Source of the DNA: Candidatus Rifleibacteriota bacterium
GTDB taxonomy: Bacteria > Muiribacteriota > Ozemobacteria > Ozemobacterales > Ozemobacteraceae
Assembly (NCBI GenBank): GCA_012520995.1
Contig: JAAYNI010000033.1
Span: forward strand, 1-64,000
Reading direction: 5' to 3'
Length of the DNA: 64,000 nucleotides
Part shown: in pieces, positions 1-64,000 of the stretch
Numbering within the stretch: position 1 is the first letter of the stretch
Layout of the letters: the number at the start of each line of letters is the position of its first letter
Notes under the pieces: generated by a model
Told to the model about the DNA's origin: nothing
What the model saw: only the letters and a program-made list of their open reading frames with translations
Databases searched by the model: none
Position numbers and translations under genes: made by a program

Positions 1-26
1 ACCTGCGGCTGGATCACCTCCTTTCT
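1..26 (+). rRNA. rrs: 16S rRNA, 3' terminal fragment
   Basis: The window opens with the conserved 3' end of 16S rRNA, including the GGATCACCTCCTTTCT tail that carries the anti-Shine-Dalgarno core CCTCC. Only the last 25 or so bases are present, so the gene lies upstream of the window. Two tRNA genes typical of a 16S-23S spacer follow, which supports the call. Confidence 0.95.
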
Positions 27-168
27 AAGGGGACTAAGGTCTTCGGAACTTGGATAAGACCAATCCTTTTTCGGATGGCGCCGAGAGTCTGAGACCCATC
101 CTTGTCGAGCTCGGACGAAATATTCTTTCACTTTTCGTCCTTCCGATCTTTTTTATATATATTTACAA
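27..168 (+). other. 16S-tRNA spacer with a processing-type hairpin
   Basis: This is the transcribed spacer between the 16S 3' end and tRNA-Ile. It contains a hairpin with an 8-bp stem: GGACGAAA at 113-120 pairs with TTTCGTCC at 133-140. Such stems in rRNA spacers are commonly processing sites, but the function here is inferred. No protein gene is seen. Confidence 0.5.
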
Positions 169-242
169 GGGCCATTAGCTCAGACGGTTAGAGCGCTGTG
201 CTGATAACGCAGAGGTCTGTGGTTCGATTCCACAATGGCCCA
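169..242 (+). tRNA. tRNA-Ile (GAT)
   Basis: A complete cloverleaf can be folded. Acceptor GGGCCAT (169-175) pairs with ATGGCCC (235-241), followed by discriminator A242. The anticodon loop is CTGATAA with anticodon GAT at 203-205, and the T-arm has GGTTCGATTCC. No CCA is encoded. tRNA-Ile(GAT) directly after 16S is the classic rRNA spacer arrangement. Confidence 0.97.
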
Positions 243-257
243 CTTGAAGAAAATTAT

Positions 258-330
258 GGGGCATTAGCTCAGCTGGGAGAGCGCGGGCTTTGCAAGCCTG
301 AGGTCAAGAGTTCGATCCTCTTATGCTCCA
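258..330 (+). tRNA. tRNA-Ala (TGC)
   Basis: Acceptor GGGGCAT (258-264) pairs with ATGCTCC, leaving the G3:U70 wobble pair that identifies alanine tRNAs. The anticodon loop is TTTGCAA, anticodon TGC. No CCA is encoded. With tRNA-Ile it forms the usual spacer tRNA pair of a 16S-23S operon. Confidence 0.97.
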
Positions 331-342
331 CTTAAAAATTAA

Positions 343-366
343 ACACCTCAAAGATCTTTGAGGTGT
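343..366 (+). other. Perfect palindrome between two tRNA genes
   Basis: ACACCTCAAAGA (343-354) is followed directly by its exact reverse complement TCTTTGAGGTGT (355-366). In RNA this would fold into a strong hairpin with a minimal loop. It lies between tRNA-Ala(TGC) and tRNA-Ala(GGC) and has no T-run after it, so a processing site is as likely as attenuation. Confidence 0.6.
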
Positions 367-377
367 CTCAGAAAAAC

Positions 378-450
<73 letters not shown>

Positions 451-479
451 TTTTTTTTTGCCTGAAAACCGCATTTTCA

Positions 480-626
480 ACCACGAAACACACGAAAAGC
501 AAGAAAACCTTTTCTGAACCACAGAACACACAGACGGGATTTTAAGCATAGCTTAAAATCAGGGGATAGGGGTTAGGGCGTAGGAAGTAGCGAGAACCCA
601 ATCTCCAATACACAGCAGAAAATGCA
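480..626 (+). repeat. Composite intergenic repeat, modules A-palindrome-B-E
   Basis: This gap holds ordered low-complexity modules. Module A is related to 'CCACAGAACACACAGACGGG' (about 518-537). A palindrome arm GATTTTAAGC with ATA loop and GCTTAAAATC lies at 538-560. Module B is a G-rich near-heptad repeat of the GGGGTTAGGGCG kind (561-590). Module E contains CAATACACAG (about 606-618). The same order occurs in reverse at 38869-38962, and A plus palindrome recur at 5943-5995. Confidence 0.7.
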
Positions 627-629
627 AAT

Positions 630-683
630 AACTAAAACAACCGCAGCGATTATGTGAAAATAATCGCTGCGGTTGTTTTAGTT
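630..683. terminator. Long perfect hairpin, probable bidirectional terminator
   Basis: Arm 630-653 and arm 660-683 are exact reverse complements (24 bp) around the loop GTGAAA. The outer part of each arm is A/T-rich and the core is G/C-rich, which lets it act as an intrinsic terminator in both directions. It separates the tRNA transcript from the minus-strand operon ending at 793. Confidence 0.8.
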
Positions 684-768
684 GTAATTAAATTAAGATT
701 AAAGATAGTTGAAAGTTAATTGGAAGAGAGGGTTATCAGCAGAGTAATCGGGTGTTTATCCTTTGCTG

Positions 769-790
769 CCCCCTACTCTCTACTCCCTAA
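769..790. repeat. Module B repeat, C-rich strand
   Basis: A pyrimidine-rich stretch built on CTACTCCC and CTACTCTC units, the reverse complement of module B seen at 561-590 and 18583-18613. It abuts the stop codon of the minus-strand gene at 793. Confidence 0.5.
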
Positions 791-792
791 AT

Positions 793-1404
793 CTATTGTT
801 TCCAGCCGAGCATGCAGAAGGCCGTGTCTATTCGGTCTATGTCGCTGCCGACAATCAGAGAGTCCAGCGCAGCGGCTTTTGCCATGTAGTGGTTGGCTTG
901 TTCCATATCGTTCGCCAGAGCGAAAGCTACTGCTGTAAGAACGTGAACTTTTGCTGGAGTAAGATTTAAACCTGAATGAACTGGAGCGAATTTTTCAGGG
1001 GGCAGGGAAGCCAGTAGTTCAGCCGCTCTTACAAAGTCAGCAGGGCTTTCATGACGGAAAATCAAAGCTCCGGCAAGTCCAACTTTTGCTTCAGCTGATT
1101 GCATATAGGCTTTTTCAAAATACTGGATTGAATCCATTATTTTGTTGTCTTTAGCATAAGCCCAGCCTAAAGCATTGTTGATTTCCACCAATTGAGCAGC
1201 CGTCGTGTTTTCTCTGAGTGCGTCTTTGAGGCTGCCTCTGGCATTAGTATAATTGCCTACTTTTATGTGATCCCATCCTTGGGTAAGGAGTTTGTCGGTT
1301 ATCATCAATGAGCTATTGGAGCTTGTTTCGCTTCCGCAGTTTTGTATTGCAGGCAGCATCATCAAAATAAATATAAACAAAAAGCGTTTTGCGTATTTTT
1401 TCAT
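793..1404 (-). CDS. Exported TPR-like protein, possible lipoprotein
   Basis: A 203-residue protein. The start at 1404 is chosen because GGAG lies six bases before this ATG and because longer versions would overlap the upstream gene. The N-terminus MKKYAKRFLFIFILMMLPAI is a signal sequence, followed by a Cys in QNCGSE that could be lipidated, though the lipobox is not canonical. The rest is helical with TPR-like spacing: the stretch NALGWAYAKDNKIMDSIQYF is a typical TPR helix pair. It starts 14 bases after the stop of the large protease gene, so the two are one operon. A role in assembling or anchoring the protease is possible but only inferred from position. Confidence 0.6.
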   Translation of the reverse strand: MKKYAKRFLFIFILMMLPAIQNCGSETSSNSSLMITDKLLTQGWDHIKVGNYTNARGSLKDALRENTTAAQLVEINNALGWAYAKDNKIMDSIQYFEKAYMQSAEAKVGLAGALIFRHESPADFVRAAELLASLPPEKFAPVHSGLNLTPAKVHVLTAVAFALANDMEQANHYMAKAAALDSLIVGSDIDRIDTAFCMLGWKQ

Positions 1405-1418
1405 AGTTTTCTCCATTA

Positions 1419-4400
1419 TCATCGGACAACCGCAATTTTGCTGCGTTTTTTCCATGAATTGCCTTGCAAGGAAGCTTTGATTTCAGCATAGTAAACACCA
1501 TTAGCTACTTTGCGTCCGTCTTTGTCGCTGAGGTTCCATATATATTCGTAGGTGCCGTCAGCAGCATTCTTAAGAGGTATATCAAAGCGTTCTGTCAGAA
1601 CTTTTCCGTTTACATCCAAGATTCTGCCTGTAACTGATGCGGCAGCTTTGTTGGGGCCGGTAAATGTGGCAGTTATACTGCTTTTGGTTTTTGCCGGGTT
1701 GGGCCACGAGATTGTTTGTGATAAGCTGTCAGGAAGAAGAGGAGCTTGAAGACGATAGGATTTTCTGACCGTGTTTGCAGCATTGTCACTGATTTCGATC
1801 TCAACCGGATTTTCAATATCATCTGTAACTATGCGTATTTCTCCATCTTCGTAGCTGGCTTTAAGCAGAGAACCATTCTGTAAAACTTTCAATGAATCAG
1901 CTTTTATACCGCTTTGGAAGTCGTTTGCTTCTAAACTGTATATATTAGGTCTCTTTGATGTGATTTTATCCGACAGCATGGGAAGATGATTATCGAGAGC
2001 TATAAACATGCTTCCTGATACTGAAGTTCTGCCTTTGGCCATATTTCCGTCGCTGTCAATATTGCTGAGCCACTCAAAGCCGTCTGCCGTATCTTTATAA
2101 AGACCGCCTTTAAATTTTACAGTTTCATTATAAGCGGTAATAGGTATTTCGATTTCTACAGCTTCTGCTGCTTTTCCCCCTGGAAGAGAGAGGTCGACTG
2201 CTCCAGAGATTTTTTCAATTTCAGGATATATGTAGGCTTTGTCGGACTTAGCTAAGACTACTGTGCCAGGCTGCGTGAGAGATTTCTCGGAGAGTCTTAC
2301 GGAAGCGAAGGAGGAATTCAGGTAGCCTTGTGTTTGAGGCTGATAATAGATTGCAGAGAACATAAGTCTGTTTTCCATTATTACGCCGTCCGCGTTAGTT
2401 CCAGTTGCCATAATAATTCCTTCGCCAGTAGACTTGACTTCAAAGTCTCCTATGTAGGTTGAGTCGTTGACAGGTGTCATGCTTATGTAGCCTTCAGTGC
2501 CGCCGTAAGTTATTCGGGCTTTTGGAGCCGAGGAAAACTTGCTTTCACATCTGAGAATTATGAAAAGATTATTTTCAAATATCGGATGGGGCAACACTGC
2601 GACTTTAAGGTCATCAAAGCTGGCAGAAGTTGCATAGGAAATCGGGTTGTAGTTGAAGTTATGGTGAAGTATGGGCACAATTGTAAGGTTTTGATAAGTA
2701 AGATTGGAGCCGTAGTTCTTTACTATAAGGTTGCCAGCTTGCTTATCGTTGAGATACATGAACTCAACGTCCGTTTCAACAGAAGGACCTTTCTTTATAA
2801 GAGCTACGCTGAATTGTCCGTCATCATCTCCGTCAAAGGCCACGTTGAGGTTGCCGTTATTGCCGCTGACTTCTATATAGTTAGCTGCCCAAGGGTTAAC
2901 CTTTCCTGATTTTACACTTATTTTATCTTTCAGAAGAAGTGAACCGGACATTTTTACAGGAAGTCGCTCTTGGTAACCTATGTCGTTCGAACTCAAATTG
3001 TCATTGTCGACTTCATAACCCCATTTTTTGTCATTCAGATGAGAATAGCCATCGCTTTTTACAGTTTTATTCAGGTAGTTGGCTATAGTCCAATCTTTAA
3101 AGACTGTTGCCATGTCAGTTTGGAATTGTTTGAAATAGACGTTGTAGTTCTCAATTCCTCCGCCTGCTTTAGCTCTGATAATGGTTTTTAAGAAATCGCC
3201 GATTCTGCCTTTTGCATATTTTTCGGCAACATAATAAGTCCATAGGAAAGAAGCTCCGTATTGAGGATAGGGGTTGTTTCCTTGCCATACACTTGAGCGA
3301 GGCTCTACAAGAATTGTATCGGGGTTTCTTATGAAAGTATCCAAGTTGCTGGAGAACTTACCAGTGTAAAGATGTTCTATGAAGGTAGTTATGCCTTCTT
3401 CCAGCCAAGTTTCCAAAGAGACCAGATTGTTGTCTTGATCAAGATAGTATCCTTCATTGAACATAACCATATGAGAGAATTCATGAGCTATGGTTGAGTA
3501 AACTTCAGCAGGATTCATGTAATATCTGAAAATATTGATATATATGAGCTCTTTTTCATTGCTCAAAGAAAGAATGTTTCTTCTGAACTGATTTCCTGCC
3601 CAGTAGTAACCAAGAAGGCTGCCAGAGGGATCTTGGACTTCATCCAGAAGTATATATATTCTGCTGTCGTTGTCTATATCCGGGGGGGATCCGAGATGCT
3701 CGGTAACATGTTTGTAGATTATGTCGTCAAATTCGGCGGCCAATTTTGCTATATTGTATCTTGCGGTAACCGGATCGGTGCCGAAAATAAATCTTGGTTC
3801 CAAAACAGCTCCGGGAGAATCGGGGGCTATATAGAGAGCAGGGTTGTGAGCCCATGTTTTCCCCCAAGCAGGATCTGCGGGAGGTGTTTCAGCTTGGGTT
3901 GATGAGAGAGGAATTGGCAAAGTAGGGAAGAATTTTACGGGAAGGAAAATATAACAGTATTTTCCTATATGTCGTAAAACAGCTTTGGGATAATGAAGGT
4001 TGCCGTCGACATCGTAAATTTCTGCAGCCATATTAGAGCCTGATCCTATGCCGTCGTCCAAGTCAGGATTTCCGCCTGTGCCAGGCCATTCGCCTCCATC
4101 GTGGAAAAGCGGGGAGAGCCCAGGGCCGTTCATGGTGGAAAATGGAACCATCGCTCTGTCTATATCCAAGCTTGAGAAGTTCATGCTTCCTATTTGAGCT
4201 CTGATGGAGCCTCTCATTGAAGGCGAACCTTGGGGCAGAGCATTCTTGAGGGATTCCTTCAGCAAAGGATGGAGGTCAGCTCGTAAGTGGTTTTGGGCAG
4301 CTGACTTGGTCAGCTCAAGCGCCTTGCTTTGCAAGTCGCCAGGCAAAAAAGACTCGGTTGTAGCTCCGAGTGATGTTGCAAAAAAGCACAGAGCCGCGAT

Positions 4401-4436
4401 TAGAAATGTTTGCAGATGCGATTTGTTTTTTAACAT
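1419..4436 (-). CDS. Secreted HExxH metalloprotease with FlgD-like C-terminal domain
   Basis: A 1005-residue exported protein with an N-terminal signal peptide (about 1-25). HEFSH at residues 318-322 followed by WLEEG (E346 or E347 as third ligand) is a gluzincin-type zinc site and resembles hyicolysin-like (M30) peptidases. The surrounding region (about 210-480) is the catalytic domain; beta-rich modules follow. The last 95 or so residues, from SWPNPAKTKS to the end with GRILDVNGKVL and KVANGVYYAEIKA, match the FlgD Ig-like/C-terminal secretion-type fold. AAGGA sits nine bases before the ATG. It heads a two-gene operon with the TPR-like protein. Substrate unknown; extracellular or surface proteolysis is the likely role. 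Confidence 0.75.
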   Translation of the reverse strand: MLKNKSHLQTFLIAALCFFATSLGATTESFLPGDLQSKALELTKSAAQNHLRADLHPLLKESLKNALPQGSPSMRGSIRAQIGSMNFSSLDIDRAMVPFSTMNGPGLSPLFHDGGEWPGTGGNPDLDDGIGSGSNMAAEIYDVDGNLHYPKAVLRHIGKYCYIFLPVKFFPTLPIPLSSTQAETPPADPAWGKTWAHNPALYIAPDSPGAVLEPRFIFGTDPVTARYNIAKLAAEFDDIIYKHVTEHLGSPPDIDNDSRIYILLDEVQDPSGSLLGYYWAGNQFRRNILSLSNEKELIYINIFRYYMNPAEVYSTIAHEFSHMVMFNEGYYLDQDNNLVSLETWLEEGITTFIEHLYTGKFSSNLDTFIRNPDTILVEPRSSVWQGNNPYPQYGASFLWTYYVAEKYAKGRIGDFLKTIIRAKAGGGIENYNVYFKQFQTDMATVFKDWTIANYLNKTVKSDGYSHLNDKKWGYEVDNDNLSSNDIGYQERLPVKMSGSLLLKDKISVKSGKVNPWAANYIEVSGNNGNLNVAFDGDDDGQFSVALIKKGPSVETDVEFMYLNDKQAGNLIVKNYGSNLTYQNLTIVPILHHNFNYNPISYATSASFDDLKVAVLPHPIFENNLFIILRCESKFSSAPKARITYGGTEGYISMTPVNDSTYIGDFEVKSTGEGIIMATGTNADGVIMENRLMFSAIYYQPQTQGYLNSSFASVRLSEKSLTQPGTVVLAKSDKAYIYPEIEKISGAVDLSLPGGKAAEAVEIEIPITAYNETVKFKGGLYKDTADGFEWLSNIDSDGNMAKGRTSVSGSMFIALDNHLPMLSDKITSKRPNIYSLEANDFQSGIKADSLKVLQNGSLLKASYEDGEIRIVTDDIENPVEIEISDNAANTVRKSYRLQAPLLPDSLSQTISWPNPAKTKSSITATFTGPNKAAASVTGRILDVNGKVLTERFDIPLKNAADGTYEYIWNLSDKDGRKVANGVYYAEIKASLQGNSWKKRSKIAVVR

Positions 4437-4457
4437 TTTTCTTGTTCCTTAAGGTTT

Positions 4458-4507
4458 CGGAGCTTCCTTTAAGATTTCTCTCTTAAGAGAGCTGATTGAA
4501 AGCTCCG
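4458..4507. terminator. Nested hairpin, probable terminator after the MurC-like gene
   Basis: CGGAGCTT (4458-4465) pairs with AAGCTCCG (4500-4507), and inside it CTCTCTT/AAGAGAG (4478-4491) is a perfect palindrome. The structure lies between the stop of the minus-strand MurC-like gene and the start of the protease gene. A T-run is not obvious on either strand, so termination is inferred. Confidence 0.4.
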
Positions 4508-4538
4508 GTAACATTATCGGCAAGAAAATGTTTAATAT

Positions 4539-5891
4539 TTAGCCTTTCTTGAGTCTCTTAAGAATATCGCCGCATATGGCATTTATGTCTCTTGCACCCA
4601 TTACCAACACAATTGCGCCTGTTTTTGCCTCGGAAACTATTTCTTTTGCGACAGCTTCACTTGATGGAAGATAAAATACTCTGTCAGAAATCTTTCTTGC
4701 TTCTTTGACTAATTCTTCGGACGAAATATCTTTTGTTACAGTACCGCCGCCGTAATATATATCGTCAACGTAGAGTTTTTCTCCTTTTTTGAGAGATGCG
4801 AAAACTTCTATGAGTTCATCTTTTGTAAAGCGGGCAGGGCCGAATCCATGAGGCTGATAAATGCAGAAAAGCTGATCGCTCATCTTTCTGGCTGTTTCTA
4901 TCGCCATGGCTATTTCTACAGGATTGTGCGCAAAGTCGTCTATAACCTGTACTCCTCTTGCTTCACCGACAAATTCAAAACGTCTGTTCATCCCGGAAAA
5001 ACTGCTTATAGCTTTTGCTGATTGTTCTAAAGAAACGCCAGCAAAATAGGCTGCCGCAACAGCAACCAGGATATTTCTGACATTGTGTAACCCTCTTAGA
5101 GAGGTCTTGAAGTCGACGCCGTTGCATTTGAAAGAAGTGAAATCTTGAGCTTCAATTATGTCTGTAGCCAGAAAATCGGCTTTGCCTGAAGTTCGACAAG
5201 TTACGGCTGAATATTTTTCGGCAAGTTTTGCGGCTTCGGGGTCGTCACAGCAAACTATTTTTTTTCCCGAAGTTTGCTCCAGAAAAGTGCTGAAAAGCTC
5301 TGCCAGTTCTTCTATTGGTTTGTGGTCTTTGTAAATATTTGTCAAAATGGCTATTTCAGGAAAATATTTAACTATAGAGCCATCAGACTCATCAGCTTCT
5401 ATTACAAAATACTCGCCTTTGCCGGCGAAAGCGTTGGTATCAAATTCTTTGATGATCCCGCCAGAAGCACAGCTGGGATCCAAACCGCCTTCTTTCAGCA
5501 GCCAGGCGATAATGCCAGTAACGGTGGTTTTTCCTGCTGTTCCGGCGACAGCTATCCCTTTCTTTTCGTTGAAGAGTTTGGCCAATAAATCTGAACGCAT
5601 CATTTGCTTGATTCCCAGTTCAGTTGCTTTAATTACATCGGATACCTTGGCTTCAACTGCTCCTGATTTTACGGCGACAATCTCTTCTGAAGAGAGCGAC
5701 TTATCACGCATAAAAGCTTCTATTCCGGAACCGTCTTGCGGATATATCTTTATGCCTTCAGCAGCAAGACGCTTGCAAAAGTCTCCCTCTGTATTTCTGT
5801 CTGAGCCTGCTACGGCAAAGCCTTCTTCATGCAGGATTTTTGCTATGGCGCTCATTCCCATGCCGCCAATTCCTATAAAATATGCGTGCAT
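4539..5891 (-). CDS. MurC-like Mur ligase, divergent subfamily
   Basis: A 450-residue three-domain Mur ligase. GIGGMGMSAIAKIL at the N-terminus is the MurC/Mpl nucleotide-sugar-binding Rossmann motif, GTAGKTT (117-123) is the ATP loop, EADESDGS (165-172) the central motif, and RRFE, DDFAHNP (318-324) and MGARDI close the C-terminal domain. MurC ligates L-alanine to UDP-N-acetylmuramate. Here several signatures differ from textbook MurC: GTAGKT for GTHGKT, DDFAHNP for DDYGHHP, and YQPHGFGPARF for FQPHRYTRTR. No other dcw-cluster gene is adjacent. It is therefore either a divergent MurC or a paralogue with another acceptor. GGAG lies nine bases before the ATG. Confidence 0.75.
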   Translation of the reverse strand: MHAYFIGIGGMGMSAIAKILHEEGFAVAGSDRNTEGDFCKRLAAEGIKIYPQDGSGIEAFMRDKSLSSEEIVAVKSGAVEAKVSDVIKATELGIKQMMRSDLLAKLFNEKKGIAVAGTAGKTTVTGIIAWLLKEGGLDPSCASGGIIKEFDTNAFAGKGEYFVIEADESDGSIVKYFPEIAILTNIYKDHKPIEELAELFSTFLEQTSGKKIVCCDDPEAAKLAEKYSAVTCRTSGKADFLATDIIEAQDFTSFKCNGVDFKTSLRGLHNVRNILVAVAAAYFAGVSLEQSAKAISSFSGMNRRFEFVGEARGVQVIDDFAHNPVEIAMAIETARKMSDQLFCIYQPHGFGPARFTKDELIEVFASLKKGEKLYVDDIYYGGGTVTKDISSEELVKEARKISDRVFYLPSSEAVAKEIVSEAKTGAIVLVMGARDINAICGDILKRLKKG

Positions 5892-5940
5892 TTTCGCATT
5901 CTCCGATTCTGGTCTGTCTTATATCAAAAACTTATAATTT

Positions 5941-6210
5941 TTTATCCACAGATTCACAGATTAGCACAGACGGGATTTTAAGCATAGCTTAAAATAGGAG
6001 ATAGGCTTCAATAAGGTATAAATTATAATGTATAAATTAGAAATAATTGTTTAGTTTCTTGATATTTAAGAGCTGATAAGTATTGCAAATTGCCAAGTAA
6101 AATATAAAATCGGTTCTTAATCAGCGGCAGATGATCGATGCAAGAGTGGGCTAAACAATTTAACTTGCCACCCGCCACTCATCACTCGTCACGGTGCGAT
6201 CTTAGCACCT
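5941..6210. repeat. Intergenic repeat region (modules A, palindrome, D, C)
   Basis: The 383-base gap 5892-6274 has no gene. It holds module A (TATCCACAGATTCACAGATT, from 5943), the palindrome ATTTTAAGC/GCTTAAAAT (5975-5995), an AT-rich module D (GTATAAATTAGAAATAA, about 6030) and module C (CCACCCGCCACTCATCACTC, from 6169). After these comes a small hairpin GGTGC-GATCTTA-GCACC (6193-6209). The same modules recur at 38759-38962. Confidence 0.65.
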
Positions 6211-6274
6211 GCCAGCAATGATTTATTGTGGAGCAAGATGTCTTTTAAAAGGAAGTTTTATCTGCAACAAAGCA

Positions 6275-6901
6275 CTAGAGCGGTGTTGTGAAAGTGTAAT
6301 TGCCAGAAAAGGCTTTGGTGCTTTCTAGATGATAGCGGCTGGTAACGGCTCTGAAATGGTAAAGAGTGCCAGGTTCAAGGTAATCAAGCCTTATTCGGTG
6401 AACTGAAGCAAGTGTACCTGAATCCAGTTCTTTCATGCCGTATAGTGCTGTTTTGCCGTATTCGATGAAGGAGTTGGACGGAATATCAGTTTCTACTTCA
6501 ATTATGGCCGAGGTTTGGCCTGTCCAGAGATTTTTAACGTTGCGAATAACAGGAATAGGCACCATTTTTCCGTCCAGAATTTGCACTGTGGCATTGTCTA
6601 TGATTTCAACCGATTCTTGCAAAAGCTTTATAGGTTGGCCGTCTTCTCCGAGTAAAGCGAGCCTGTAGAAGCCTGCGGGAAGTTTAACTGTGAAGTTGCC
6701 TTCTCTGTCCGGGATGATTGAAAAGTTTTCGCCGGTATCTGAAGTGGCTTCAAGCTTCTCGCCGCTTGCAAGCTTTATGTTTCCTGTGAGTGAACCGCAG
6801 GAATCTGCTTTGTTTCTTTCGTTTGCAGGCGACAAAAAACAGCCTGTTGTAAATAAAAAGGCAATTAAAGCAGCCAGTGATATATATTTCTTTTTTGTCA
6901 T
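6275..6901 (-). CDS. Lipoprotein with carboxypeptidase-regulatory-like and Fn3-like domains
   Basis: A 208-residue lipoprotein: LIAFLFTTGC ends in a good lipobox, so Cys21 should be lipidated. Residues about 35-110 look like a carboxypeptidase-regulatory-like beta sandwich (GNFTVKLPAGFYRLAL). Residues 115-208 resemble a fibronectin type III fold of the kind found at the N-terminus of purple acid phosphatases (IEVETDIPSNSFIEYG, then LEPGTLYHFRAVTS). There is no enzyme domain. Its ATG overlaps the stop of the preceding gene as ATGA, so it is translationally coupled as the third gene of the 10418-6275 surface operon. Likely an accessory or docking lipoprotein. Confidence 0.65.
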   Translation of the reverse strand: MTKKKYISLAALIAFLFTTGCFLSPANERNKADSCGSLTGNIKLASGEKLEATSDTGENFSIIPDREGNFTVKLPAGFYRLALLGEDGQPIKLLQESVEIIDNATVQILDGKMVPIPVIRNVKNLWTGQTSAIIEVETDIPSNSFIEYGKTALYGMKELDSGTLASVHRIRLDYLEPGTLYHFRAVTSRYHLESTKAFSGNYTFTTPL

Positions 6902-8535
6902 ATTTCACCTGCCGGACGCAATTCAACGTTTGTGGCTGTCAAATTGGCATATCCGTTTTTGAAAAAGTTTACGGTATATTTTCCTGGTTTTACATTGTAA
7001 AAAATATATTCGCCAAAAGAATTTGTGTAAGCTGTGTGAGAGGTGCCTTGCAAGGTTACTTTTACGCCTTCCATAGGCGATTGGTTTCTTTCGTCAACAA
7101 CACGGCCTCTTAAAACAGATTGTCTCAAATCAATGGCTACTCTCATTCTATTGAAAAACATACCTGCGATTTTTGAGTGCAGCATATATTTTCCGTTAAC
7201 AGGACGCAATGTAAATATTTCGCTGCCGGAGTCTTTATACCTGTATGTAAAGTCTCTGCTTAAGCCTGAAACTCTGTAGTTCATATGGACAGCGATATCG
7301 CAGTTTTTGTATTCAAATTTGAACGGTCTCATCCAAAGGGTGATATTTCTGTAATTTCTCAAATCATCCTCGAATAATTTCAAAAAGTCTGAGCGGCTGT
7401 TTCCCATATGATCTCGATATTCTGGGTCTATGTTGTCCATTAGCCAGTTAAGGTCTTTTTTCTCAAAAGCGTGCCTGAAGCCGTCTATAAATTTATTGGC
7501 TGCAATAGTCGCAAGGTTTTTGTTTATGACAGAAAAACCTATGTGCGCAAGCAAACGCCTGTTGCCGCTTTCTTCGATAACAAAGATTTTCACGTAAAAC
7601 TCAGGTATGGAAGGAGTTGCAAAACGCACACGATGTATCGCGTTTTCAAGTTCCATAATAGGGAATACAAGATCTTTGTTTATTTCCGCTTCAAATCGGT
7701 AAGGCTCAGGAGGAGGAGGAAAGACTCTGAATTGCAGTATAATTTCCTTTGGAATAGTGTAATCAGGTGTTCTTATCTGGTAGAGGCCATCTTCTTGGGG
7801 CATGTTGGCCAGATATTCGCCATTGAGTTCCAATGATTCCAATGAGAAGCTTATTTCTTTGTTTCTTCTTCTTTCAGTAACTCGCAGACGCTCCAATAGG
7901 TTTTTAAAACGTCTGAATGACTGGTATTCTTGATCCAGAGAAATCCTTTCGGAGGAGACTTCCTTCTGAGTAAAAGTAAGAGAATAGCCTGGCTCGACCA
8001 GCAGTGGATTTTGTCCTTCGGCAATTACCGATGTTCTGCCTGCTAGAGCAGTGATACGGCTGGAGTTTTCAGCTACAGCTACTGTGACTTCTGAAAATTC
8101 GGCGGCTGCTTCAAAATGAGCTGTTTGAATATCCAATTTGCCTTCTTCCAAAACGGAGGCTAGAACTTCGCCGTAATGAATTTGAATTGCCGGCACATCA
8201 GCTGTTGCCATGGGATTAAGAAGCCTTACAGCTGTATTTGGTTTTATAAATATAGCTGCCTTGTCTTGCCAGATTATGGCGATATATCCGTTGTTGCCTG
8301 TTCTTACGCTTTCGCCATGACGAAAAGCTTGGCCGTTTGTTACCCGTTTCCAAGTGTTTCCGCCTGAGTTTAAGAACCAGACGGCTCCGTCAGTCATGCT
8401 GGCTGAAAACTGCTTGGTTTTGAATACTTCTCCTGGGTAAAAGGAGGGTCTTGCCGTTTGAGCACGGGCGAAGAGCGTGGCTGTATGCAGTGCCATTAAA
8501 ATAATTATTGCCAAGCAGGCTCTGTTCTTTTTCAT
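6898..8535 (-). CDS. Exported FecR-domain protein with C-terminal regulatory-like beta domain
   Basis: A 545-residue protein with an N-terminal signal sequence (MKKNRACLAIIILMALHTAT). Residues about 35-120 match a FecR-type fold: FRHGESVRTGNNGYIAIIWQ then AAIFIKPNTAVRLL. The last 80 residues (LRGRVVDERNQSPMEGVKVT, then PGKYTVNFFKNGYANLTA) are a carboxypeptidase-regulatory-like domain. The centre is charged, partly helical and unrecognised. No FecI-type sigma factor or TonB receptor lies nearby, so this is not a classical FecIRA system. It overlaps the barrel gene upstream by one base (TAATG) and the lipoprotein downstream by four, implying a fixed stoichiometric complex at the outer membrane. 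Confidence 0.65.
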   Translation of the reverse strand: MKKNRACLAIIILMALHTATLFARAQTARPSFYPGEVFKTKQFSASMTDGAVWFLNSGGNTWKRVTNGQAFRHGESVRTGNNGYIAIIWQDKAAIFIKPNTAVRLLNPMATADVPAIQIHYGEVLASVLEEGKLDIQTAHFEAAAEFSEVTVAVAENSSRITALAGRTSVIAEGQNPLLVEPGYSLTFTQKEVSSERISLDQEYQSFRRFKNLLERLRVTERRRNKEISFSLESLELNGEYLANMPQEDGLYQIRTPDYTIPKEIILQFRVFPPPPEPYRFEAEINKDLVFPIMELENAIHRVRFATPSIPEFYVKIFVIEESGNRRLLAHIGFSVINKNLATIAANKFIDGFRHAFEKKDLNWLMDNIDPEYRDHMGNSRSDFLKLFEDDLRNYRNITLWMRPFKFEYKNCDIAVHMNYRVSGLSRDFTYRYKDSGSEIFTLRPVNGKYMLHSKIAGMFFNRMRVAIDLRQSVLRGRVVDERNQSPMEGVKVTLQGTSHTAYTNSFGEYIFYNVKPGKYTVNFFKNGYANLTATNVELRPAGEI

Positions 8536-10418
8536 TAAAAAACCTTCAAAAACCGTAATTTTGCGGTGTAATCATCAAACTCAGGCTGGTAATCCGCCAT
8601 TGTTTCAAAAGAGTTTCTGCTTCCTTCCAAATCTAATATTATTGAGGTAGAAGGATTGTATTCGCGTATGAGGGAAAGATTAAGTCTGTCATGCAGAGAT
8701 TCTATTCCTGCAATGTTTGAGTTTTCTCTGAATAGATCAGCAGTAAGCTGCATTTTGTCGTTAATAGTTGCATTGCCTCCTATGCCGCCTATTGATGTGC
8801 GTTCATTTCGGTTGGCTGCAATATAATCTATTTGTTCCAAAGAGTAGCGGCCATAGATGAAGTTTAGAGCATTGATTTCCCAAGTCAGTTTAAGATCCAT
8901 CCGCTCAATATCTCTGTTATTAATATCGGCTATTTCGTCTCTGTCTACCGTTTGAGTAAGAGCCATGTAATATCTCATCTGGCCTGCTCTTTGTCTGAAG
9001 GCTATTTTTGCTATATCCATAGTTCTGTCAGTAAAGTTTCCGTTTTCTGAACGTTCAGAGTAGGGAATAAAAGAAAAGTCGAAAAACATGTCTTTGTAAT
9101 ATTCCGAGGGTTTCACTGTTACAGCTATTTCGGGATGTTTTCTTACGAGAGTGTTTCTTGCGTAATTTTCCAAGTTGTTTCGGCTTTCTCTGTAAGATAT
9201 TTTTGTAGAGAAAGTCTTATTTAAATTGTAAAAGACTTTTGCAAAATAGGCTCTTTCATCTCTTGGGGATTCTCCCAAAGGTGTGTAAAAAGCGGTTTCT
9301 CCGTTTTCAACACCCAATTCTGCTTTGAAGTTTTCGGTTTTATATCCCCCTGACAGTCTGTATGCTCCTGCGGATTGAGAACCAGTGTCGTCTCTCTTGT
9401 CGAAGTCTGTATTGCTTCTTGCAATTTCCGCATCTACAAAAATGTTGTCTGTCGGTCTTGCACGGACATCCATAGAAAGAACATGGTTGGATAACTCCGG
9501 GGTTAAATTGTCGGAAGCGGCATTATCTCTTTTGTCTTTTGTGAAAACTGCGTTTAAGCCTATTTCAAGAGCTTGGTCTCTGGCATGAGCTATTCTGAAA
9601 CCGCCAGTGTAGCGCGGATTGTCCAGATCGTCTCTTTCGTTTGCGTAATAGCCTCCGAATCCTGCAAGCTTGGTGTAACCTATTCTCTGTTCGCCATAAA
9701 TACCCATTATGGTTTGAGTCACGGTAAAGGGTGAAAGGTGAGGATAGGCATGTCCCAGAATGAGCCGTGAGTTAGGTGTTGATGACTCAATAGCTATATG
9801 ATTCAGATTGAAAGTCCGATCAAAAAAGCTTCTGTTGTTTGTGTGAGTGACATCAAATGTCAAACTCAGCGTGTCAAAATCATTTCTGCTGGTGAATAAC
9901 TCATATCTGTAGTTCAGCTCGTAGTATTCGCCTTCTTCAAATTGAGAAAAGCGTTTGTCTCCGCTTACGCCTGTAGTGTAAAAGGCTGCGTCCATGTAAA
10001 GGTTAGAGCTGAAAAAACGCTGTTCTTCCCACTCATTCATATCGTATTTTCCTCGCGGCTCTCTGTCAACAATAGGCATGGCGAATGGAATTTCTTCCGT
10101 TCTGAGAGCGGATGCGGGTATGAAGAGTTCTTGATGGCTTCTGTAATGAATGTCGTTTGGCAAAGTCTTAAGAAGGGGCAAAAGATTTTTGGGGTTTCTG
10201 GAAGAGTCCGGTGACGAACCTATTGGAGCTGTTCTGTATATTTCCGGCATGCCGCCTATATTGCCGTAAGCATAAGGCGGGTTGATCGTAAGGCTTATGA
10301 CTGATTTATTCGGGTCATAAGGGTAGTAGAAGTCCTTGTTCGGATTTGCTCTCACCATTGAATTCAGGGAAAGCAAAACCGCCAGAACGCATAGGAGTTT
10401 TCCAGCGGATTTTTTCAT
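8535..10418 (-). CDS. Predicted outer-membrane beta-barrel protein
   Basis: A 627-residue exported protein with a signal peptide (about 1-24, ending VRANPNKD). From about residue 150 on, the sequence alternates polar and aromatic residues in short strands separated by charged turns (for example ERIGYTKLAGFGGYYANERD-like segments). The C-terminus AKLRFLKVF ends in Phe, as in many outer-membrane barrels. The N-terminal 140 residues form a Pro/Asn-rich plug or linker. No named family was recognised. It is the first gene of a tightly overlapping trio with a FecR-domain protein and a lipoprotein. A porin-like or translocation role is inferred. Confidence 0.65.
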   Translation of the reverse strand: MKKSAGKLLCVLAVLLSLNSMVRANPNKDFYYPYDPNKSVISLTINPPYAYGNIGGMPEIYRTAPIGSSPDSSRNPKNLLPLLKTLPNDIHYRSHQELFIPASALRTEEIPFAMPIVDREPRGKYDMNEWEEQRFFSSNLYMDAAFYTTGVSGDKRFSQFEEGEYYELNYRYELFTSRNDFDTLSLTFDVTHTNNRSFFDRTFNLNHIAIESSTPNSRLILGHAYPHLSPFTVTQTIMGIYGEQRIGYTKLAGFGGYYANERDDLDNPRYTGGFRIAHARDQALEIGLNAVFTKDKRDNAASDNLTPELSNHVLSMDVRARPTDNIFVDAEIARSNTDFDKRDDTGSQSAGAYRLSGGYKTENFKAELGVENGETAFYTPLGESPRDERAYFAKVFYNLNKTFSTKISYRESRNNLENYARNTLVRKHPEIAVTVKPSEYYKDMFFDFSFIPYSERSENGNFTDRTMDIAKIAFRQRAGQMRYYMALTQTVDRDEIADINNRDIERMDLKLTWEINALNFIYGRYSLEQIDYIAANRNERTSIGGIGGNATINDKMQLTADLFRENSNIAGIESLHDRLNLSLIREYNPSTSIILDLEGSRNSFETMADYQPEFDDYTAKLRFLKVF

Positions 10419-10457
10419 TTAATCGCTTTCGGTATTTTGGAAAATTGACGCATCAGG

Positions 10458-12203
10458 TTAGAATCTGATGTAGTTTGCGGGGTTGAGGGTATTACCGTTT
10501 TTGCGGACTTCAAAGTGCAGGTGGTTGCCAGTGGCTACGCCTGTCATTCCAACCTTGGCTATAATTTGGCCTGCTTTAATGTTTTGTCCTTTTTTTACAA
10601 GGATTTGGCTGCAGTGCCCATATCTTGTAGTCATGCCGTCTGCATGGGACAGTATAACCAAGTTTCCGTAGCCGCCCAAGTTTCCTACGAAGGTAACTTT
10701 TCCTGGAGCGACTGATCTTATAGGGGTGCCTTTTGGGGCTGCTATATCAAGACCTGCGTGGAACAGTCTTTTCTTTTTGACAGGGTGTATTCTCCAGCCG
10801 TATTTGCTAGATATCCAGCCTTTGGTAGGAGTATTCCATTTGACTGTAGATTTTCTGGAAGTGATGTCGGCTATTTTGTAGTTTTTGCCTGAAGGTATTT
10901 TGATTGTCTGTCCTGCTTTGAGCAGCGTGTTTGTCATGTTGTTGGCAGAGACTATGTTGCTGATTGATGTCTTGTAGATTTTGGCGAGACCGGAGAGTGT
11001 TTCACCTTTTTTTACTTTATGCTTTACGATTTTTGTAGGTTCAGCGGTTTTTTGAGGTTGTTTTCCGTTTGCAATAACTCTATAAAGTTTTTTGCCAGGA
11101 TTAAGAGTCAAAATTTGTCCGACTTTTACAACAGTGTCTTTCATGTTGTTGTCAGCTTGGATTTGAGCGACTGTGGTGTCGTTTTTGTGTGCTATTCTAA
11201 GAAGGCTGTCGCCTTTTCTTACTTCATATTTGATTGAGTTTTCAGATTTTATTTCTTGAACACTTTCAGCTGCCGCAGGTTTTTGGGCGACAGAGATTGT
11301 GGAGTTTTCAACTTTTTCTGAAGCAGAGGAGGAGATCATGGCGAGCTTGTTGGAGTTATTGTTGTCAGTCATTGAAATGCTGTTTCTCAACATTTCAAGT
11401 TCAGGATCTGCGACTTTTTCGGCTTCGGATGTTTTTATGAGTTCAAGGTTTTTTTGATTGGAGCGTGAAGCTATTCTTTCCTTGGCTGTGCTTATAGGTA
11501 TAATCAATTTCTGCTCAGTTTGAAGAACGTGGCTTTTCAGGTTGTTTACTTCAATAAGATCCATAAGCTGTATGCCAAATTTTGAGGCGATTTTAGAAAG
11601 GGAATCGCCGCTTCTGACTGTGTAAACCATTCTGGAATCAGTAACGGGAACTTTAAGAGTTTCGCCGGCTTTTATCAGATGTTTGTTGCTTATGTTGTTC
11701 AGAGTTATGAGTTCGTCTTTGTCTACTTTGAACTGAGAGGCTATGTCAGATATTGAGTCTCCGGGAACCACGGAATATTCAATGAAGTTTACAAATTTTG
11801 CTGAAGATGCCGCAGTGAAATCAGGAGCTGCTGTTTTTGCGGTCAAAACAGGCGACTCGCTTGTTGATTCTGCTTGAGGGACAGCAGCTATTGCCGAATT
11901 GACAACGGAAGAGACGGGAGTTTGTTTTTCAATGTTTTCTGCAGCTGTTGCAGTCTGAGTTTCTGTCACAGCGGCAGGTTGATTGGCAATTTCGGTTGTG
12001 TTTTGCGATTCGGGCAAGGCAGCCATCGCAAAAGATGTTTCTGTGATTGGCAGAGCGGGGGCAAAAGTACATTCAGCTTTAAAAGCTATGTCTTTATCTG
12101 GATTTCTTGTTATTTTGTCATAAACGATAGCGCACATTTGAAGCACGACAATAGCCGTGAGTGCGATTATCGAATAATGCCTTGCTCTTAGATTGTTCCA
12201 CAT
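10458..12203 (-). CDS. LysM-repeat M23 peptidoglycan endopeptidase
   Basis: A 581-residue envelope protein: a membrane anchor (about 9-28), an Ala/Thr/Glu-rich linker, four LysM domains (about 143-187, 193-237, 326-369 and 394-437, each with GDS or GET plus a NN motif), and an M23/LytM peptidase domain (about 470-578). Zinc ligands are visible as HAGLD (H482, D486) and HLHFE (H561, H563), with H530 in YGHCS, so it should be active rather than an EnvC/NlpD-like dead activator. It would cut peptide cross-links while LysM domains hold glycan. AGGAG lies seven bases before the ATG. Only 39 bases separate it from the barrel gene, so it may share that transcript. Confidence 0.88.
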   Translation of the reverse strand: MWNNLRARHYSIIALTAIVVLQMCAIVYDKITRNPDKDIAFKAECTFAPALPITETSFAMAALPESQNTTEIANQPAAVTETQTATAAENIEKQTPVSSVVNSAIAAVPQAESTSESPVLTAKTAAPDFTAASSAKFVNFIEYSVVPGDSISDIASQFKVDKDELITLNNISNKHLIKAGETLKVPVTDSRMVYTVRSGDSLSKIASKFGIQLMDLIEVNNLKSHVLQTEQKLIIPISTAKERIASRSNQKNLELIKTSEAEKVADPELEMLRNSISMTDNNNSNKLAMISSSASEKVENSTISVAQKPAAAESVQEIKSENSIKYEVRKGDSLLRIAHKNDTTVAQIQADNNMKDTVVKVGQILTLNPGKKLYRVIANGKQPQKTAEPTKIVKHKVKKGETLSGLAKIYKTSISNIVSANNMTNTLLKAGQTIKIPSGKNYKIADITSRKSTVKWNTPTKGWISSKYGWRIHPVKKKRLFHAGLDIAAPKGTPIRSVAPGKVTFVGNLGGYGNLVILSHADGMTTRYGHCSQILVKKGQNIKAGQIIAKVGMTGVATGNHLHFEVRKNGNTLNPANYIRF

Positions 12204-12341
12204 ATTTGCGCTCCTGCCTTTATTACCTTTCTGCTATTTTTTTAGCGAGATTTCAGGTACTGTTTTTTTTATCATCTTTTTAATCGGCAGTTTGCTTCAA
12301 ATGGTTTAAAACTTTTTTTTTATTCATCGGTTTGGCTATTC

Positions 12342-12370
12342 TCGACTTTGCTGTTTTTTTTGTATATAAT
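12342..12370 (+). promoter_or_regulatory. Sigma70-type promoter for the 12405 gene
   Basis: A consensus -10 TATAAT (12365-12370) follows a -35-like TCGACT (12342-12347) with a 17-base spacer rich in T. Transcription would start about 12377, giving a leader of roughly 28 bases before the TTG start at 12405. Confidence 0.6.
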
Positions 12371-12404
12371 GCACTAGATTACCTTATTCTTGGAGATATA
12401 TAAA

Positions 12405-13073
12405 TTGAGTAAGCCAATACCAGAGTTAACACTGGAAGATAAAATCATTTTAATAGTCATACCTGTTTTTGTTGTAATACTTTTTATAACTATAAACATT
12501 TTCACATCTGAAACAAGCGTTCAAAAAGCTTTCGAGAAAAAACTTGTTGAAGAGCCTGTCGGAGATGCTGCTACTATTTTGTACGTTTATCCTGAGCCAG
12601 CTCCTGGCACAGTTTCTTGTCGTGCGCGCGTGCGTTCCGGTGAGACGGAGTTCGACTTTATATACCAGATTTTAGCCTCAGATACAATTCCTTTTGAAGC
12701 AGGAAAAGAAATACATTTTTCAGGTTCTTATGCCTACAATGAAAACGGCGGTTTGGTAGTAGTGCCTTATAAGGGTAAAAAAGGCAAAAAAACAGGTTGG
12801 GTAATGTATGAAGGAAAAACTTACGGTTCAGACAATAAGTCTGTTCCAGGACAATTGCCAGGTGAACCTCCTCTATTCCCAGGACAAGAAGTTGAATCTA
12901 ACAAGGTTCATTCTGAGAAAACAGTTCCTTCTTTGAATAATATAGATGACAAAAAAACAGATTTATCGGATAAAGAATTTATATCAAACGATAAAGTTAT
13001 TGATTCAGATATAATAGAATCTGTGGAAATAATAAACAGCGATAATGAATTGTCGCAGGAAGTTGAAGATTAA
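12405..13073 (+). CDS. Membrane-anchored protein of unknown function
   Basis: A 222-residue protein. TTG at 12405 is chosen as start because GGAG (12392-12395) lies nine bases before it; an in-frame TTG 15 bases upstream overlaps that GGAG and lacks its own. One membrane segment (IILIVIPVFVVILFITINIF) is followed by a compact beta-rich region (about 50-135) that could be an OB-like fold: VSCRARVRSGETEFDFIYQI and IHFSGSYAYNENGGLVVVPY. The tail from about 150 is acidic, polar and probably disordered. Not recognised beyond this. It is followed within 10-20 bases by another unknown gene and then flaG, so a motility or envelope role is possible. Confidence 0.6.
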   Translation: MSKPIPELTLEDKIILIVIPVFVVILFITINIFTSETSVQKAFEKKLVEEPVGDAATILYVYPEPAPGTVSCRARVRSGETEFDFIYQILASDTIPFEAGKEIHFSGSYAYNENGGLVVVPYKGKKGKKTGWVMYEGKTYGSDNKSVPGQLPGEPPLFPGQEVESNKVHSEKTVPSLNNIDDKKTDLSDKEFISNDKVIDSDIIESVEIINSDNELSQEVED

Positions 13074-13090
13074 TAAAACTCTTGAGCATA

Positions 13091-13909
13091 ATGCAAGCCG
13101 TAAAGGCAGACAAGATATTTTTTGAGGAGAGAACAGAATCTTTGTTTTTTTCTCTTTTTAAAAAGGGAAATGATTATAATGTGTTTGTTTCTCCACAAGG
13201 GCAGTTTCTTATTCTTGCTATGCCTAAGCATGGATGTGCTCCTGGAGTAATTAATGTTCTCTCTTTGCCTGATTTGTCTTCTCAGCCTTTTGTATCTTTA
13301 GAGCTTTCCATAGAAAATTATGTTTCCATTCAGGGAATTACCCAGAAAATAGACTTCTCGGCATCGGAAAAGTTTGATGGTGCTATATCTTTTGTACTGA
13401 CAGATTTTCCAGGACATATTAAAAAAGATATAAGCCGTTTTTTGGATAATAATATGAATGCTGTTCAACAAAAAACAGCTGAAGCTTTGGCGAAATTTGC
13501 TTGCGAAGCTTTATCTTTTTCAAAAAACCGGCAAGAACATCGGTCTTCTGATTCTTCTTCTTTGCTGAATCTTTTGAACCCATCTGTTTTAACCGGGCTT
13601 TTGCTGACTTCTCAGGCTTTTGCTCATGCTGATAGTTCTTTGGTTAACTTGGCAAGACGTATAGCTATGGAGACAAGACTTTTTTTTAAGTATGCGGAAA
13701 AATCCGGCAAATATTTTTTGTCTATTGCTTTGTCTGGGCAAATGTCAGAAATCCATCAAGAGTTTTTTCAGAAGATGAAAAAAGATAACACCGTGGATAT
13801 TAATGATTTTTTAGAGAAATCTCTCAAAAACCCATTTTTCGGAGGTATAGACTTCTTAATGGGGGTTTTGTCCGCTTTGAATTTAATAGAAGAACATATT
13901 TTTAAGTAA
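13091..13909 (+). CDS. Unknown cytoplasmic protein upstream of flaG
   Basis: A protein of about 272 residues without signal peptide or membrane segment. The ATG at 13091 is taken as start; a TTG at 13082 in the same frame would add three residues, and neither has a strong ribosome site. The N-terminal half is a mix of beta strands (FLILAMPKHGCAPGVINVLS), the C-terminal half is helical (LARRIAMETRLFFKYAEKSG). I do not recognise the family. It is probably co-transcribed with the membrane protein at 12405 (17-base gap) and precedes flaG by 270 bases. Confidence 0.55.
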   Translation: MQAVKADKIFFEERTESLFFSLFKKGNDYNVFVSPQGQFLILAMPKHGCAPGVINVLSLPDLSSQPFVSLELSIENYVSIQGITQKIDFSASEKFDGAISFVLTDFPGHIKKDISRFLDNNMNAVQQKTAEALAKFACEALSFSKNRQEHRSSDSSSLLNLLNPSVLTGLLLTSQAFAHADSSLVNLARRIAMETRLFFKYAEKSGKYFLSIALSGQMSEIHQEFFQKMKKDNTVDINDFLEKSLKNPFFGGIDFLMGVLSALNLIEEHIFK

Positions 13910-13998
13910 AAAACAGTAAATTTGATATATTTTGCTTATTTTCTGTTTAAATGCTAGTAAAATCTCTGAGAATCGTTATAAATCGATTGAAATCGAAT

Positions 13999-14026
13999 TA
14001 AGTTAAAGTATCTGTTCTGCCGATAT
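13999..14026 (+). promoter_or_regulatory. Possible flagellar sigma28-type promoter for flaG
   Basis: GCCGATAT at 14019-14026 is a perfect match to the -10 element of sigma28/sigmaD flagellar promoters. A -35-like TAAG lies at 13999-14002 with a 16-base spacer (consensus is about 15). A second TAAA at 14004 gives only 11. The position 5' of flaG makes flagellar control plausible; the spacing is not ideal. Confidence 0.45.
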
Positions 14027-14096
14027 ATTAACAAGAAAACCATAATAGTCTTTAAATTTTTTGGCTTTCCAGCCTGCGCAGGGAAGTTCAGGTTCT

Positions 14097-14134
14097 AGAA
14101 AATTCAGGCTCACGGATGAGCCGCAGAATTTTCT
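14097..14134 (+). promoter_or_regulatory. Leader hairpin upstream of flaG
   Basis: AGAAAATTC (14097-14105) pairs with GAATTTTCT (14126-14134), and inside it GGCTCA (14107-14112) pairs with TGAGCC (14117-14122) around the loop CGGA. The two-part hairpin ends 45 bases before the flaG start and lies downstream of the possible sigma28 promoter, so it would be in the flaG 5' leader. Function unknown. Confidence 0.5.
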
Positions 14135-14179
14135 ATCGCATTGCTTTGCTGCCCTGCTTATAGAAAGAAGGGAAATGTC

Positions 14180-14575
14180 ATGAATGATCTGTCTGTAAAC
14201 ACTTCATTTAATCCTTTAGCTGAATTGCGCAACAACATGTCCAAGTTGTCGGATGCTAAAGTTGCTCAGCCTGACTTGAAAGAGCAGGAGAGTGCAAAGC
14301 CATCTTTGGAAAACAATTTGAAGGCAGCTGAGGAAGAACGCGAAAAGTTCGAGGATTATGATTTACAAGAGGTTCTCGACAAACTGAATGATACAGCCTC
14401 TATTTTTAATTATGGTTTAAAGTTTGCTGTGCACGAGCATTCTCACACTACTATAGTTTCAGTTATCAACAAACATAATAACAAGCTTATCAGACAGTTT
14501 CCCAGTGAGGAAATTCTCAATATTTTTGCCAAGATAGATGATTATATTGGCATGCTGTTTGATGCGGAAGCATGA
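14180..14575 (+). CDS. flaG: FlaG-family flagellar protein
   Basis: A 131-residue protein; the ATG at 14180 follows an AAGGG ribosome site seven bases upstream, and earlier in-frame starts lack one. The N-terminal half is polar and coiled. The C-terminal half is the FlaG core: ASIFNYGLKFAVHEHSHTTI then SVINKHNNKLIRQFPSEEIL, matching the family pattern of a beta hairpin followed by IRQxPxEE. FlaG influences filament length and is typically next to fliD and fliS, as here. fliD starts 258 bases downstream beyond a repeat-rich gap. Confidence 0.88.
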   Translation: MNDLSVNTSFNPLAELRNNMSKLSDAKVAQPDLKEQESAKPSLENNLKAAEEEREKFEDYDLQEVLDKLNDTASIFNYGLKFAVHEHSHTTIVSVINKHNNKLIRQFPSEEILNIFAKIDDYIGMLFDAEA

Positions 14576-14580
14576 AAAAC

Positions 14581-14742
14581 AGTGCTTAGTGGATAGTGGA
14601 TGGCGGACAGTGAAAACTCAATACACAGAATAGAAGGAACAGGAAAAGGCAAAACATTAATTCTAAAATTCTGCACTGCACACTTTACTTTATTAAAGCT
14701 TGCCACTCGTCACTCATTACTTACCCTGTGCGGTTATAGCAT
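14581..14742. repeat. Intergenic module C and E repeats between flaG and fliD
   Basis: The gap carries module C twice: GTGGATAGTGGATGGCGGAC (14588-14607) and its complement-type GCCACTCGTCACTCATTAC (14702-14720). Module E (CAATACACAG, about 14619) and a terminal hairpin-like GTGCGGTTATAGCATC (14728-14743) are also present, similar to the one at 6193-6209. No gene is seen between 14576 and 14833. Confidence 0.55.
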
Positions 14743-14833
14743 CAGATGACCATGAATAGATTGTTGGCTTGAGTTACATTTAAATAGGCGACTTTTATCA
14801 GATGTTGTGTAGTCCTAGGAGGCATTTGTAAAG

Positions 14834-17461
14834 ATGATTAATCAGATTTCGAGAAATTATATCAGCGGTCTTTCGTCTGGAATGGATACGGATGCGCTTA
14901 TAGAAAAAATAATAACTGCGAGCAGTTCTTCAAAATACGCTTTGCAAAGGCAACGCAACAGAATTTCTTATCAACAGTCTATGCTTCAGGAAATTAACCT
15001 TAGTCTTTATTCATTGCAGAATAAAGCTACCGATTTAACTTTCAGCAGCACTTTTACTGCCAAAAAAGCTGAGTCGAGCGATCCTAAAATGCTGGGTGCG
15101 ACTGTTACCACGGCAGCGAAAACAGGAACTTATAACCTTAAAGTCAGGCAGCTTGCTACTTCGACTTCTGTTTCTTCATCTGCCGATTTGGCTGGTCCCA
15201 TAGAAGAAGGGCACGTTTTAAAAGGAAAGGCCGTTGGAGGAGTTGAGACTTTGCTCAGTTCTTTGGGGATTTCTTCTGCCGATCTGAAGCTTAGTTTGCA
15301 AAGCAAGAACGGTGCTGTCAGTGAAATGCAGATATCGCCTTCCATTAACTCCGACTCAGATATGAAATCAGTTGTTTCTTCCGTTAACCAAGCGATTCAA
15401 GATAATCAAGACTTTAGAGGCAAGGTTTATCTCAATTATGACGAGAAAAGTCAAAAGCTCAAATTTACTCTGAACAATCCTGATGATCTTATAAAGATTC
15501 AAGACAAGAATACAGGCAATTCATCGCTTATGCAAAACATGTTTGGCGGTTCAGTTACTCTGGACAGATCAAATATTGCAACTGTTTCAGACAAAACTTT
15601 GTCAGCTGGCGGAGATGCTACTTTGGAGGGTTTAGGTGTTGTTCTTGGCAATAATGTGAGCTTCAGGGTTACAGTTGGAAGCCAGACCGCAAATATTCAA
15701 TTAAATGGCATAGATCCCTCTACAAATCTCAGAGACCTTGCGGACAAGCTTAATGCCAAACTTCGTGACGCGGGTCTTGCTGGGGATCCTGCCTCTCAAC
15801 CTATAGAGTTCAGATTTGATGAAGGAACAGGAACTTTGAAACTTGCTTCTCTGAATACGGCTCAAGATATTCAATTCTCTTTAAGAGATGGAGGAAGTGG
15901 CAATATAATCTCCAAACTTTTTGATACGGATGCTTCAGGCACAGCAACTTCAGTTTTTGACGGCGGAAAAGTGCTCTCTCAAGAGACTTTCAAGGGCAAT
16001 GTTACTGGCGGAGTTTTCACTCTGGACGGTGTACGCATCCAAGTTGATGCCGGCAAAGATACGCTTCAGGATGTTCTCAAACGCATAACTTCCATGACAG
16101 ATATAGAAGCTTATTATGATTCTGCAGCAGATAAAGTTATCTTTGAAAGAAAAGACGGCACAGATGCTCCCATAGGAATAGGTTCTTCAGCTGATACCAG
16201 CAATTTCCTGCATCAGATTGCCATGATTGCTTCTGAGCAGATTCCTGGGACAGCGAAGTTTACCAGTTCCAGACCTATTTCAGAAATAAAGTCAGATGTG
16301 GCGCTTTCCAACGCTGGCTTTGCTCGAGAGATAACGGCAGGAACTTTCAGTATAAACGGTAAAACCTTTGAAATAGCCGACACTTCGAAAGTAAGTATGG
16401 ACAGTTTGATAAAAATGATTAATGACTCTCCTGAAGCGGGTGTTATAGCGCAATACAGTCCATCCTCAGGCAAGTTTGTTTTGCATTCTTCAGAAACAGG
16501 CAATCGCTCTATTGCCATAGGCAAAGCAGACGATACCAGCAATTTCTTGTCGGTAATGGGATTGGCTGATGCAAAACAAGAGATAGGACAAAACGCAATT
16601 TATTCTATAAGCGGTCTTTATGGCGGCGAAGAGCAAGTTTCACAATCAAACAGCATTGATGGAGCGATTGAAGGAGTTACCTTCAATCTTTATGGAGTTA
16701 CACAAGGTGCAGGCGAGACAATCACGATAAAAACCGATACAGATAACGCAAAGGCAGCAATAGATGAATTTATAAAGCTGTACAACGAAGTTTCCGAGAC
16801 TATCTACACCAAACTTACGGAAGAACGTAATAAAGAACTTGATGGTCTTACAGATGAGGAGAAATCGGCTCTTAGCAAATCCGAACTTGAGACCTATGAA
16901 AAGGCCTACAAAAAAGGTTTGCTTGCCGGTGACAACTCTTTGATGGCTATTCGAAATCAAATGCGAACTATAATGTCCAGAATTATGCCTGATGCTGAGG
17001 CCAAAATACGGAGCCTTGAAGATATAGGCATTTCTACAGGAGTTACAGGAGCAAACTACAAAGAAACTCTTGTGGGTACATTGAAAATAGTCGATGAAAA
17101 TAAGCTGAATGATGCTTTGGCAAACCATTCTGATGAGGTTGCGGCACTCTTTAATTCAGATGGCTCTAAGACTGGTGTAAAGGGAATTGGCACAGAACTT
17201 AGAGATTTTTTAAGAGAGCAGACTAAAACTGGCGGTTTGTTTACAGGGCGTATAGGAAGAGCCGATCTGAAAACAGACAGCTCCATGGATAGACAGATTG
17301 CCTTGCTTAACAAGCGTATAGCGGAGCAAGAAGCCCGTCTCTATTCAGAGAGAAATTCGCTTATACAAAGATTTTCTGCTCTTGAACAAACTTTAAACAG
17401 TTATCAGTCTCAAGCTAATTATATCTCAGGTCAGTTGGCTTCTCTTATGAGTGGCAAATAA
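14834..17461 (+). CDS. fliD: Flagellar filament cap protein FliD
   Basis: An 875-residue FliD. The N-terminal domain (about 1-110) has the family start ISGLSSGMDTDALIEKII, followed by LATSTSVSS and flagellin-hook IN-type motifs. The C-terminal FliD_C domain (about 640-870) carries the long coiled end with SLIQRFSALEQTLNSYQSQA. FliD caps the growing filament and folds exported flagellin. The protein is clearly longer than common FliDs (about 450-680); the extra length is in the central repeated beta domains (about 110-620), expected on the outer face of the cap. AGGAGG precedes the ATG by 11 bases. The downstream genes (helical protein, FliS) fit an export-chaperone module. Confidence 0.95.
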   Translation: MINQISRNYISGLSSGMDTDALIEKIITASSSSKYALQRQRNRISYQQSMLQEINLSLYSLQNKATDLTFSSTFTAKKAESSDPKMLGATVTTAAKTGTYNLKVRQLATSTSVSSSADLAGPIEEGHVLKGKAVGGVETLLSSLGISSADLKLSLQSKNGAVSEMQISPSINSDSDMKSVVSSVNQAIQDNQDFRGKVYLNYDEKSQKLKFTLNNPDDLIKIQDKNTGNSSLMQNMFGGSVTLDRSNIATVSDKTLSAGGDATLEGLGVVLGNNVSFRVTVGSQTANIQLNGIDPSTNLRDLADKLNAKLRDAGLAGDPASQPIEFRFDEGTGTLKLASLNTAQDIQFSLRDGGSGNIISKLFDTDASGTATSVFDGGKVLSQETFKGNVTGGVFTLDGVRIQVDAGKDTLQDVLKRITSMTDIEAYYDSAADKVIFERKDGTDAPIGIGSSADTSNFLHQIAMIASEQIPGTAKFTSSRPISEIKSDVALSNAGFAREITAGTFSINGKTFEIADTSKVSMDSLIKMINDSPEAGVIAQYSPSSGKFVLHSSETGNRSIAIGKADDTSNFLSVMGLADAKQEIGQNAIYSISGLYGGEEQVSQSNSIDGAIEGVTFNLYGVTQGAGETITIKTDTDNAKAAIDEFIKLYNEVSETIYTKLTEERNKELDGLTDEEKSALSKSELETYEKAYKKGLLAGDNSLMAIRNQMRTIMSRIMPDAEAKIRSLEDIGISTGVTGANYKETLVGTLKIVDENKLNDALANHSDEVAALFNSDGSKTGVKGIGTELRDFLREQTKTGGLFTGRIGRADLKTDSSMDRQIALLNKRIAEQEARLYSERNSLIQRFSALEQTLNSYQSQANYISGQLASLMSGK

Positions 17462-17503
17462 TGATTACAAAAATATATAACAAAGCCGACACATCTATTT
17501 AAT

Positions 17504-17923
17504 ATGCAAAATAACCAAGGAGACGTAAAAATATTGTCCCAACTTGAAGAAATATTAAAAGAAGGTTTCAGTGAAGCGGAAAAAAATCTGGCAGCTGTGA
17601 CAGAAGCTGCCAAGTCAGCAGCAGCTTCTTATAGGCTAGGCGATGAAAAATCGGCTATGAGCGATTTTCTCATGCTGCTTGAAGGTCTTGAGTGGCTTAA
17701 TCTGATGCTTGTAAAAGCGCCTGGCGTTTTTGCGGCTAAACTTTCTGAAACTTCGCTGGGAACAAGGCTATATAATCTTATGGACAGTCTGCAGGAACGA
17801 ACCGCGGCTTTAGAGAAGGCTCAGGCGGCTTCTGATTGGGTCAATGCTGCGGATATACTGGAATATGAGTTTCCGGAAATTTTGAAAGAAGCTGCTGATT
17901 TTATGCGAGAGGTAAGCCTCTGA
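17504..17923 (+). CDS. Helical protein between fliD and fliS, possible FliT analogue
   Basis: A 139-residue, almost entirely helical protein without signal or membrane segment. The ATG at 17504 has no ribosome site. An in-frame TTG at 17534 does follow AAGGAG by 11 bases, giving 129 residues, so the true start may be there. The sequence is rich in Ala, Glu and Leu with heptad-like spacing (ILSQLEEILKEGFSEAEKNL). No family was recognised. In enterics fliD, fliS and fliT are adjacent and FliT is the FliD chaperone; a helical protein of this size between fliD and fliS is a reasonable candidate for a FliD chaperone, but that is inference from position and size only. Confidence 0.6.
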   Translation: MQNNQGDVKILSQLEEILKEGFSEAEKNLAAVTEAAKSAAASYRLGDEKSAMSDFLMLLEGLEWLNLMLVKAPGVFAAKLSETSLGTRLYNLMDSLQERTAALEKAQAASDWVNAADILEYEFPEILKEAADFMREVSL

Positions 17924-17925
17924 AG

Positions 17926-18021
17926 ATGGGAAGAATAATCTGGACTAAAGGGAATGATCTTTTACAAGAAGACGCAAACTTGCTTTCTTTAATAAAACCG
18001 AATGGAGAGAGATATGCCTGA
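17926..18021 (+). CDS. Very short candidate ORF overlapping the fliS start
   Basis: A 31-codon frame starts with ATG two bases after the stop of the previous gene and ends at TGA inside the start of fliS (it overlaps the fliS ATG at 18014). No clear ribosome site precedes it. It could couple translation of the two genes or be a chance frame filling the 90-base gap. Confidence 0.2.
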   Translation: MGRIIWTKGNDLLQEDANLLSLIKPNGERYA

Positions 18022-18454
18022 CGCTTTGAAATATATACAGGGTTCCCGCGGAGCCGCTTACAAGAAAACTCAAATAGAGACCGCTTCCCAAGAAACTCTT
18101 ATAGTTATGATGTTTGATGGTGCTCTTAAGTTCTTGGGCTTTGCTGAAACAGCTTTCGAAGAAAAGAATATTGAGAAAATCAGCAATAATTTAAACCGGG
18201 TTCAGGCTATTTTTTCGGAGTTGCTGGCATCTCTTAATAAGGAAAAAGGCGGAGAAATAGCTGACTCTCTAGAGTCTATATACATATACTTCATAGAACA
18301 ACTTGCCAATGCCAATATGAATAAAGATTTGGAGCCTGTTTTGCTTATTAAGCCTATGATAAAGGATATGCGCGATGCTTGGGAGAATGCTGCGGCAAAT
18401 TGCTCTTCGTCATTAAAAACAGCTGCTCCTCAAAGGTTGAGTCTCGCGGTCTAA
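18014..18454 (+). CDS. fliS: Flagellar export chaperone FliS
   Basis: A 146-residue protein. The ATG at 18014 is preferred to one 12 bases upstream because GGAG lies six bases before it. The FliS fold is evident: AYKKTQIETASQETLIVMMF followed by DGALKFLGFAETAF, the conserved segment in which the chaperone contacts flagellin, and later helices with RVQAIFSELLASLN. FliS binds flagellin C-termini and prevents premature polymerisation before export. It follows fliD and the helical protein. Confidence 0.93.
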   Translation: MPDALKYIQGSRGAAYKKTQIETASQETLIVMMFDGALKFLGFAETAFEEKNIEKISNNLNRVQAIFSELLASLNKEKGGEIADSLESIYIYFIEQLANANMNKDLEPVLLIKPMIKDMRDAWENAAANCSSSLKTAAPQRLSLAV

Positions 18455-18838
18455 AAAATTGCCTCTTACGCATTTACTCAATTTATTGTACAATGCACTA
18501 GTTCGACATCTAAAAGTTGCGTATTCAAAGGACAACCGACTCAAGAAATAACGATGCTTATGTGATGCAACAGCCGCACTATAGGGAGTAGGGGGTAGGG
18601 CGTAGGGAGTAGTAAAATTGTTTAGCAGCTCAATATTACACAGCCAACAACTGCTTTAAGATGCTGATAAATAGCTGAAGCTCACATATTTCAAAAAAAA
18701 CCTGATAATACTTATATGGAATAAATCAAGAGAAAACATTGCAAATTTATTATCAAATAAAAATCTGTGTCATCTGTGTCATCTGTGGATAGAAAAAAGT
18801 TTTAGATGTTACAGACTACTAGTAAGGAGTTGATTTTT
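18455..18838. repeat. Repeat-bearing gap between fliS and the motility peptide gene
   Basis: There is no gene here apart from the leader of the next one. It holds module B (GGGAGTAGGGGGTAGGGCGT at 18584-18603, then AGGGAGTAG), preceded by GATGCAACAGCCGCAC (18564-18579), the reverse complement of which resembles the small GTGCGG..GCATC hairpin of other copies. Module A is present in reverse (ATCTGTGTCATCTGTGTCAT from 18763). A weak TACAAT box occurs at 18489. Confidence 0.55.
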
Positions 18839-19012
18839 ATGTCATCGGTAAATCAAGTTTCCACATCATCCAGAGCTTTAACGCAGCTCTTGGAAAAAGC
18901 TGTGGACTCCCAAACAGATTTGGCTAAGAAAATGGTGAAGGTTGCCGTAACAGAGAAACTTCAAGCTCAAAACTTGTCGGAATTAGGGCAAAATATAGAC
19001 GCTTATGCCTGA
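18839..19012 (+). CDS. Small YjfB-like putative motility protein
   Basis: A 57-residue protein; the ATG at 18839 has AAGGAG nine bases before it. It is one long helix ending in SELGQNIDAYA. The small size, helical core with paired Gln/Leu and the terminal LGQNID motif resemble the YjfB family of putative motility proteins, whose biochemical role is unknown. The position directly after fliS supports a flagellar link. Its stop overlaps the start of the following membrane protein by eight bases. Confidence 0.55.
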   Translation: MSSVNQVSTSSRALTQLLEKAVDSQTDLAKKMVKVAVTEKLQAQNLSELGQNIDAYA

Positions 19013-21320
19013 ATCAGGCCTCATGCAGTTTTATTTGCTAAGCAAATTGAAGCTGATTCGGGTTATTAATAGAATCAAAGCTCGTCCTTTTTTTTCTCTG
19101 ACGGTATTTTTATTTATTGCGGCAACTTTCATTGTCTTATGGACTGGCTTTAAAAAAACGCTCCTTGCTTTTCTCGCATCAACAGCACTTACGGCTTTGC
19201 CTGCAGGTGTTGTATCTATAATTCTTCTTCTATTGCTTTGTATCTGCTTTTTAATGCAGTTGATGAGCGGCGAGAGTCTAAATTTGCAGATTTCGGATGA
19301 TATAGATTTCTATTTGCCTCTGCCTCTCAAGTCTTGGGTTTTGCCGTTTTTTAAGATTTTTGAACAGACTCTGACTGCTCCATTCAATATTTTAGCGGCT
19401 ATTCCTGTTTTATTTCTGGGTGTTCTGAGCAAGATGACTTTCGAGTCATTGTTTGTTTCCTTGGCTATTCTCTTTTGTATTCTCTTCTTTTGCTCGATTT
19501 TGACTAATATTGTCGTGGTTGTTTTGAGGCTTTTTGTCAAGAAATCGGCCATTGAAGGCAAGCTTTCGCTTTTTGTGACTTTGATAACTCTGCTTCTATT
19601 TTTCTTTCTGGCAGCAGCTGTTTATTTGTCTGTTAATAATCCCGGACAAACAATTCTTTTATGGAGAGTTTTTTCCGCTGAGCCTTTTTTCTCGGCTTTT
19701 TCTTCTTTTTGGGGAGTAGCTCTTCTTGAAATCTTTCTTAAACCTTTTTTCTTTGCGGGGACCTTGCTTATAAAAGGAAAGGCCGGTTTTGATCTTCTAA
19801 AGTTCATATTTTTCTCGCTGCTATTATTCTTGCCTTTTGCTTGGATTTATAAGAAGCTTTTGGACATGACGGCTTATTTTTCGCCGCCAGATTCTGCTCC
19901 CGAAACGTTTAAGTCAGATTCCAGAGCCTTTTCTTTGTTTAAAGATCCTATTTGTCGCAAAGAATTTATTTTCTTGAAAAACAATTTGAATCTCTGCTTT
20001 AACATGACTGTTATGCCAGTTTTACTTTTTATAATGGCTAGTGTCGGCGATCTCTTTTCCGAAGGCTCCCAGATATTTGAGGTTCTGCCTGTTTTAGCTT
20101 CAGTTAGACCCTTGGCTCATATATTTGTGACCTTGCTCTTATTTTATGGCTCAATATATTTTGTGAACGTTGTGGGTTTGGAGGGCGAATCTATTCGGCT
20201 GTTGAGGACTTTGCCTATAGCGCCAGGCGACTTTTTAGCTTCTAAAACTAAATTTTGGACAATAATGGCTTTTGCTGTCTATTTGCCTTTGATTGCGATT
20301 GCCGCTTTCCTTTTAAAGTTGCCTGCGACGGATATCTTGTATCATCTTGCCAGAGGAACTGTAGAGATTGTTTGTATGATACATGCAGCTGTGAGCTTGT
20401 CCGCTATTTATGCTAGATACTCAGCTAAATCAGTAATGCAGAAATCTTCTTTTACGGCAAAGCTTTTTATGCTCTTTATGATGAATCAATTTTTGTTTAT
20501 TAATTCCTTTGATCGGGAAACTGTGTGCTTTGCTTTAACTCCGCTTTTACTGGCAACTGTTTTGAGACTTAGAGCAATAATGCTGTTGGATTTTTTTGAG
20601 GAGCCTGAAGCAATTTTGAAGTGTGATGAAGGCCGCTTTTTAGATGTTTCTTGGCTGATGGTGAAGTTTGTTTGTTTGGCGGCTTTTATTAGAATCTCAG
20701 TTTTGACAGTTTATGAGATTTTAAAACCGGGCATGATAGATGCTATGCTTTCTTCAGGTATTTTCTTTAAATTGCCTGATAACAAAGACTTCGCGGCTAT
20801 TTGGGTAGTTTCGGCTATTTTAATGTCTTTGCCTTTGCTTTTTGAAGTCTTTAAAAAACTTCCTATTAAAGAGATTTTCTTGAAAAAGTTTCCTCAAGTT
20901 TTCAAAGAGAATTTCTCTCGTCCCTTTGTTTTACTTCTTGTTGCAGTGTTAATTTTTCATGGTTATTTTATGATTTTTCCAAATTTAAAAGTTGAATTTA
21001 TGAAGAGTCTGACTTCTTTTGCTTCTTTAGCTGCATCAATGCTGGGGCAGGGGACTTTGGAAAATCTTCTGAAAACTTTGTCAGTAGTGGTTTGTTCTTT
21101 GCTTAGTCTTTTTGCCGCTTTTGCATTTAATGGACGCAAAAATGTTTTGCAAGCTTTCTCAGGAGCACTTTTAACGGCTTTCGCCATGCCAGCTTTTCTG
21201 GTTGTGCCTGGATTTTGTTACTTTGCTTTGCTGGCTTTTTCCGATACTTCTTATTCTCGGCGTTTAGTTTATGCTCTTTTCACGGCACCGCCTATTTTTG
21301 CGGGTTTATTTTTCCTTTGA
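19005..21320 (+). CDS. Large ABC-2-type membrane permease-like protein
   Basis: A 771-residue integral membrane protein with many hydrophobic segments across its length and short polar loops. The segment LLRTLPIAPGDFLASKTKFW followed by a hydrophobic stretch is the characteristic cytoplasmic turn of ABC-2-family permeases. A second start (ATG at 19023) is possible; neither has a strong ribosome site. No ATPase subunit is encoded nearby, so the partner would be elsewhere, or the protein may work alone. It overlaps the motility peptide gene by eight bases. Substrate unknown. Confidence 0.6.
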   Translation: MPESGLMQFYLLSKLKLIRVINRIKARPFFSLTVFLFIAATFIVLWTGFKKTLLAFLASTALTALPAGVVSIILLLLLCICFLMQLMSGESLNLQISDDIDFYLPLPLKSWVLPFFKIFEQTLTAPFNILAAIPVLFLGVLSKMTFESLFVSLAILFCILFFCSILTNIVVVVLRLFVKKSAIEGKLSLFVTLITLLLFFFLAAAVYLSVNNPGQTILLWRVFSAEPFFSAFSSFWGVALLEIFLKPFFFAGTLLIKGKAGFDLLKFIFFSLLLFLPFAWIYKKLLDMTAYFSPPDSAPETFKSDSRAFSLFKDPICRKEFIFLKNNLNLCFNMTVMPVLLFIMASVGDLFSEGSQIFEVLPVLASVRPLAHIFVTLLLFYGSIYFVNVVGLEGESIRLLRTLPIAPGDFLASKTKFWTIMAFAVYLPLIAIAAFLLKLPATDILYHLARGTVEIVCMIHAAVSLSAIYARYSAKSVMQKSSFTAKLFMLFMMNQFLFINSFDRETVCFALTPLLLATVLRLRAIMLLDFFEEPEAILKCDEGRFLDVSWLMVKFVCLAAFIRISVLTVYEILKPGMIDAMLSSGIFFKLPDNKDFAAIWVVSAILMSLPLLFEVFKKLPIKEIFLKKFPQVFKENFSRPFVLLLVAVLIFHGYFMIFPNLKVEFMKSLTSFASLAASMLGQGTLENLLKTLSVVVCSLLSLFAAFAFNGRKNVLQAFSGALLTAFAMPAFLVVPGFCYFALLAFSDTSYSRRLVYALFTAPPIFAGLFFL

Positions 21321-21366
21321 ATTGTTTTTTTAGATGATTCTTCTCATCGGTTTTGGTGTTCTTCAC

Positions 21367-21395
21367 TTGACACTCCACTTTAGATAGAATTAATA
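21367..21395 (+). promoter_or_regulatory. Sigma70-type promoter for the methyltransferase gene
   Basis: A consensus TTGACA (21367-21372) is followed after 17 bases by TTAATA (21390-21395). It lies just before the ATG at 21418 and would drive the glycan block. Confidence 0.45.
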
Positions 21396-21417
21396 TTTCA
21401 AGTAAGAAGGTGCTTTT

Positions 21418-22119
21418 ATGGATCTGAGAGATGTTTCTTCCAACCCCCATCGTCATCCTTGGGAGCTTTCCAGAGCGGACTCTCTGCTAAAACTGGTTGA
21501 AGCTCTGAACATCAAAGGGACTGTTTTGGATATTGGCTGCGGTGACGGCTATTTTGATACACGTCTTGTATCTTCTATTTCTGAAATAGAGAAAATCTGG
21601 GGACTTGATATCAATTTTAAAGAAAACTTCAACGAAGGAAATATCAGCTTTGTTTCAGATCTTGTTGATCTGCCTGAAGGAAAGTTTGATGCTATTTTTA
21701 TGTTAGATGTTCTTGAGCATATAGAAGACGATTTTGGATATTTGCGAGATATAAAGAGCAGATTGTCTCCTCAAGGAAAACTTGTACTGACTGTTCCTGC
21801 TTTTAACAGGATTTTTTCGAAGCATGATCGTGCTGCAAAGCACTTTCGAAGATACTCTTTGTCACAAATTTTAAACTTGTTTAAGCACAGCGGTTTTAAG
21901 GTTCAAGAAGCTTCATATTTTTATGCTTCTCTTCTTCCTATAAGGATTGCAACATTAAATAGACCGCCAAAAGTGAACGAATGGAAGTATGCTGAAAAAT
22001 CGATTATAACTACTTTGGTTAGAAATATTCTTAATTTTGATTTTTGCATTTGCCGTACTCTAAGTGCCTTTGGAATAAGACTCAAAGGTCTTTCACTTTT
22101 TGTAGTTGCTGAGCTGTAG
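21418..22119 (+). CDS. Class I SAM-dependent methyltransferase
   Basis: A 233-residue cytoplasmic enzyme. VLDIGCGDGYFDTRLV is the SAM-binding motif I, GLDINFKEN the acidic end of strand 2 and FDAIFMLDVLEHIEDDFGYL motif IV of Methyltransf_11/23 enzymes; LSPQGKLVLTVPAFNRIFSK is the typical post-core strand. The segment DRAAKHFRRYSLSQI resembles methyltransferases of polysaccharide and lipid-glycan gene clusters. Substrate unknown; neighbours point to cell-surface glycan. AAGG lies about ten bases before the ATG. Confidence 0.85.
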   Translation: MDLRDVSSNPHRHPWELSRADSLLKLVEALNIKGTVLDIGCGDGYFDTRLVSSISEIEKIWGLDINFKENFNEGNISFVSDLVDLPEGKFDAIFMLDVLEHIEDDFGYLRDIKSRLSPQGKLVLTVPAFNRIFSKHDRAAKHFRRYSLSQILNLFKHSGFKVQEASYFYASLLPIRIATLNRPPKVNEWKYAEKSIITTLVRNILNFDFCICRTLSAFGIRLKGLSLFVVAEL

Positions 22120-22326
22120 CGAGTATTTGGTGTACGGAATAAAGTTCTAAGCTTTAAAGGTTTCATGAGCAAAAACCAGCTTGTCTTATGTGATTTCTTG
22201 ACAAAAAATATGAAGTTATAGACCATGAAGATATAAAAAGCCAGAGTAAAGATTTAATCAATTAAATCATGTTCACGTATTAACTTGTAAGCTTATTCAA
22301 TAATAATGCGTTTTTGGAGATAAAGT

Positions 22327-23247
22327 ATGAAAACCGTTGTGATTTTAGGAGCTGGCGGTTTTATTGGAAAAGCCCTTACAAAAGCCGCTTTGGTTGCAGG
22401 CAATAAAGTCTATGCCATGGCAAGAGACAGAGAAACTCTCTCGGAGCTATTTAAGCATGCTAACTTGGAAATTGTTGAGCTTGATATGCATGACTATCGA
22501 AATATGGACAAATTTCTTCCAGATATCTATATAGACTCTGTTTGTTATTTATCATGGCTTGGAGGAGTTGAGACCAAGAACGTAAAAAACAACGATTTGC
22601 AAATCAAAAATTTTGAAATATTTTACGAATTTATGAATGCTATTGTTAAAGTGAAACCTAAGAAAATACTTTTTGTAAGCTCCGAGAGAAAAGCAAAAAA
22701 ACATATTTCTGGTTATCAGGATATAGTGGACTCTTTGTACGGAAGCATTAAGCACAGTTGCGAACTTGTGGGCAAAAACATAGCTTTTGAAAACAATATT
22801 TTATTCAACAGTGCGGTATTTTCACATGTATACGGTCCTGGAGATATTTCGTTTAAATCATCAAGCCAGATTATAGCCAAGATGCTTAAAAATGAAGCTG
22901 TAGACTTAATAGACAGAAATACTTTGTATGATTGGTGCTATGTTGACGATGCCGCTAATGGATTAATAAAAATTATGGAACAAGGCTTGCCTTATGTTTC
23001 CTATTATGTTGGCAGCAGAAAGGTTAAGCCGTTCGGTTGCATAATAGATAATGTTAAAAATACGCTGAACTCGCAGTCTAAGTTAAATTACGGCATTTAT
23101 AGGGATGATTACATAGTAGATTATGATAAACTGGATACTGAAAAGATTTATAGAGATACAGATTTTAGAATAGACAATAATTTTAAAGATAAAATTTTAA
23201 AAACAGCCAACTGGGTAAAAAACAATCTAGATTTGAGGCAATGTTGA
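22327..23247 (+). CDS. NAD-dependent epimerase/dehydratase (SDR)
   Basis: A 306-residue extended SDR. VVILGAGGFIGKALTKAALV is the Rossmann GxxGxxG motif and YGSIK gives the YxxxK catalytic pair. FSHVYGPGD is the typical post-catalytic substrate loop of nucleotide-sugar epimerases/dehydratases, and DWCYVDDAANGLIKIME the conserved 'VDD' segment. Its reaction is most likely on an NDP-sugar, given the GT2 four bases downstream and rmlA beyond it; the exact sugar cannot be read. GGAG lies seven bases before the ATG. Confidence 0.82.
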   Translation: MKTVVILGAGGFIGKALTKAALVAGNKVYAMARDRETLSELFKHANLEIVELDMHDYRNMDKFLPDIYIDSVCYLSWLGGVETKNVKNNDLQIKNFEIFYEFMNAIVKVKPKKILFVSSERKAKKHISGYQDIVDSLYGSIKHSCELVGKNIAFENNILFNSAVFSHVYGPGDISFKSSSQIIAKMLKNEAVDLIDRNTLYDWCYVDDAANGLIKIMEQGLPYVSYYVGSRKVKPFGCIIDNVKNTLNSQSKLNYGIYRDDYIVDYDKLDTEKIYRDTDFRIDNNFKDKILKTANWVKNNLDLRQC

Positions 23248-23251
23248 CATT

Positions 23252-24187
23252 ATGAAAAAACTATCAATCATAGTTCCAATATATTTCAACGAAATGAATA
23301 TAGACGATTTGTATTCAGAATTAACAGAAACACTGAAGAAAAGCGAGAATGAATTTGAGTATGAAATAGTGTTGGTTGATGATGGCTCTTTGGACAGCTC
23401 ATATGACAAAATGAAAGAGCTCCAGGCAAAAGATAAGCATTTCAAGATTATGAGGCTATCCAGAAATTTTGGTGCTCACACAGCTATTTTGGCAGGCCTT
23501 TCACATTGCACTGGAGATGCGGCTGTAATTATCATGGCTGATTTACAAGATCCGCCAGAAATCATATTGCAAATGTATGAAAAATATATTCAGGGCAACG
23601 ATGTGGTCTTGGCTGTCAGAAAAGATCGGGAAGACGGATTTATAACCAAGTGTTTTTCCAATTCATATTACAGACTAATGCGCAGGTTTGCACTGAAAGA
23701 AATGCCCTATGGAGGCTTTGACTGTTTTCTTATAGACAGGAAAGTCATCGAGATACTGAAAAATATGAAAGAAAAAAATTCCTCTATAGGTGGACAAGTC
23801 TTATGGTGCGGATTTAAGACAGATAAAATATTTTATGTGCGGCGAAAGAGAGCTAAGGGCAAGTCTAAATGGACTTTGTCTAAAAAAATCAAACTTTTTG
23901 TCGATTCCTTTATGTCCTTTTCATATGTTCCGATAAGGACTATGTCAGCTGCAGGTATTTGTTTGGCATTTGCAGGTTTTTTGTATGCGATTTTTGTTGT
24001 TTATCAAAAGTTGGTTGTAGGAATTAATGTGGATGGATGGGCAACCTTGGTGATCTTGTTTTTGTTGGTTTCCGGGGTTCAAATGACAATGCTGGGTGTA
24101 ATTGGCGAGTATTTATGGCGCAATTTGGATGAAACCAAAAAAAGGCCTATTTTTATAGTGGCGGATAAACAAGGATTTGATGACTAA
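23252..24187 (+). CDS. GT2 glycosyltransferase with two C-terminal membrane segments (GtrB-like)
   Basis: A 311-residue membrane-associated GT2 enzyme. The N-terminus LSIIVPIYFNEMNIDDLYSE and LVDDGSLDSS give the GT-A nucleotide site; ADLQDPPE is the DXD-equivalent; RRKRAKGKSKWTLSKKIK is the basic amphipathic loop common in polyprenyl-phosphate sugar transferases. Two membrane helices close the protein. By family this transfers a sugar from NDP to undecaprenyl phosphate, feeding GT-C enzymes such as the three downstream GT39-like proteins. Neighbour genes are the epimerase and rmlA. Confidence 0.88.
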   Translation: MKKLSIIVPIYFNEMNIDDLYSELTETLKKSENEFEYEIVLVDDGSLDSSYDKMKELQAKDKHFKIMRLSRNFGAHTAILAGLSHCTGDAAVIIMADLQDPPEIILQMYEKYIQGNDVVLAVRKDREDGFITKCFSNSYYRLMRRFALKEMPYGGFDCFLIDRKVIEILKNMKEKNSSIGGQVLWCGFKTDKIFYVRRKRAKGKSKWTLSKKIKLFVDSFMSFSYVPIRTMSAAGICLAFAGFLYAIFVVYQKLVVGINVDGWATLVILFLLVSGVQMTMLGVIGEYLWRNLDETKKRPIFIVADKQGFDD

Positions 24188-24227
24188 AATAACGAGTCTG
24201 TAATCGGCAGAGAGGATATTTAACATT

Positions 24228-25097
24228 ATGAAAGGCATAATACTTGCTGGAGGGGCAGGAACAAGACTCTATCCCATTACTAAAGCGATATCAAAACAGA
24301 TAATTCCTATATATGACAAGCCGATGATATACTATCCGTTGTCAACTTTGTTGCTTACAGGCATCAGGGATATACTTATCATATCAACGCCTGACGATAT
24401 AGGGCTCTACAAAAATCTATTGGATGACGGCACAAACCTTGGATTAAATATAAATTATGCTGTACAGAATAAACCCAAAGGCATAGCAGAGGCTTTTATT
24501 ATAGGTGAGGATTTTATCGGGAAAGATAAAGTATGTTTAGTTTTGGGCGATAATGTGTTTTACGGCAGAGGTTTTTCAGGGGTGCTTGAGAAAACTGCAG
24601 AGTTTGAAAATGGTGCCCATATATTTGGGTATTATGTTAGCAACCCTGAAGAATTTGGAGTTGTGGAGTTTGATAAAAATATGCTTGCCGTTTCATTAGA
24701 AGAAAAGCCTGCAAAGCCTAAGTCTAACTATGCTATACCTGGATTGTATTTTTATGATAACAACGTAATAGAAATTGCCAAGAACCTAAAGCCATCAGAA
24801 CGAGGTGAACTCGAAATCACATCTGTTAATAATGAGTATCTCAATAGAGGTCTTTTAAAAGTTGAGCTGTTCGGGCGCGGAATGGCTTGGCTGGATACCG
24901 GTACACATGACGGACTTCTTGAAGCCTCAAATTTTGTTCAAACAATGCAAAAACGAACAGGGCTGTATGTGTCTTGCATAGAGGAAATCGCATATAGAAA
25001 AGGCTTTATATCAAAGGAAGCGCTTCTTGACCTTGCAAAGCCTCTTATGAAGTCAGACTACGGCAAATATATTAAGCGAATAGCGGAAGAAATCTAG
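24228..25097 (+). CDS. rmlA: Glucose-1-phosphate thymidylyltransferase
   Basis: A 289-residue RmlA/RfbA, the usual length. [20 protein letters not shown] is the nucleotide-binding signature and [20 protein letters not shown] the second. It makes dTDP-glucose from glucose-1-phosphate and dTTP, the first step to dTDP-rhamnose and other deoxysugars; rmlBCD are not in the window. Its last 161 bases are repeated at 26124-26284 beyond the ORF6N gene, with 11 differences, most of them synonymous. The 3' end may therefore have been replaced by recombination. Confidence 0.95.
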
Positions 25098-25157
25098 TGC
25101 TGCCTTCAAAATTCCAGCACTGCCAAGTTATTCAAGTTTATTTCGCATAATTTGCTT

Positions 25158-26051
25158 CTACTTTATTTTATCTATTATACTGTTAATTACTTGCTGCTCT
25201 TCTATCTTTGTAATTCCAAAACTCTTTTTTCCTGCATCTTTGATTGAAGCACCTATATGATAAACTTCTTTATTATCAATAATCAAAAAGCGATCATGGA
25301 AATCATTCCTATTTTTAACAATTAAGCCTTGATACTGGGCGTTGAATTTAGAGATATCTTTACTTGTTAAATTTCCATTTCCTGAGCCTGTAATAAGGAC
25401 CAAAACTCCTTTGTTTTTCTTGCATAACAGGTTTAATGTGTTTGTGTCTATATAATTATCTATCAATGTAAGATTATTTTTGGCTTTTTTGATTAAATCA
25501 ACAATAAAGCTGAAAGCATCGTAAATCTGTCCATCAAAGAAAATATGCTGTTTTATTTCTGTATTGTTTGCTAAGTAATTAAAAACTTTCTCTAATTTTT
25601 TATCTGTTTCGATTTGTTTTACTTCTATCCTGTCTAATCTTGAGAAAAGCTGCTGATTTGAAATGAGAAACTTTCTCATTTCGATAAAGCTATCCATAAT
25701 TCTAATACTTATTTCGACAGCTACCTCACTTCTAAGTACAGAAGAAAGCATTGCAATTCCTTGTTCTGTAAAGACATAGGGCATGTATCTTCGTCCGCCA
25801 TGTTTATTTTTTCCGCTTGAGGTCACAAATCGTGACCTCAATTCTTCATATTCCTTCTCAGACAATTGGAATCTGAATCGTTCAGGAAATCTTTCTATAT
25901 TTCTTTTAACGGCTTGATTAAAAACCTTGGTTTGAACTTGATATAGCATGGCAAGATCGCTGTCTATCATGACTTGTTTACCTCTGATAGTATATACCAT
26001 GTCCTGAATTTTCCTATTTTCCAGTATAACCTGTAATTTATCCTCAGACAT
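25158..26051 (-). CDS. ORF6N-domain DNA-binding protein with PLD-like C-terminal motif
   Basis: A 297-residue protein. The ATG at 26051 is chosen because GGGGA lies five bases before it; the frame stays open to a TTG inside the duplicated rmlA segment. The N-terminal ORF6N domain (about 1-100) contains IRGKQVMIDSDLAMLYQVQT and RFPERFRFQLSEKEYEELRS, typical of this phage-related DNA-binding family. The C-terminal half has HDRFLIID, a phospholipase-D-type HxKxxxxD motif with Arg for Lys, followed by YHIGASIKDAG. The gene is opposite in strand to its neighbours and sits between two copies of the rmlA 3' end, a sign of lateral arrival. Role unknown; mobile-element or defence linked. Confidence 0.75.
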   Translation of the reverse strand: MSEDKLQVILENRKIQDMVYTIRGKQVMIDSDLAMLYQVQTKVFNQAVKRNIERFPERFRFQLSEKEYEELRSRFVTSSGKNKHGGRRYMPYVFTEQGIAMLSSVLRSEVAVEISIRIMDSFIEMRKFLISNQQLFSRLDRIEVKQIETDKKLEKVFNYLANNTEIKQHIFFDGQIYDAFSFIVDLIKKAKNNLTLIDNYIDTNTLNLLCKKNKGVLVLITGSGNGNLTSKDISKFNAQYQGLIVKNRNDFHDRFLIIDNKEVYHIGASIKDAGKKSFGITKIEEQQVINSIIDKIK

Positions 26052-26123
26052 AGCTGTCCCCATACTTTCTATAAGCAGTTTTTTTGCGATCGTTTCTATT
26101 ATATCAAACTTGAACTCAATTTT

Positions 26124-26284
26124 TTCAAACAATGCAAAAACGAACAGGGCTGTATGTGTCTTGCATAGAGGAAATAGCCTATAGAAAAGGCTTTATATCA
26201 AGAGAAGCTCTTATTGATCTTGCAAAGCCTCTAATGAAGTCAGACTACGGCAAGTATATTAAGAGAATAGCGGAAGAAAACTAG
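26124..26284 (+). pseudogene. Second copy of the rmlA 3' end (remnant)
   Basis: A 161-base segment aligning without gaps to 24937-25097, the last codons of rmlA including the stop. The first 52 bases are identical; 11 substitutions lie in the rest. Most are synonymous, and the changes are Lys to Arg, Leu to Ile and a terminal Ile to Asn, so it diverged under selection before being truncated. It has no start or 5' part. It marks the far edge of the ORF6N insertion. Confidence 0.85.
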
Positions 26285-26305
26285 TATTTATTCGCAAATG
26301 CAATC

Positions 26306-28021
26306 TCACTCTTTGCTGCTTTTAGAGAGAGAATAAACATTGTAATAAAGCCATGAGAAGTATTTGCCATGGTGGGTAATGTTCTCTATGTCGGCATCTA
26401 TGAGTGCTTGTAATATTTTCTCATCCTTTTTTAGAGTTGTTGGCACAAATAAAAGGATTTCTTCAGTTTTAGACATAGTTCTTATTTCTTGAGAAATTTT
26501 ATTCAAGTTTTCCAATCTGGAAGGAAAAACCTGTTTTGCATGCATAAAAAGCGGTGCCATAGCATGCAAAGCTCCATGTCCGGGAGTTAGCCAAAAAATG
26601 GCTTTGTTTTCTACTTTTTCTAAATATGTTTTTTCTGTCATATGCCCTGGAATTTGTAATGTGAAGTTTTCAGTGTCATTGAGATGGGAAAATAGGCAGA
26701 ATGTGGCTATGGTGATAGCTAAAAGCAGGTTGACATGAAAAGTTTTTGATAAGACTTTGCTAAAGAGAGCTCGCAAAAACAGCAATATGCCTAAACAGAA
26801 TATAGGCATTAAAAAAAAGAAAAATCTTGCGAAAAAGCGTATGAAAAATTTAGCGACAGTAGGTGCAATCACTATACAAAAAAGCAAGGCAGGAAGAAAA
26901 ATCAGAAATATGTTTTTGAAATCATGTTTTTGTAAAAAGATTTTGATGCGAGAAGGTTTTTGAGTATCTTCAGTCCTGTTCTTTTTTTTGAAGAAAAGCA
27001 AAGTAGGCAACACTAATAATAGTGGGAGGAAAAGCTTTGCTGTAATATTTATAAAGGCGTAAAGATCAGCAGCTAATCTTTCTGAAAGTTCAATGTTCAA
27101 TCCGATTATATAATTGGCAGCATACATGAATATCCAACAAAGTTTTAATAAAGGGTCTTCATGTTGAAGTCCGCCGAACGCTTCGGCAGATCTTGGTGAA
27201 GTCTGCATGTGAGTTATTATTGCGGGATAAACGGCTATTGCTAAAATAACAGGCAACAATGCGGTAACTGCCAATTTGCCTGCTGATTTATATTGCTTGT
27301 CGTAAAGCATAATTAAAAGTTTAATTAGGATAAGAAAACATGCGTAAACGTAGAAATGGTAGTGAGTCATGCAGCCGAGAAATATAAGAGAGCTTATAGC
27401 AAAAAGGTATTTGTTTTCATAGGCTTGTTTATCATCTAATTTTAAAATTGCCAACAAAAGTCCCAAAGCAAAGACTGTGAATAAAGCATACATGCGTGTG
27501 TAAACAAAGTTGTTTATAGCCGACATGCCGAAACCGTAAAAAGTTTGTAGCAGCAGAGCCTGCATATCGGATTTGAGAATTCTTTAGCCTATCGTAAAGA
27601 GCAAAATTTGCGTCAAAACAAAGCAAAGTATATTAATTGAAAATCCTTGCCATTTGCTGAATGTTTCGGGAAAGAATGAGCAAATTGTATGCAAAATCAG
27701 ATAATAAAGAGGGGGATGGGTGTCTTGCTCTTGGTTTTGCCAAGTATTCTTGTATGAAAATCTTTCATTTTCTTGGACGGTAACATATTCTTCGATAGTT
27801 CTACCAGGTATCCAGTCATTAAAGTTTGTGGACTTTTGGTTTCTTTTCCATGGATGTGGATATAGGAAGAGACTTTTAGTGCTATTTGAAAGACCATAAG
27901 ACAAGATTTCGTCTGGTGTGTAAGAGGCTTTGTTGTACATATAAAAAAGCAAGAGAGCAAGTTGCAGGAAAAGGAGCATAAAAAAAAAGATGAATAGCGT
28001 TTTGGGTTTTAAATTATTCAT
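26306..28021 (-). pseudogene. GT39-like glycosyltransferase interrupted by an in-frame stop
   Basis: A full-length paralogue (571 sense-equivalent codons) of the two genes upstream, broken by one TAA at codon 146 (27584-27586). Where the paralogue reads IGKRILKSD, this one reads IG-stop-RILKSD, so AAA changed to TAA. Reading frame, spacing and all other domains are intact. The N-terminal piece (145 residues) keeps the DE motif of the first periplasmic loop and HPPLYYLILH. The C-terminal piece has an ATG at 27565 but no ribosome site. Recent inactivation or a phase variant is likely. Confidence 0.85.
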
Positions 28022-28094
28022 ATCTTTTGCAATAAGACAGTTAGGCTTAAAGAAACAGTTATAGTTTAGATCATATTTGAGTTGTCTGAGGCTT

Positions 28095-29834
28095 TCAGTC
28101 TAACATTTCGGTATTAAATGTGTAAACATTATAATAGAGCCATGAGAAGCATCTGCCCAGATAAACGATATCGCTGCCTGTAGTTGTAACTTCTTGTAAT
28201 ACTTCTGTGTCCTTCTTTAAAAATTCAGGTATAAATAGAAGGATTTCTTCAGTTTTAGGCAAAGTTTTTATTGCCTGAGAAATTTTATCCAAGTTTTCCA
28301 ATCGGGAAGGAAATATTTGTTTCGTACACATAAAAAGCGGAGCCATCGCATGCAATTCTCCTTCTCCTGGAGTCATCCAGAAAATAGATTTGTTTTGTAC
28401 AAGATTTGAATAGGTTTTGGCTGTGAAACAATCATCCACAGGAAGTGTGAAGTTCTTGGTATCATTAACATTGGAGAATAGACAGGCTATTGTAATGATA
28501 AGTCCCAAGAAGGAGTTTAGATAAGCAGTTTTTTTGAAAATTTTAGATAAAATACTCCTCAAAGCTAAAAAGATTGCCAAGGAAAATATTGGCATTAAAA
28601 AAAAGAAATATCTTGCTATAAATAAGTAGAATTCTTTTTTTAAGGTAGGTGCGATTGTTATCCAAAAGAGCAGCACGGGTATAAAAATTAAGAGTTTATC
28701 TTTGAACTCATCTTTTGGCAAAACAGTTTTAAAATGAGAGAGTGTTTTAATGGCTTTGCTTTTATTTTCTTGTTTAACGCAAAATATTGCTCCGATTAAT
28801 AATAAGAGAGGAAAAAGGTTTGCTGATACATCTATGAAAGTATAGAGGGCTGTTGCCAAGGTTTCTGAGAGTTCAAAACTTAGACCGGTTATATAGTTGA
28901 TGGCAAACATAAAGACCCAGCAAAATTTCCATAAAGAGTCTTCGTGCTTAACTCCTCCGAATGCTTCTCTGGCTCTGGGAGAGGTTTGCATGTGAGTTAT
29001 TATTGCAGGATAAATTGTTATGGCGAGAATAACAGGTATTAATGCTGCAGTCGCCAATTTGCCTGCTGATTTGTATTGCTTGTCGTAAAGAAAAATTAAA
29101 AGCTTAACCAAGATAAGGAAGAAAGCGTAGACGTAAAAATGATAGTGTGTCATGCATCCCAGAAAGATAAGCAGGCTTATAGCAAAAAGACATTTATTTT
29201 CAGAAGTAGTTTTATCACCTAATTTTAAAACTGCTAGCAAAAGTCCCAAGCTAAGAACTGTAAACAAGGCATACATGCGTATATAAACAAAGTTGTTTAT
29301 AGCAGATATGCCAAAACCGTAAAAAGCGCATAGCAATAAAGCTTGGATATCTGATTTTAAGATTCTTTTGCCTATTGCAAAGAGCAGAATTTGTGTAAAA
29401 ATAAAGCAGACTATATTGATTGAAAATCCTTGCCATTTGCTGAATGCTTCGGGAAAGAATGAGCAAATTGTGTGTAAAATCAGATAATAAAGAGGCGGAT
29501 GGTTGTCTTTCTCTTGGTTTTGCCAGACATGCTTGTAAGCAAATTTTTCTCCTTCTTGGACTGTGATATATTTAGCAAAAGTCCTCCCTGATATCCATTT
29601 ATTAAATATTCTGTCATTTATATCGTCATTCCATGTGCCTTCAGGATATAAAACACCTCCATTGCTGCAGTTTGAAAGTCCGTAGGAAAAAATTTCATCT
29701 ATAAACCAGCCCGTTTTTTTATTCATATAAGAAATCAGGAGGCAAATTTGCAATGAGAGCAACAAGATAAAGAAGATATCAGCTTTTGGCAGCTGTGTTT
29801 TTTCTGGCAAGACAGTAGCTGTTTTATTTTTCAA
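28095..29834 (-). CDS. GT39-like membrane glycosyltransferase
   Basis: A 579-residue polytopic protein of the GT-C, PMT/ArnT-like type. After the first membrane helix, WFIDEIFSYGLSNCSNG gives the acidic DE motif of the first periplasmic loop, the catalytic acidic pair in this fold. HPPLYYLILHTICSFF is the conserved loop of GT39/PMT_2 proteins. About ten further hydrophobic segments follow and a soluble periplasmic tail ends the chain. Such enzymes move a sugar from a polyprenyl-phosphate donor to protein or lipid. It starts with TTG, 18 bases after the stop of the upstream paralogue. Confidence 0.82.
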   Translation of the reverse strand: MKNKTATVLPEKTQLPKADIFFILLLSLQICLLISYMNKKTGWFIDEIFSYGLSNCSNGGVLYPEGTWNDDINDRIFNKWISGRTFAKYITVQEGEKFAYKHVWQNQEKDNHPPLYYLILHTICSFFPEAFSKWQGFSINIVCFIFTQILLFAIGKRILKSDIQALLLCAFYGFGISAINNFVYIRMYALFTVLSLGLLLAVLKLGDKTTSENKCLFAISLLIFLGCMTHYHFYVYAFFLILVKLLIFLYDKQYKSAGKLATAALIPVILAITIYPAIITHMQTSPRAREAFGGVKHEDSLWKFCWVFMFAINYITGLSFELSETLATALYTFIDVSANLFPLLLLIGAIFCVKQENKSKAIKTLSHFKTVLPKDEFKDKLLIFIPVLLFWITIAPTLKKEFYLFIARYFFFLMPIFSLAIFLALRSILSKIFKKTAYLNSFLGLIITIACLFSNVNDTKNFTLPVDDCFTAKTYSNLVQNKSIFWMTPGEGELHAMAPLFMCTKQIFPSRLENLDKISQAIKTLPKTEEILLFIPEFLKKDTEVLQEVTTTGSDIVYLGRCFSWLYYNVYTFNTEMLD

Positions 29835-29852
29835 AGTCTATTAAGAGAATAG

Positions 29853-31571
29853 TTAAATAATTTCATATATATTATATGAATAACATACAAAACAGGTGCC
29901 TATATATTTTATATCTCTGCCATGAGATTTTATGATGTTTTTTACTTCTTTATTTTTCCTTAAAGGAACAGGCAGGAATAAAAGGTGTTTTTCTGTCATC
30001 GGAGATGTGGTTTTTAACTCACTCTTCAGCACGGTATCAAAGTTTTTGACTGTTGTTGGATACACCCTTTTGCTTTCTTTGAAAAGAGGCGCTATTTGAT
30101 GAATATATTGAGGAAAACTATATATCCAAAATACAGACTGATTGTTGACAAGCTCTGAATAATGTTCCATTGAAAGCGGCTTTGGCAAAGGAAGTGTAAA
30201 GTTTTTCAAATCATTGAAGTGTGAATAAAGGCATGAGATACTTATAACGATTAAAAGTGCCGTATTTATGAAAATTTCTTTTGATGAGAATTTGCCTAAG
30301 AAAAACCTAAAAACTAAAAATAGCGCAAGGCAAAATATCGGCATCAAGAAAAAGAAAAATCTGGCATATAAAGTGAAAAAGCTCCTTCGGATAGTTCCAG
30401 GGATTATTATGCAAAACAAAATAGCTGGAGTGAAAACAATACAAAGCTCTCTTAAATAAATTTGGTGAGAATCTATAAAATCTTTTACCCTTGCGGATAT
30501 TTTTTCTCTGAAGTTTTTAAGGCAGCACAATAGAATGAAAATCGAGGTTACAGGAAAAAAAAACTCCTTGAAAGTTTTTATGGCAGCATATAGATAAGTT
30601 AAAGCTTCTTGTGCTGATTGAAAATTTATGCCAAGAATGTAGTTCATTGCATAGCTAAAGACCCAGCAAAATTTCAGTAAAGCATCTTCGTGCTTGACCC
30701 CGCCGAATGCTTCAATGGCTCTTGGTGAAGTCTGCATATGGGTTATAATCGCGGGATAAATTGCTATGGCGAGAATAACTGGTATCAATGCTGCAGCTGC
30801 CACTTTGCCTGCAGATTTGTATTGTTTGTCATAAAGCATAATTAAAAATTTGACCAAGATAACAAAGAAGGCATAAACATAAAAGTGATACTGGGTCATG
30901 CAGCCCAGAAATATAAGCAGGCTTATAGCAAATAGACATTTGTTCTCAGACGCTTGTTTATCAGCTAATTTTAAAACTGCCAGCAAAAAGCCTAAGGCAA
31001 TGACAGTGAATAAGGCATACATGCGTATGCAGATGAAATTGTTTATAGCTGACATGCCGAAGCCATAAAAAGCACATAGTAACAGGGCTTGTAAGTCTGA
31101 GTTTAATGTTTTTTTACCTATCAAAAAAAGCAAAATTTGCGTCAAAACAAAGCAGACTATATTGATTAAAAAGCCTTGCCATTTGCTGAATGTTTCGGGA
31201 AAGAATGAGCAAATTGTATGTAAAATCAGATAGTATAGCGGAGGATGAGTGTCTGCTTCCTGATTTTGCCAGACGTGCTTGTAGGCGAATTGTTCCCCTT
31301 CTTGAACCGTAAGATATTCTGCGAAGGTTGTGCCTGGTATCCAACCTTTGAACGGCACATCGTTTGCCTTGCTTTCCCAAGGTTGGGGATATAAATAAGA
31401 ACCTTTGGTGCTGTTTGCAAGTCCATAGGATAGAACTTCATCTTGTCCATAGGCCAGCTTGTTGCTCATGTGAAAAAGCAACAGGCTAAGTTGAAGTATT
31501 ATAGAAATAAGCAGTGCTAAGGCTGCAATTTTAGATTGCTTTTTATACAAAACCGCTGTTTTAGTCGGCAA
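29853..31571 (-). CDS. GT39-like membrane glycosyltransferase, first of three tandem copies
   Basis: A 572-residue paralogue of the next two genes with the same layout: membrane helix, GQDEVLSYGLANS with the DE motif, THPPLYYLILHTICSFF, about ten more membrane segments and a soluble C-terminal region. The start is TTG, with AGGA about ten bases before it. The middle third is near identical between copies while the ends differ, as expected after tandem duplication and gene conversion. The GtrB-like enzyme at 23252 could supply the lipid-linked donor, although it is transcribed from the other strand. Confidence 0.82.
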   Translation of the reverse strand: MPTKTAVLYKKQSKIAALALLISIILQLSLLLFHMSNKLAYGQDEVLSYGLANSTKGSYLYPQPWESKANDVPFKGWIPGTTFAEYLTVQEGEQFAYKHVWQNQEADTHPPLYYLILHTICSFFPETFSKWQGFLINIVCFVLTQILLFLIGKKTLNSDLQALLLCAFYGFGMSAINNFICIRMYALFTVIALGFLLAVLKLADKQASENKCLFAISLLIFLGCMTQYHFYVYAFFVILVKFLIMLYDKQYKSAGKVAAAALIPVILAIAIYPAIITHMQTSPRAIEAFGGVKHEDALLKFCWVFSYAMNYILGINFQSAQEALTYLYAAIKTFKEFFFPVTSIFILLCCLKNFREKISARVKDFIDSHQIYLRELCIVFTPAILFCIIIPGTIRRSFFTLYARFFFFLMPIFCLALFLVFRFFLGKFSSKEIFINTALLIVISISCLYSHFNDLKNFTLPLPKPLSMEHYSELVNNQSVFWIYSFPQYIHQIAPLFKESKRVYPTTVKNFDTVLKSELKTTSPMTEKHLLFLPVPLRKNKEVKNIIKSHGRDIKYIGTCFVCYSYNIYEII

Positions 31572-31660
31572 TTATGAGAATCCTGTATATGTTTTTACTA
31601 TAATGAATAAATGCGGTGCTATTTCTTAAAAGTGTCGATTTGTTGGGGGGTTAAGAGTTA

Positions 31661-31690
31661 CAAGAAAAGAAGCCGTTAAGAAACGGCTTC
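31661..31690 (-). terminator. Intrinsic terminator of the pilin gene
   Basis: GAAGCCGTT (31669-31677) and AACGGCTTC (31682-31690) form a 9-bp stem with loop AAGA. On the minus strand the stem is followed by TTTTCTTG. It lies 40 bases past the pilin stop. Confidence 0.85.
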
Positions 31691-31730
31691 CTTCTGATTA
31701 AGTCTAGATTATAAAGATAGCTGCTAGGAA

Positions 31731-32123
31731 TTACCGATGTAGTGAGCCAGCTGCTTTATATTTTTGATCGGTGCTTTCATCATATGAAATTGTTCCGTGA
31801 TAGGAGCAGGTTATCACGCCATTATTTTTTGAAAGCTCTTCCAAGTTGGAGTACTCACCACCTGCTACAGGACACTGAGGTTTGCTTTTAAGATACGCAT
31901 TTGTTGAATCTGCTAGTACATCAAGATCGAGGGTTTCCATTTGGTCTCTTTTGTCCATGTTGTACATTTCTACTGCACCCTGGATAACGCTGATGTTGGA
32001 GTAGCAGGTTTTTTCTCTGGCGCTGTCTCTAGCTTTTTTGAAGCTGGGAACTGCCATGGTTGCGAGGATACCGATGATCGCGATAACGATCATAAGTTCG
32101 ACAAGTGAGAAACCACGTTTCAT
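31731..32123 (-). CDS. Type IV pilin-like protein
   Basis: A 130-residue prepilin. MKRGFSLVELMIVIAIIGIL is a textbook prepilin leader: cleavage after Gly4, N-methylation of the new Phe1 and Glu5 retained. The hydrophobic helix continues to about residue 26 and a small C-terminal globular part carries a Cys pair (KPQCPVAGG and VITCSYHG) that can form the D-region disulfide. AAGGAGA lies six bases before the ATG. It has its own promoter and terminator and is monocistronic next to pilT/pilB, so it may be the major pilin, although it is short. Confidence 0.88.
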   Translation of the reverse strand: MKRGFSLVELMIVIAIIGILATMAVPSFKKARDSAREKTCYSNISVIQGAVEMYNMDKRDQMETLDLDVLADSTNAYLKSKPQCPVAGGEYSNLEELSKNNGVITCSYHGTISYDESTDQKYKAAGSLHR

Positions 32124-32213
32124 AATAAATCTCCTTATGAATTTAAAATAAATTAGGACTCATAAAACTTGTGACGATAATAAAATAATTATAAAAATAC
32201 TACCGTCAACTAT

Positions 32214-32242
32214 ATTATGACAAAAAATAAGAATAATGTCAA
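32214..32242 (-). promoter_or_regulatory. Strong sigma70-type promoter of the pilin gene
   Basis: On the minus strand a consensus TTGACA (32242-32237) is followed after exactly 17 bases by CATAAT (32219-32214). It predicts a start near 32207 and an 84-base leader before the pilin ATG. Confidence 0.75.
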
Positions 32243-32316
32243 TTATTCCTGCTATTTATGTACAGCTTTTTCTTTATCGGCAACTTAAGTAAATTATTTA
32301 GCTTTACTCACTGTTT

Positions 32317-33378
32317 TTAGGAGCTGCTGAGCATGCGTTCCAGTTCTTTGGGATGTATTGTGTGCAGCATGGCTTCTTCAAGCGTGATGTCGCCTCTAAG
32401 ATAAAGGTCTCTGAGCGACATTTCGAATGTCATCATGCCTTCCTCGCCGCCTGTTTGCATAACAGTATAAAGACCGGAGATTTTTTGTTCTCTGATGCAG
32501 TTTGCAACGGCAGGGTTGTCTACCAGTATCTCGTTGCAGACTATTCTGCCTTTGCCGCTTGCCATAGGCAAAAGCTGCTGAGCTACTACTGCTCTCAAAA
32601 CGAAGGAAAGCTGTGATCTGATTTGTCCTTGCTGGTGGGGCGGGAACATGTCTATGATACGGTTTATGGTTTGAGCCGCGTCTGTGGTGTGAAGAGTTCC
32701 GAAGACAAGGTGACCTGTTTCAGCCATTGTACAGGCTGCGGAAACTGTTTCCAAGTCTCTCATTTCGCCTACGAGTATGACGTCAGGGTCTTCTCTGAGT
32801 ACGCGTCTTAATGCTTCTCCGAAAGACTTTGTGTCTATGTGGAGTTCGCGCTGGTTGACTATTGCGCGTTTATGATAGTGCAAATATTCGATAGGGTCTT
32901 CAATTGTGATTATATGGCAACGTCTGGTTTCGTTGATGATATTGATTAGGCAGGCGAGGGAAGTCGATTTGCCCGAACCGGTAGGTCCCGTGAAGAGAAC
33001 CAAACCTTTGCGGAGCTTTGTGAAGTCTCTGAGTTTTTCAGGCAGGCGCAGTTCTTCAAGAGTGGGGATCTTGGTAGGAATAATTCTGAATGCTGCCGCG
33101 ACACAGCCACGCTGTTTAAAGACGTTGACACGGAAACGACCGAAGCCGTGTACGGAATAAGACAAGTCCAGCTCAAAATTTTCTTCAAATTCCTTTTGCT
33201 GCTCAGCAGTTAGCATGTTGTATATAAGTGAACGGGTGTCCATCGGCGTGAGCACGTCCAAGTCAGTAGGAATAAGCTCTCCGTCAACACGTATAACAGG
33301 AGGAGTTCCAACTGTGAGATGAAGGTCGGAAGCCCCGTTTTCTATAACCAAGTTCAAAAGGTCATTAAGAACGAACAT
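32317..33378 (-). CDS. pilT: Type IV pilus retraction ATPase PilT
   Basis: A 353-residue hexameric ATPase. Walker A GPTGSGKS is at 131-138, the Asp box and Walker B at EDPDVILVGEMRDLET, and His box in GTLHTTDAAQTINRIIDMFP. AVANCIRE (290-297) is the PilT-type retraction motif related to AIRNLIRE. It powers pilus depolymerisation at the inner membrane. It follows pilB by 169 bases of repeat-containing DNA, so a separate promoter is possible. Confidence 0.95.
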   Translation of the reverse strand: MFVLNDLLNLVIENGASDLHLTVGTPPVIRVDGELIPTDLDVLTPMDTRSLIYNMLTAEQQKEFEENFELDLSYSVHGFGRFRVNVFKQRGCVAAAFRIIPTKIPTLEELRLPEKLRDFTKLRKGLVLFTGPTGSGKSTSLACLINIINETRRCHIITIEDPIEYLHYHKRAIVNQRELHIDTKSFGEALRRVLREDPDVILVGEMRDLETVSAACTMAETGHLVFGTLHTTDAAQTINRIIDMFPPHQQGQIRSQLSFVLRAVVAQQLLPMASGKGRIVCNEILVDNPAVANCIREQKISGLYTVMQTGGEEGMMTFEMSLRDLYLRGDITLEEAMLHTIHPKELERMLSSS

Positions 33379-33430
33379 CAGTCATGTCTCCTTCTAATTT
33401 GCTATAGTCAGCAGCAACTAAAATTTTTTT

Positions 33431-33541
33431 TATCCACAGATGAACACAGATTGTAATAAACAGTGGGTAGTGGCTGGTGGAGAGTGGACAGAGAGTGAAA
33501 ATTAATTTTATGTTTCATTTCCGCTAATCCCTGTCCACTAG
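33431..33541. repeat. Module A and C repeats between pilB and pilT
   Basis: The short gap holds module A (TATCCACAGATGAACACAGA, 33431-33450) next to module C (GTGGGTAGTGGCTGGTGGAG from 33463) and a shorter CTGTCCACTAG at its end. No gene is present. Confidence 0.6.
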
Positions 33542-33547
33542 TTTTTG

Positions 33548-35551
33548 TTAGTGGTCGCCCATTGTGGCTCTTACAACTTCTTCAAGTGAGGTTATTCCGA
33601 GAAGAGCTTTTCTAAGAGCGGATTCTCTAAGTGAGAGCATGCCTTCTTCAACAGCTTGTCTTCTGATATCGTCAGTAGAGCCGCCGTTCAGAATAATATC
33701 TCTCAGGCGTTCTGACATGAGCATGACTTCATAGATACCGATTCTGCCTTTTGATTTTGACTGACCGCATGTTTCGCAACCGCGTCCGTTATAGAACATG
33801 AGGTTTCGTTCGTTGATATGTGGCAGATCCAAGCGTCGCAAAAGTTCGGGAGTTATTCCGAATTGGCTGATTTGCTCGGGCTTGGGTTTGATTTCCATTT
33901 TGCAGTCTTTGCATACTTTTCTGACAAGTCTTTGAGCCTGAACCAACAAAACGGACGTTGTAACCATGAAGGGTTCTATGCCCATGTTGACGATACGGCC
34001 GATTGTTCCGGGCGCGTCGTTTGTGTGAAGAGTTGAGAGGACAAGGTGACCCGTCATGGAAGCTTTGATAGCGATTTCGGCTGTTTCAAAGTCACGAATT
34101 TCGCCAACCATGATTACGTCAGGGTCTTGTCTCAAAAAGGATCTCAGGGCTGCGGCGAAAGTAAGCCCTATTTCCGGGCGGCACTGTACCTGATTGACAC
34201 CTGAAAGCATGTATTCGACAGGGTCTTCAGCAGTCATGACGTTAACTTTCGGATGGCTGACTGTCGTCAGAGCCGAATAAAGCGTAGTGGTTTTGCCTGA
34301 GCCGGTGGGACCTGTAACCAGTATAATTCCGTAGGGCGAGGCTATGCCTGTTTTAAACTTTGCCAAAGTTTGAGGTTCAAAGCCCAAGTCTTCAAGGTTA
34401 ACCCTGAGCGAGCTTTGGTCCAAAATTCTCATAACGACTTTTTCGCCCCAAATAACTGGCAGAATAGAGACACGGAAGTCGATTTTGCGTCCCTTGACAA
34501 CCTTTTTGATACGGCCGTCTTGGGGAAGACGTTTTTCAGCGATGTTCAAAGAAGACATGATCTTGACACGCGAAATAATCGCAGCCATGGCTTTTTTGGG
34601 CGGTTTGATAGACTCTTCCAGCTCGCCGTCTATTCGGTAGCGGACTCTCAGTTCATTTTCAAATGGTTCTATATGAATGTCTGAAACGCCTCTTTCGACA
34701 GCCTGATTAATAATCATGTCAACGAGCCTTATGATGGGAGCGTCGTTTTCGCCGAGGTCGCCTGCCAAATCATCCAGATCGCCATCGTCAGCTTCTGAAC
34801 CTATGTCTGCCAGTTCGCTTATGAGCTGGTCTTGTTGAGCTACTGCGCCATAAACGTCTTGCATGGCTTTGTTTATGTCTGTAGGCGTGGCGACAACCGG
34901 TTTGACAAGAAAGCCGGTTCTTATTTCAACGTCGTCTGTAGCCAGAATGTTGAGCGGGTCGACCATAGCTACCGTAAGCTTGTTGCCGACTTTGTTGATA
35001 GGGATGATCATATGGCGTTTGGCCAAGTCTTCCGGTATAAGTCTTGCAATATTCGGGTCTATTAAGTAGTTGGACAAGTCGATATAAGGAACTTTCAGCT
35101 GTTTGGAAAGAACCTCGACTATGTCTTTTTCTGTAACCAGGTGCATTTCAACCAGAACGGCGCCAAGACGCTGTCCGCTCTTTTTCTGCAAAGCAAGAGC
35201 TTGTGAAAGCTGGTCTTCGTTAAGCAGGCCTTGAGCTATCAAGGCATCGCCAAGGCGCATGCGTCTGCCTGGAGGGGATGGTTTTTTAGGCGGTTCGCCT
35301 GCTTGGGGATGAGGCGGCTGTCCAGGCTGAGGCGGCATTCCCTGCTGCATAGGAGGGCGAGGGGGCATCCCCTGCGGCGGTATCTGCCCATATGGAGGCA
35401 TTTGAGGCGGTTGTCCAGGGCGAGGAGGCATTCCTTGTTGCGGCATGGAAGGAGCGTTTCCAGGATGAGGAGGCATACCACCGGCTGCAGGGCGGTTTCC
35501 CTGGATTGGAGGCAAGTTGCCTTGGTTTGCCTGAGTCGTGGGTTGAGTCAT
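33548..35551 (-). CDS. pilB: Type IV pilus assembly ATPase PilB
   Basis: A 667-residue GspE/PilB ATPase. Residues 1-97 are a low-complexity Pro/Gln/Met/Gly-rich stretch, unusual for PilB and probably disordered. Then come an MshEN-type N-terminal domain (about 98-240, with LGDALIAQGLLNEDQLSQAL), a second N-terminal domain, and the ATPase core with GPTGSGKTTTLYSAL, Walker B DPDVIMVGEIRD and HTNDAPGTIGR. Two CxxC pairs (CKDC and CETC) form the zinc site typical of extension ATPases. It drives pilus extension. The ATG overlaps the aroE stop as ATGA. Confidence 0.94.
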   Translation of the reverse strand: MTQPTTQANQGNLPPIQGNRPAAGGMPPHPGNAPSMPQQGMPPRPGQPPQMPPYGQIPPQGMPPRPPMQQGMPPQPGQPPHPQAGEPPKKPSPPGRRMRLGDALIAQGLLNEDQLSQALALQKKSGQRLGAVLVEMHLVTEKDIVEVLSKQLKVPYIDLSNYLIDPNIARLIPEDLAKRHMIIPINKVGNKLTVAMVDPLNILATDDVEIRTGFLVKPVVATPTDINKAMQDVYGAVAQQDQLISELADIGSEADDGDLDDLAGDLGENDAPIIRLVDMIINQAVERGVSDIHIEPFENELRVRYRIDGELEESIKPPKKAMAAIISRVKIMSSLNIAEKRLPQDGRIKKVVKGRKIDFRVSILPVIWGEKVVMRILDQSSLRVNLEDLGFEPQTLAKFKTGIASPYGIILVTGPTGSGKTTTLYSALTTVSHPKVNVMTAEDPVEYMLSGVNQVQCRPEIGLTFAAALRSFLRQDPDVIMVGEIRDFETAEIAIKASMTGHLVLSTLHTNDAPGTIGRIVNMGIEPFMVTTSVLLVQAQRLVRKVCKDCKMEIKPKPEQISQFGITPELLRRLDLPHINERNLMFYNGRGCETCGQSKSKGRIGIYEVMLMSERLRDIILNGGSTDDIRRQAVEEGMLSLRESALRKALLGITSLEEVVRATMGDH

Positions 35552-36399
35552 TTTCTGCTTTCCTTCCTGTAAATAGCTTCTTTCATGGTGTTGAACGGAG
35601 GTTTTGAACCTGTAAGGATCTCAAAAGCCTTTGCTCCCTGTAAGAGTAAAATTTCCCGTCCGTCAATTATAATACAATTTGCCAAATAAGCAAACATTAA
35701 GAGTTGAGGATCTTCCGCATAATTGAAATCTATAAAGATTTTTTCTTTTACTGGCGTAGTCTTTTTGAAAAAATAATTTTTTTCTTTGGCGGCTTCTCTT
35801 GTGGCAGTGTTTATTATAATATGGCTTTTCTGTAAAGCTTTACAGAGATTTTCTTCTGTCCATTCGGAAGACTCTATGAGGTTTTCCGGGAAAGAGTAGG
35901 CGCATTTGAAAAGGCCTTTTTCGGGGAAATTTCTTGCCATAAGAATAATTTTTGAAACTTCGTTTTTTAATGCGGCATAAGCGGCAGTTGAAGCCGAAGC
36001 GCCATTGCCAAGAATTAGGACGGTTTTTCCTTTTGGGGAAAATTTGGAAATAATATTGGAGATTGCGAAAAAATCTGTGTTCCAAGCGCTTATGGAACCG
36101 TCTTTGGCAAAGGCGAGGGTGTTGGCTGAACCTGTAGCCATAACAGTTTCGCTTTTGTCTGGGCATATCTGAAAGGCTTTTTGTTTCAGCGGGGCAGTTA
36201 TATTTGCTCCGACAACTCCCAGAGTTTGTAGGCTTTCCAAGGCTTTGGGAAAATCTTCGCTTTTTATGTCAAAAGCCAGATAAACCGAATTAATCCCAGC
36301 TTCTTTAAGGGCCGCATTCCAGAAAATCGGACTTGAAGAGTGGGATACAGGATGTCCTATTAGGGCATAGAGTTTGGTGTTGGCATCAAGAAGAGACAT
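35548..36399 (-). CDS. aroE: Shikimate dehydrogenase
   Basis: A 283-residue AroE of normal length. YALIGHPVSHSSSPIFWNAA contains the shikimate-binding SHSxSP motif; GANITAPLKQKA holds the catalytic Lys of the GxNxTxPxK motif; NTDFF the Asp that pairs with it; GNGASAST the NADP Rossmann loop. It reduces 3-dehydroshikimate to shikimate in aromatic amino acid synthesis. No other aro gene is near; it is embedded between the STAS gene and pilB, overlapping both, which would couple a metabolic enzyme to pilus genes. Confidence 0.9.
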   Translation of the reverse strand: MSLLDANTKLYALIGHPVSHSSSPIFWNAALKEAGINSVYLAFDIKSEDFPKALESLQTLGVVGANITAPLKQKAFQICPDKSETVMATGSANTLAFAKDGSISAWNTDFFAISNIISKFSPKGKTVLILGNGASASTAAYAALKNEVSKIILMARNFPEKGLFKCAYSFPENLIESSEWTEENLCKALQKSHIIINTATREAAKEKNYFFKKTTPVKEKIFIDFNYAEDPQLLMFAYLANCIIIDGREILLLQGAKAFEILTGSKPPFNTMKEAIYRKESRK

Positions 36400-36739
36400 T
36401 TAAAGCTTTTAAAGCGTCTTCTTTTGAATTGTAGATGTTTAAGGCTTTTTCAAGACGGGTCATAGAAAAAATCTCGCGGACAGATGTTGATAGCTCTGCC
36501 ATGGCGGCACTGCCGCCGCCTTTGATAATTTTTTTTATCGAGGCGGCGAAGGCGCCAAGAGCTAAGCTATTTATATAGGAGAGATCCTTAAAGAGAAAAA
36601 GATATTTCTTGGAAGGATCCTGAATGACTGATTCGAGTCTTTCTTTGAATCGGTCAAGGTATTCGGAGCCAGCTTGTCCTCTGAAAGACAAGACTATGAC
36701 TCCGCCTTCCGCAAGAGTTGTATCTATGAATAATTCCAT
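36386..36739 (-). CDS. STAS-domain anti-sigma-factor antagonist-like protein
   Basis: A 117-residue single STAS domain. GVIVLSFRGQAGSEYLDRFK and YLFLFKDLSYINSLALGAFA follow the SpoIIAA fold; the Ser of INSLAL occupies the place of the phosphorylated Ser in the family motif DSSGLG, although the surrounding residues differ. Such proteins are switched by phosphorylation and reactivated by SpoIIE-type PP2C phosphatases, three of which lie at 55692-64000. No anti-sigma kinase is in the window. Its end overlaps the aroE start by 14 bases. Confidence 0.8.
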   Translation of the reverse strand: MELFIDTTLAEGGVIVLSFRGQAGSEYLDRFKERLESVIQDPSKKYLFLFKDLSYINSLALGAFAASIKKIIKGGGSAAMAELSTSVREIFSMTRLEKALNIYNSKEDALKALNVSS

Positions 36740-36751
36740 CGCTTGAAAAGT

Positions 36752-37714
36752 CTAGAAAGTCTTGCTTGCTGATATTCTGTGGGCGTCGCCGAGAGTTTCG
36801 TCGCCATAAGAGTAGTCGAAGCGCCAAGTGTCAAGACCGAAAGAAGCTCCAAGCGTCAGGTCGCCGTCTCTGGAACCTACTCTCAAAGAAACATTGTCCT
36901 GGATTGCATACTCTGCGCCCAGGAAGAGTTTGGCATCTTCTCTTTCCAGCTTGTTAATGTCTGCTGCTACCAGAAGCTTGTCTGTTGCTTTATATGCTAT
37001 GCCGAATGTGGCGGTAAGAGGCACATCGTCTTTTGCGCCGCTGGCGGTATTCCATTCGAGAGTCTCATTAATGTCTCTTAGTGATGCTCCAAAGGTGATT
37101 TTGTCGCTGTATTCATAGAGCAGTCCAAGGTCTAAACCAAATGTGTCGGCTTTGTTTTTGAAAAGCTCGTGTTTGAGATACTTGACGTTTACGCCTGCGT
37201 AAAAGCCTTCTGCCAGTTCTCGAGCATAAGAAGCGAAGGTGTTGGTTTCTTTGTCTTCGAAATAACTGAAAATATAGACCGTTTCACCTGCAGTGTATGT
37301 TCCGTCAGCTTTTGTGGCGGGCATGCCTGGCGAGTTTGTGGATTCTCTGGTTTCAGGTATTCCATCTACGCCCATGTGAATGTAAGAAAAGGCTAATACT
37401 CCTTTAGAGTTGCCATTTTTGTCAGTCAGAGCGTGAGCATAGTTGAAAAAGTTGAAGTCTCTGTCTTCCGTAAGGCTTGCGTGCATGAAAGAAGCCTGGG
37501 ATTTCTGCATGCGGGCGAGTCCGGCAGGGTTCCAGAAAGCCGCTGTGGAGTCATCCGCCACTGCCGTGAAGGCGCCTCCCATACCTAAAGCTCTAGCTCC
37601 CACGCCCATCTTGAGGTAAGCTCCGGCTTGACCTGCTGAATCGGCTGCGTGAGCTGACACTGCAGTTGCCGATATGAGAGCGATCAGCAAGAGGGTTTTA
37701 AAAATGCTTTTCAT
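36752..37714 (-). CDS. PorV/UPF0164-like outer-membrane protein
   Basis: A 320-residue exported protein; the ATG at 37714 has GGGGAG at the right distance. Signal peptide about 1-24 ends in SAHA. The mature start GVGARALGMGGAFTAVADDS followed by TAAFWNPAGLARMQ is the hallmark of the PorV/UPF0164 family of outer-membrane barrels related to FadL. The chain continues with barrel strands and ends in HRISASKTF with a terminal Phe. In other phyla PorV works in type 9 secretion, but no T9SS gene is seen here. It follows the FecR-domain gene, separated by hairpins. Confidence 0.85.
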   Translation of the reverse strand: MKSIFKTLLLIALISATAVSAHAADSAGQAGAYLKMGVGARALGMGGAFTAVADDSTAAFWNPAGLARMQKSQASFMHASLTEDRDFNFFNYAHALTDKNGNSKGVLAFSYIHMGVDGIPETRESTNSPGMPATKADGTYTAGETVYIFSYFEDKETNTFASYARELAEGFYAGVNVKYLKHELFKNKADTFGLDLGLLYEYSDKITFGASLRDINETLEWNTASGAKDDVPLTATFGIAYKATDKLLVAADINKLEREDAKLFLGAEYAIQDNVSLRVGSRDGDLTLGASFGLDTWRFDYSYGDETLGDAHRISASKTF

Positions 37715-37764
37715 ATTATCTCCCCTTAAAATCAATAGATCTTGTAGTCTCTTTCGGCAGCAAG

Positions 37765-37799
37765 CCGTTTATTTTTTAGTCTCTATAAAAAATAAACGG
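37765..37799. terminator. Inverted repeat between FecR-domain and PorV-like genes
   Basis: CCGTTTATTTTTTA (37765-37778) and TAAAAAATAAACGG (37786-37799) are exact reverse complements around a seven-base loop. A second inverted repeat, GGAAAAAGC (37798-37806) and GCTTTTTCC (from about 37831), overlaps it on the FecR side. They fit termination of the FecR-domain transcript on the minus strand, partial or complete. Confidence 0.6.
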
Positions 37800-37858
37800 A
37801 AAAAGCAGAACTTTTCTGTTGAAAGAGCCAGCTTTTTCCGCGGTTTACAAAGAGAAAA

Positions 37859-38587
37859 TTATTTTCTGTTTTGTTCTCTTCTGAGAGCTTCTTTTGCTTC
37901 TAATGTACGGGAGTCGTTTTCGCCGTATTCGTTCTTGATGTTGATGTATTTGAGGAAGAGCATATTTATTTTTTTCATCTTATTCTCGGTAGTCCACTCG
38001 GCGGAAGTCCAGTCCTGAGCATGTCTTTCAGCATCAAACTTGTAAGGTGCAGACAGATTGCCGGAAGCGTCGGCATGAGCGGCAAAGCCGGGTCTCAAAA
38101 CTAAAGCGCCCTTTTGCGAACCGCGCACTTCTACCGCTCCTTCAAATACGGAAACAGCAGCTTTATTGCGTGAAGAAACGGCTACTTCGAATTGTGTTCC
38201 TCTGATTCCGGCAACGAGGGTAGGCGTTTCGATTTTAAATTGGGTTCCCCTTTTTGTGAAGTTGTACCAGGTTCTTCCCTTGAAGACTCTTACGCTCATA
38301 GGAGCAACTTCAAGCAGAGTTCGTTCTTTCAGACGCATTTCGGTTCCGTCTGAATATTTGAGAACAGCTTTGGAGTCGCGAAGGGTCTCTATAAGATCTC
38401 CGGAGTAAAGCTGACATGGTTCGCTTATAACATCCGAGCGGGATGTTCCCACGCGGGTAAGCTTGACTTGTCCTTGAAGAATCTCCAAGGAAGCGTCAAG
38501 CGGCTCTGGAGATTCGCTTGCATAAAGCGGCGCTGTCAAAGTTATTGCCAATAAAAATACAAGCAGGCATCTTATGGTGTTATTCAT
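37859..38587 (-). CDS. Exported FecR-domain protein
   Basis: A 242-residue protein with a signal peptide (MNNTIRCLLVFLLAITLTAP) and one FecR domain: LEILQGQVKLTRVGTSRSDV, LYSGDLIETLRDSKAVLKYS, VAGIRGTQFEVAVSSRNKAA and SVFEGAVEVRGSQKGALVLR. The C-terminal 60 residues are a charged helix. It is not a sigma regulator of the FecI/FecR type, because there is no cytoplasmic segment or sigma gene. A periplasmic or surface scaffold role is more likely. It precedes a PorV-like barrel, echoing the FecR-domain/barrel pairing at 6898-10418. Confidence 0.75.
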   Translation of the reverse strand: MNNTIRCLLVFLLAITLTAPLYASESPEPLDASLEILQGQVKLTRVGTSRSDVISEPCQLYSGDLIETLRDSKAVLKYSDGTEMRLKERTLLEVAPMSVRVFKGRTWYNFTKRGTQFKIETPTLVAGIRGTQFEVAVSSRNKAAVSVFEGAVEVRGSQKGALVLRPGFAAHADASGNLSAPYKFDAERHAQDWTSAEWTTENKMKKINMLFLKYINIKNEYGENDSRTLEAKEALRREQNRK

Positions 38588-38998
38588 TTATATTATTGCC
38601 TCCTATTTAGGACTCTGATAAAAGGTGAAAATATTTCATCTAAGTATAAGAATAATCTTTGTACCCGTCAAGCCCTGACGGCATTTGCCTAGTGCTTTGT
38701 TTTGTCTAAAACTTTCCTGTCAGCCTTTCAAAATTCACAAGACAATATCTCTTCATAAGATCGCACCGTGATGAGTGGTGCGTGGCGGGCGGCTAGCTTA
38801 ATTAAATTAGAAATTATAAAGTATAAATTAGAAATAAATCTTTTAGTCTTTTCTGCAATTTCTGCCTGTGTATTGGGTTTTGCCCTTTCTATCCCCTACA
38901 CCCTACGCCTTGCTCCCTGATTTTAAGCTATGCTTAAAATCCCATCTGTGTAATCTGTGGATGAAAATTCTAAAAGAACATTTAGGTGCAAGAGTCTG
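38588..38998. repeat. Gap with a reverse copy of the composite repeat
   Basis: No gene is seen. The segment 38759-38962 carries, in order, module C (ATGAGTGGTGCGTGGCGGGC from 38771), AT-rich module D (GTATAAATTAGAAATAA), module E reversed (CTGTGTATTG, about 38871), module B reversed (CCCCTACACCCTACGCCTTG, about 38893), the palindrome (38919-38941) and module A reversed (CATCTGTGTAATCTGTGGAT, 38943-38962). The order E-B-palindrome-A is the exact reverse of 518-620. Confidence 0.7.
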
Positions 38999-41128
38999 CT
39001 AGTTACTGTTTTTCAACAGGAGTGCGGAGTTTAAAGCTGTTATAATTGTTGTGCCCACGTCGGCGAATACAGCTGCCCACATTTTTGTAAGACCGGCAGC
39101 TCCTAATGCCAGAACAATAAGTTTGACTGTGAAGGTTATGATGATATTTAGGGTCGCAGTTCTTTTTGTTCGTTTTCCAATTGTGATAGCTTCAGGCAGC
39201 TTGAGCAGGTTGTCGCTCATTACAACAATATCGGCGGCTTCCATGGCTATATCGGTTCCTGTTCCCATGGCAAAGCCGATATCAGAAGCGGCTAAGGCGG
39301 GGGCATCGTTAATGCCGTCGCCGGCAAAAATCACTTTTCCTTTGGCTGTTTTTTTAAGTTCTTCTATTGTTTTGACTTTGTCGCCAGGCAACAGTTCAGC
39401 GTAGACTTCGTTAATTCCGAGGGCTTGGGCTGTTTTTTGGGCTTCTGCTTTGTTGTCGCCTGTGAGCATTGCAATTCTTTTGACTCCGAGTTTTTTCAAC
39501 TTTTCTATAGCTTCTAATGCCTCCGGTCTTATGCTTTGTGAAAATTCTATTCGGCCAGCCAGTTTGCCGTTTTTTGCTATATAAACGCTGGTAGCTTGGG
39601 TTTCAGAAGGCATAGAAGAGACTTCGCAAAATTTCATAAGAGTTGTGTTGCCTGCGGCTATGATTATAGATTCATCAGAGTTTTTGGCAATTATTCCCAT
39701 TCCCGGTTTTTCTTCCCAGCTTAATCCTTCTGGCAGTTTTTCTTGCTTGGAAGCTTTTAAAACCGACAAAGCTATTGGGTGGTTTGAACCTGTTTCGGCA
39801 AGCGCAGCTAGCTTTAGAAGTTCTTCTTCGCTTTTTCCGTTTTCCGGGAAAATTTTAGTGATTTTAAATGAGCCGTCCGTGAGAGTGCCTGTTTTGTCGA
39901 ATAGCACAGTTTGCGTTTCAGCGAGAGTTTCAAGATGGTTTCCGCCTCTGGCGAGTATGCCTCGTTTTGATGCAAGACCTACTCCTGCAAAAAAGGCCAG
40001 GGGCACTGAAATCAAAAGAGCGCATGGGCAAGAGGCCACAAGAAAAACCAGAGCTCTATAGAGCCATGTTGATAATGAAGCTTGGGGAAGTATCAGTGGC
40101 GGAATAAAGGCAAGCAGAAGAGCAATCGAAACAACCGCCGGAGTGTAGTATCTCGCGAATCTGGTTATGAATTTTTCTGTTTTTGCCTTGTTTAGGGCAG
40201 CGTTTTCAGCCATCTCAAGAATTTTGGCTGCGGCAGAGTCATTCCAGAGACGCAGGGTTTTTGCCTGTATTAATCCGCCAGTATTAACTGATCCGGAGAG
40301 AATTTCGTCGCCAGTTTTTACGCTTTTAGGCAGAGATTCTCCTGATAAAGCTGAAACGTCAAGGCTCGTAAAGCCTTCGGTGACCAAGCTGTCGAGAGGG
40401 ACTTTTTCCCCGGGTTTTATTATAATGGTTTCGCCTATTTGCACCTTTTCGGGCGTAGTTTCTATCAGCTTTCCGTCAATTTGCAGATTGGCATAGGCAG
40501 GTCTTAGCTCAATGAGAGATTTTATGGATTTTCTGGAATAGTCTGCGGTTCTTTCTTGTAATTTTTCGCCCAGACCATAAAAAATCATTACGGCAGCTCC
40601 TTCAGCATATTCGCCGATGACGAAAGCGCCTATGGTAGCAATAGACATGAGAAAACATTCATCAAACATTTCACCTTTGAAGATATTTGTAACAGCTCTT
40701 TTGAGGCATCCGTAACCGGATAGAATGTATGCGGCGAAGAAAAGAAAAAATTTAACTGCAGTATAGGCAGATGGAACTAAAAGCGCCAAAATAAAAAACA
40801 TCAAAGCTGAGTAAAGAGCAATGCTGGCTCTTTTTATCGCTTTTTCTTCATTTGTTTCTTGAACTGTATTAGAAGCTTCGAAAAGACAGCATTCAGATAA
40901 GATTTTTACGCCTGGCTCTATCCTTTGAACTGTTTCTTGCAGGAATTTAAGAACATCGCTATGTGAAATACCATGAGCGACTCTTAAAACTATTTTTCTT
41001 GTGGCGAAGTTTAAAACTGCCTCGTATTTTTCAGCTTTATTTATAGTTTCTTCTATCTTTGAAGCGCAAGCTGGGCACGAGAGACCTGAAAGTTCGAATA
41101 TGTGCTCTGATGAAAGAGTCTGAGTCAT
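38999..41128 (-). CDS. cadA: Heavy-metal P1B-type ATPase (Cd/Zn/Pb exporter)
   Basis: A 709-residue P-type ATPase. An N-terminal metal-binding domain has CPAC (18-21); the membrane motif is CPC (367-369), typical of P1B ATPases; phosphorylation site DKTGTLT is at 411-417 and the HP dipeptide at 450-451; GDGINDAPAL closes the P-domain. With the ArsR-type metal sensor just upstream and overlapping (TAATG), it is a metal-resistance efflux pump for divalent soft metals, most probably Cd/Zn/Pb rather than Cu; the exact metal cannot be read. Confidence 0.92.
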   Translation of the reverse strand: MTQTLSSEHIFELSGLSCPACASKIEETINKAEKYEAVLNFATRKIVLRVAHGISHSDVLKFLQETVQRIEPGVKILSECCLFEASNTVQETNEEKAIKRASIALYSALMFFILALLVPSAYTAVKFFLFFAAYILSGYGCLKRAVTNIFKGEMFDECFLMSIATIGAFVIGEYAEGAAVMIFYGLGEKLQERTADYSRKSIKSLIELRPAYANLQIDGKLIETTPEKVQIGETIIIKPGEKVPLDSLVTEGFTSLDVSALSGESLPKSVKTGDEILSGSVNTGGLIQAKTLRLWNDSAAAKILEMAENAALNKAKTEKFITRFARYYTPAVVSIALLLAFIPPLILPQASLSTWLYRALVFLVASCPCALLISVPLAFFAGVGLASKRGILARGGNHLETLAETQTVLFDKTGTLTDGSFKITKIFPENGKSEEELLKLAALAETGSNHPIALSVLKASKQEKLPEGLSWEEKPGMGIIAKNSDESIIIAAGNTTLMKFCEVSSMPSETQATSVYIAKNGKLAGRIEFSQSIRPEALEAIEKLKKLGVKRIAMLTGDNKAEAQKTAQALGINEVYAELLPGDKVKTIEELKKTAKGKVIFAGDGINDAPALAASDIGFAMGTGTDIAMEAADIVVMSDNLLKLPEAITIGKRTKRTATLNIIITFTVKLIVLALGAAGLTKMWAAVFADVGTTIITALNSALLLKNSN

Positions 41129-41499
41129 TATTTAGCCTCCCTTATATGTTCTTTGCCTTGGAGCAATATTGAAGTGACGTGATTGTCGTCGAGGGCGTAA
41201 TAAACTACTTTGCCCTCTCGCCTGTCGCGAATCAGTTTGGCTTGTCTGAGAACCCTTAATTGATGAGATACGGCAGAAGAGGACATTTCCAGGATGGCGG
41301 CTATGTCGCAGACACATAGTTCTGAAATGGAAAGAGCTGTCAGGATTTTTAATCTTGTAGAGTCGGCAAAGGCTTTGTAAAGTTCAGCCAAATCCCTGAT
41401 ATGCTCATCGTCAGGCATTTTTGCGGAAACTCTTTTGACATCTTCTTCATGGATAATGGTTGTCTCACATTGATTGAGGTTGTTTGTGTCCTTTTTCAC
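41128..41499 (-). CDS. ArsR/SmtB-family metal-sensing repressor (CadC-like)
   Basis: A 123-residue winged-helix repressor. ELCVCD (60-65) is the alpha3 metal-binding box with Cys62 and Cys64; SSSAVSHQLRVLRQAKLI is the recognition helix; DDNH and KEHI/E (D105, H107, H118, E121) can form the alpha5 zinc site seen in SmtB/CzrA. Both metal sites may thus be present. Metal binding would release it from the operator at 41540-41553 and induce itself and cadA. It overlaps cadA by one base. Confidence 0.92.
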   Translation of the reverse strand: MKKDTNNLNQCETTIIHEEDVKRVSAKMPDDEHIRDLAELYKAFADSTRLKILTALSISELCVCDIAAILEMSSSAVSHQLRVLRQAKLIRDRREGKVVYYALDDNHVTSILLQGKEHIREAK

Positions 41500-41539
41500 T
41501 CTGAGCCCTTTATTTTTCTTAAATTGTCGATTGAATATT

Positions 41540-41590
41540 TGAATGATTGTTCAATTGAATGGATTATAGCACTTTTTAAACTCTTTGCAA
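41540..41590 (-). promoter_or_regulatory. Promoter and ArsR/SmtB operator of the metal-resistance operon
   Basis: On the minus strand -35 TTGCAA (41590-41585) and consensus -10 TATAAT (41568-41563) are 16 bases apart. Just downstream, covering the predicted start of transcription, TGAA-N6-TTCA (41540-41553) matches the half-site pattern of SmtB/CzrA/CadC operators. The repressor would block promoter clearance. Confidence 0.8.
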
Positions 41591-41670
41591 TAAAAAATGC
41601 AAATTAACGTTTTTTTTCTTGCAAAAAAGCACATTCTTTTTATGTTTCAAATTAACACGGAGGTTGTCCT

Positions 41671-42141
41671 ATGAAAACGCGCATAATCACACTTTCGCTG
41701 CTATTTGCAGCGGCTCTGTTTTTCGTTAAACCGCAAGCGGATGCTGACAGCAAGCGCTTAGCCAAGGATGGCACAATGCAGCTGGCTGGAGAGAGGGATT
41801 TAAGAGCTTATAAACTTGAAGATTATAAGGTTCCAGGTCACTACGATCGTAATAAAGATGGCAGATATGATTTGATTGCTATTGATAAAAATGGAGACGG
41901 AATTGCTGATTACTGGACTGTAGATAGAGATTTTGACGGTGTTTTCAATGATTACATTTATGACAGGAACTTTGATGGAAAACCTGATCAATGGGAATAT
42001 GATTTAGATTTGGATGGGATTCCCGAAAATATATACTCTGACTCGAACTATGATGGCTTAGCCGATTTAAGAGCTATTTTGAACAAAACAGGGGATACCT
42101 ATACTTGGTTTGGTGAATTTAGTAAGGAAAACGGAATTTAG
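41671..42141 (+). CDS. Secreted protein with tandem Ca-binding (dockerin/EF-hand-like) loops
   Basis: A 156-residue protein with a signal peptide (about 1-25). From residue 60 on it is built of repeated loops of the DxNxDGxxD type: DRNKDGRYD, DKNGDGIADYW, DRDFDGVFNDY, DRNFDGKPDQW, DLDGIPEN and DSNYDGLADL. Spacing is about 10-13 residues, as in dockerin or Ca-stabilised linker modules. There is no catalytic domain. GGAGG lies seven bases before the ATG, and a strong terminator follows, so it is monocistronic. A calcium-dependent structural or adhesive role is likely. Confidence 0.75.
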   Translation: MKTRIITLSLLFAAALFFVKPQADADSKRLAKDGTMQLAGERDLRAYKLEDYKVPGHYDRNKDGRYDLIAIDKNGDGIADYWTVDRDFDGVFNDYIYDRNFDGKPDQWEYDLDLDGIPENIYSDSNYDGLADLRAILNKTGDTYTWFGEFSKENGI

Positions 42142-42169
42142 GCGCATACTTAAATTTCCATATCATTCA

Positions 42170-42195
42170 GCCCGGGGTTTCCCCGGGCTTTTTTC
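42170..42195 (+). terminator. Strong intrinsic terminator
   Basis: GCCCGGGG (42170-42177), loop TTT and CCCCGGGC (42181-42188) form a perfect 8-bp GC stem followed by TTTTTTC. It ends the Ca-loop protein transcript. Confidence 0.95.
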
Positions 42196-42337
42196 TTCAT
42201 TATTTTTAAAGAAACAGGTTTTATGATAGAATACCCCCTGCTTGATTCTTCTGTAGATCACGTTGGTTTTTTGCCAATTTATTTCCGACAGTGTACATTC
42301 TGCAGAGAAAGCATAATATAATTGCAAAGCTGTGCTT

Positions 42338-43108
42338 ATGGAAAAATATACTTTGTCCCTTCATCACTATTTGTCTTTTGTTGTAACTCTTTTTGGCTCT
42401 TTGCTTGGAAGTTTTTCTAATGTGGTTGTTTTTCGTTCTGCTGAGTCCAGATCTGTGATTTTTCCTCCGTCGGCTTGCCGCAGTTGCAATCACAAGCTTT
42501 CTCCTCTTGATTTGATACCGGTATTCGGATGGATTTTTTTAGGCGGAGCTTGCAGATATTGCAAAGAACCGATTTCTCCCCAATACCCTCTTGTTGAAGC
42601 GTTTATGGCCTTTATAACAGGCTTGTCATTTTATAAAACAGGCCCCGGCCTTAATTTTGTTTTGGTTTCTGGATTTGCGGCTATATGGTTTGTGGCCTCA
42701 GTTGTTTTTGTCAGACAGGAACAAAAAAAATATTCGCCATTTTTGTGGGCAGCTGTTTATGCCAGTCTTTTATTGCGTCCACTTTTGCCTGGCATATCTT
42801 TTAATTCAAAAGTTTCTGCTATATATACTGGCGCTTTCTTTTTTGCCTTGCTTGTTGCTTTGATTGCTATGAGCAAAAAAGATTTTCACGAATATTTTTC
42901 CAAGGCTGCTCTATTATATATACTTTTGCTTGCTTCTCCAGGGCTTGCTTACTTTTGGATTGCTGTAGCCATTTCTGCTATAATTTGGTTTGCAGAACGC
43001 TTTGAAACTCAGGCAAAACATGGAGTGAAAGCTTTCTTTGCCCTCAACATTGTTTATATAATAATTTTTATGTTTAAAATGCCACACTTTTTCTCTTTGA
43101 ATTTCTAG
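42338..43108 (+). CDS. Prepilin-peptidase-like protein lacking the catalytic Asp motifs
   Basis: A 256-residue polytopic protein (ATG at 42338; a GTG six bases upstream is possible). The N-terminal part is a good prepilin-peptidase/methyltransferase domain: GSFSNVVVFR, then CRSC and CRYC pairs (Cys 47/50/72/75) with SPLDLIPVFGWIFLGGACRY and QYPLVEA. The C-terminal membrane part should hold two Asp residues, in a D-x6-PD-like loop and in GxGD. Neither is visible: the region reads VFVRQEQKKYSPFLWA, and no GxGD follows. It may be a non-proteolytic methylase-type or scaffold paralogue, or a very divergent peptidase. The active enzyme for the pilin at 31731 may be elsewhere. Confidence 0.7.
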   Translation: MEKYTLSLHHYLSFVVTLFGSLLGSFSNVVVFRSAESRSVIFPPSACRSCNHKLSPLDLIPVFGWIFLGGACRYCKEPISPQYPLVEAFMAFITGLSFYKTGPGLNFVLVSGFAAIWFVASVVFVRQEQKKYSPFLWAAVYASLLLRPLLPGISFNSKVSAIYTGAFFFALLVALIAMSKKDFHEYFSKAALLYILLLASPGLAYFWIAVAISAIIWFAERFETQAKHGVKAFFALNIVYIIIFMFKMPHFFSLNF

Positions 43109-43166
43109 AAAGATAAAGCTTTAATAAACTTCGGTCTTTACCGAACAAACCTCCGAAGGAGTTTTT

Positions 43167-44201
43167 ATGTATCCCAAAACGCTCTTGGATTATGACTCAG
43201 ATACTTTGAAAGCATTGCTTGCCGAGCTTGGCATGCCTTCATTTAGATATAAGCAAATTTATGACTGGATTTTTAAAAAGTTCGTTTTCTCATTTGATCG
43301 CATGACAAATCTTTCTCTGAAAGAACGGGTAATGCTGAATGAAAATTTTAACGGTGTGGTGCCTCAGCCCGCCTCTGTCTTCAAAGATCGGGATGACGGT
43401 TCCTTGAAGATTCTCTATCGCCTGCATGATGATAATGCGGTTGAAGCGGTGGCTATTCCAGCTGAAGACGGTCGAATGACCTTTTGCCTTTCAACTCAAG
43501 TAGGCTGTGCGGTTCGATGCCCATTTTGTAAAACAGGAGAATCTGGTCTGATACGTAATCTCACTGTACAAGAAATAGTTACGCAGCTGATAATTCTTTT
43601 AAGATATACGGGTAAAAAACCGACTAATATTGTTTATATGGGGATGGGGGAGCCCTTTAATAATAGAGAAGCTCTCTTTGGTTCAATAGATGTTTTTACC
43701 GATCCTTCGGGACTTGGTATGGCCACAAGGCGCATTACTATTTCCACTTCGGGCGTAATTCCAGGGATAGAAGAGCTTTCTGCAAGGGAAGGCGAAGTTA
43801 ATCTCGCGGTTTCTCTTCACACTGCCGATAACGACTTGCGCAATAAACTTGTTCCCATAAACAAAACCTATCCGCTTGATAAACTTCGCAGAGCTATTCA
43901 AAACTATACAGATCTGACTGGCAGAAGAGTAACTCTAGAAGTTTCTTTGTTAAAAGATGTAAATGACGGTTATCATGATGCTATGAATATAGCTTCTTTC
44001 TGTGAGGGAATGCTTGTGCATGTGAATCTCATAAGATTTAATTATTACAAAGGCAGTCCTTATAGACCTGCGGCTGAACTCACAGAGAAAAATTTCCGAA
44101 AAGCTCTTAAAAAAGAGGGGGTTTCAGTGACTGTAAGAAAATCAGCAGGGAGCAATATAATGGCCGCATGCGGTCAGCTATCGGATAGGTCAGATGGCTA
44201 A
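43167..44201 (+). CDS. rlmN: 23S rRNA/tRNA adenine-C2 methyltransferase RlmN
   Basis: A 344-residue radical-SAM enzyme. The iron-sulfur Cys are C114, C118 and C121 in CAVRCPFC, and the C-terminal AACGQL contains the Cys that carries the methyl group. MGMGEPF is the conserved SAM-site motif. It methylates A2503 of 23S rRNA and A37 of some tRNAs. AAGGAG lies five bases before the ATG. Its stop overlaps the start of the PASTA gene by eight bases. rlmN at the head of a PASTA/kinase/rpe cluster is the layout of the PrkC locus in Gram-positives. Confidence 0.96.
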   Translation: MYPKTLLDYDSDTLKALLAELGMPSFRYKQIYDWIFKKFVFSFDRMTNLSLKERVMLNENFNGVVPQPASVFKDRDDGSLKILYRLHDDNAVEAVAIPAEDGRMTFCLSTQVGCAVRCPFCKTGESGLIRNLTVQEIVTQLIILLRYTGKKPTNIVYMGMGEPFNNREALFGSIDVFTDPSGLGMATRRITISTSGVIPGIEELSAREGEVNLAVSLHTADNDLRNKLVPINKTYPLDKLRRAIQNYTDLTGRRVTLEVSLLKDVNDGYHDAMNIASFCEGMLVHVNLIRFNYYKGSPYRPAAELTEKNFRKALKKEGVSVTVRKSAGSNIMAACGQLSDRSDG

Positions 44202-45420
44202 GAAAAAAAAGGATCAAACTTGTCTTGCGGTTCTAATTAAAATCGCCATAATAATGGTGGTTGTGCTGGCTTTGATAGCTGGAGCTACCTTCCTTTTATT
44301 CAGCAAGTTGGATGAATATTTTAATCGCGGTGAAAACGTTATAGTTCCGGATTTTCGCGGAATGCATATAGACGAGGCGGTAAAAATTAAGCCTCCTGGA
44401 ATGATTCTTGACAGAAAAGATACTCAATATAATGATCAATATCCAAAGGATTATGTGACAGCTCAGTTCCCTGAGCCTGGCACGATTGTAAAGCCTGACA
44501 AAAGGGTTTCTCTTTCTGTCTCACTGGGCTCACAAAAGGTTGTAGTCCCTTCTCTCAAAAACAGAAGCTTGAGGGAAGTAGGAGTGGCTTTGATCAATAG
44601 CCGCTTAAAACATGGAAAGAGCGCTTACGTATATTCAGACAGCGCTCCGCATAATGCAGTTGTAAGCCAATCTCCGCTGGCGGGGGAAGAATATCCGGTA
44701 AATCGCGATGTCGACTTGCTTGTCAGTTTGGGAAAGGCTCCTAGGGGGGTAATATTGCCAAACCTTTCAGGGAGTCCTCTTGAAGAGGCAAGGAAAAGAA
44801 CCGCTTCTGCAGGTTTGAGAGCTGGTCGAGTTTATTATAAATATGAGCCTGGGGCTGCAAAATATGTGGTTTTATCCAGCGATCCTGCTCCATATTCGGC
44901 TCTGAGACAAGGAGATACTGTAAACTTTCTTGTTTCATCGGGTTCTTCAGGGCTTGTTTCAAGCGATGCTGATATAGCCAAATTTGAAATAATGAGCAAG
45001 CCTGTTTTTCTGCCTATTTTAAAGGCTGAGCCGCCTCTGATTATAGAAGAAAGCAAGGAAAAAGAAACAGAAGTGAAGTCTTCGGATAAAAGAACTGAAC
45101 TTTTCGAAACTTTTTCAGACAGTTTTACAACATCATCACAGAAAACTTCTATCGAAACGACAGAAAAATTTTCTTCAAATGATCTTACCGTTGTGCAAGC
45201 CGAAGAAAAACGTGAAAAGGAAATTAACTTCATTGTGCCTGATGGATTCATGGCTAAGGAGGTTAAATTTATACTTGTTTCTCCAGCAGGAAGAAAATTA
45301 ATTTACTCAAAAACGCTAAAACCTTTAGAACTTGTTAAAGTTAAGGTACCTGTTCTGCCGAATAGTAAAGTGCAGATATATATAAATGACGTTCCAGTGG
45401 AAGAACGCAAAATAGATTGA
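44194..45420 (+). CDS. Membrane-anchored PASTA-domain protein
   Basis: A 408-residue protein: a basic N-terminus, one membrane helix (about 12-36) and three PASTA domains outside (about 49-112, 113-181, 187-250; strand/turn pattern VIVPDFRGMHIDEAV and VSLSVSLG). A Glu/Ser/Thr-rich linker and a C-terminal beta domain (about 345-408) complete it. PASTA domains bind peptidoglycan fragments or muropeptides and normally sit on the C-terminus of PknB/PrkC kinases. Here the sensor is a separate protein, followed with a four-base overlap of frames by the kinase-like gene. Confidence 0.88.
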   Translation: MAKKKKDQTCLAVLIKIAIIMVVVLALIAGATFLLFSKLDEYFNRGENVIVPDFRGMHIDEAVKIKPPGMILDRKDTQYNDQYPKDYVTAQFPEPGTIVKPDKRVSLSVSLGSQKVVVPSLKNRSLREVGVALINSRLKHGKSAYVYSDSAPHNAVVSQSPLAGEEYPVNRDVDLLVSLGKAPRGVILPNLSGSPLEEARKRTASAGLRAGRVYYKYEPGAAKYVVLSSDPAPYSALRQGDTVNFLVSSGSSGLVSSDADIAKFEIMSKPVFLPILKAEPPLIIEESKEKETEVKSSDKRTELFETFSDSFTTSSQKTSIETTEKFSSNDLTVVQAEEKREKEINFIVPDGFMAKEVKFILVSPAGRKLIYSKTLKPLELVKVKVPVLPNSKVQIYINDVPVEERKID

Positions 45421-45437
45421 TATGGAGGCTATTCTCA

Positions 45438-46634
45438 ATGCCAGAACAGGTTATCAACGGCCGTTACAAGACGGAAGAGGTGTTCGCCGAAAGCTATATT
45501 TACGAAGTTTATAAGGCGAAAGAAATTGAAACTGGCACGGATGTCGTCTTGAAGCTGATGAAGTCCGTGCAGGCTGAAAATACCGACAGAGTACGTATGC
45601 TCAGTTGCGAAGTGGCCAAATTTGCCGCATTTTCTCACGAGGGAGTTGCGGAGATTTTAGATTTTGATCTCTGGGAAGGCCGTCCTTACGTTGTTACACC
45701 TTTGATAAATGGGGTTCCTTTAAACGAGGTTATAGAAAACGGATCCTTGAGTTTTACTGACGCTCTTGATATAACTAGACAACTTACGGATGTTTTAGAG
45801 TCCGCAAGTGAACAGGGAATTGAATCAAGAACCGTAAAACTTTCCAACGTTTTGGTAGATGCGGATGGCAAAATCAAACTGCTTTCTTTCACGCACCCTA
45901 GATTGAAGTTGGCTTCAGCAGCTTCCAGAAATATAAAAGCTGCTGTTCATTCCGACCTTTTCTTTCTTGGAACCACTATGTTTGAGCTTTTGACAGGAGA
46001 ATCACCTCTTAGAAAACGAGGCGGCTTGAATGAGCTTTGGGATATGAAATTGGAGCGCATGCTTAGAATCAATCATCCTGAGCTTACTCCGAAACAAATT
46101 GAAAACACAGTGGGAACAGTTGCTAAAACCTTGAGCAAAAACATATCTTTGCGTTTTGACAATTATACTGAATTAAAAGAAAGCCTTTCAGCTCTAGGAC
46201 TTGCTAAAGTTATAGCTGAAACGGCTCGGGAAGAAGAAAGAGAGCTTTCTATGGCTTCTCAGGTGGTCGACGCTTTGCAGGCAAGCGTAGCTGCTTTAGA
46301 TAATCGCAGGCTTGCAGCTGAGCTTTCTATGCCGATGCTGAAGCCAGACAAAAATTGTTCGAATATAGCAGGGAGCCTCAAACTTTCTGTTGTTAATGGT
46401 TCCGCGGCTATTCAAAATACGCAAAGTATTGCGGAAAGTGTGCCAAACAGAGCTATAACACAAAACGCTCATGCTCACCTTAGACTTGTTAAACCTCTGG
46501 AGTCTTCTTGCAGAAGAGCTCTGGCTTCATCTTCAAGTGCTTCTTGGGAGCAGGAAACTCCGCTTTATAAAAGTTTCGCTTTTATAATAGGCATGCTTTT
46601 GCTTGTAATGGCTCTTTTGATACTCTTCTGGTAA
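45438..46634 (+). CDS. Ser/Thr protein kinase-like protein, predicted pseudokinase with C-terminal membrane anchor
   Basis: A 398-residue protein; the ATG at 45438 is chosen because GGAGG lies nine bases before it. The kinase fold is visible: Lys39 in VLKLMK, Glu58 in CEVAKF, and the F-helix motif SDLFFLGTTMFELLTGESPL. But the catalytic HRD is S-R-T (130-132) while the following K134 and N137 remain, and DFG is S-F-T (150-152). The Gly loop is also weak. Both catalytic Asp are missing, so it is a pseudokinase. A linker of about 110 residues leads to a tail membrane helix (about 378-398). It pairs with the PASTA protein upstream and sits just before rpe. Confidence 0.85.
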   Translation: MPEQVINGRYKTEEVFAESYIYEVYKAKEIETGTDVVLKLMKSVQAENTDRVRMLSCEVAKFAAFSHEGVAEILDFDLWEGRPYVVTPLINGVPLNEVIENGSLSFTDALDITRQLTDVLESASEQGIESRTVKLSNVLVDADGKIKLLSFTHPRLKLASAASRNIKAAVHSDLFFLGTTMFELLTGESPLRKRGGLNELWDMKLERMLRINHPELTPKQIENTVGTVAKTLSKNISLRFDNYTELKESLSALGLAKVIAETAREEERELSMASQVVDALQASVAALDNRRLAAELSMPMLKPDKNCSNIAGSLKLSVVNGSAAIQNTQSIAESVPNRAITQNAHAHLRLVKPLESSCRRALASSSSASWEQETPLYKSFAFIIGMLLLVMALLILFW

Positions 46635-46640
46635 GCAGAC

Positions 46641-47300
46641 ATGAAAAAAAATATACTTATAGCTCCTTCTATCCTTTCCGCCGATTTTTCCAATATGGCT
46701 TCAGAGCTTGCTGTAATAAAAGACTCAGGGGCTGATTGGATTCATGTTGATGTCATGGATGGACATTTTGTTCCGAATATGACTTTTGGTCCTCCGCTTA
46801 TAAAAAGTTACAGGAAAAACTCGGACATGATTTTTGACGTTCATCTCATGACGGAAGCTCCAGAGCGTTTGCTTGAGTCTTATAAAGATGCTGGAGCAGA
46901 CAGACTTACTTTTCATGTTGAGGCTTGCCGTCATTCTCACCGTTATCTTAGAGCAATCAGAGATATGGGATTAGCTTCAGGAATCACACTCAATCCGCAA
47001 ACTCCTGCGAGTGCCGTGGAGTATCTCCTTGAGGAATGTGATCAGGTTCTGATTATGAGTGTAAATCCCGGCTTTGGCGGACAAAGTTTTATTGAGCCGG
47101 TTTTACAAAAAATTCAAGTTGTTAAAAAAATGATAAAAGATAGAGGCTTGAAAACCCTGATTCAGGTTGACGGAGGAGTGAATTCAGAAAATTCGCAAAG
47201 GATTTGTGATGCAGGTGCCGATGTATTAGTTATGGGTTCAGCTTTTTTTAACGAAAAAGATAAAAAGAGCTTTGTAAATAAGATAAAAGGAACCCTTTAA
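46641..47300 (+). CDS. rpe: Ribulose-phosphate 3-epimerase
   Basis: A 219-residue TIM-barrel epimerase of normal length. IAPSILSADFSNMASELAVI is the family start, DWIHVDVMDGHFVPNMTFGP holds the metal-binding His/Asp, and SVNPGFGGQSF plus VDGGVN are the phosphate-binding motifs. It interconverts ribulose-5-phosphate and xylulose-5-phosphate in the pentose phosphate pathway. It follows the pseudokinase by six bases. Its position downstream of a kinase gene matches the Gram-positive prkC-rsgA-rpe order, without rsgA. Confidence 0.97.
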   Translation: MKKNILIAPSILSADFSNMASELAVIKDSGADWIHVDVMDGHFVPNMTFGPPLIKSYRKNSDMIFDVHLMTEAPERLLESYKDAGADRLTFHVEACRHSHRYLRAIRDMGLASGITLNPQTPASAVEYLLEECDQVLIMSVNPGFGGQSFIEPVLQKIQVVKKMIKDRGLKTLIQVDGGVNSENSQRICDAGADVLVMGSAFFNEKDKKSFVNKIKGTL

Positions 47301-47319
47301 TACAATATGAGGCAGTGTT

Positions 47320-48636
47320 ATGCAGGCAAAAAATCCAACGGACAGAACAAACTCCGAAGATACCAAGCTTTTGAAAAGGCTTGCTAAACTTTATACCAGC
47401 AGCGGAAATCATAGTGAAGCCTTAGAAGTTTATGACAAACTTTTAAAGGAATTTCCTGGCGATAGGGCGCTTTTAATAGAAAAGGCAGATTGCCTGATGG
47501 CAGCTGGCCGTATTTTAGATGCGGAAGAGTGTCTTGAACGTGTTTTGGAAATAAAGCCTGGTGATCCTAGAGCCTTTTTGAGTTACTCAAAACTTTACGG
47601 GGCTATGCATGACAGGGACAAAGAAATTTCTTTCCTGATGCTGGCTGTCAATTCAGTCCCTGCAGCTTGGAAGTTGAGATTGGCTCTTGCGGCTAAATTG
47701 AGAGAATATGGTGATCTTAAAGGTGCTCAAGTCCAATATCTTGAGGTGCTTAAAATTAAGCCTCACTTGGAAACAGCCAAGTTTGACTTGGGGCTTATTT
47801 ACATGGGACAAGATAAATTTGATGAAGCCGCTAGAGAATTTTCAGAGATTATCACCAATAATCCGAGCGCTTTTGATGCTCACTTTAATTTGGGCAATCT
47901 TCATTTCAGAACCGGCAAATATGATGCCGCTATAGCTCATTTTACAGTAGCTGTTCGCAAAAATGATTTAGCTGCAAAATCATCTTATTTGATGGGACAA
48001 TGTTTCTTAAAACTTCAAGATTTTGACAGTGCTATAGTTACATATGAAAGGCTTATAGATTCTGAGCCCGATAATATTTCTTTTTTGAAAAGTCTGGCGG
48101 AGGCCTATGTGGAAGCCAAAGAGTTTGATATGTCTTATGATGTTTATGAGAGATTGGTCGAACTTCAGCCGAAGAGCAGCGAGTTTCGCCTAAGGCTAGC
48201 TGAACATCAAAATAGATTCGGCAAACACAGTTCAGCCAAAATGACTCTCAAAGCTCTTTTTCAGATTTCTCCAGGACATATTGGCGGTCACAGACTTTTG
48301 GGAGAAGTCTATGCGGCAAACTCTGAGTATAAGGCGGCTGCAGAAGAGTTTGAGCGAATTTTGTTGGTTAATCCGGCATATTCTGATGTTTATATTTCTC
48401 TTGGAAAGGTTTATAGAGCAACGGGCAGATATGAAGATGAACTCAGTGTTTTAAGAAAAGCCTATGCTCTTGGAAATAAAGAGCCTTCTTATCTCCTTCG
48501 TTTAGGGGAATTAGAGTATGACAAGGGCAACGAGGCTTGCTTCAACAAGTTTGAAAGGTTAATAGAAATAGCCCCTGAATCGAATTCTGCCAAAGAAGCC
48601 GAGTATTATTTGAGACACGGGCTGCAAGCAGCCTGA
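47320..48636 (+). CDS. TPR-repeat protein
   Basis: A 438-residue protein made of about ten TPR units, for example KLYTSSGNHSEALEVYDKLL, DLGLIYMGQDKFDEAAREFS and NLGNLHFRTGKYDAAIAHF. There is no signal peptide or membrane helix, so it is probably cytoplasmic. It is a protein-interaction scaffold of unknown target. It follows rpe by 19 bases with a GAGG ribosome site and ends at a module C repeat, so it is the last gene of the rlmN-PASTA-pseudokinase-rpe transcript and a plausible partner of the pseudokinase. Confidence 0.85.
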   Translation: MQAKNPTDRTNSEDTKLLKRLAKLYTSSGNHSEALEVYDKLLKEFPGDRALLIEKADCLMAAGRILDAEECLERVLEIKPGDPRAFLSYSKLYGAMHDRDKEISFLMLAVNSVPAAWKLRLALAAKLREYGDLKGAQVQYLEVLKIKPHLETAKFDLGLIYMGQDKFDEAAREFSEIITNNPSAFDAHFNLGNLHFRTGKYDAAIAHFTVAVRKNDLAAKSSYLMGQCFLKLQDFDSAIVTYERLIDSEPDNISFLKSLAEAYVEAKEFDMSYDVYERLVELQPKSSEFRLRLAEHQNRFGKHSSAKMTLKALFQISPGHIGGHRLLGEVYAANSEYKAAAEEFERILLVNPAYSDVYISLGKVYRATGRYEDELSVLRKAYALGNKEPSYLLRLGELEYDKGNEACFNKFERLIEIAPESNSAKEAEYYLRHGLQAA

Positions 48637-48638
48637 AA

Positions 48639-48690
48639 GATCGGTGCTGAGTGGCGAGTGGTGGAGGGTCTGTCCACTACCCACTAATTA
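48639..48690. repeat. Module C repeat at a convergent gene end
   Basis: GATCGGTGCTGAGTGGCGAG followed by TGGTGGAGGGTC and GTCCACTACCCACTAATTAC. It is related to module C at 33461 and 38759. It lies in the 47-base gap between the TPR gene and ispH, and reaches the ispH stop codon. Confidence 0.55.
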
Positions 48691-49532
48691 CTGTTTTTTA
48701 CAAGGCTTTCCAACAGGGCAATGACTTCATCTGTTATAAAGTCAGGTGTTGAGGCGCCTGCCGAGACTGCTATAGTTTCGAAGCTTTTCATTAGCTCAGG
48801 GTTAAGTTCTTGAGCTGTTTCAATATGAAAAACATTTGGACAGTGAGTTCTGGCTATTTCAGCGAGGCGTGTTGTGTTTGCGCTTTCCTTTCCGCCCACT
48901 ATGACAGTGGCATCGGCTTGTTTAGCTAAGTTTCTGATTTCTTCCTGCCTTTGGGAAGTGGCAAGGCATATTGAATCAGCTACAACAGCTTCTTGGGATA
49001 TTGTTTTTATATGTTCGGCTATATTTTCATATTCAGTTTTGCTGAAGGTAGTCTGTGATATAAGCATTACTTTGTCTTGTCTTTCAAGCTTTTTTGCGTC
49101 TTTCAAAGAAGATATTAAGATATGCTTCGGAGCAAAGCTTTTGAGACTGAGCATTTCAGGATGATTGGGGTCGCCTGTGATAATGATTAGATAGCCTTTG
49201 TCAGCATATTCTGTTATTTTTTTTTGGCTGACTTTGACGTGAGGGCAGGTTGCATCGACTACTTTTAGGTTGCTTTTCTTTATTTCCTCCATTTCGTCAG
49301 AGGGTATTCCATGGGCTCTTATTATTAAGTTTCCGGAATTAAGCACTCGCCAATCCTTAGCTACATGAACATTGAACTTCTCTAATCGTTGCAGAGCTTG
49401 CGGATTGTGTATTAAGGGACCGTATGTGTGAGTTGGTTCTTTTGAGCTTTTTCCAGTTTCTACAGCCTTTTGTATTGCGGTTTTTACTCCCATGCAAAAG
49501 CCTGATGTTTGAGCTTTGATTATTTTTTTCAT
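48684..49532 (-). CDS. ispH: 4-hydroxy-3-methylbut-2-enyl diphosphate reductase
   Basis: A 282-residue IspH (LytB). The ATG at 49532 is taken; a TTG 12 bases upstream is possible. GFCMGV (Cys13), DATCPHV and SICLATSQRQ contain the three Cys of the [4Fe-4S] cluster; TYGPLIHNPQ and RAHGI are substrate motifs. It makes IPP and DMAPP in the last step of the MEP pathway, which supplies the polyprenyl lipids used for glycan assembly. It is monocistronic and convergent to the TPR gene. Confidence 0.96.
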   Translation of the reverse strand: MKKIIKAQTSGFCMGVKTAIQKAVETGKSSKEPTHTYGPLIHNPQALQRLEKFNVHVAKDWRVLNSGNLIIRAHGIPSDEMEEIKKSNLKVVDATCPHVKVSQKKITEYADKGYLIIITGDPNHPEMLSLKSFAPKHILISSLKDAKKLERQDKVMLISQTTFSKTEYENIAEHIKTISQEAVVADSICLATSQRQEEIRNLAKQADATVIVGGKESANTTRLAEIARTHCPNVFHIETAQELNPELMKSFETIAVSAGASTPDFITDEVIALLESLVKNSN

Positions 49533-49641
49533 TTCTCTGTCCAATTCATTTTTTGCTTTTAATATTTTAGCGGTCTGTCTCTTAATATGCTAACATAGAT
49601 CGCTAAGTCTGTTAGCAAAAGGAAAAATTCTGGAGGACTTT

Positions 49642-50349
49642 ATGAAACTTAGCGTAGTTATTCCTGTTTACAATGAAATTAAATTCGTACAAGAAATTGT
49701 AAAACAAGTAAAAGCCCTGCCAATAAAAGATTTAGAAATAATTATGGTGGATGATTTCTCAACTGATGGGACTAGAGAAATTCTTAAAAATGAGATGGAA
49801 GGGCAAGTAGATAAAATACTCTATCACGAAAGAAACAAAGGCAAGGGAGCCGCAGTAAGAACTGGTTTTCCTCATGCTACTGGCGATTATGTAATAGTCC
49901 AGGACGCTGACTTGGAATATGATCCTCAAGATTATCTCAAAATGATTAAAGTTGCAGAAGAAAAAGACGCAGATGTAGTATATGGCTCGCGCTATATGAC
50001 AAAAAAAGCAGATCGTATACTGGGCTTTTACCATACTGCAGGCAACAAATTTATAACTTTGCTTTTCAATATGTTTCATGACACTAACTTCACAGACGTT
50101 GAAACCTGTTATAAAATGTTCAAAAGAGAACTGTTGCAATCGTTTGACTTAGTTGAAAACAGGTTTGGTTTTGATCCTGAAATCACAGCTCAGGCAGTTG
50201 CTAAAACTTCAAGTATCTATGAAGTTGGTATTTCTTATAATCAGCGCTGGTATGGAGAGGGCAAAAAAATAGGCATAAGAGACGCTTTCAGAGCTCTTTA
50301 TGTAATAATCAGATCTGCCGTTAAAAATAAAACCAAGAAAAATCGTTGA
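49642..50349 (+). CDS. GT2 glycosyltransferase, dolichyl-phosphate-mannose-synthase-like
   Basis: A 235-residue soluble GT2. LSVVIPVYNEIKFVQEIVKQ, MVDDFSTDGT and QDADLEYDPQDY are the GT-A motifs; NKGKGAAVRTGFPHATGDYV is the DPM1/GtrB family acceptor loop. It lacks the membrane helices of the GtrB-like protein at 23252. It probably transfers a sugar to polyprenyl phosphate at the inner membrane face. GGAGG is eight bases before the ATG. The pnp gene starts 48 bases further on. Confidence 0.88.
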   Translation: MKLSVVIPVYNEIKFVQEIVKQVKALPIKDLEIIMVDDFSTDGTREILKNEMEGQVDKILYHERNKGKGAAVRTGFPHATGDYVIVQDADLEYDPQDYLKMIKVAEEKDADVVYGSRYMTKKADRILGFYHTAGNKFITLLFNMFHDTNFTDVETCYKMFKRELLQSFDLVENRFGFDPEITAQAVAKTSSIYEVGISYNQRWYGEGKKIGIRDAFRALYVIIRSAVKNKTKKNR

Positions 50350-50396
50350 TTATATTATATAATTCTTCCCGACAAAAAATCACTAAAGGAAACGAA

Positions 50397-51212
50397 ATGA
50401 AAGACAAACTCAAAAAATCTACCGAATTTATCAAGTCCAAAATTAACAAAGCGCCTCAAGTAGCTCTTATACTAGGTTCAGGTTTGGGTGCTTTTGCTGA
50501 TCAATTAGAAAATGCTGTTAAAATAAGTTATGCCGATATTCCCGGCTTTCCTCGCTCAACCGTTTGCGGACATGCGGGCAAGCTTGTTATAGGTGATATT
50601 TCCGGAAAGACTGTGGTTGCCATGCAGGGTCGCTTCCATTATTACGAAGGTTACAGCTTGAAAGAAGTTACATTCCCCGTAAGAGTTATGAAAGCTCTGG
50701 GAGCTCAAGACATGATCGTCACCAACGCTGCTGGCGGACTTAATCCTGATTTCAACGTCGGCGATTTGATGATTATAGAAGATCATATGAACTTTATGGG
50801 CACTAACCCTCTTCTTGGCCCTAACGATGAAGAGTTGGGACCAAGATTTCCTGCTGTTCAAGGCATTTACAACAAAAAGCTTATTGAGGAAACTGTAAAA
50901 GCAGCCAAAGAATTAAAGGCTCCTATCAGAAAGGGCGTTTATATGGGGCTGACTGGACCCAGTTATGAAACTGCTGCGGAACTCAGATGCTTCCGCAAGC
51001 TCGGCGGCGATGCTGTCGGAATGTCAACAGTGCCTGAAGTTATAGTGGCTGCACATTGTGGCATAAAGAGAGTTTTGGGAATCAGCTGTATAACCAACAT
51101 GGCTACAGGTGAAAGTGAAGCTGAAGCTAATCACGAAGAAGTGATAGAAGCGGCTGCCAATGCTCAAAAATACTTTGTGGCTCTAGTAAAAACTATGATA
51201 GGAAGGCTGTAA
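50397..51212 (+). CDS. Purine nucleoside phosphorylase
   Basis: A 271-residue PNP/MTAP-type enzyme; the ATG at 50397 follows [26 protein letters not shown] is the phosphate loop, [13 protein letters not shown] and [11 protein letters not shown] the substrate motifs, [18 protein letters not shown] the base-binding region, and [19 protein letters not shown] the family signature. It cleaves purine nucleosides to base and ribose-1-phosphate. Followed at once by prfA (GTG start four bases after the stop). Confidence 0.93.
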
Positions 51213-51216
51213 GTTA

Positions 51217-52281
51217 GTGTTTAAAAAGCTCGCGGCCATTCAAGCCGACTTCAAGGAAATGACAGCCCAGCTGGCTTCGCCGGAGTTGTTGTCCAATCCT
51301 GCGGAATATGCGGCAGTTGCCAAGAGGCGTTCGGAGCTTGAAGAGGTTGTCTCTGTTTATGAAGCTTATTTGTCTGCTCAGGGAAAACTTGATGAAGACA
51401 AGCAGCTGCTTGATGATCCTGATACCGACGCTGAACTGGCAGAAATGGCTGAACTTGAAATAAGCGAGCTGGAGGATGAGCTTTCAGAATTGGAAGAACG
51501 TCTTACCTTGCTTCTCGTAGAAAAGAACGAAGAAGATGATAAAAACACTATAATAGAAATCAGAGCGGGAACAGGCGGCGAAGAGGCAGGTCTCTTTGCT
51601 GCCGACCTTTACCGCATGTATTCCAGATATGCTGAGCGCAATGGCTGGCGTCTTGAACTTATGAGTATGAACGATACGGGGATTGGCGGTCTAAAAGAAG
51701 CTATCTTCGCAGTTCAGGGCAAAGGAGCCTATGGAAAGTTCAAGTTTGAAAGCGGCGTTCATAGAGTGCAAAGAGTTCCTGAAACAGAAGCGGGCGGACG
51801 AATTCATACTTCGGCTGCTACTGTTGCTGTATTGCCTGAAGCGGAAGAAGTTGATGTGACCATTCAAGAGAACGATATTAAAATAGACGTTTTCAGGTCT
51901 TCAGGCCCTGGCGGCCAGAGTGTCAATACTACAGATTCGGCTGTTCGTCTTACGCATATTCCGACAGGTATTGTGATTTCTTGCCAGGATGAAAAGAGTC
52001 AGCATAAAAACAAAGCCAAAGCTCTCAGGGTTTTGAGAGCCAAGCTTTACGAATTGGCAGTTCAAGAAAAGAATAAGGCCAGATCCGATTTCCGTAAGGA
52101 TCAGGTAGGCACCGGTGACCGTTCTGAACGCATCAGAACTTATAATTTTCCTCAACAGAGAGTCACTGATCATCGAATAGGTCTAACTCTTTATAGGCTT
52201 TCTGAAATAATAGACGGCGACTTGGATGAGCTTATTAATGCTCTTGCTGAGGATGAAGCTGTTAAACAGCTTTCTTCTTGA
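51217..52281 (+). CDS. prfA: Peptide chain release factor 1
   Basis: A 354-residue RF1 with GTG start. The GGQ motif is in [20 protein letters not shown], the peptide-hydrolysis site; [20 protein letters not shown] and [20 protein letters not shown] are RF1/RF2 signatures. It recognises UAA and UAG. Its modifying enzyme prmC follows three bases after its stop, and tsaC overlaps that, the classic prfA-prmC-tsaC order. Confidence 0.97.
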
Positions 52282-52284
52282 CTC

Positions 52285-53238
52285 ATGGATGCTCAGCGCA
52301 AGGGCGATTTCCTCAAAACAACATTATCTGTTTCTAGAGAGCCTATCAGTCATTTTGAAGAGAAAGTAAGCGTTTGCAGCCTCGCAAAGAAACTTAAAGA
52401 TATTGAGGCGATTCTTTCTGATAGGGCTGTAACTGAAAACCCTTCTTTTGAGGCTCTTTGTATTGCAGCTGAAGCTATGAGTCTTAAAAACTCTGAGGTT
52501 CTGTCAAAACTGCAATCACAAATAACTAGTGATGAGTCCTCTCATATGGATTCTATGGTCGCAAGGCGTTTGAAAAGAGAGCCTTTGCAGTATATTTTGG
52601 AAAACTGGAGCTTCATGGATTTTGATTTGTTTACTCTCCCTGGAGCTTTGATACCCCGCCAAGATACTGAAACTCTTTTGGAAGAATCTTTTAAAATTAT
52701 CGAAGCAATCCTTAAGCCCGACTTTTCTTTTGCGGATGTGGGTTCTGGAAGCGGAGCTATAGGAATTTCTTTGCTAAGAAGATTTCCAAAATCTAAAGGT
52801 CTTTTTATAGATATTTCCGAACAAGCTTTGGCAATAACAGAAAAGAATCTTTGTTCGATGAGCGGATTTTCTGGCCGCTACGAGCTTTTGCTCTCAGATT
52901 TGTTTTCATCTCTCCAAGAAAATTCAGAATTTGATCTTATTTTTTCAAACCCTCCTTATATACCGACATCGGATATAGCAGAGTTAATGCCGGAGGTTAG
53001 AGATTATGAACCTTTGTTGGCTTTGGATGGCGGTAAGGACGGATTGGATGTTATCAGGCGGCTTCTGAAGGACTCAAAATCTGTTCTAAAGCCAAGAGGA
53101 TTGCTTGTGTTTGAGCATGGAGCTGACCAAAGAGAAAAAGTTTCCTGTTTGGCAAAGCAGGAAGGATGGAGAGTTATATCTCTGATTGATGATGCTATGA
53201 AAAGACCAAGGGGTGTCATATTGGAGTTGCCGAGATGA
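52285..53238 (+). CDS. prmC: Release factor glutamine methyltransferase
   Basis: A 317-residue PrmC/HemK. VGSGSGAIGISLLRRFP is the SAM site and FSNPPYIPTSDIAELMPEV contains the NPPY motif that binds the Gln of the GGQ loop. REPLQYILENWSFMDFDLFT is the typical N-terminal substrate-binding part. It methylates the Gln of GGQ in RF1 and RF2. The first 40 or so residues extend beyond the usual start. Confidence 0.95.
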   Translation: MDAQRKGDFLKTTLSVSREPISHFEEKVSVCSLAKKLKDIEAILSDRAVTENPSFEALCIAAEAMSLKNSEVLSKLQSQITSDESSHMDSMVARRLKREPLQYILENWSFMDFDLFTLPGALIPRQDTETLLEESFKIIEAILKPDFSFADVGSGSGAIGISLLRRFPKSKGLFIDISEQALAITEKNLCSMSGFSGRYELLLSDLFSSLQENSEFDLIFSNPPYIPTSDIAELMPEVRDYEPLLALDGGKDGLDVIRRLLKDSKSVLKPRGLLVFEHGADQREKVSCLAKQEGWRVISLIDDAMKRPRGVILELPR

Positions 53239-53843
53239 TTCAAAGAATAAGTATTTCAGAATTGACGAGCAGCACAGATAAAATCGAAAAATTTGACTTG
53301 CTTATGAAAAATGGCAGGATCGCAATAATTCCGACAGACACTGTTTATGGCTTTGCTGCTTCTCTTGCAAGACCCGATGCTTGTGAAAATATATTCAAAA
53401 TTAAAGGCCGCAGTCATCAGAAGCCTCTCATTCTTTTTGTTTCCGATTTTTCTGACCTTGAGAAATTAGGCTTTCTTCTTGATGATGAAACTTCAAGGCT
53501 TATAAAAAAATATTGGCCTGGTCCTTTAACAGCTGTGTTGAAAAAACCTGATAACCGTTTTTTTTCTGAATTTCCTTATACAACCATAGGTGTGAGGATG
53601 CCAGCTCATAAGCATCTATTGCGTCTTTTACAAGGTGTGGACTCATATTTGCTTACTACAAGCGCGAATCGTTCGGGAGCTGATCTTATACAGACTCCTG
53701 ATGAATTAGCAGAAGAGTTTTCTACGGAAGCCGATTTACTTGTGGAAGACGGCAGGCTTGGTGATTTGAGTCCCTCTACAGTTGCTGATTTTACACAAAG
53801 TCCGCCAAAAATTTTACGAATTGGACCTATAACTTGTTTATAA
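53235..53843 (+). CDS. tsaC: L-threonylcarbamoyladenylate synthase
   Basis: A 202-residue YrdC/Sua5-domain protein. [20 protein letters not shown] is the signature, [20 protein letters not shown] and [10 protein letters not shown] the binding motifs, and [10 protein letters not shown] the conserved SAN segment. It makes threonylcarbamoyl-AMP for t6A37 of tRNA. It lacks the C-terminal Sua5 domain. Its ATG overlaps the prmC stop (ATGA). Confidence 0.94.
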
Positions 53844-53877
53844 TAGCCCATTTAAATGTTACAATTATCCTGAAAAA

Positions 53878-55608
53878 ATGAAGACTAGACTACCTTTACA
53901 GGCAAAAATATTGATTCTGGCGGCATTATTGGTGATTTTGCCAATTTTGGTTATGACCGTCATTTTCTTCAGCTTTGACGATCTCTTTAAATCTAGAACA
54001 TCCATTACCGCTTTGCTTCATCTTTCCAGGCAAATATCTCTTTCTGCGGAAGATTCTTCTTATCATAATGAAACTGAAAGCTCTCTTGATGAAGAAGACG
54101 AACTTTTGGAATTTGATGACGAAGAAGAGCTGGAAGAGCTGGAAGAGTTGGAAGAGTTGGAAGAGTTGGAAGAGTTGGATGATTCAGAGAAGTTTTCTGA
54201 GGATTCACAGCCTGTTTTAAATCCTAAGCCGCCTGGGCTTGAGGCTGCCAAGTCTTCAGAAGCTGTTCCCTTTTCTCAAGATTCAGAAGAGGTTCTCTTA
54301 GCAACGGAAGCTCCTTATAGGCCGTCTGAGCAGTCTGATTATCATAAAGAACAATTAGATAAAGCTCAGCAGGCGTTGATTGAGGAGCGTTTTTCCCAGT
54401 TTGAGTCTTTTATTTCTGAGAGAGGGCTTGAGCTGGAAAATATTGACAAAGGCTTAAAAAGACTGGAGAGTTACAAGCGGCAGTTCTTGATTTTTGCTAT
54501 TCTTTTCCCTGTTCTGGCGACTGTTTTGCTGTCTTATTTTATAAATAAGTCTACTATCCATGCCAGACAGGTGGCTGAAAAGCTAAAGAGTTTTCAAAAT
54601 GAGAAATATGATGATAGAGCAATGGATGTTTTGGAATGTGCGATTTATTTCGATTCTTTTTTGATAACTGCCAAGACCTTGCTTAAGGAATCACACTCAA
54701 TAGCGAGAGATCTTTTCAATAAGCTTGAGCCTCTTACATCTGTTCCTATATTTTCGGATTCAAGTGTTAAACAGTTTTTTACAGACGTTCAAGAAGTTTC
54801 CAGAAGCTCTAATTATATAGCTAACACTCTTGATGCTACCACTCTGGGAATCAAAGACGTGGCTGCTTCTGCGACTGCTATAGCCGATCACTCTAGTAAT
54901 GCTGCAAAACGCAGTATGGAGACGGCTGAGATAGCAGTAATAGGCAGAGAAGCTGTCAATGAGACGGTGGAAACCATGGAGGCTCTGAAAAACGAAATTT
55001 TAACTTTGGAAGATGTCATTGATAATCTGAATTCTGCGGGCATTCAGATAAGCGAGATAGTAGATACTATAACAAACATTGCCTATCAGACTAACTTGTT
55101 GGCTTTAAATGCTTCAATAGAGGCAGCTAGGGCAGGGGAGCATGGCGAAGGTTTTGGGGTTGTTGCCGGCGAGGTTAAAAAGCTTGCCGAAGAATCCGGC
55201 GAGGCAGCTGAAGGCATAGGCAAAAAAATAAAGCAGATGCGGCAAAATACTGCGCTGGCTGTTATTCAGATAAATGAAGAGAGTGAAAAGGTTTTAAACG
55301 GCGTTCGCATAGCCAATGAAGCTGGTGAAAATCTTGATAAAATTGTTAAAGCCGTTGAAGATGTCAGCGGAATGATCAGGAGAATCAGCAAAGCTTCTTC
55401 AGAGCAATCTCAGAATATAGAAACATTGAAGTCCAGTATTGAGAGTATCAGCGGCGCTACAAAGATTACTTCTGAAGGAACCAAAAGGGTTGCTTCTTCA
55501 GTGAATGAGCAGCTCTCGCAGATTAGGGAATATATGTCTACTGTGAAAGAAATGTTGCTTTTGGTTAAAACCATGGAAGAAATGCTGGACAAATTTAACT
55601 TTAACTAA
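53878..55608 (+). CDS. Methyl-accepting chemotaxis protein with acidic periplasmic segment
   Basis: A 576-residue chemoreceptor. A membrane helix (about 11-31) is followed by a periplasmic part of about 170 residues with an extremely acidic run (about 66-103, EEL repeats), then a coiled segment and a second membrane helix (about 203-222). The cytoplasmic signalling domain has its hairpin tip at about 398-440, with [20 protein letters not shown] and [20 protein letters not shown]. It would control a CheA/CheW complex; none is in the window. The periplasmic domain is not a known ligand-binding fold. Weak ribosome site; the ATG follows the tsaC stop by 34 bases. Confidence 0.92.
54124..54177 (+). 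repeat. Nine-base tandem repeat inside the chemoreceptor gene
   Basis: Six copies of a GAAGAG(T/C)TG unit run in frame and encode Glu-Glu-Leu repeats. The first two copies have CTG, the last four TTG and are identical. Copy number change by slippage would keep the frame and alter only the length of the acidic periplasmic segment. Confidence 0.9.
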
Positions 55609-55691
55609 TCTCTTTATAGAAACTCTGGATACTTTGCTCTGTTCCGGAGTATACTTTTACTTTGGCAAAGAAAACATAAACCAGAGGATGA

Positions 55692-58628
55692 TTGAGCTTG
55701 TCTTTAAAACGATTTTTTGAATTTTCTTCGGCTCTTTTTATCTTCGTTCTTTTCCCATTCTTGCTTTTATATGTGGGGATTAACCAGATTGCCGAAACCA
55801 GAAATTCAGTTGCTGAATACCAGACACGCAACGAAATGGAGCGCTTGGCTGAAAAGCTTTTGCAATATTCTGAACCCACCTATTATTATCACTCTCTTTT
55901 AAAAGAGATTTTCGCCATTTCTCAAAACATTGATTTGCTTAAGACTTCCGGCTCTGATGATTCAACAGCTTATTTAAAGGCTTCGTTGGAGAATTTAAAT
56001 AGAATTTATGCTCACTCTTTCAGCTACGTGATTTGGGATTCGGAGGGACAAGTTGTAGAGTGCAATGGACTTTCTCTAATGAAAACAGCTTTTGCTATTT
56101 TATACGGTTATTTAGAGAGAGTTTGGAAGGAAGTCTCTTCTAAATATCCGGGAGATCTTTCTGAGTTTCGTTGCAAAGTCGGAGAGGTTCCTTATGTAAA
56201 AGGAATAATGGGAGAGTTTTTGATTCCTGATGTAATGCCCAGGCCTTTATATAAAGGGAATCTTGGAAGTTTGATTATAGCTTCCGAGAAAGAAGGCAGG
56301 GAGGCTGTTTGGTGGCAAAAAGGTTCGGCAAATTCAATTTTAGTCTTTGTGGACAGAAAAATACTTGATTCTTCTTTATATCTGCCGAAATTGCTCAACT
56401 CTTTACTATCAGCTCCCAACGGTTATAACTTTGCATTGGTGGATCTTGATGAGTCTCCGGAAGAATATTTTAAAGACTATTTAGATGTACGCTCTGAATT
56501 GATGACGGCCTATGCTAAGTTTGAAAACTTTGGAGGAGACTATTTTGAGACACCTTCAGTTTTAGCTCTTTTTAAACTTTATAGCTCAAACAGGCGTTTG
56601 CTTATATTTAAAGACAAGTTTGAGATTTTTATCACACCGGAAGAGATAAAAAATCTTTTATTGATTGCTTTTGCTTTGCTGTTTGCGATTTTTATTGCTA
56701 TTTATTTTTACCTTCTCAGGACATCGGCCGACTACTCTGTCAGAGCAAGGCTCATCTTTTGCTTTGTTTATGCAAATGCTTTGCCTCTCTTGATATTAGG
56801 CTTTGCTGGCCATGAGTATCTCTATGGAAGATTTGCTATGTTCAAAAAGGAAGCAGCTGAGGAAACGGCGGCTTTGATATCAGATTTGGATGCCAGCTTT
56901 GATAGAGTTTCAAAAGATTATCTTGAAAAGCTGAATAACTTTGCCGACTCTTTCAAAAAATCAAAAACTCTTCCTGATAAAGATTCCTATGCTGCTCTTG
57001 AAGCAGTATTAAGCCACAAAGTAGCACCCGAGATCTTTGTGGTTTGCGATTATCTTGGAAAAAAAATATATGAAGGGGCGGGGGACTTTGCTTTTTCAGA
57101 AGCCCTTGGTAAAAATTTATTAGCTTTTTTGAATAGAGAGCCTTCTTGCACTTATTCAGCAGATTATTTGCCTAGGGAGACTTGTAAAACTAGACGTAAA
57201 CTTGCTTTTGAGGTAGCTTCGTCTGCTCCGGAAGCCTATATGAATGACTTTATGGATTGTATTGGCAAATTTGTCGTTCTCAGGCTTTTAGGTGAAAGAG
57301 AATATTATTGCTATTTTAATGCGTTGGCTGATGAAAATGGCGAGTTTAGGCAACTTCTATTTGTCTTTTGGGATATTTCAAAGCTTCAAAAATATTACTT
57401 AGACAATCTATTAGAGGTATTTTCTGAAAACAAAAATGGAATCAAATTAATAGCTTTGTCTTTGGAAGATGCCTCAATTTTTCCAAAAGATGCAGATTTT
57501 TATTCTCTTTCTGAGCTTTTTAGACAGACCCAAGCTTTAAAAGCTATTTTTGCTGATAAAATTGTTTATAAAGGAGAAGACTATTTTGTCAGTTCAGCTT
57601 TGGGAAAAAATCTTTCTAAAATTGCTGTAGCTGGACTTTTTCCTCTAGCAAACTCCAGAAGAGAAACAGCTTTGATAATTTTATATCTTCTGCTGGCAAT
57701 AGCAGCAAGCATGCTTTTGGTTTCTGCGGTTGCCCGTTCCTTAGCTTCTTCTTTTCTGAATCCTGTAAGAGAACTCTCAATGGCCGCTAAGGCGATTTCC
57801 TTTGGCAATTTCAATTATCGTCTTGATTTGAAATCCGGTATTGAATTTATCAGCCTTGGCGCTTCTTTTAATGATGCAGCTGTTTCATTAGCGGATCTCA
57901 GTCTTGGAGCCATTATACAGGAAAGTATCTTTCCCTCTGAAAAACTGACTTTGGGCAAATGTTCTGTTTGGGGGAAGAGCATAAGTATGACAAGGCTTGG
58001 TGGAGATTATTTTACATATTTTTCCCCCGATGAAAAACACATATTTGTTGTTTTAGGTGATGTTGCTGGACACGGTTTGCCAGCGGCAATGTATGTTTTT
58101 ATGGCGGAGACTGTTTTGCTTTTATCAAGAAAAAAATTGATGGATCCCGCGGAGATTCTTGACCGAATAGATAAAACTCTTAGAACATCTGCAAGCCGCC
58201 GTATAAAGCGAATGATGACTTGCATAGCTTTTTCCATTGACGTTGAGACGGGCGATTGTTTGGTTTGTAACGGCGGACAGGCTTTTCCAATTAAAGTCAG
58301 CGCTGCAGGAAAGGCAGACTATATGGAATTGCCAGGACTAGCCTTGGGCTTGATAAAACCGAAAACCCCTAGAAGTTCTGCCAGTTTTAAATTATGTGAT
58401 GGAGACAGACTTGTATTTTATACTGATGGTTTTATAGAGGCAAACTTAACTGAAGCTATTGAACCTATCGGGTATAATGGTTTTTTGGAAGTAGTCAAAA
58501 ATTCTGATGCTCAAGATCCTGAAGAGTTTTATTGGAATATTTTAGAGGCTTACGCTGACATAAGAGCTGATGACGATTTAACTGCTGTAGTTCTTCAATA
58601 CAACGAAAAGGCGGTTGGAGATGTTTAA
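55692..58628 (+). CDS. Double-sensor membrane PP2C phosphatase (SpoIIE-type), active
   Basis: A 978-residue protein with TTG start (GAGG upstream; a second TTG six bases on is possible). Order: membrane helix (about 12-32), extracytoplasmic sensor, two membrane helices (about 322-343 and 354-374), a second sensor region, a membrane helix (about 657-680), HAMP (about 681-730) and a PP2C/SpoIIE domain (about 760-970). Metal-binding motifs are intact: GGDYF, GDVAGHG (about 782-788), FYTDGFIEA and DDDLTAVV. It should dephosphorylate phosphoserine proteins, most likely STAS anti-sigma antagonists. The pairing of two sensors on one phosphatase is unusual. Two paralogues follow directly. Confidence 0.88.
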   Translation: MSLSLKRFFEFSSALFIFVLFPFLLLYVGINQIAETRNSVAEYQTRNEMERLAEKLLQYSEPTYYYHSLLKEIFAISQNIDLLKTSGSDDSTAYLKASLENLNRIYAHSFSYVIWDSEGQVVECNGLSLMKTAFAILYGYLERVWKEVSSKYPGDLSEFRCKVGEVPYVKGIMGEFLIPDVMPRPLYKGNLGSLIIASEKEGREAVWWQKGSANSILVFVDRKILDSSLYLPKLLNSLLSAPNGYNFALVDLDESPEEYFKDYLDVRSELMTAYAKFENFGGDYFETPSVLALFKLYSSNRRLLIFKDKFEIFITPEEIKNLLLIAFALLFAIFIAIYFYLLRTSADYSVRARLIFCFVYANALPLLILGFAGHEYLYGRFAMFKKEAAEETAALISDLDASFDRVSKDYLEKLNNFADSFKKSKTLPDKDSYAALEAVLSHKVAPEIFVVCDYLGKKIYEGAGDFAFSEALGKNLLAFLNREPSCTYSADYLPRETCKTRRKLAFEVASSAPEAYMNDFMDCIGKFVVLRLLGEREYYCYFNALADENGEFRQLLFVFWDISKLQKYYLDNLLEVFSENKNGIKLIALSLEDASIFPKDADFYSLSELFRQTQALKAIFADKIVYKGEDYFVSSALGKNLSKIAVAGLFPLANSRRETALIILYLLLAIAASMLLVSAVARSLASSFLNPVRELSMAAKAISFGNFNYRLDLKSGIEFISLGASFNDAAVSLADLSLGAIIQESIFPSEKLTLGKCSVWGKSISMTRLGGDYFTYFSPDEKHIFVVLGDVAGHGLPAAMYVFMAETVLLLSRKKLMDPAEILDRIDKTLRTSASRRIKRMMTCIAFSIDVETGDCLVCNGGQAFPIKVSAAGKADYMELPGLALGLIKPKTPRSSASFKLCDGDRLVFYTDGFIEANLTEAIEPIGYNGFLEVVKNSDAQDPEEFYWNILEAYADIRADDDLTAVVLQYNEKAVGDV

Positions 58629-61500
58629 GAAGATTTCAAAATTTCTCCTCTTCCTTTGCTGTTTTTGTCTGGTTCCTGCAGCAGTTATAATATTTTCTAT
58701 AGAATACAAACGCAACTCCAATGAAAATGAGGCCTCTGAGGCAGCTATGACAGTTGCTGATGAAGTTTTTAGAGAAATTTCAATTTATACTTCGCCAGAA
58801 GCTTTCTGGAATGGTTTGCTTGCCAGAACTTTGTCGGATGTTTCTGAGCAAACTCTTATTTTGGAGACTCTTGAAAAGCTGAAGTCTGACTTTGGGATTT
58901 CTTATTTTGCTTATTTCAAGAATAGAAAAGAATCTGTAAGCACAATTGATGAAGTTTCTCTGGAGGATGCCAAAATTGTCGGGGATTTTATTTTGAACAA
59001 TGTCACCAAACGATATTATGACAACGTTGAAAAGAAAACCCTGGCAACTTTAGACAAAGTGTTTGGTCCTCAATTTATCTGGGTGAAAGCGGAGAAGCTT
59101 TTGGATGGTGAGTCTGATACAGCTTTTATATTAGGCGATGCTCATTTCCGGAAGCCTCTTTTTTGGATGAAACGAACTGATTCTGCTTTTGTTTGTGTTG
59201 CCATATCAAATGAACTTATCTTGGCTTCTCTTAAACACTTTTCTTCTTATTTGGCTTCCAAAGCTGAAAAACAGTCCAAGGTTTTTATGTATGCATTGCT
59301 TTCTTCTAACGGTGAGTTGATTGTCAAAGGACTTTCAGAAAGCTACAGGGAAGAATTAAAAGAAGCCGTTGAAATCTTGTCTCGTGACAAAACGCGTATA
59401 GCAAAAACCTCTTCTCTTATCGTTTATCCGCTTTATTTAAATTCAGAACTTACGGTATTGGCTTTCAGAAAAAACTCTTATAATGAAGGCAGGGATGCTG
59501 TTACAAGAAAACTTCTTTACTTGCTTTTGTTTTTCATAGTTGCGGTAGTAGCTTACAGGGGATTTAAAGTCCTAGTATTGAGCTATCCGGATACTATGTC
59601 TTTAACCGTCAGAATATATTTTTTATTCATGCTGGTTAACGCTTTGCCTCTTTTAGTGGTGTTTTTTATAACCAGAACCTATCCAGAAAAGTTTTATAGG
59701 GAAGCTTGCAGAGAAAAGCTGTCAGAGGCGGTTTCTTTTTTACAGGAAATAGATACAAAACCTTTATCTGAACGAAAAAGACACGAACGTCAGATTAAAA
59801 AAACACAGGAGAATATGATTTTTGATATTCGTAATGGTTTGACATTCTCTAAGGCTTTTGAGAAATTTTGTTTTTCTTTGTCGGAACTTGAACCTTCAAT
59901 TTTTCTTTATGACGATGCAGATCTTTTCTTGGTTTATGATAAATACAGGATCTATAGAGATAAAGATCTAAAAAACAAACTTTCTGATACGTACCTTGGT
60001 TTAAAATGGCAAATAGTTCAAGGCTTAAGGCAATTTTACTTCAATGCTGGAACTCCCAAAACTTATGAAGAGCAGCTATTTTTCATAAAATTCAGTTATT
60101 TGCTAGAAAGCATTCATGGACAAACTCTTAATACTTTTGTTCTCAATTTGCTTGAAAACAAGGGCAGGTTAGGTAAAGTTCAGCTGATGGATTACCCGGC
60201 TCTTATGTACTATGATTCTTTCGAGAGCATAGGAGAAAAATTAAGAAAAATGGGACTGATCTGCTATGTTTCCGAAGAAAGATATATCAAGCGTTTTTTG
60301 TCGCAAAACATTGACAGGATTGAGAGAAACGAAGACAATTTTAAAATTTTGATTTATAATCAGGAAAATAAGAGCTTTCTTAATGCCGGCATGGATATGG
60401 GGATTGAAGAAGCTCTTGCCTTTGCGGCAGGATTAGGCGATTTTCCTTCGGACAGGGTTGAGTTTTGTTCTCTGAATGGAGACAAGCATCTTGTCACGGG
60501 TATCAAAGGTACTGAATTGTCAGGATATAGTCTTTTGGCTTTATATCCCATTGCTCTGTTTTCAGCAAAAATGCAAAGTTTAAAGCTTTTTCTGCTGCTA
60601 ATGATGATAGGTGCAGCTGCTGTTAGTGCAGTATTAGCACGAGCTTTGGCTTTGACTTTTTTGAGTCCTTTGAGAGAAGTTACTACTGGTATAAGAGCCA
60701 TGGAAGAACAGCGGTTTGACTTTAGATTGCCAGTTCTTCAAGGGCGTGAGTTTTATAATCTGGGTCGTGCTTTCAACAACATGATGGAAGATTTGGGGGA
60801 ACTCTCCTCAGCTAGAGCTATTCAAAACGAACTTTTGCCAAAGCCCCAAACCAAAATTGGAGATATTTCTTTTGTTTCCTTCAGGCGTTTCAATGACAAT
60901 TTTGCAGTAGATTATTACGATTTTTTTACAAGCGGCGAAGGGATTGTGGCTTTGCTTGCTTCCCCAGTTTCTTCAGGAGGAGTTTATGCGGCTTTGCTGA
61001 TGTCTATGCTTAAAGCGGGTATAATGCCCTCGGCTGAACTTCACTCACAACCGCCTGAAATACTGAAAAGGCTCAATTTGTTGATTTGTGCTTCTAAATT
61101 AGAAGCTGCCAGAAAGCTTGTTAATTTTCAATATCTCTTTTTTGAAAAGAATTCAAAAAAGTTTAAGGGGGCATTTGCAGGTGAAAATGTTCCCTTGTTA
61201 ATAAAATTGTCAGAGAAAAAAGTGTTTCGCTTGAATAAGCCTTCTGCAATGTTGGGTTATTATGAAGAAACTTCTTTTTATCAGTATGAAGGTGAATTCG
61301 CATCAGGAGATATTTTGCTGTTTTATTCACCAAGTCTTTTAGGCAGCTTCGATGCTGACAAAGAAAAGGAGTTGAGCATTAGATTTTTTGAAGAGTTTTT
61401 TGATAAAGAAGAGAACTTCTTGGAAAAGTTAAAAGAGTTCTTGGAAAATGAAGTCTTGAGAGACAACTCTTCACTCTTTGTACTCAAGCGCGATGATTAA
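58621..61500 (+). CDS. Double-sensor membrane protein with a degenerate PP2C domain
   Basis: A 959-residue paralogue with the same order of membrane helices (about 8-28, 296-316, 330-352, 657-680), two sensors and HAMP. The ATG at 58621 is taken as start; it overlaps the preceding gene by eight bases. The phosphatase domain has lost its metal ligands: GDVAGHG is ASPVSSGG (about 779-786), YTDG is YSPS and DDLT is DNSS. It cannot be a normal PP2C and is probably a pseudo-phosphatase that senses and regulates through the intact neighbours. It is not frameshifted, so its loss is of function, not of the gene. Confidence 0.85.
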   Translation: MFKKISKFLLFLCCFCLVPAAVIIFSIEYKRNSNENEASEAAMTVADEVFREISIYTSPEAFWNGLLARTLSDVSEQTLILETLEKLKSDFGISYFAYFKNRKESVSTIDEVSLEDAKIVGDFILNNVTKRYYDNVEKKTLATLDKVFGPQFIWVKAEKLLDGESDTAFILGDAHFRKPLFWMKRTDSAFVCVAISNELILASLKHFSSYLASKAEKQSKVFMYALLSSNGELIVKGLSESYREELKEAVEILSRDKTRIAKTSSLIVYPLYLNSELTVLAFRKNSYNEGRDAVTRKLLYLLLFFIVAVVAYRGFKVLVLSYPDTMSLTVRIYFLFMLVNALPLLVVFFITRTYPEKFYREACREKLSEAVSFLQEIDTKPLSERKRHERQIKKTQENMIFDIRNGLTFSKAFEKFCFSLSELEPSIFLYDDADLFLVYDKYRIYRDKDLKNKLSDTYLGLKWQIVQGLRQFYFNAGTPKTYEEQLFFIKFSYLLESIHGQTLNTFVLNLLENKGRLGKVQLMDYPALMYYDSFESIGEKLRKMGLICYVSEERYIKRFLSQNIDRIERNEDNFKILIYNQENKSFLNAGMDMGIEEALAFAAGLGDFPSDRVEFCSLNGDKHLVTGIKGTELSGYSLLALYPIALFSAKMQSLKLFLLLMMIGAAAVSAVLARALALTFLSPLREVTTGIRAMEEQRFDFRLPVLQGREFYNLGRAFNNMMEDLGELSSARAIQNELLPKPQTKIGDISFVSFRRFNDNFAVDYYDFFTSGEGIVALLASPVSSGGVYAALLMSMLKAGIMPSAELHSQPPEILKRLNLLICASKLEAARKLVNFQYLFFEKNSKKFKGAFAGENVPLLIKLSEKKVFRLNKPSAMLGYYEETSFYQYEGEFASGDILLFYSPSLLGSFDADKEKELSIRFFEEFFDKEENFLEKLKEFLENEVLRDNSSLFVLKRDD

Positions 61501-64000
61501 CACAACTTGCAATAAGAGCTCTGTTAAAACAAAGTTTAACAGTTTGATAGATTTTTTTGCTACAAGAGCTGGACTTATTCTTGTTTTTTTTGTGATTCCT
61601 CTTTTGATTTTCTATTTTGCTTTAACCACATTCTATTCTTCTGCTTATAAAACTCAGAGGGAAGAAGCTCTTACCAAAATGAGCAGAGAAGTTGCCAAAC
61701 TTTCTCTGAACAGCAATAACGAGAAATATTTGCACAATCTTTTAAGCTCAATGGTCGCTTATGCGAATTACATAGACTCCTTCAGAAACCAGGAAAAAGC
61801 AAGGCTTCCATATTTCGATCCTGTAGCTGGAAAAGTTGAAAATATTCCTGAGAATTATTCTGCAAAATTTGATCCTTACCTTTATTTAAAAGCAAATTTA
61901 TTGCGTCTAAAAAAAATCTATGGAGATGAACTTTCATTTGTTCTATGGGACTCAGAAGGCAATGAAGATTATGACTTAAGTGAGAGAGCGTTTACCTCTG
62001 TAAAGAAAATTTTGTTTTCTTTGCTTCACAAGATTTCTGAGGTTGTGAAGGAGGATGAAAAAACCGCTATTCAAGATTTGCCTTTTGCAAAAGGCAGGGA
62101 ATGGAGATTGGTAAGCAAGTTTTTGGGTACACTGCTTGTGCCGGAAAACTTGAAAAAACCTCTTTTGAAAAGTGCTCAAGCAGGACCTTTAATGGTCGAC
62201 TTTGGCACTAAGAAGTCCTACGTCTGGTATAGTGCAAATTCCTTCGGAACATTTATTTGCTTTACCTCTTCAGATTGGGTTGCTTCAAGAACAGGCCTTA
62301 AAAAAATGGTGAAAAAAACTAATGAAAAACAAGAAGATTTCATTTTTACCTATTCAGAAACTCCTGCGACCTACAAGTCTATTATAGATATTGCCACAGA
62401 TGCTGCAACGGCAGTAGAAGTGGCTTCCATGAATGTTTTTCCAGGCAGCAGCGGAGAATTTGAAAATGAAGAATGGCTTGTTTACAGTGTAAGCCCTGAG
62501 CCAAGTGTCAGAGTTTTTGCTCTATGGAAAAAGGCCTCTCAACATCATGTGGCTCGCCGTATAAGAATAGTTTTTAAGTTTTTTGCTTTTGGGCTTGCCA
62601 TCTTTTTCTTGGTTGCGGTTATGTTTTTTAGAGTTGTTAAACCGTTCTTTTCTCTGAAATGGCAACTGGCAGTAGTTTTCATGCTTGCTAATATTCTGCT
62701 TTTAACTTTGCTCATGGCTTTTTCCAATAAGTTTTTTCTAAGCAAAAAAGAAGCTCTTATTGATGAAGAATACTTAAATGCCCTTTCTGTTCTGACTGAT
62801 TACGAAATGTCTTATGATGCTCATGCTGGCAAATTGGGTAATTATTTGAATGAAATTTTGAATCCTTATGTCAAAGAGGCTGCTGTCGGTGAATTGCATC
62901 CTGAAACTTTGATGAATGTTATACCTGATATAGCTAAAACAAAGCCTAAACAATATCTCTTGGTCACTCATCTTGGAGAAGTTGTCGCATATGAGAGCAT
63001 AGGAACAGGTTTTGAAAGTGAACATACAAAAACGCTTCTTCTCAATGTTGCCAACACAGTTATGGAACATGTTAATGGCAATGCAAGTAGTGTTGACAGC
63101 AAGGGGTTGAGTTCAATGCTGTTTGATGAGAAGTTCAGGGGAGGGCTGACGAGCTATTTGGGCGAAGTTAGGGAGATGACTCTTTTGGATGAGATTCAAG
63201 TTTATTATTTCAAGCTTTTTGGGAGTGATAAACGAAAGGATATTCGTTATACTTTTGGAGCATTCTGGGAAAAAGTTTACTATCAAAATCTCTATTTGAC
63301 CTCAACCTTTGATGATTTGGCTGAGCGATTGGGAGCAGGATTGCTTGTTTCTTCAAAAGATGGCAAGTATTCTTTTTCAAAAAACATACCTGAGGGCATG
63401 GATTCATATCTTCTTTCTCTGCAAAACACAGCAGCTGCCGTAAAAGACCTTTTTTCTCATAGAGGCGAAGAATATTTTGTCATACGCGAGTTTGGCAAAT
63501 CCTTGGTTGATTTTTCATTCTTGATGGTTTTTCCTGTTAAGAAAATATATAAGCCTTTAAACAAGCTTTATATTTATATTTTCTTAGCCGCTTTAATCAG
63601 CGTTGTTTTAACTTTGATTGTCATTCGCCTTTTGTCGGCAAACTTTCTGGTTCCCATAGCCAACTTGAAAGATGCTACTCTTGCTATAGACAGGCAGGAC
63701 TTCAGGCATAAGATAAAAATTATCGACAAAGACGAATTTGGGCATTTAAGTGAAGTTTATAATTATGTTATTGAAGAAATGGGCGATCTGGCAATAGCCG
63801 CCAATGTTCAAGAAAATCTTTTTCCTGAAAACAATTTTTCATTCGGCGACTATGATGTCTTTGGCAAATCAGTGGTCTTAACAACACTTGCTGGGGACTA
63901 CTATGATATTTTTCCTGTTGATGATGAGCATGCGGCTATAATGATAGGCGACGTTGCTGGACATGGTGTTTCCGCGGGTCTTTTGATGGCTATGGCAAAA
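61493..64000 (+). CDS. Double-sensor membrane PP2C phosphatase (SpoIIE-type), 3' end beyond window
   Basis: An open frame of 836 codons from the ATG at 61493 runs to the last base of the window without a stop; its start overlaps the previous gene's end by eight bases. The layout repeats that of the two paralogues: membrane helix (about 26-45), sensor, two helices (about 360-380 and 391-411), second sensor, helix (about 690-712), HAMP, then PP2C from about 770. LTTLAGDYYD and GDVAGHG (about 819-825) are intact, so it is predicted active. The C-terminal motifs are outside the window. Confidence 0.88.
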   Translation, partial: MINTTCNKSSVKTKFNSLIDFFATRAGLILVFFVIPLLIFYFALTTFYSSAYKTQREEALTKMSREVAKLSLNSNNEKYLHNLLSSMVAYANYIDSFRNQEKARLPYFDPVAGKVENIPENYSAKFDPYLYLKANLLRLKKIYGDELSFVLWDSEGNEDYDLSERAFTSVKKILFSLLHKISEVVKEDEKTAIQDLPFAKGREWRLVSKFLGTLLVPENLKKPLLKSAQAGPLMVDFGTKKSYVWYSANSFGTFICFTSSDWVASRTGLKKMVKKTNEKQEDFIFTYSETPATYKSIIDIATDAATAVEVASMNVFPGSSGEFENEEWLVYSVSPEPSVRVFALWKKASQHHVARRIRIVFKFFAFGLAIFFLVAVMFFRVVKPFFSLKWQLAVVFMLANILLLTLLMAFSNKFFLSKKEALIDEEYLNALSVLTDYEMSYDAHAGKLGNYLNEILNPYVKEAAVGELHPETLMNVIPDIAKTKPKQYLLVTHLGEVVAYESIGTGFESEHTKTLLLNVANTVMEHVNGNASSVDSKGLSSMLFDEKFRGGLTSYLGEVREMTLLDEIQVYYFKLFGSDKRKDIRYTFGAFWEKVYYQNLYLTSTFDDLAERLGAGLLVSSKDGKYSFSKNIPEGMDSYLLSLQNTAAAVKDLFSHRGEEYFVIREFGKSLVDFSFLMVFPVKKIYKPLNKLYIYIFLAALISVVLTLIVIRLLSANFLVPIANLKDATLAIDRQDFRHKIKIIDKDEFGHLSEVYNYVIEEMGDLAIAANVQENLFPENNFSFGDYDVFGKSVVLTTLAGDYYDIFPVDDEHAAIMIGDVAGHGVSAGLLMAMAK

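Follow-up and report, generated by a model that had tools for sequence, protein, structure and literature searches.

A PASTA protein and a tail-anchored pseudokinase between rlmN and rpe as probable remains of a PrkC-type kinase in Candidatus Riflebacteria

The window (the whole stretch of 64,000 nucleotides that was analyzed) encodes, between rlmN and rpe, a PASTA protein and a kinase-like protein that has lost both catalytic aspartates. By anatomy and evolutionary origin, these two genes are almost certainly old remnants of a PASTA kinase of the PrkC type, and the explanation slightly favored overall is that these remnants have been kept as two membrane proteins that serve as a non-catalytic binding sensor. 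In Gram-positive bacteria, PASTA kinases act as regulators linked to the cell wall and are drug targets, and the extent of their non-catalytic role is unsettled. No published description of the pair was found in the open-licence PubMed Central literature. The host genome comprises 2.84 Mb in 101 contigs and is 96% complete; the comparisons reported here draw on a sample of 40 genomes of Candidatus Riflebacteria and relatives such as Muiribacterium, grouped in families f1 to f8, of which f1 is the family of the window.

Organization of the locus

The genes for RlmN, the PASTA protein, the pseudokinase, Rpe, and a TPR protein all lie on the forward strand and either overlap, as rlmN and the PASTA gene do by 8 bases, or are separated by gaps of no more than 20 bases (Table 1); they therefore probably form a single operon. 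The first-pass annotation of this DNA had read the sensor and kinase-like parts of PrkC as separate genes between rlmN and rpe, and this arrangement bears that reading out. The start of the kinase-like reading frame was placed at the ATG at 45438, which has an upstream GGAGG and matches the start of its relatives in the alignment; a TTG at 45417 is the alternative.

Neither prpC nor rsgA is present at the locus, as had been claimed. For rsgA this extends to the host genome, in which no match to TIGR00157 was detected and the best match to the RsgA_GTPase domain was YlqF; across the phylum, rsgA scored above cut-off in 22 of 40 genomes, distant from the locus of the pair. PP2C phosphatase genes are present in the host genome, away from the pair.

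Two genes on the rlmN side of the operon are recorded as observations in their own right. A prepilin-peptidase-like protein (42332-43108) carries an N-terminal CxxC...CxxC domain (PF06750) without the A24 catalytic aspartate motifs, and the GxGDxK motif is lacking too in 14 homologs encoded beside the same operon; the host genome encodes two separate PF01478 peptidases. The operon may have a second conserved pseudo-enzyme as its neighbor. A small, apparently secreted protein (41671-42141) has repeated DxDxDG-type motifs that are possibly calcium-binding, its Pfam match being weak and below cut-off.

Table 1. Coordinates of features at the rlmN-rpe locus, given as positions in the window.
Feature	Position	Strand	Evidence or remark
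rlmN	43167-44201	+	23S rRNA/tRNA methyltransferase; TIGR00048, 335.7 bits, above cut-off; upstream anchor of the prkC-type locus
PASTA protein (408 aa)	44194-45420	+	PF03793, 102 bits in three stretches; NF033483; AF2; Foldseek
Three PASTA domains	44338-44523, 44539-44727, 44749-44940 (span 44338-44940)	+	
C-terminal Ig-like beta domain, conserved	45214-45414	+	Identity in f1; AF2; Foldseek
Pseudokinase (398 aa)	45438-46634	+	Cytoplasmic kinase fold, then linker, then C-terminal TM tail
SRT at the HRD site	45825-45833	+	Catalytic Asp replaced by Thr; HRD Arg retained
SFT at the DFG site	45885-45893	+	Metal-binding Asp replaced by Ser; Phe retained
Predicted 52-residue helix 3' of the kinase domain (residues 243-294)	46164-46319	+	AF2
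C-terminal TM tail (residues 380-398, ending in LLILFW)	46575-46631	+	Identity in f1; AF2
rpe (ribulose-phosphate 3-epimerase)	46641-47300	+	PF00834, 264 bits; downstream anchor of the locus
TPR protein	47320-48636	+	Operon member in f1; outside the phylum-wide conserved core

Probable derivation from a PASTA kinase

Both halves of the pair are homologous to the PASTA Ser/Thr kinases (PrkC, Stk1, StkP, PknB; NF033483). The two proteins align to separate parts of the NF033483 model without overlap, the pseudokinase to positions 2-292 and the PASTA protein to positions 327-563, and the two genes score 94.5 and 115.7 bits against a curated cut-off of 450 bits; thus, instead of a kinase domain, a TM helix, and PASTA repeats in one polypeptide scoring above that cut-off, two genes are found. 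The sole Pfam match of the pseudokinase is to a kinase (Pkinase, 55.6 bits). When its profile was compared with the PDB, the 18 best chains were those of Stk1/PrkC, StkP, PknB, and PknA (110-133 bits), followed by PLK4 at 77 bits, and a fold search with its AF2 model placed PknB, PknA, and Stk1 at the top; by both searches the kinase domain is nearest to the PASTA-kinase group.

The PASTA protein consists of a brief cytoplasmic start, a single N-terminal TM helix, three PASTA domains, a variable linker, and an Ig-like C-terminal domain, and the prediction puts its N-terminus inside and its PASTA and Ig-like portions on the outer side of the inner membrane. The top Foldseek match of its AF2 model is 3py9, which comprises the complete extracellular part of S. 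aureus PrkC (4.5e-18, 372 columns), so the conserved last 67 residues likely form a PrkC-type Ig-like domain. No other part of the protein is as conserved; the mean pairwise identity of this domain within f1 is 68%. Extracytoplasmic PASTA repeats and an S. aureus-type Ig-like end were thus both recovered, by PF03793 and by the best fold match, and the plan of three PASTA domains plus an Ig-like domain is common to the PASTA protein and the S. aureus PrkC ectodomain.

The chromosomal site, between rlmN and rpe, is likewise common to prkC and the pair. Family f8 has the order priA-def-fmt-rsmB-rlmN-PASTA-pseudokinase-rpe, and the Firmicutes prkC cluster follows the same order (priA-def-fmt-rsmB-rlmN-...-rpe) with the addition of prpC and rsgA. 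The domain order of PrkC itself is kinase, TM helix, PASTA. In contrast, the pair consists of two proteins with two TM helices in PASTA-then-kinase order, has lost the catalytic residues and the activation segment, and adjoins neither a PP2C gene nor rsgA; in C. difficile, prkC is co-transcribed with a phosphatase gene (PMC9674922). Because the PASTA gene precedes the pseudokinase gene and a TM helix is present in both products, one break in an ancestral prkC does not account for the pair; a tandem duplication of prkC, in which copy one lost the kinase and copy two lost the PASTA part, would explain both features, and this is the route that the arrangement suggests. Independent assembly of the pair from parts is the alternative origin.

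No full-length PASTA kinase was detected among the 40 phylum genomes with NF033483 above its cut-off, a search that was positive in control genomes. A 1014-residue protein with three PASTA domains in one genome (G001) was considered as a candidate and rejected, being a secreted PASTA and TPR protein. The host genome is placed in Candidatus Riflebacteria/Ozemobacteria by its relatives. In GTDB genome contigs, on whose named matches the taxon statements made here rest, matches that cover most of the query at >30% identity belong to Candidatus Riflebacteria/Ozemobacteria or to MAGs that are unnamed or oddly named, and Candidatus Muiribacterium halophilum is a more distant member. Outside the phylum, a scan of the same contigs with one peptide pattern, which distant pairs could escape, found no pair beside its matches; these were distant kinases with at most 32% identity, mostly with an intact HRD. 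A phage or mobile origin of the pair was rejected, as a viral scan returned no relative.

Loss of catalytic residues under purifying selection

The substitutions of HRD by SRT and of DFG by SFT are as the first-pass annotation described, and the damage is greater than it stated. The glycine loop is gone, with FAESYIYEV in its place, and the DFG position is followed by the alphaF Asp after 23 residues, versus ~40 in S. aureus Stk1 (4eqm), so that the P+1/APE region is absent; the activation segment is ~17 residues shorter than in Stk1, and the APE motif is missing.

These losses are not peculiar to the host genome. An alignable pseudokinase adjoins a PASTA gene in 37 of the 40 genomes, and the two genes are adjacent in every one of the 37 in which both are readable; in a further genome (G002) the PASTA gene is present and the pseudokinase is truncated by the contig end, and the locus was not found in two incomplete genomes (70% and 76% complete). 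The order rlmN-PASTA-pseudokinase-rpe occurs in 23 of the 23 f1 members with the locus found, and likewise in f2 and f8 within contig reach, while f3, f4, and f7 retain PASTA-pseudokinase-rpe and the pair alone was seen in f5 and f6. Asp occurs at neither catalytic site in any of the 37 pseudokinases: the HRD position is occupied by T, S, N, G, A, I, or H, and the DFG position by S, T, G, N, Q, K, or R. In all 37, the greater part of the activation segment is missing as well. Because they are shared throughout this set, the alignment indicates that the catalytic losses are ancestral and fixed, rather than one copy decaying. It had been proposed beforehand that relatives with intact HRD and DFG motifs would reveal a mere decaying copy; no such relative is present among the 37, and the outcome is the opposite.

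Bacterial pseudokinases are defined by the loss of at least one of the beta3 Lys, the HRD Asp, and the DFG Asp (PMC12599244), and two of the three are gone in all 37 proteins. Other positions have been kept. The DFG Phe and F176 are invariant (37/37), the HRD Arg is retained in 35 of 37, and the alphaF Asp is retained in 35, with Glu in the remaining 2. The beta3 Lys (Lys39) is retained except in f7 and f8, the latter having Arg; the alphaC Glu (Glu58) is retained except in f7, where Lys and Glu are both changed or mixed; and the catalytic-loop Asn (Asn137) is invariant in f1. Motif loss alone is no proof of inactivity, since E. coli YegI is reportedly a kinase without the conserved motifs (reference 99 of PMC9674922). 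It is conceivable that the pseudokinase still binds nucleotide, or performs new chemistry, via Lys39, Glu58, and Asn137, with SidJ and SelO as named precedents (PMC12599244), yet the loss throughout of the metal and base aspartates, the glycine loop, and the P+1/APE region, together with the persistence of the gene in f7 without the beta3 Lys, makes this distinctly unlikely.

Pairwise dN/dS of the pseudokinase is ~0.1 (0.08-0.15 in most comparisons with usable dS, by a simple Nei-Gojobori method in which many dS values were near saturation); in genus g9 it reaches up to 0.31, and that of rpe is raised equally there. Values of this size indicate that the pseudokinase is under purifying selection and is not decaying, and conservation of the pair implies that it is functional. 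The chance that these are a decaying copy or a pair of pseudogenes is practically negligible: the loss of catalytic residues would fit that reading, but the frames are intact in 37 genomes across f1-f8, invariant positions and gene order have been conserved, and decay of a single copy is refuted by the relatives and by dN/dS.

A possible wall sensor that signals by binding

Since selection keeps the pair despite the loss of catalytic residues, it probably signals by binding and not by phosphorylation. A specific mechanism, a non-catalytic two-protein wall sensor, is given about even chances. Outside the inner membrane, the PASTA protein would detect precursors or fragments of the cell wall. 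Muropeptides or lipid II are the ligands of known PASTA ectodomains (PMC6428115), and by this analogy muropeptide sensing may be ascribed to the PASTA protein. Contact between its conserved TM helix and that of the tail-anchored pseudokinase would join the two proteins, and binding of a wall ligand, or clustering, would shift the position or the partner binding of the pseudokinase, which would act as a scaffold or allosteric adaptor that itself phosphorylates nothing. Candidates for the output would be an envelope enzyme, intact kinases encoded elsewhere, or, with the least support, the TPR protein.

The pseudokinase is predicted to be cytoplasmic with a TM tail at its extreme C-terminus; in the AF2 model most of the kinase domain has a pLDDT >90, the long helix that follows has ~70-90 along most of its length and <50 at its end, and the helix of the tail has 94-95. 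In f1 the tail shows 57% identity, matching the kinase domain, versus 14% for shuffled-residue tails and 24% for the preceding linker, a conservation that in part reflects relatedness. As the tail is far more conserved than its own linker, beyond relatedness alone, it likely makes a specific helix contact, for which the TM helix of the neighboring PASTA protein is the natural candidate. The site that aligns with N-lobe residue D76 of PknB, a known dimer-interface residue (PMC12599244), is Asp in 35 of 37 and Glu in 2, so the fold may still dimerize.

The PASTA protein could instead act alone, through wall binding or as a division-site marker, leaving the pseudokinase as a structural anchor only. 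In f1 its folded PASTA and Ig-like parts show, overall, somewhat higher conservation (52-68%) than the pseudokinase domain (54-56%); the pseudokinase is nevertheless retained at every readable locus, its core residues and TM tail being conserved, and this reading is very improbable.

Candidate partners

An active PknB had been suggested as a target to search for elsewhere, and the host genome does encode two intact kinases, one at C2:30738 (HRDVKPSN/DFG/SPE) and one at C17:29603 (HKDIKPHN/DFG), with PP2C genes nearby. The region C2:29238-33011 contains the active-looking kinase beside an FHA and MinD/CpaE-like protein (as read from sequence), and a PP2C gene lies ~50 bases from the end of the kinase. 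In M. tuberculosis, the phosphorylated tail of MviN recruits an FHA protein (PMC12599244). A comparable arrangement, in which the pseudokinase would be the allosteric partner or substrate of a catalytic kinase encoded elsewhere and its phosphorylated tail would recruit the FHA protein, draws on these neighbors and this precedent, on the D76-equivalent residue, and on a residue, mostly Lys or Arg, that precedes an invariant Tyr. However, strong conservation of the C2 kinase (59-77% identity over the kinase domain) is confined to part of f1, the genomes G013 (93% complete) and G017 (91%) having only distant matches, and the poorly conserved linker of the pseudokinase is the region in which phospho-sites would be expected. 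The arrangement is therefore considered unlikely, and obligate pairing with the C2 kinase was rejected, as even within f1 not every genome has this kinase. Kinases are greatly expanded in parts of the phylum (f5/f6 genomes): G031 (8.4 Mb) has >300 first-look protein kinase candidates, and f5 genomes have ~80-110.

The first-pass annotation correctly noted that a TPR gene follows, and its account of a split PrkC locus with real catalytic losses and a conserved functional pair stands; its proposal that the TPR protein is the signaling partner is weak. The TPR gene follows rpe in f1, one genome of which has 2.7 kb inserted between the two, the pair occurs without it in f2-f6 and f8, and f7 has a different TPR protein at the locus. 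A fixed partnership was rejected on this distribution, and it is distinctly unlikely that the TPR protein is the main partner.

Comparison with other membrane-linked pseudokinases

MviN/Rv3910 (ActPs3) of M. tuberculosis is likewise a membrane-linked pseudokinase with a deletion in the activation loop and a role in cell-wall control. The pseudokinase differs in that it is not fused to a MurJ-type flippase (398 aa with one C-terminal TM helix), has a separate PASTA protein as partner, and mostly retains the beta3 Lys, and the fold search ranked PknB, PknA, and Stk1 above MviN. EssB/YukC of type VII secretion is also a cytoplasmic pseudokinase scaffold with a single TM helix and a shortened activation loop; however, the neighbors here are rlmN, PASTA, rpe, and TPR genes and not type VII secretion genes, and EssB/YukC was absent from the 50 best fold matches of the pseudokinase. 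The motifs GLW, VALT, and HRD-N with DFG deletion, published by O'Boyle et al. for seven bSTK families rich in pseudokinases, do not fit the pseudokinase when compared by eye.

Implications

That the whole phylum exchanged its PASTA kinase for a non-catalytic receptor made of two proteins, with a PASTA sensor that passes its signal to a tail-anchored pseudokinase, is a tentative proposal, put slightly below even odds. Retention of the sensor and the kinase fold over the lifetime of the phylum after the loss of catalysis amounts to a natural experiment, and what a PASTA receptor achieves via binding alone could be studied cleanly in this pair. If the proposal is true, the PrkC kinase scaffold can carry information about the wall without phosphorylation.
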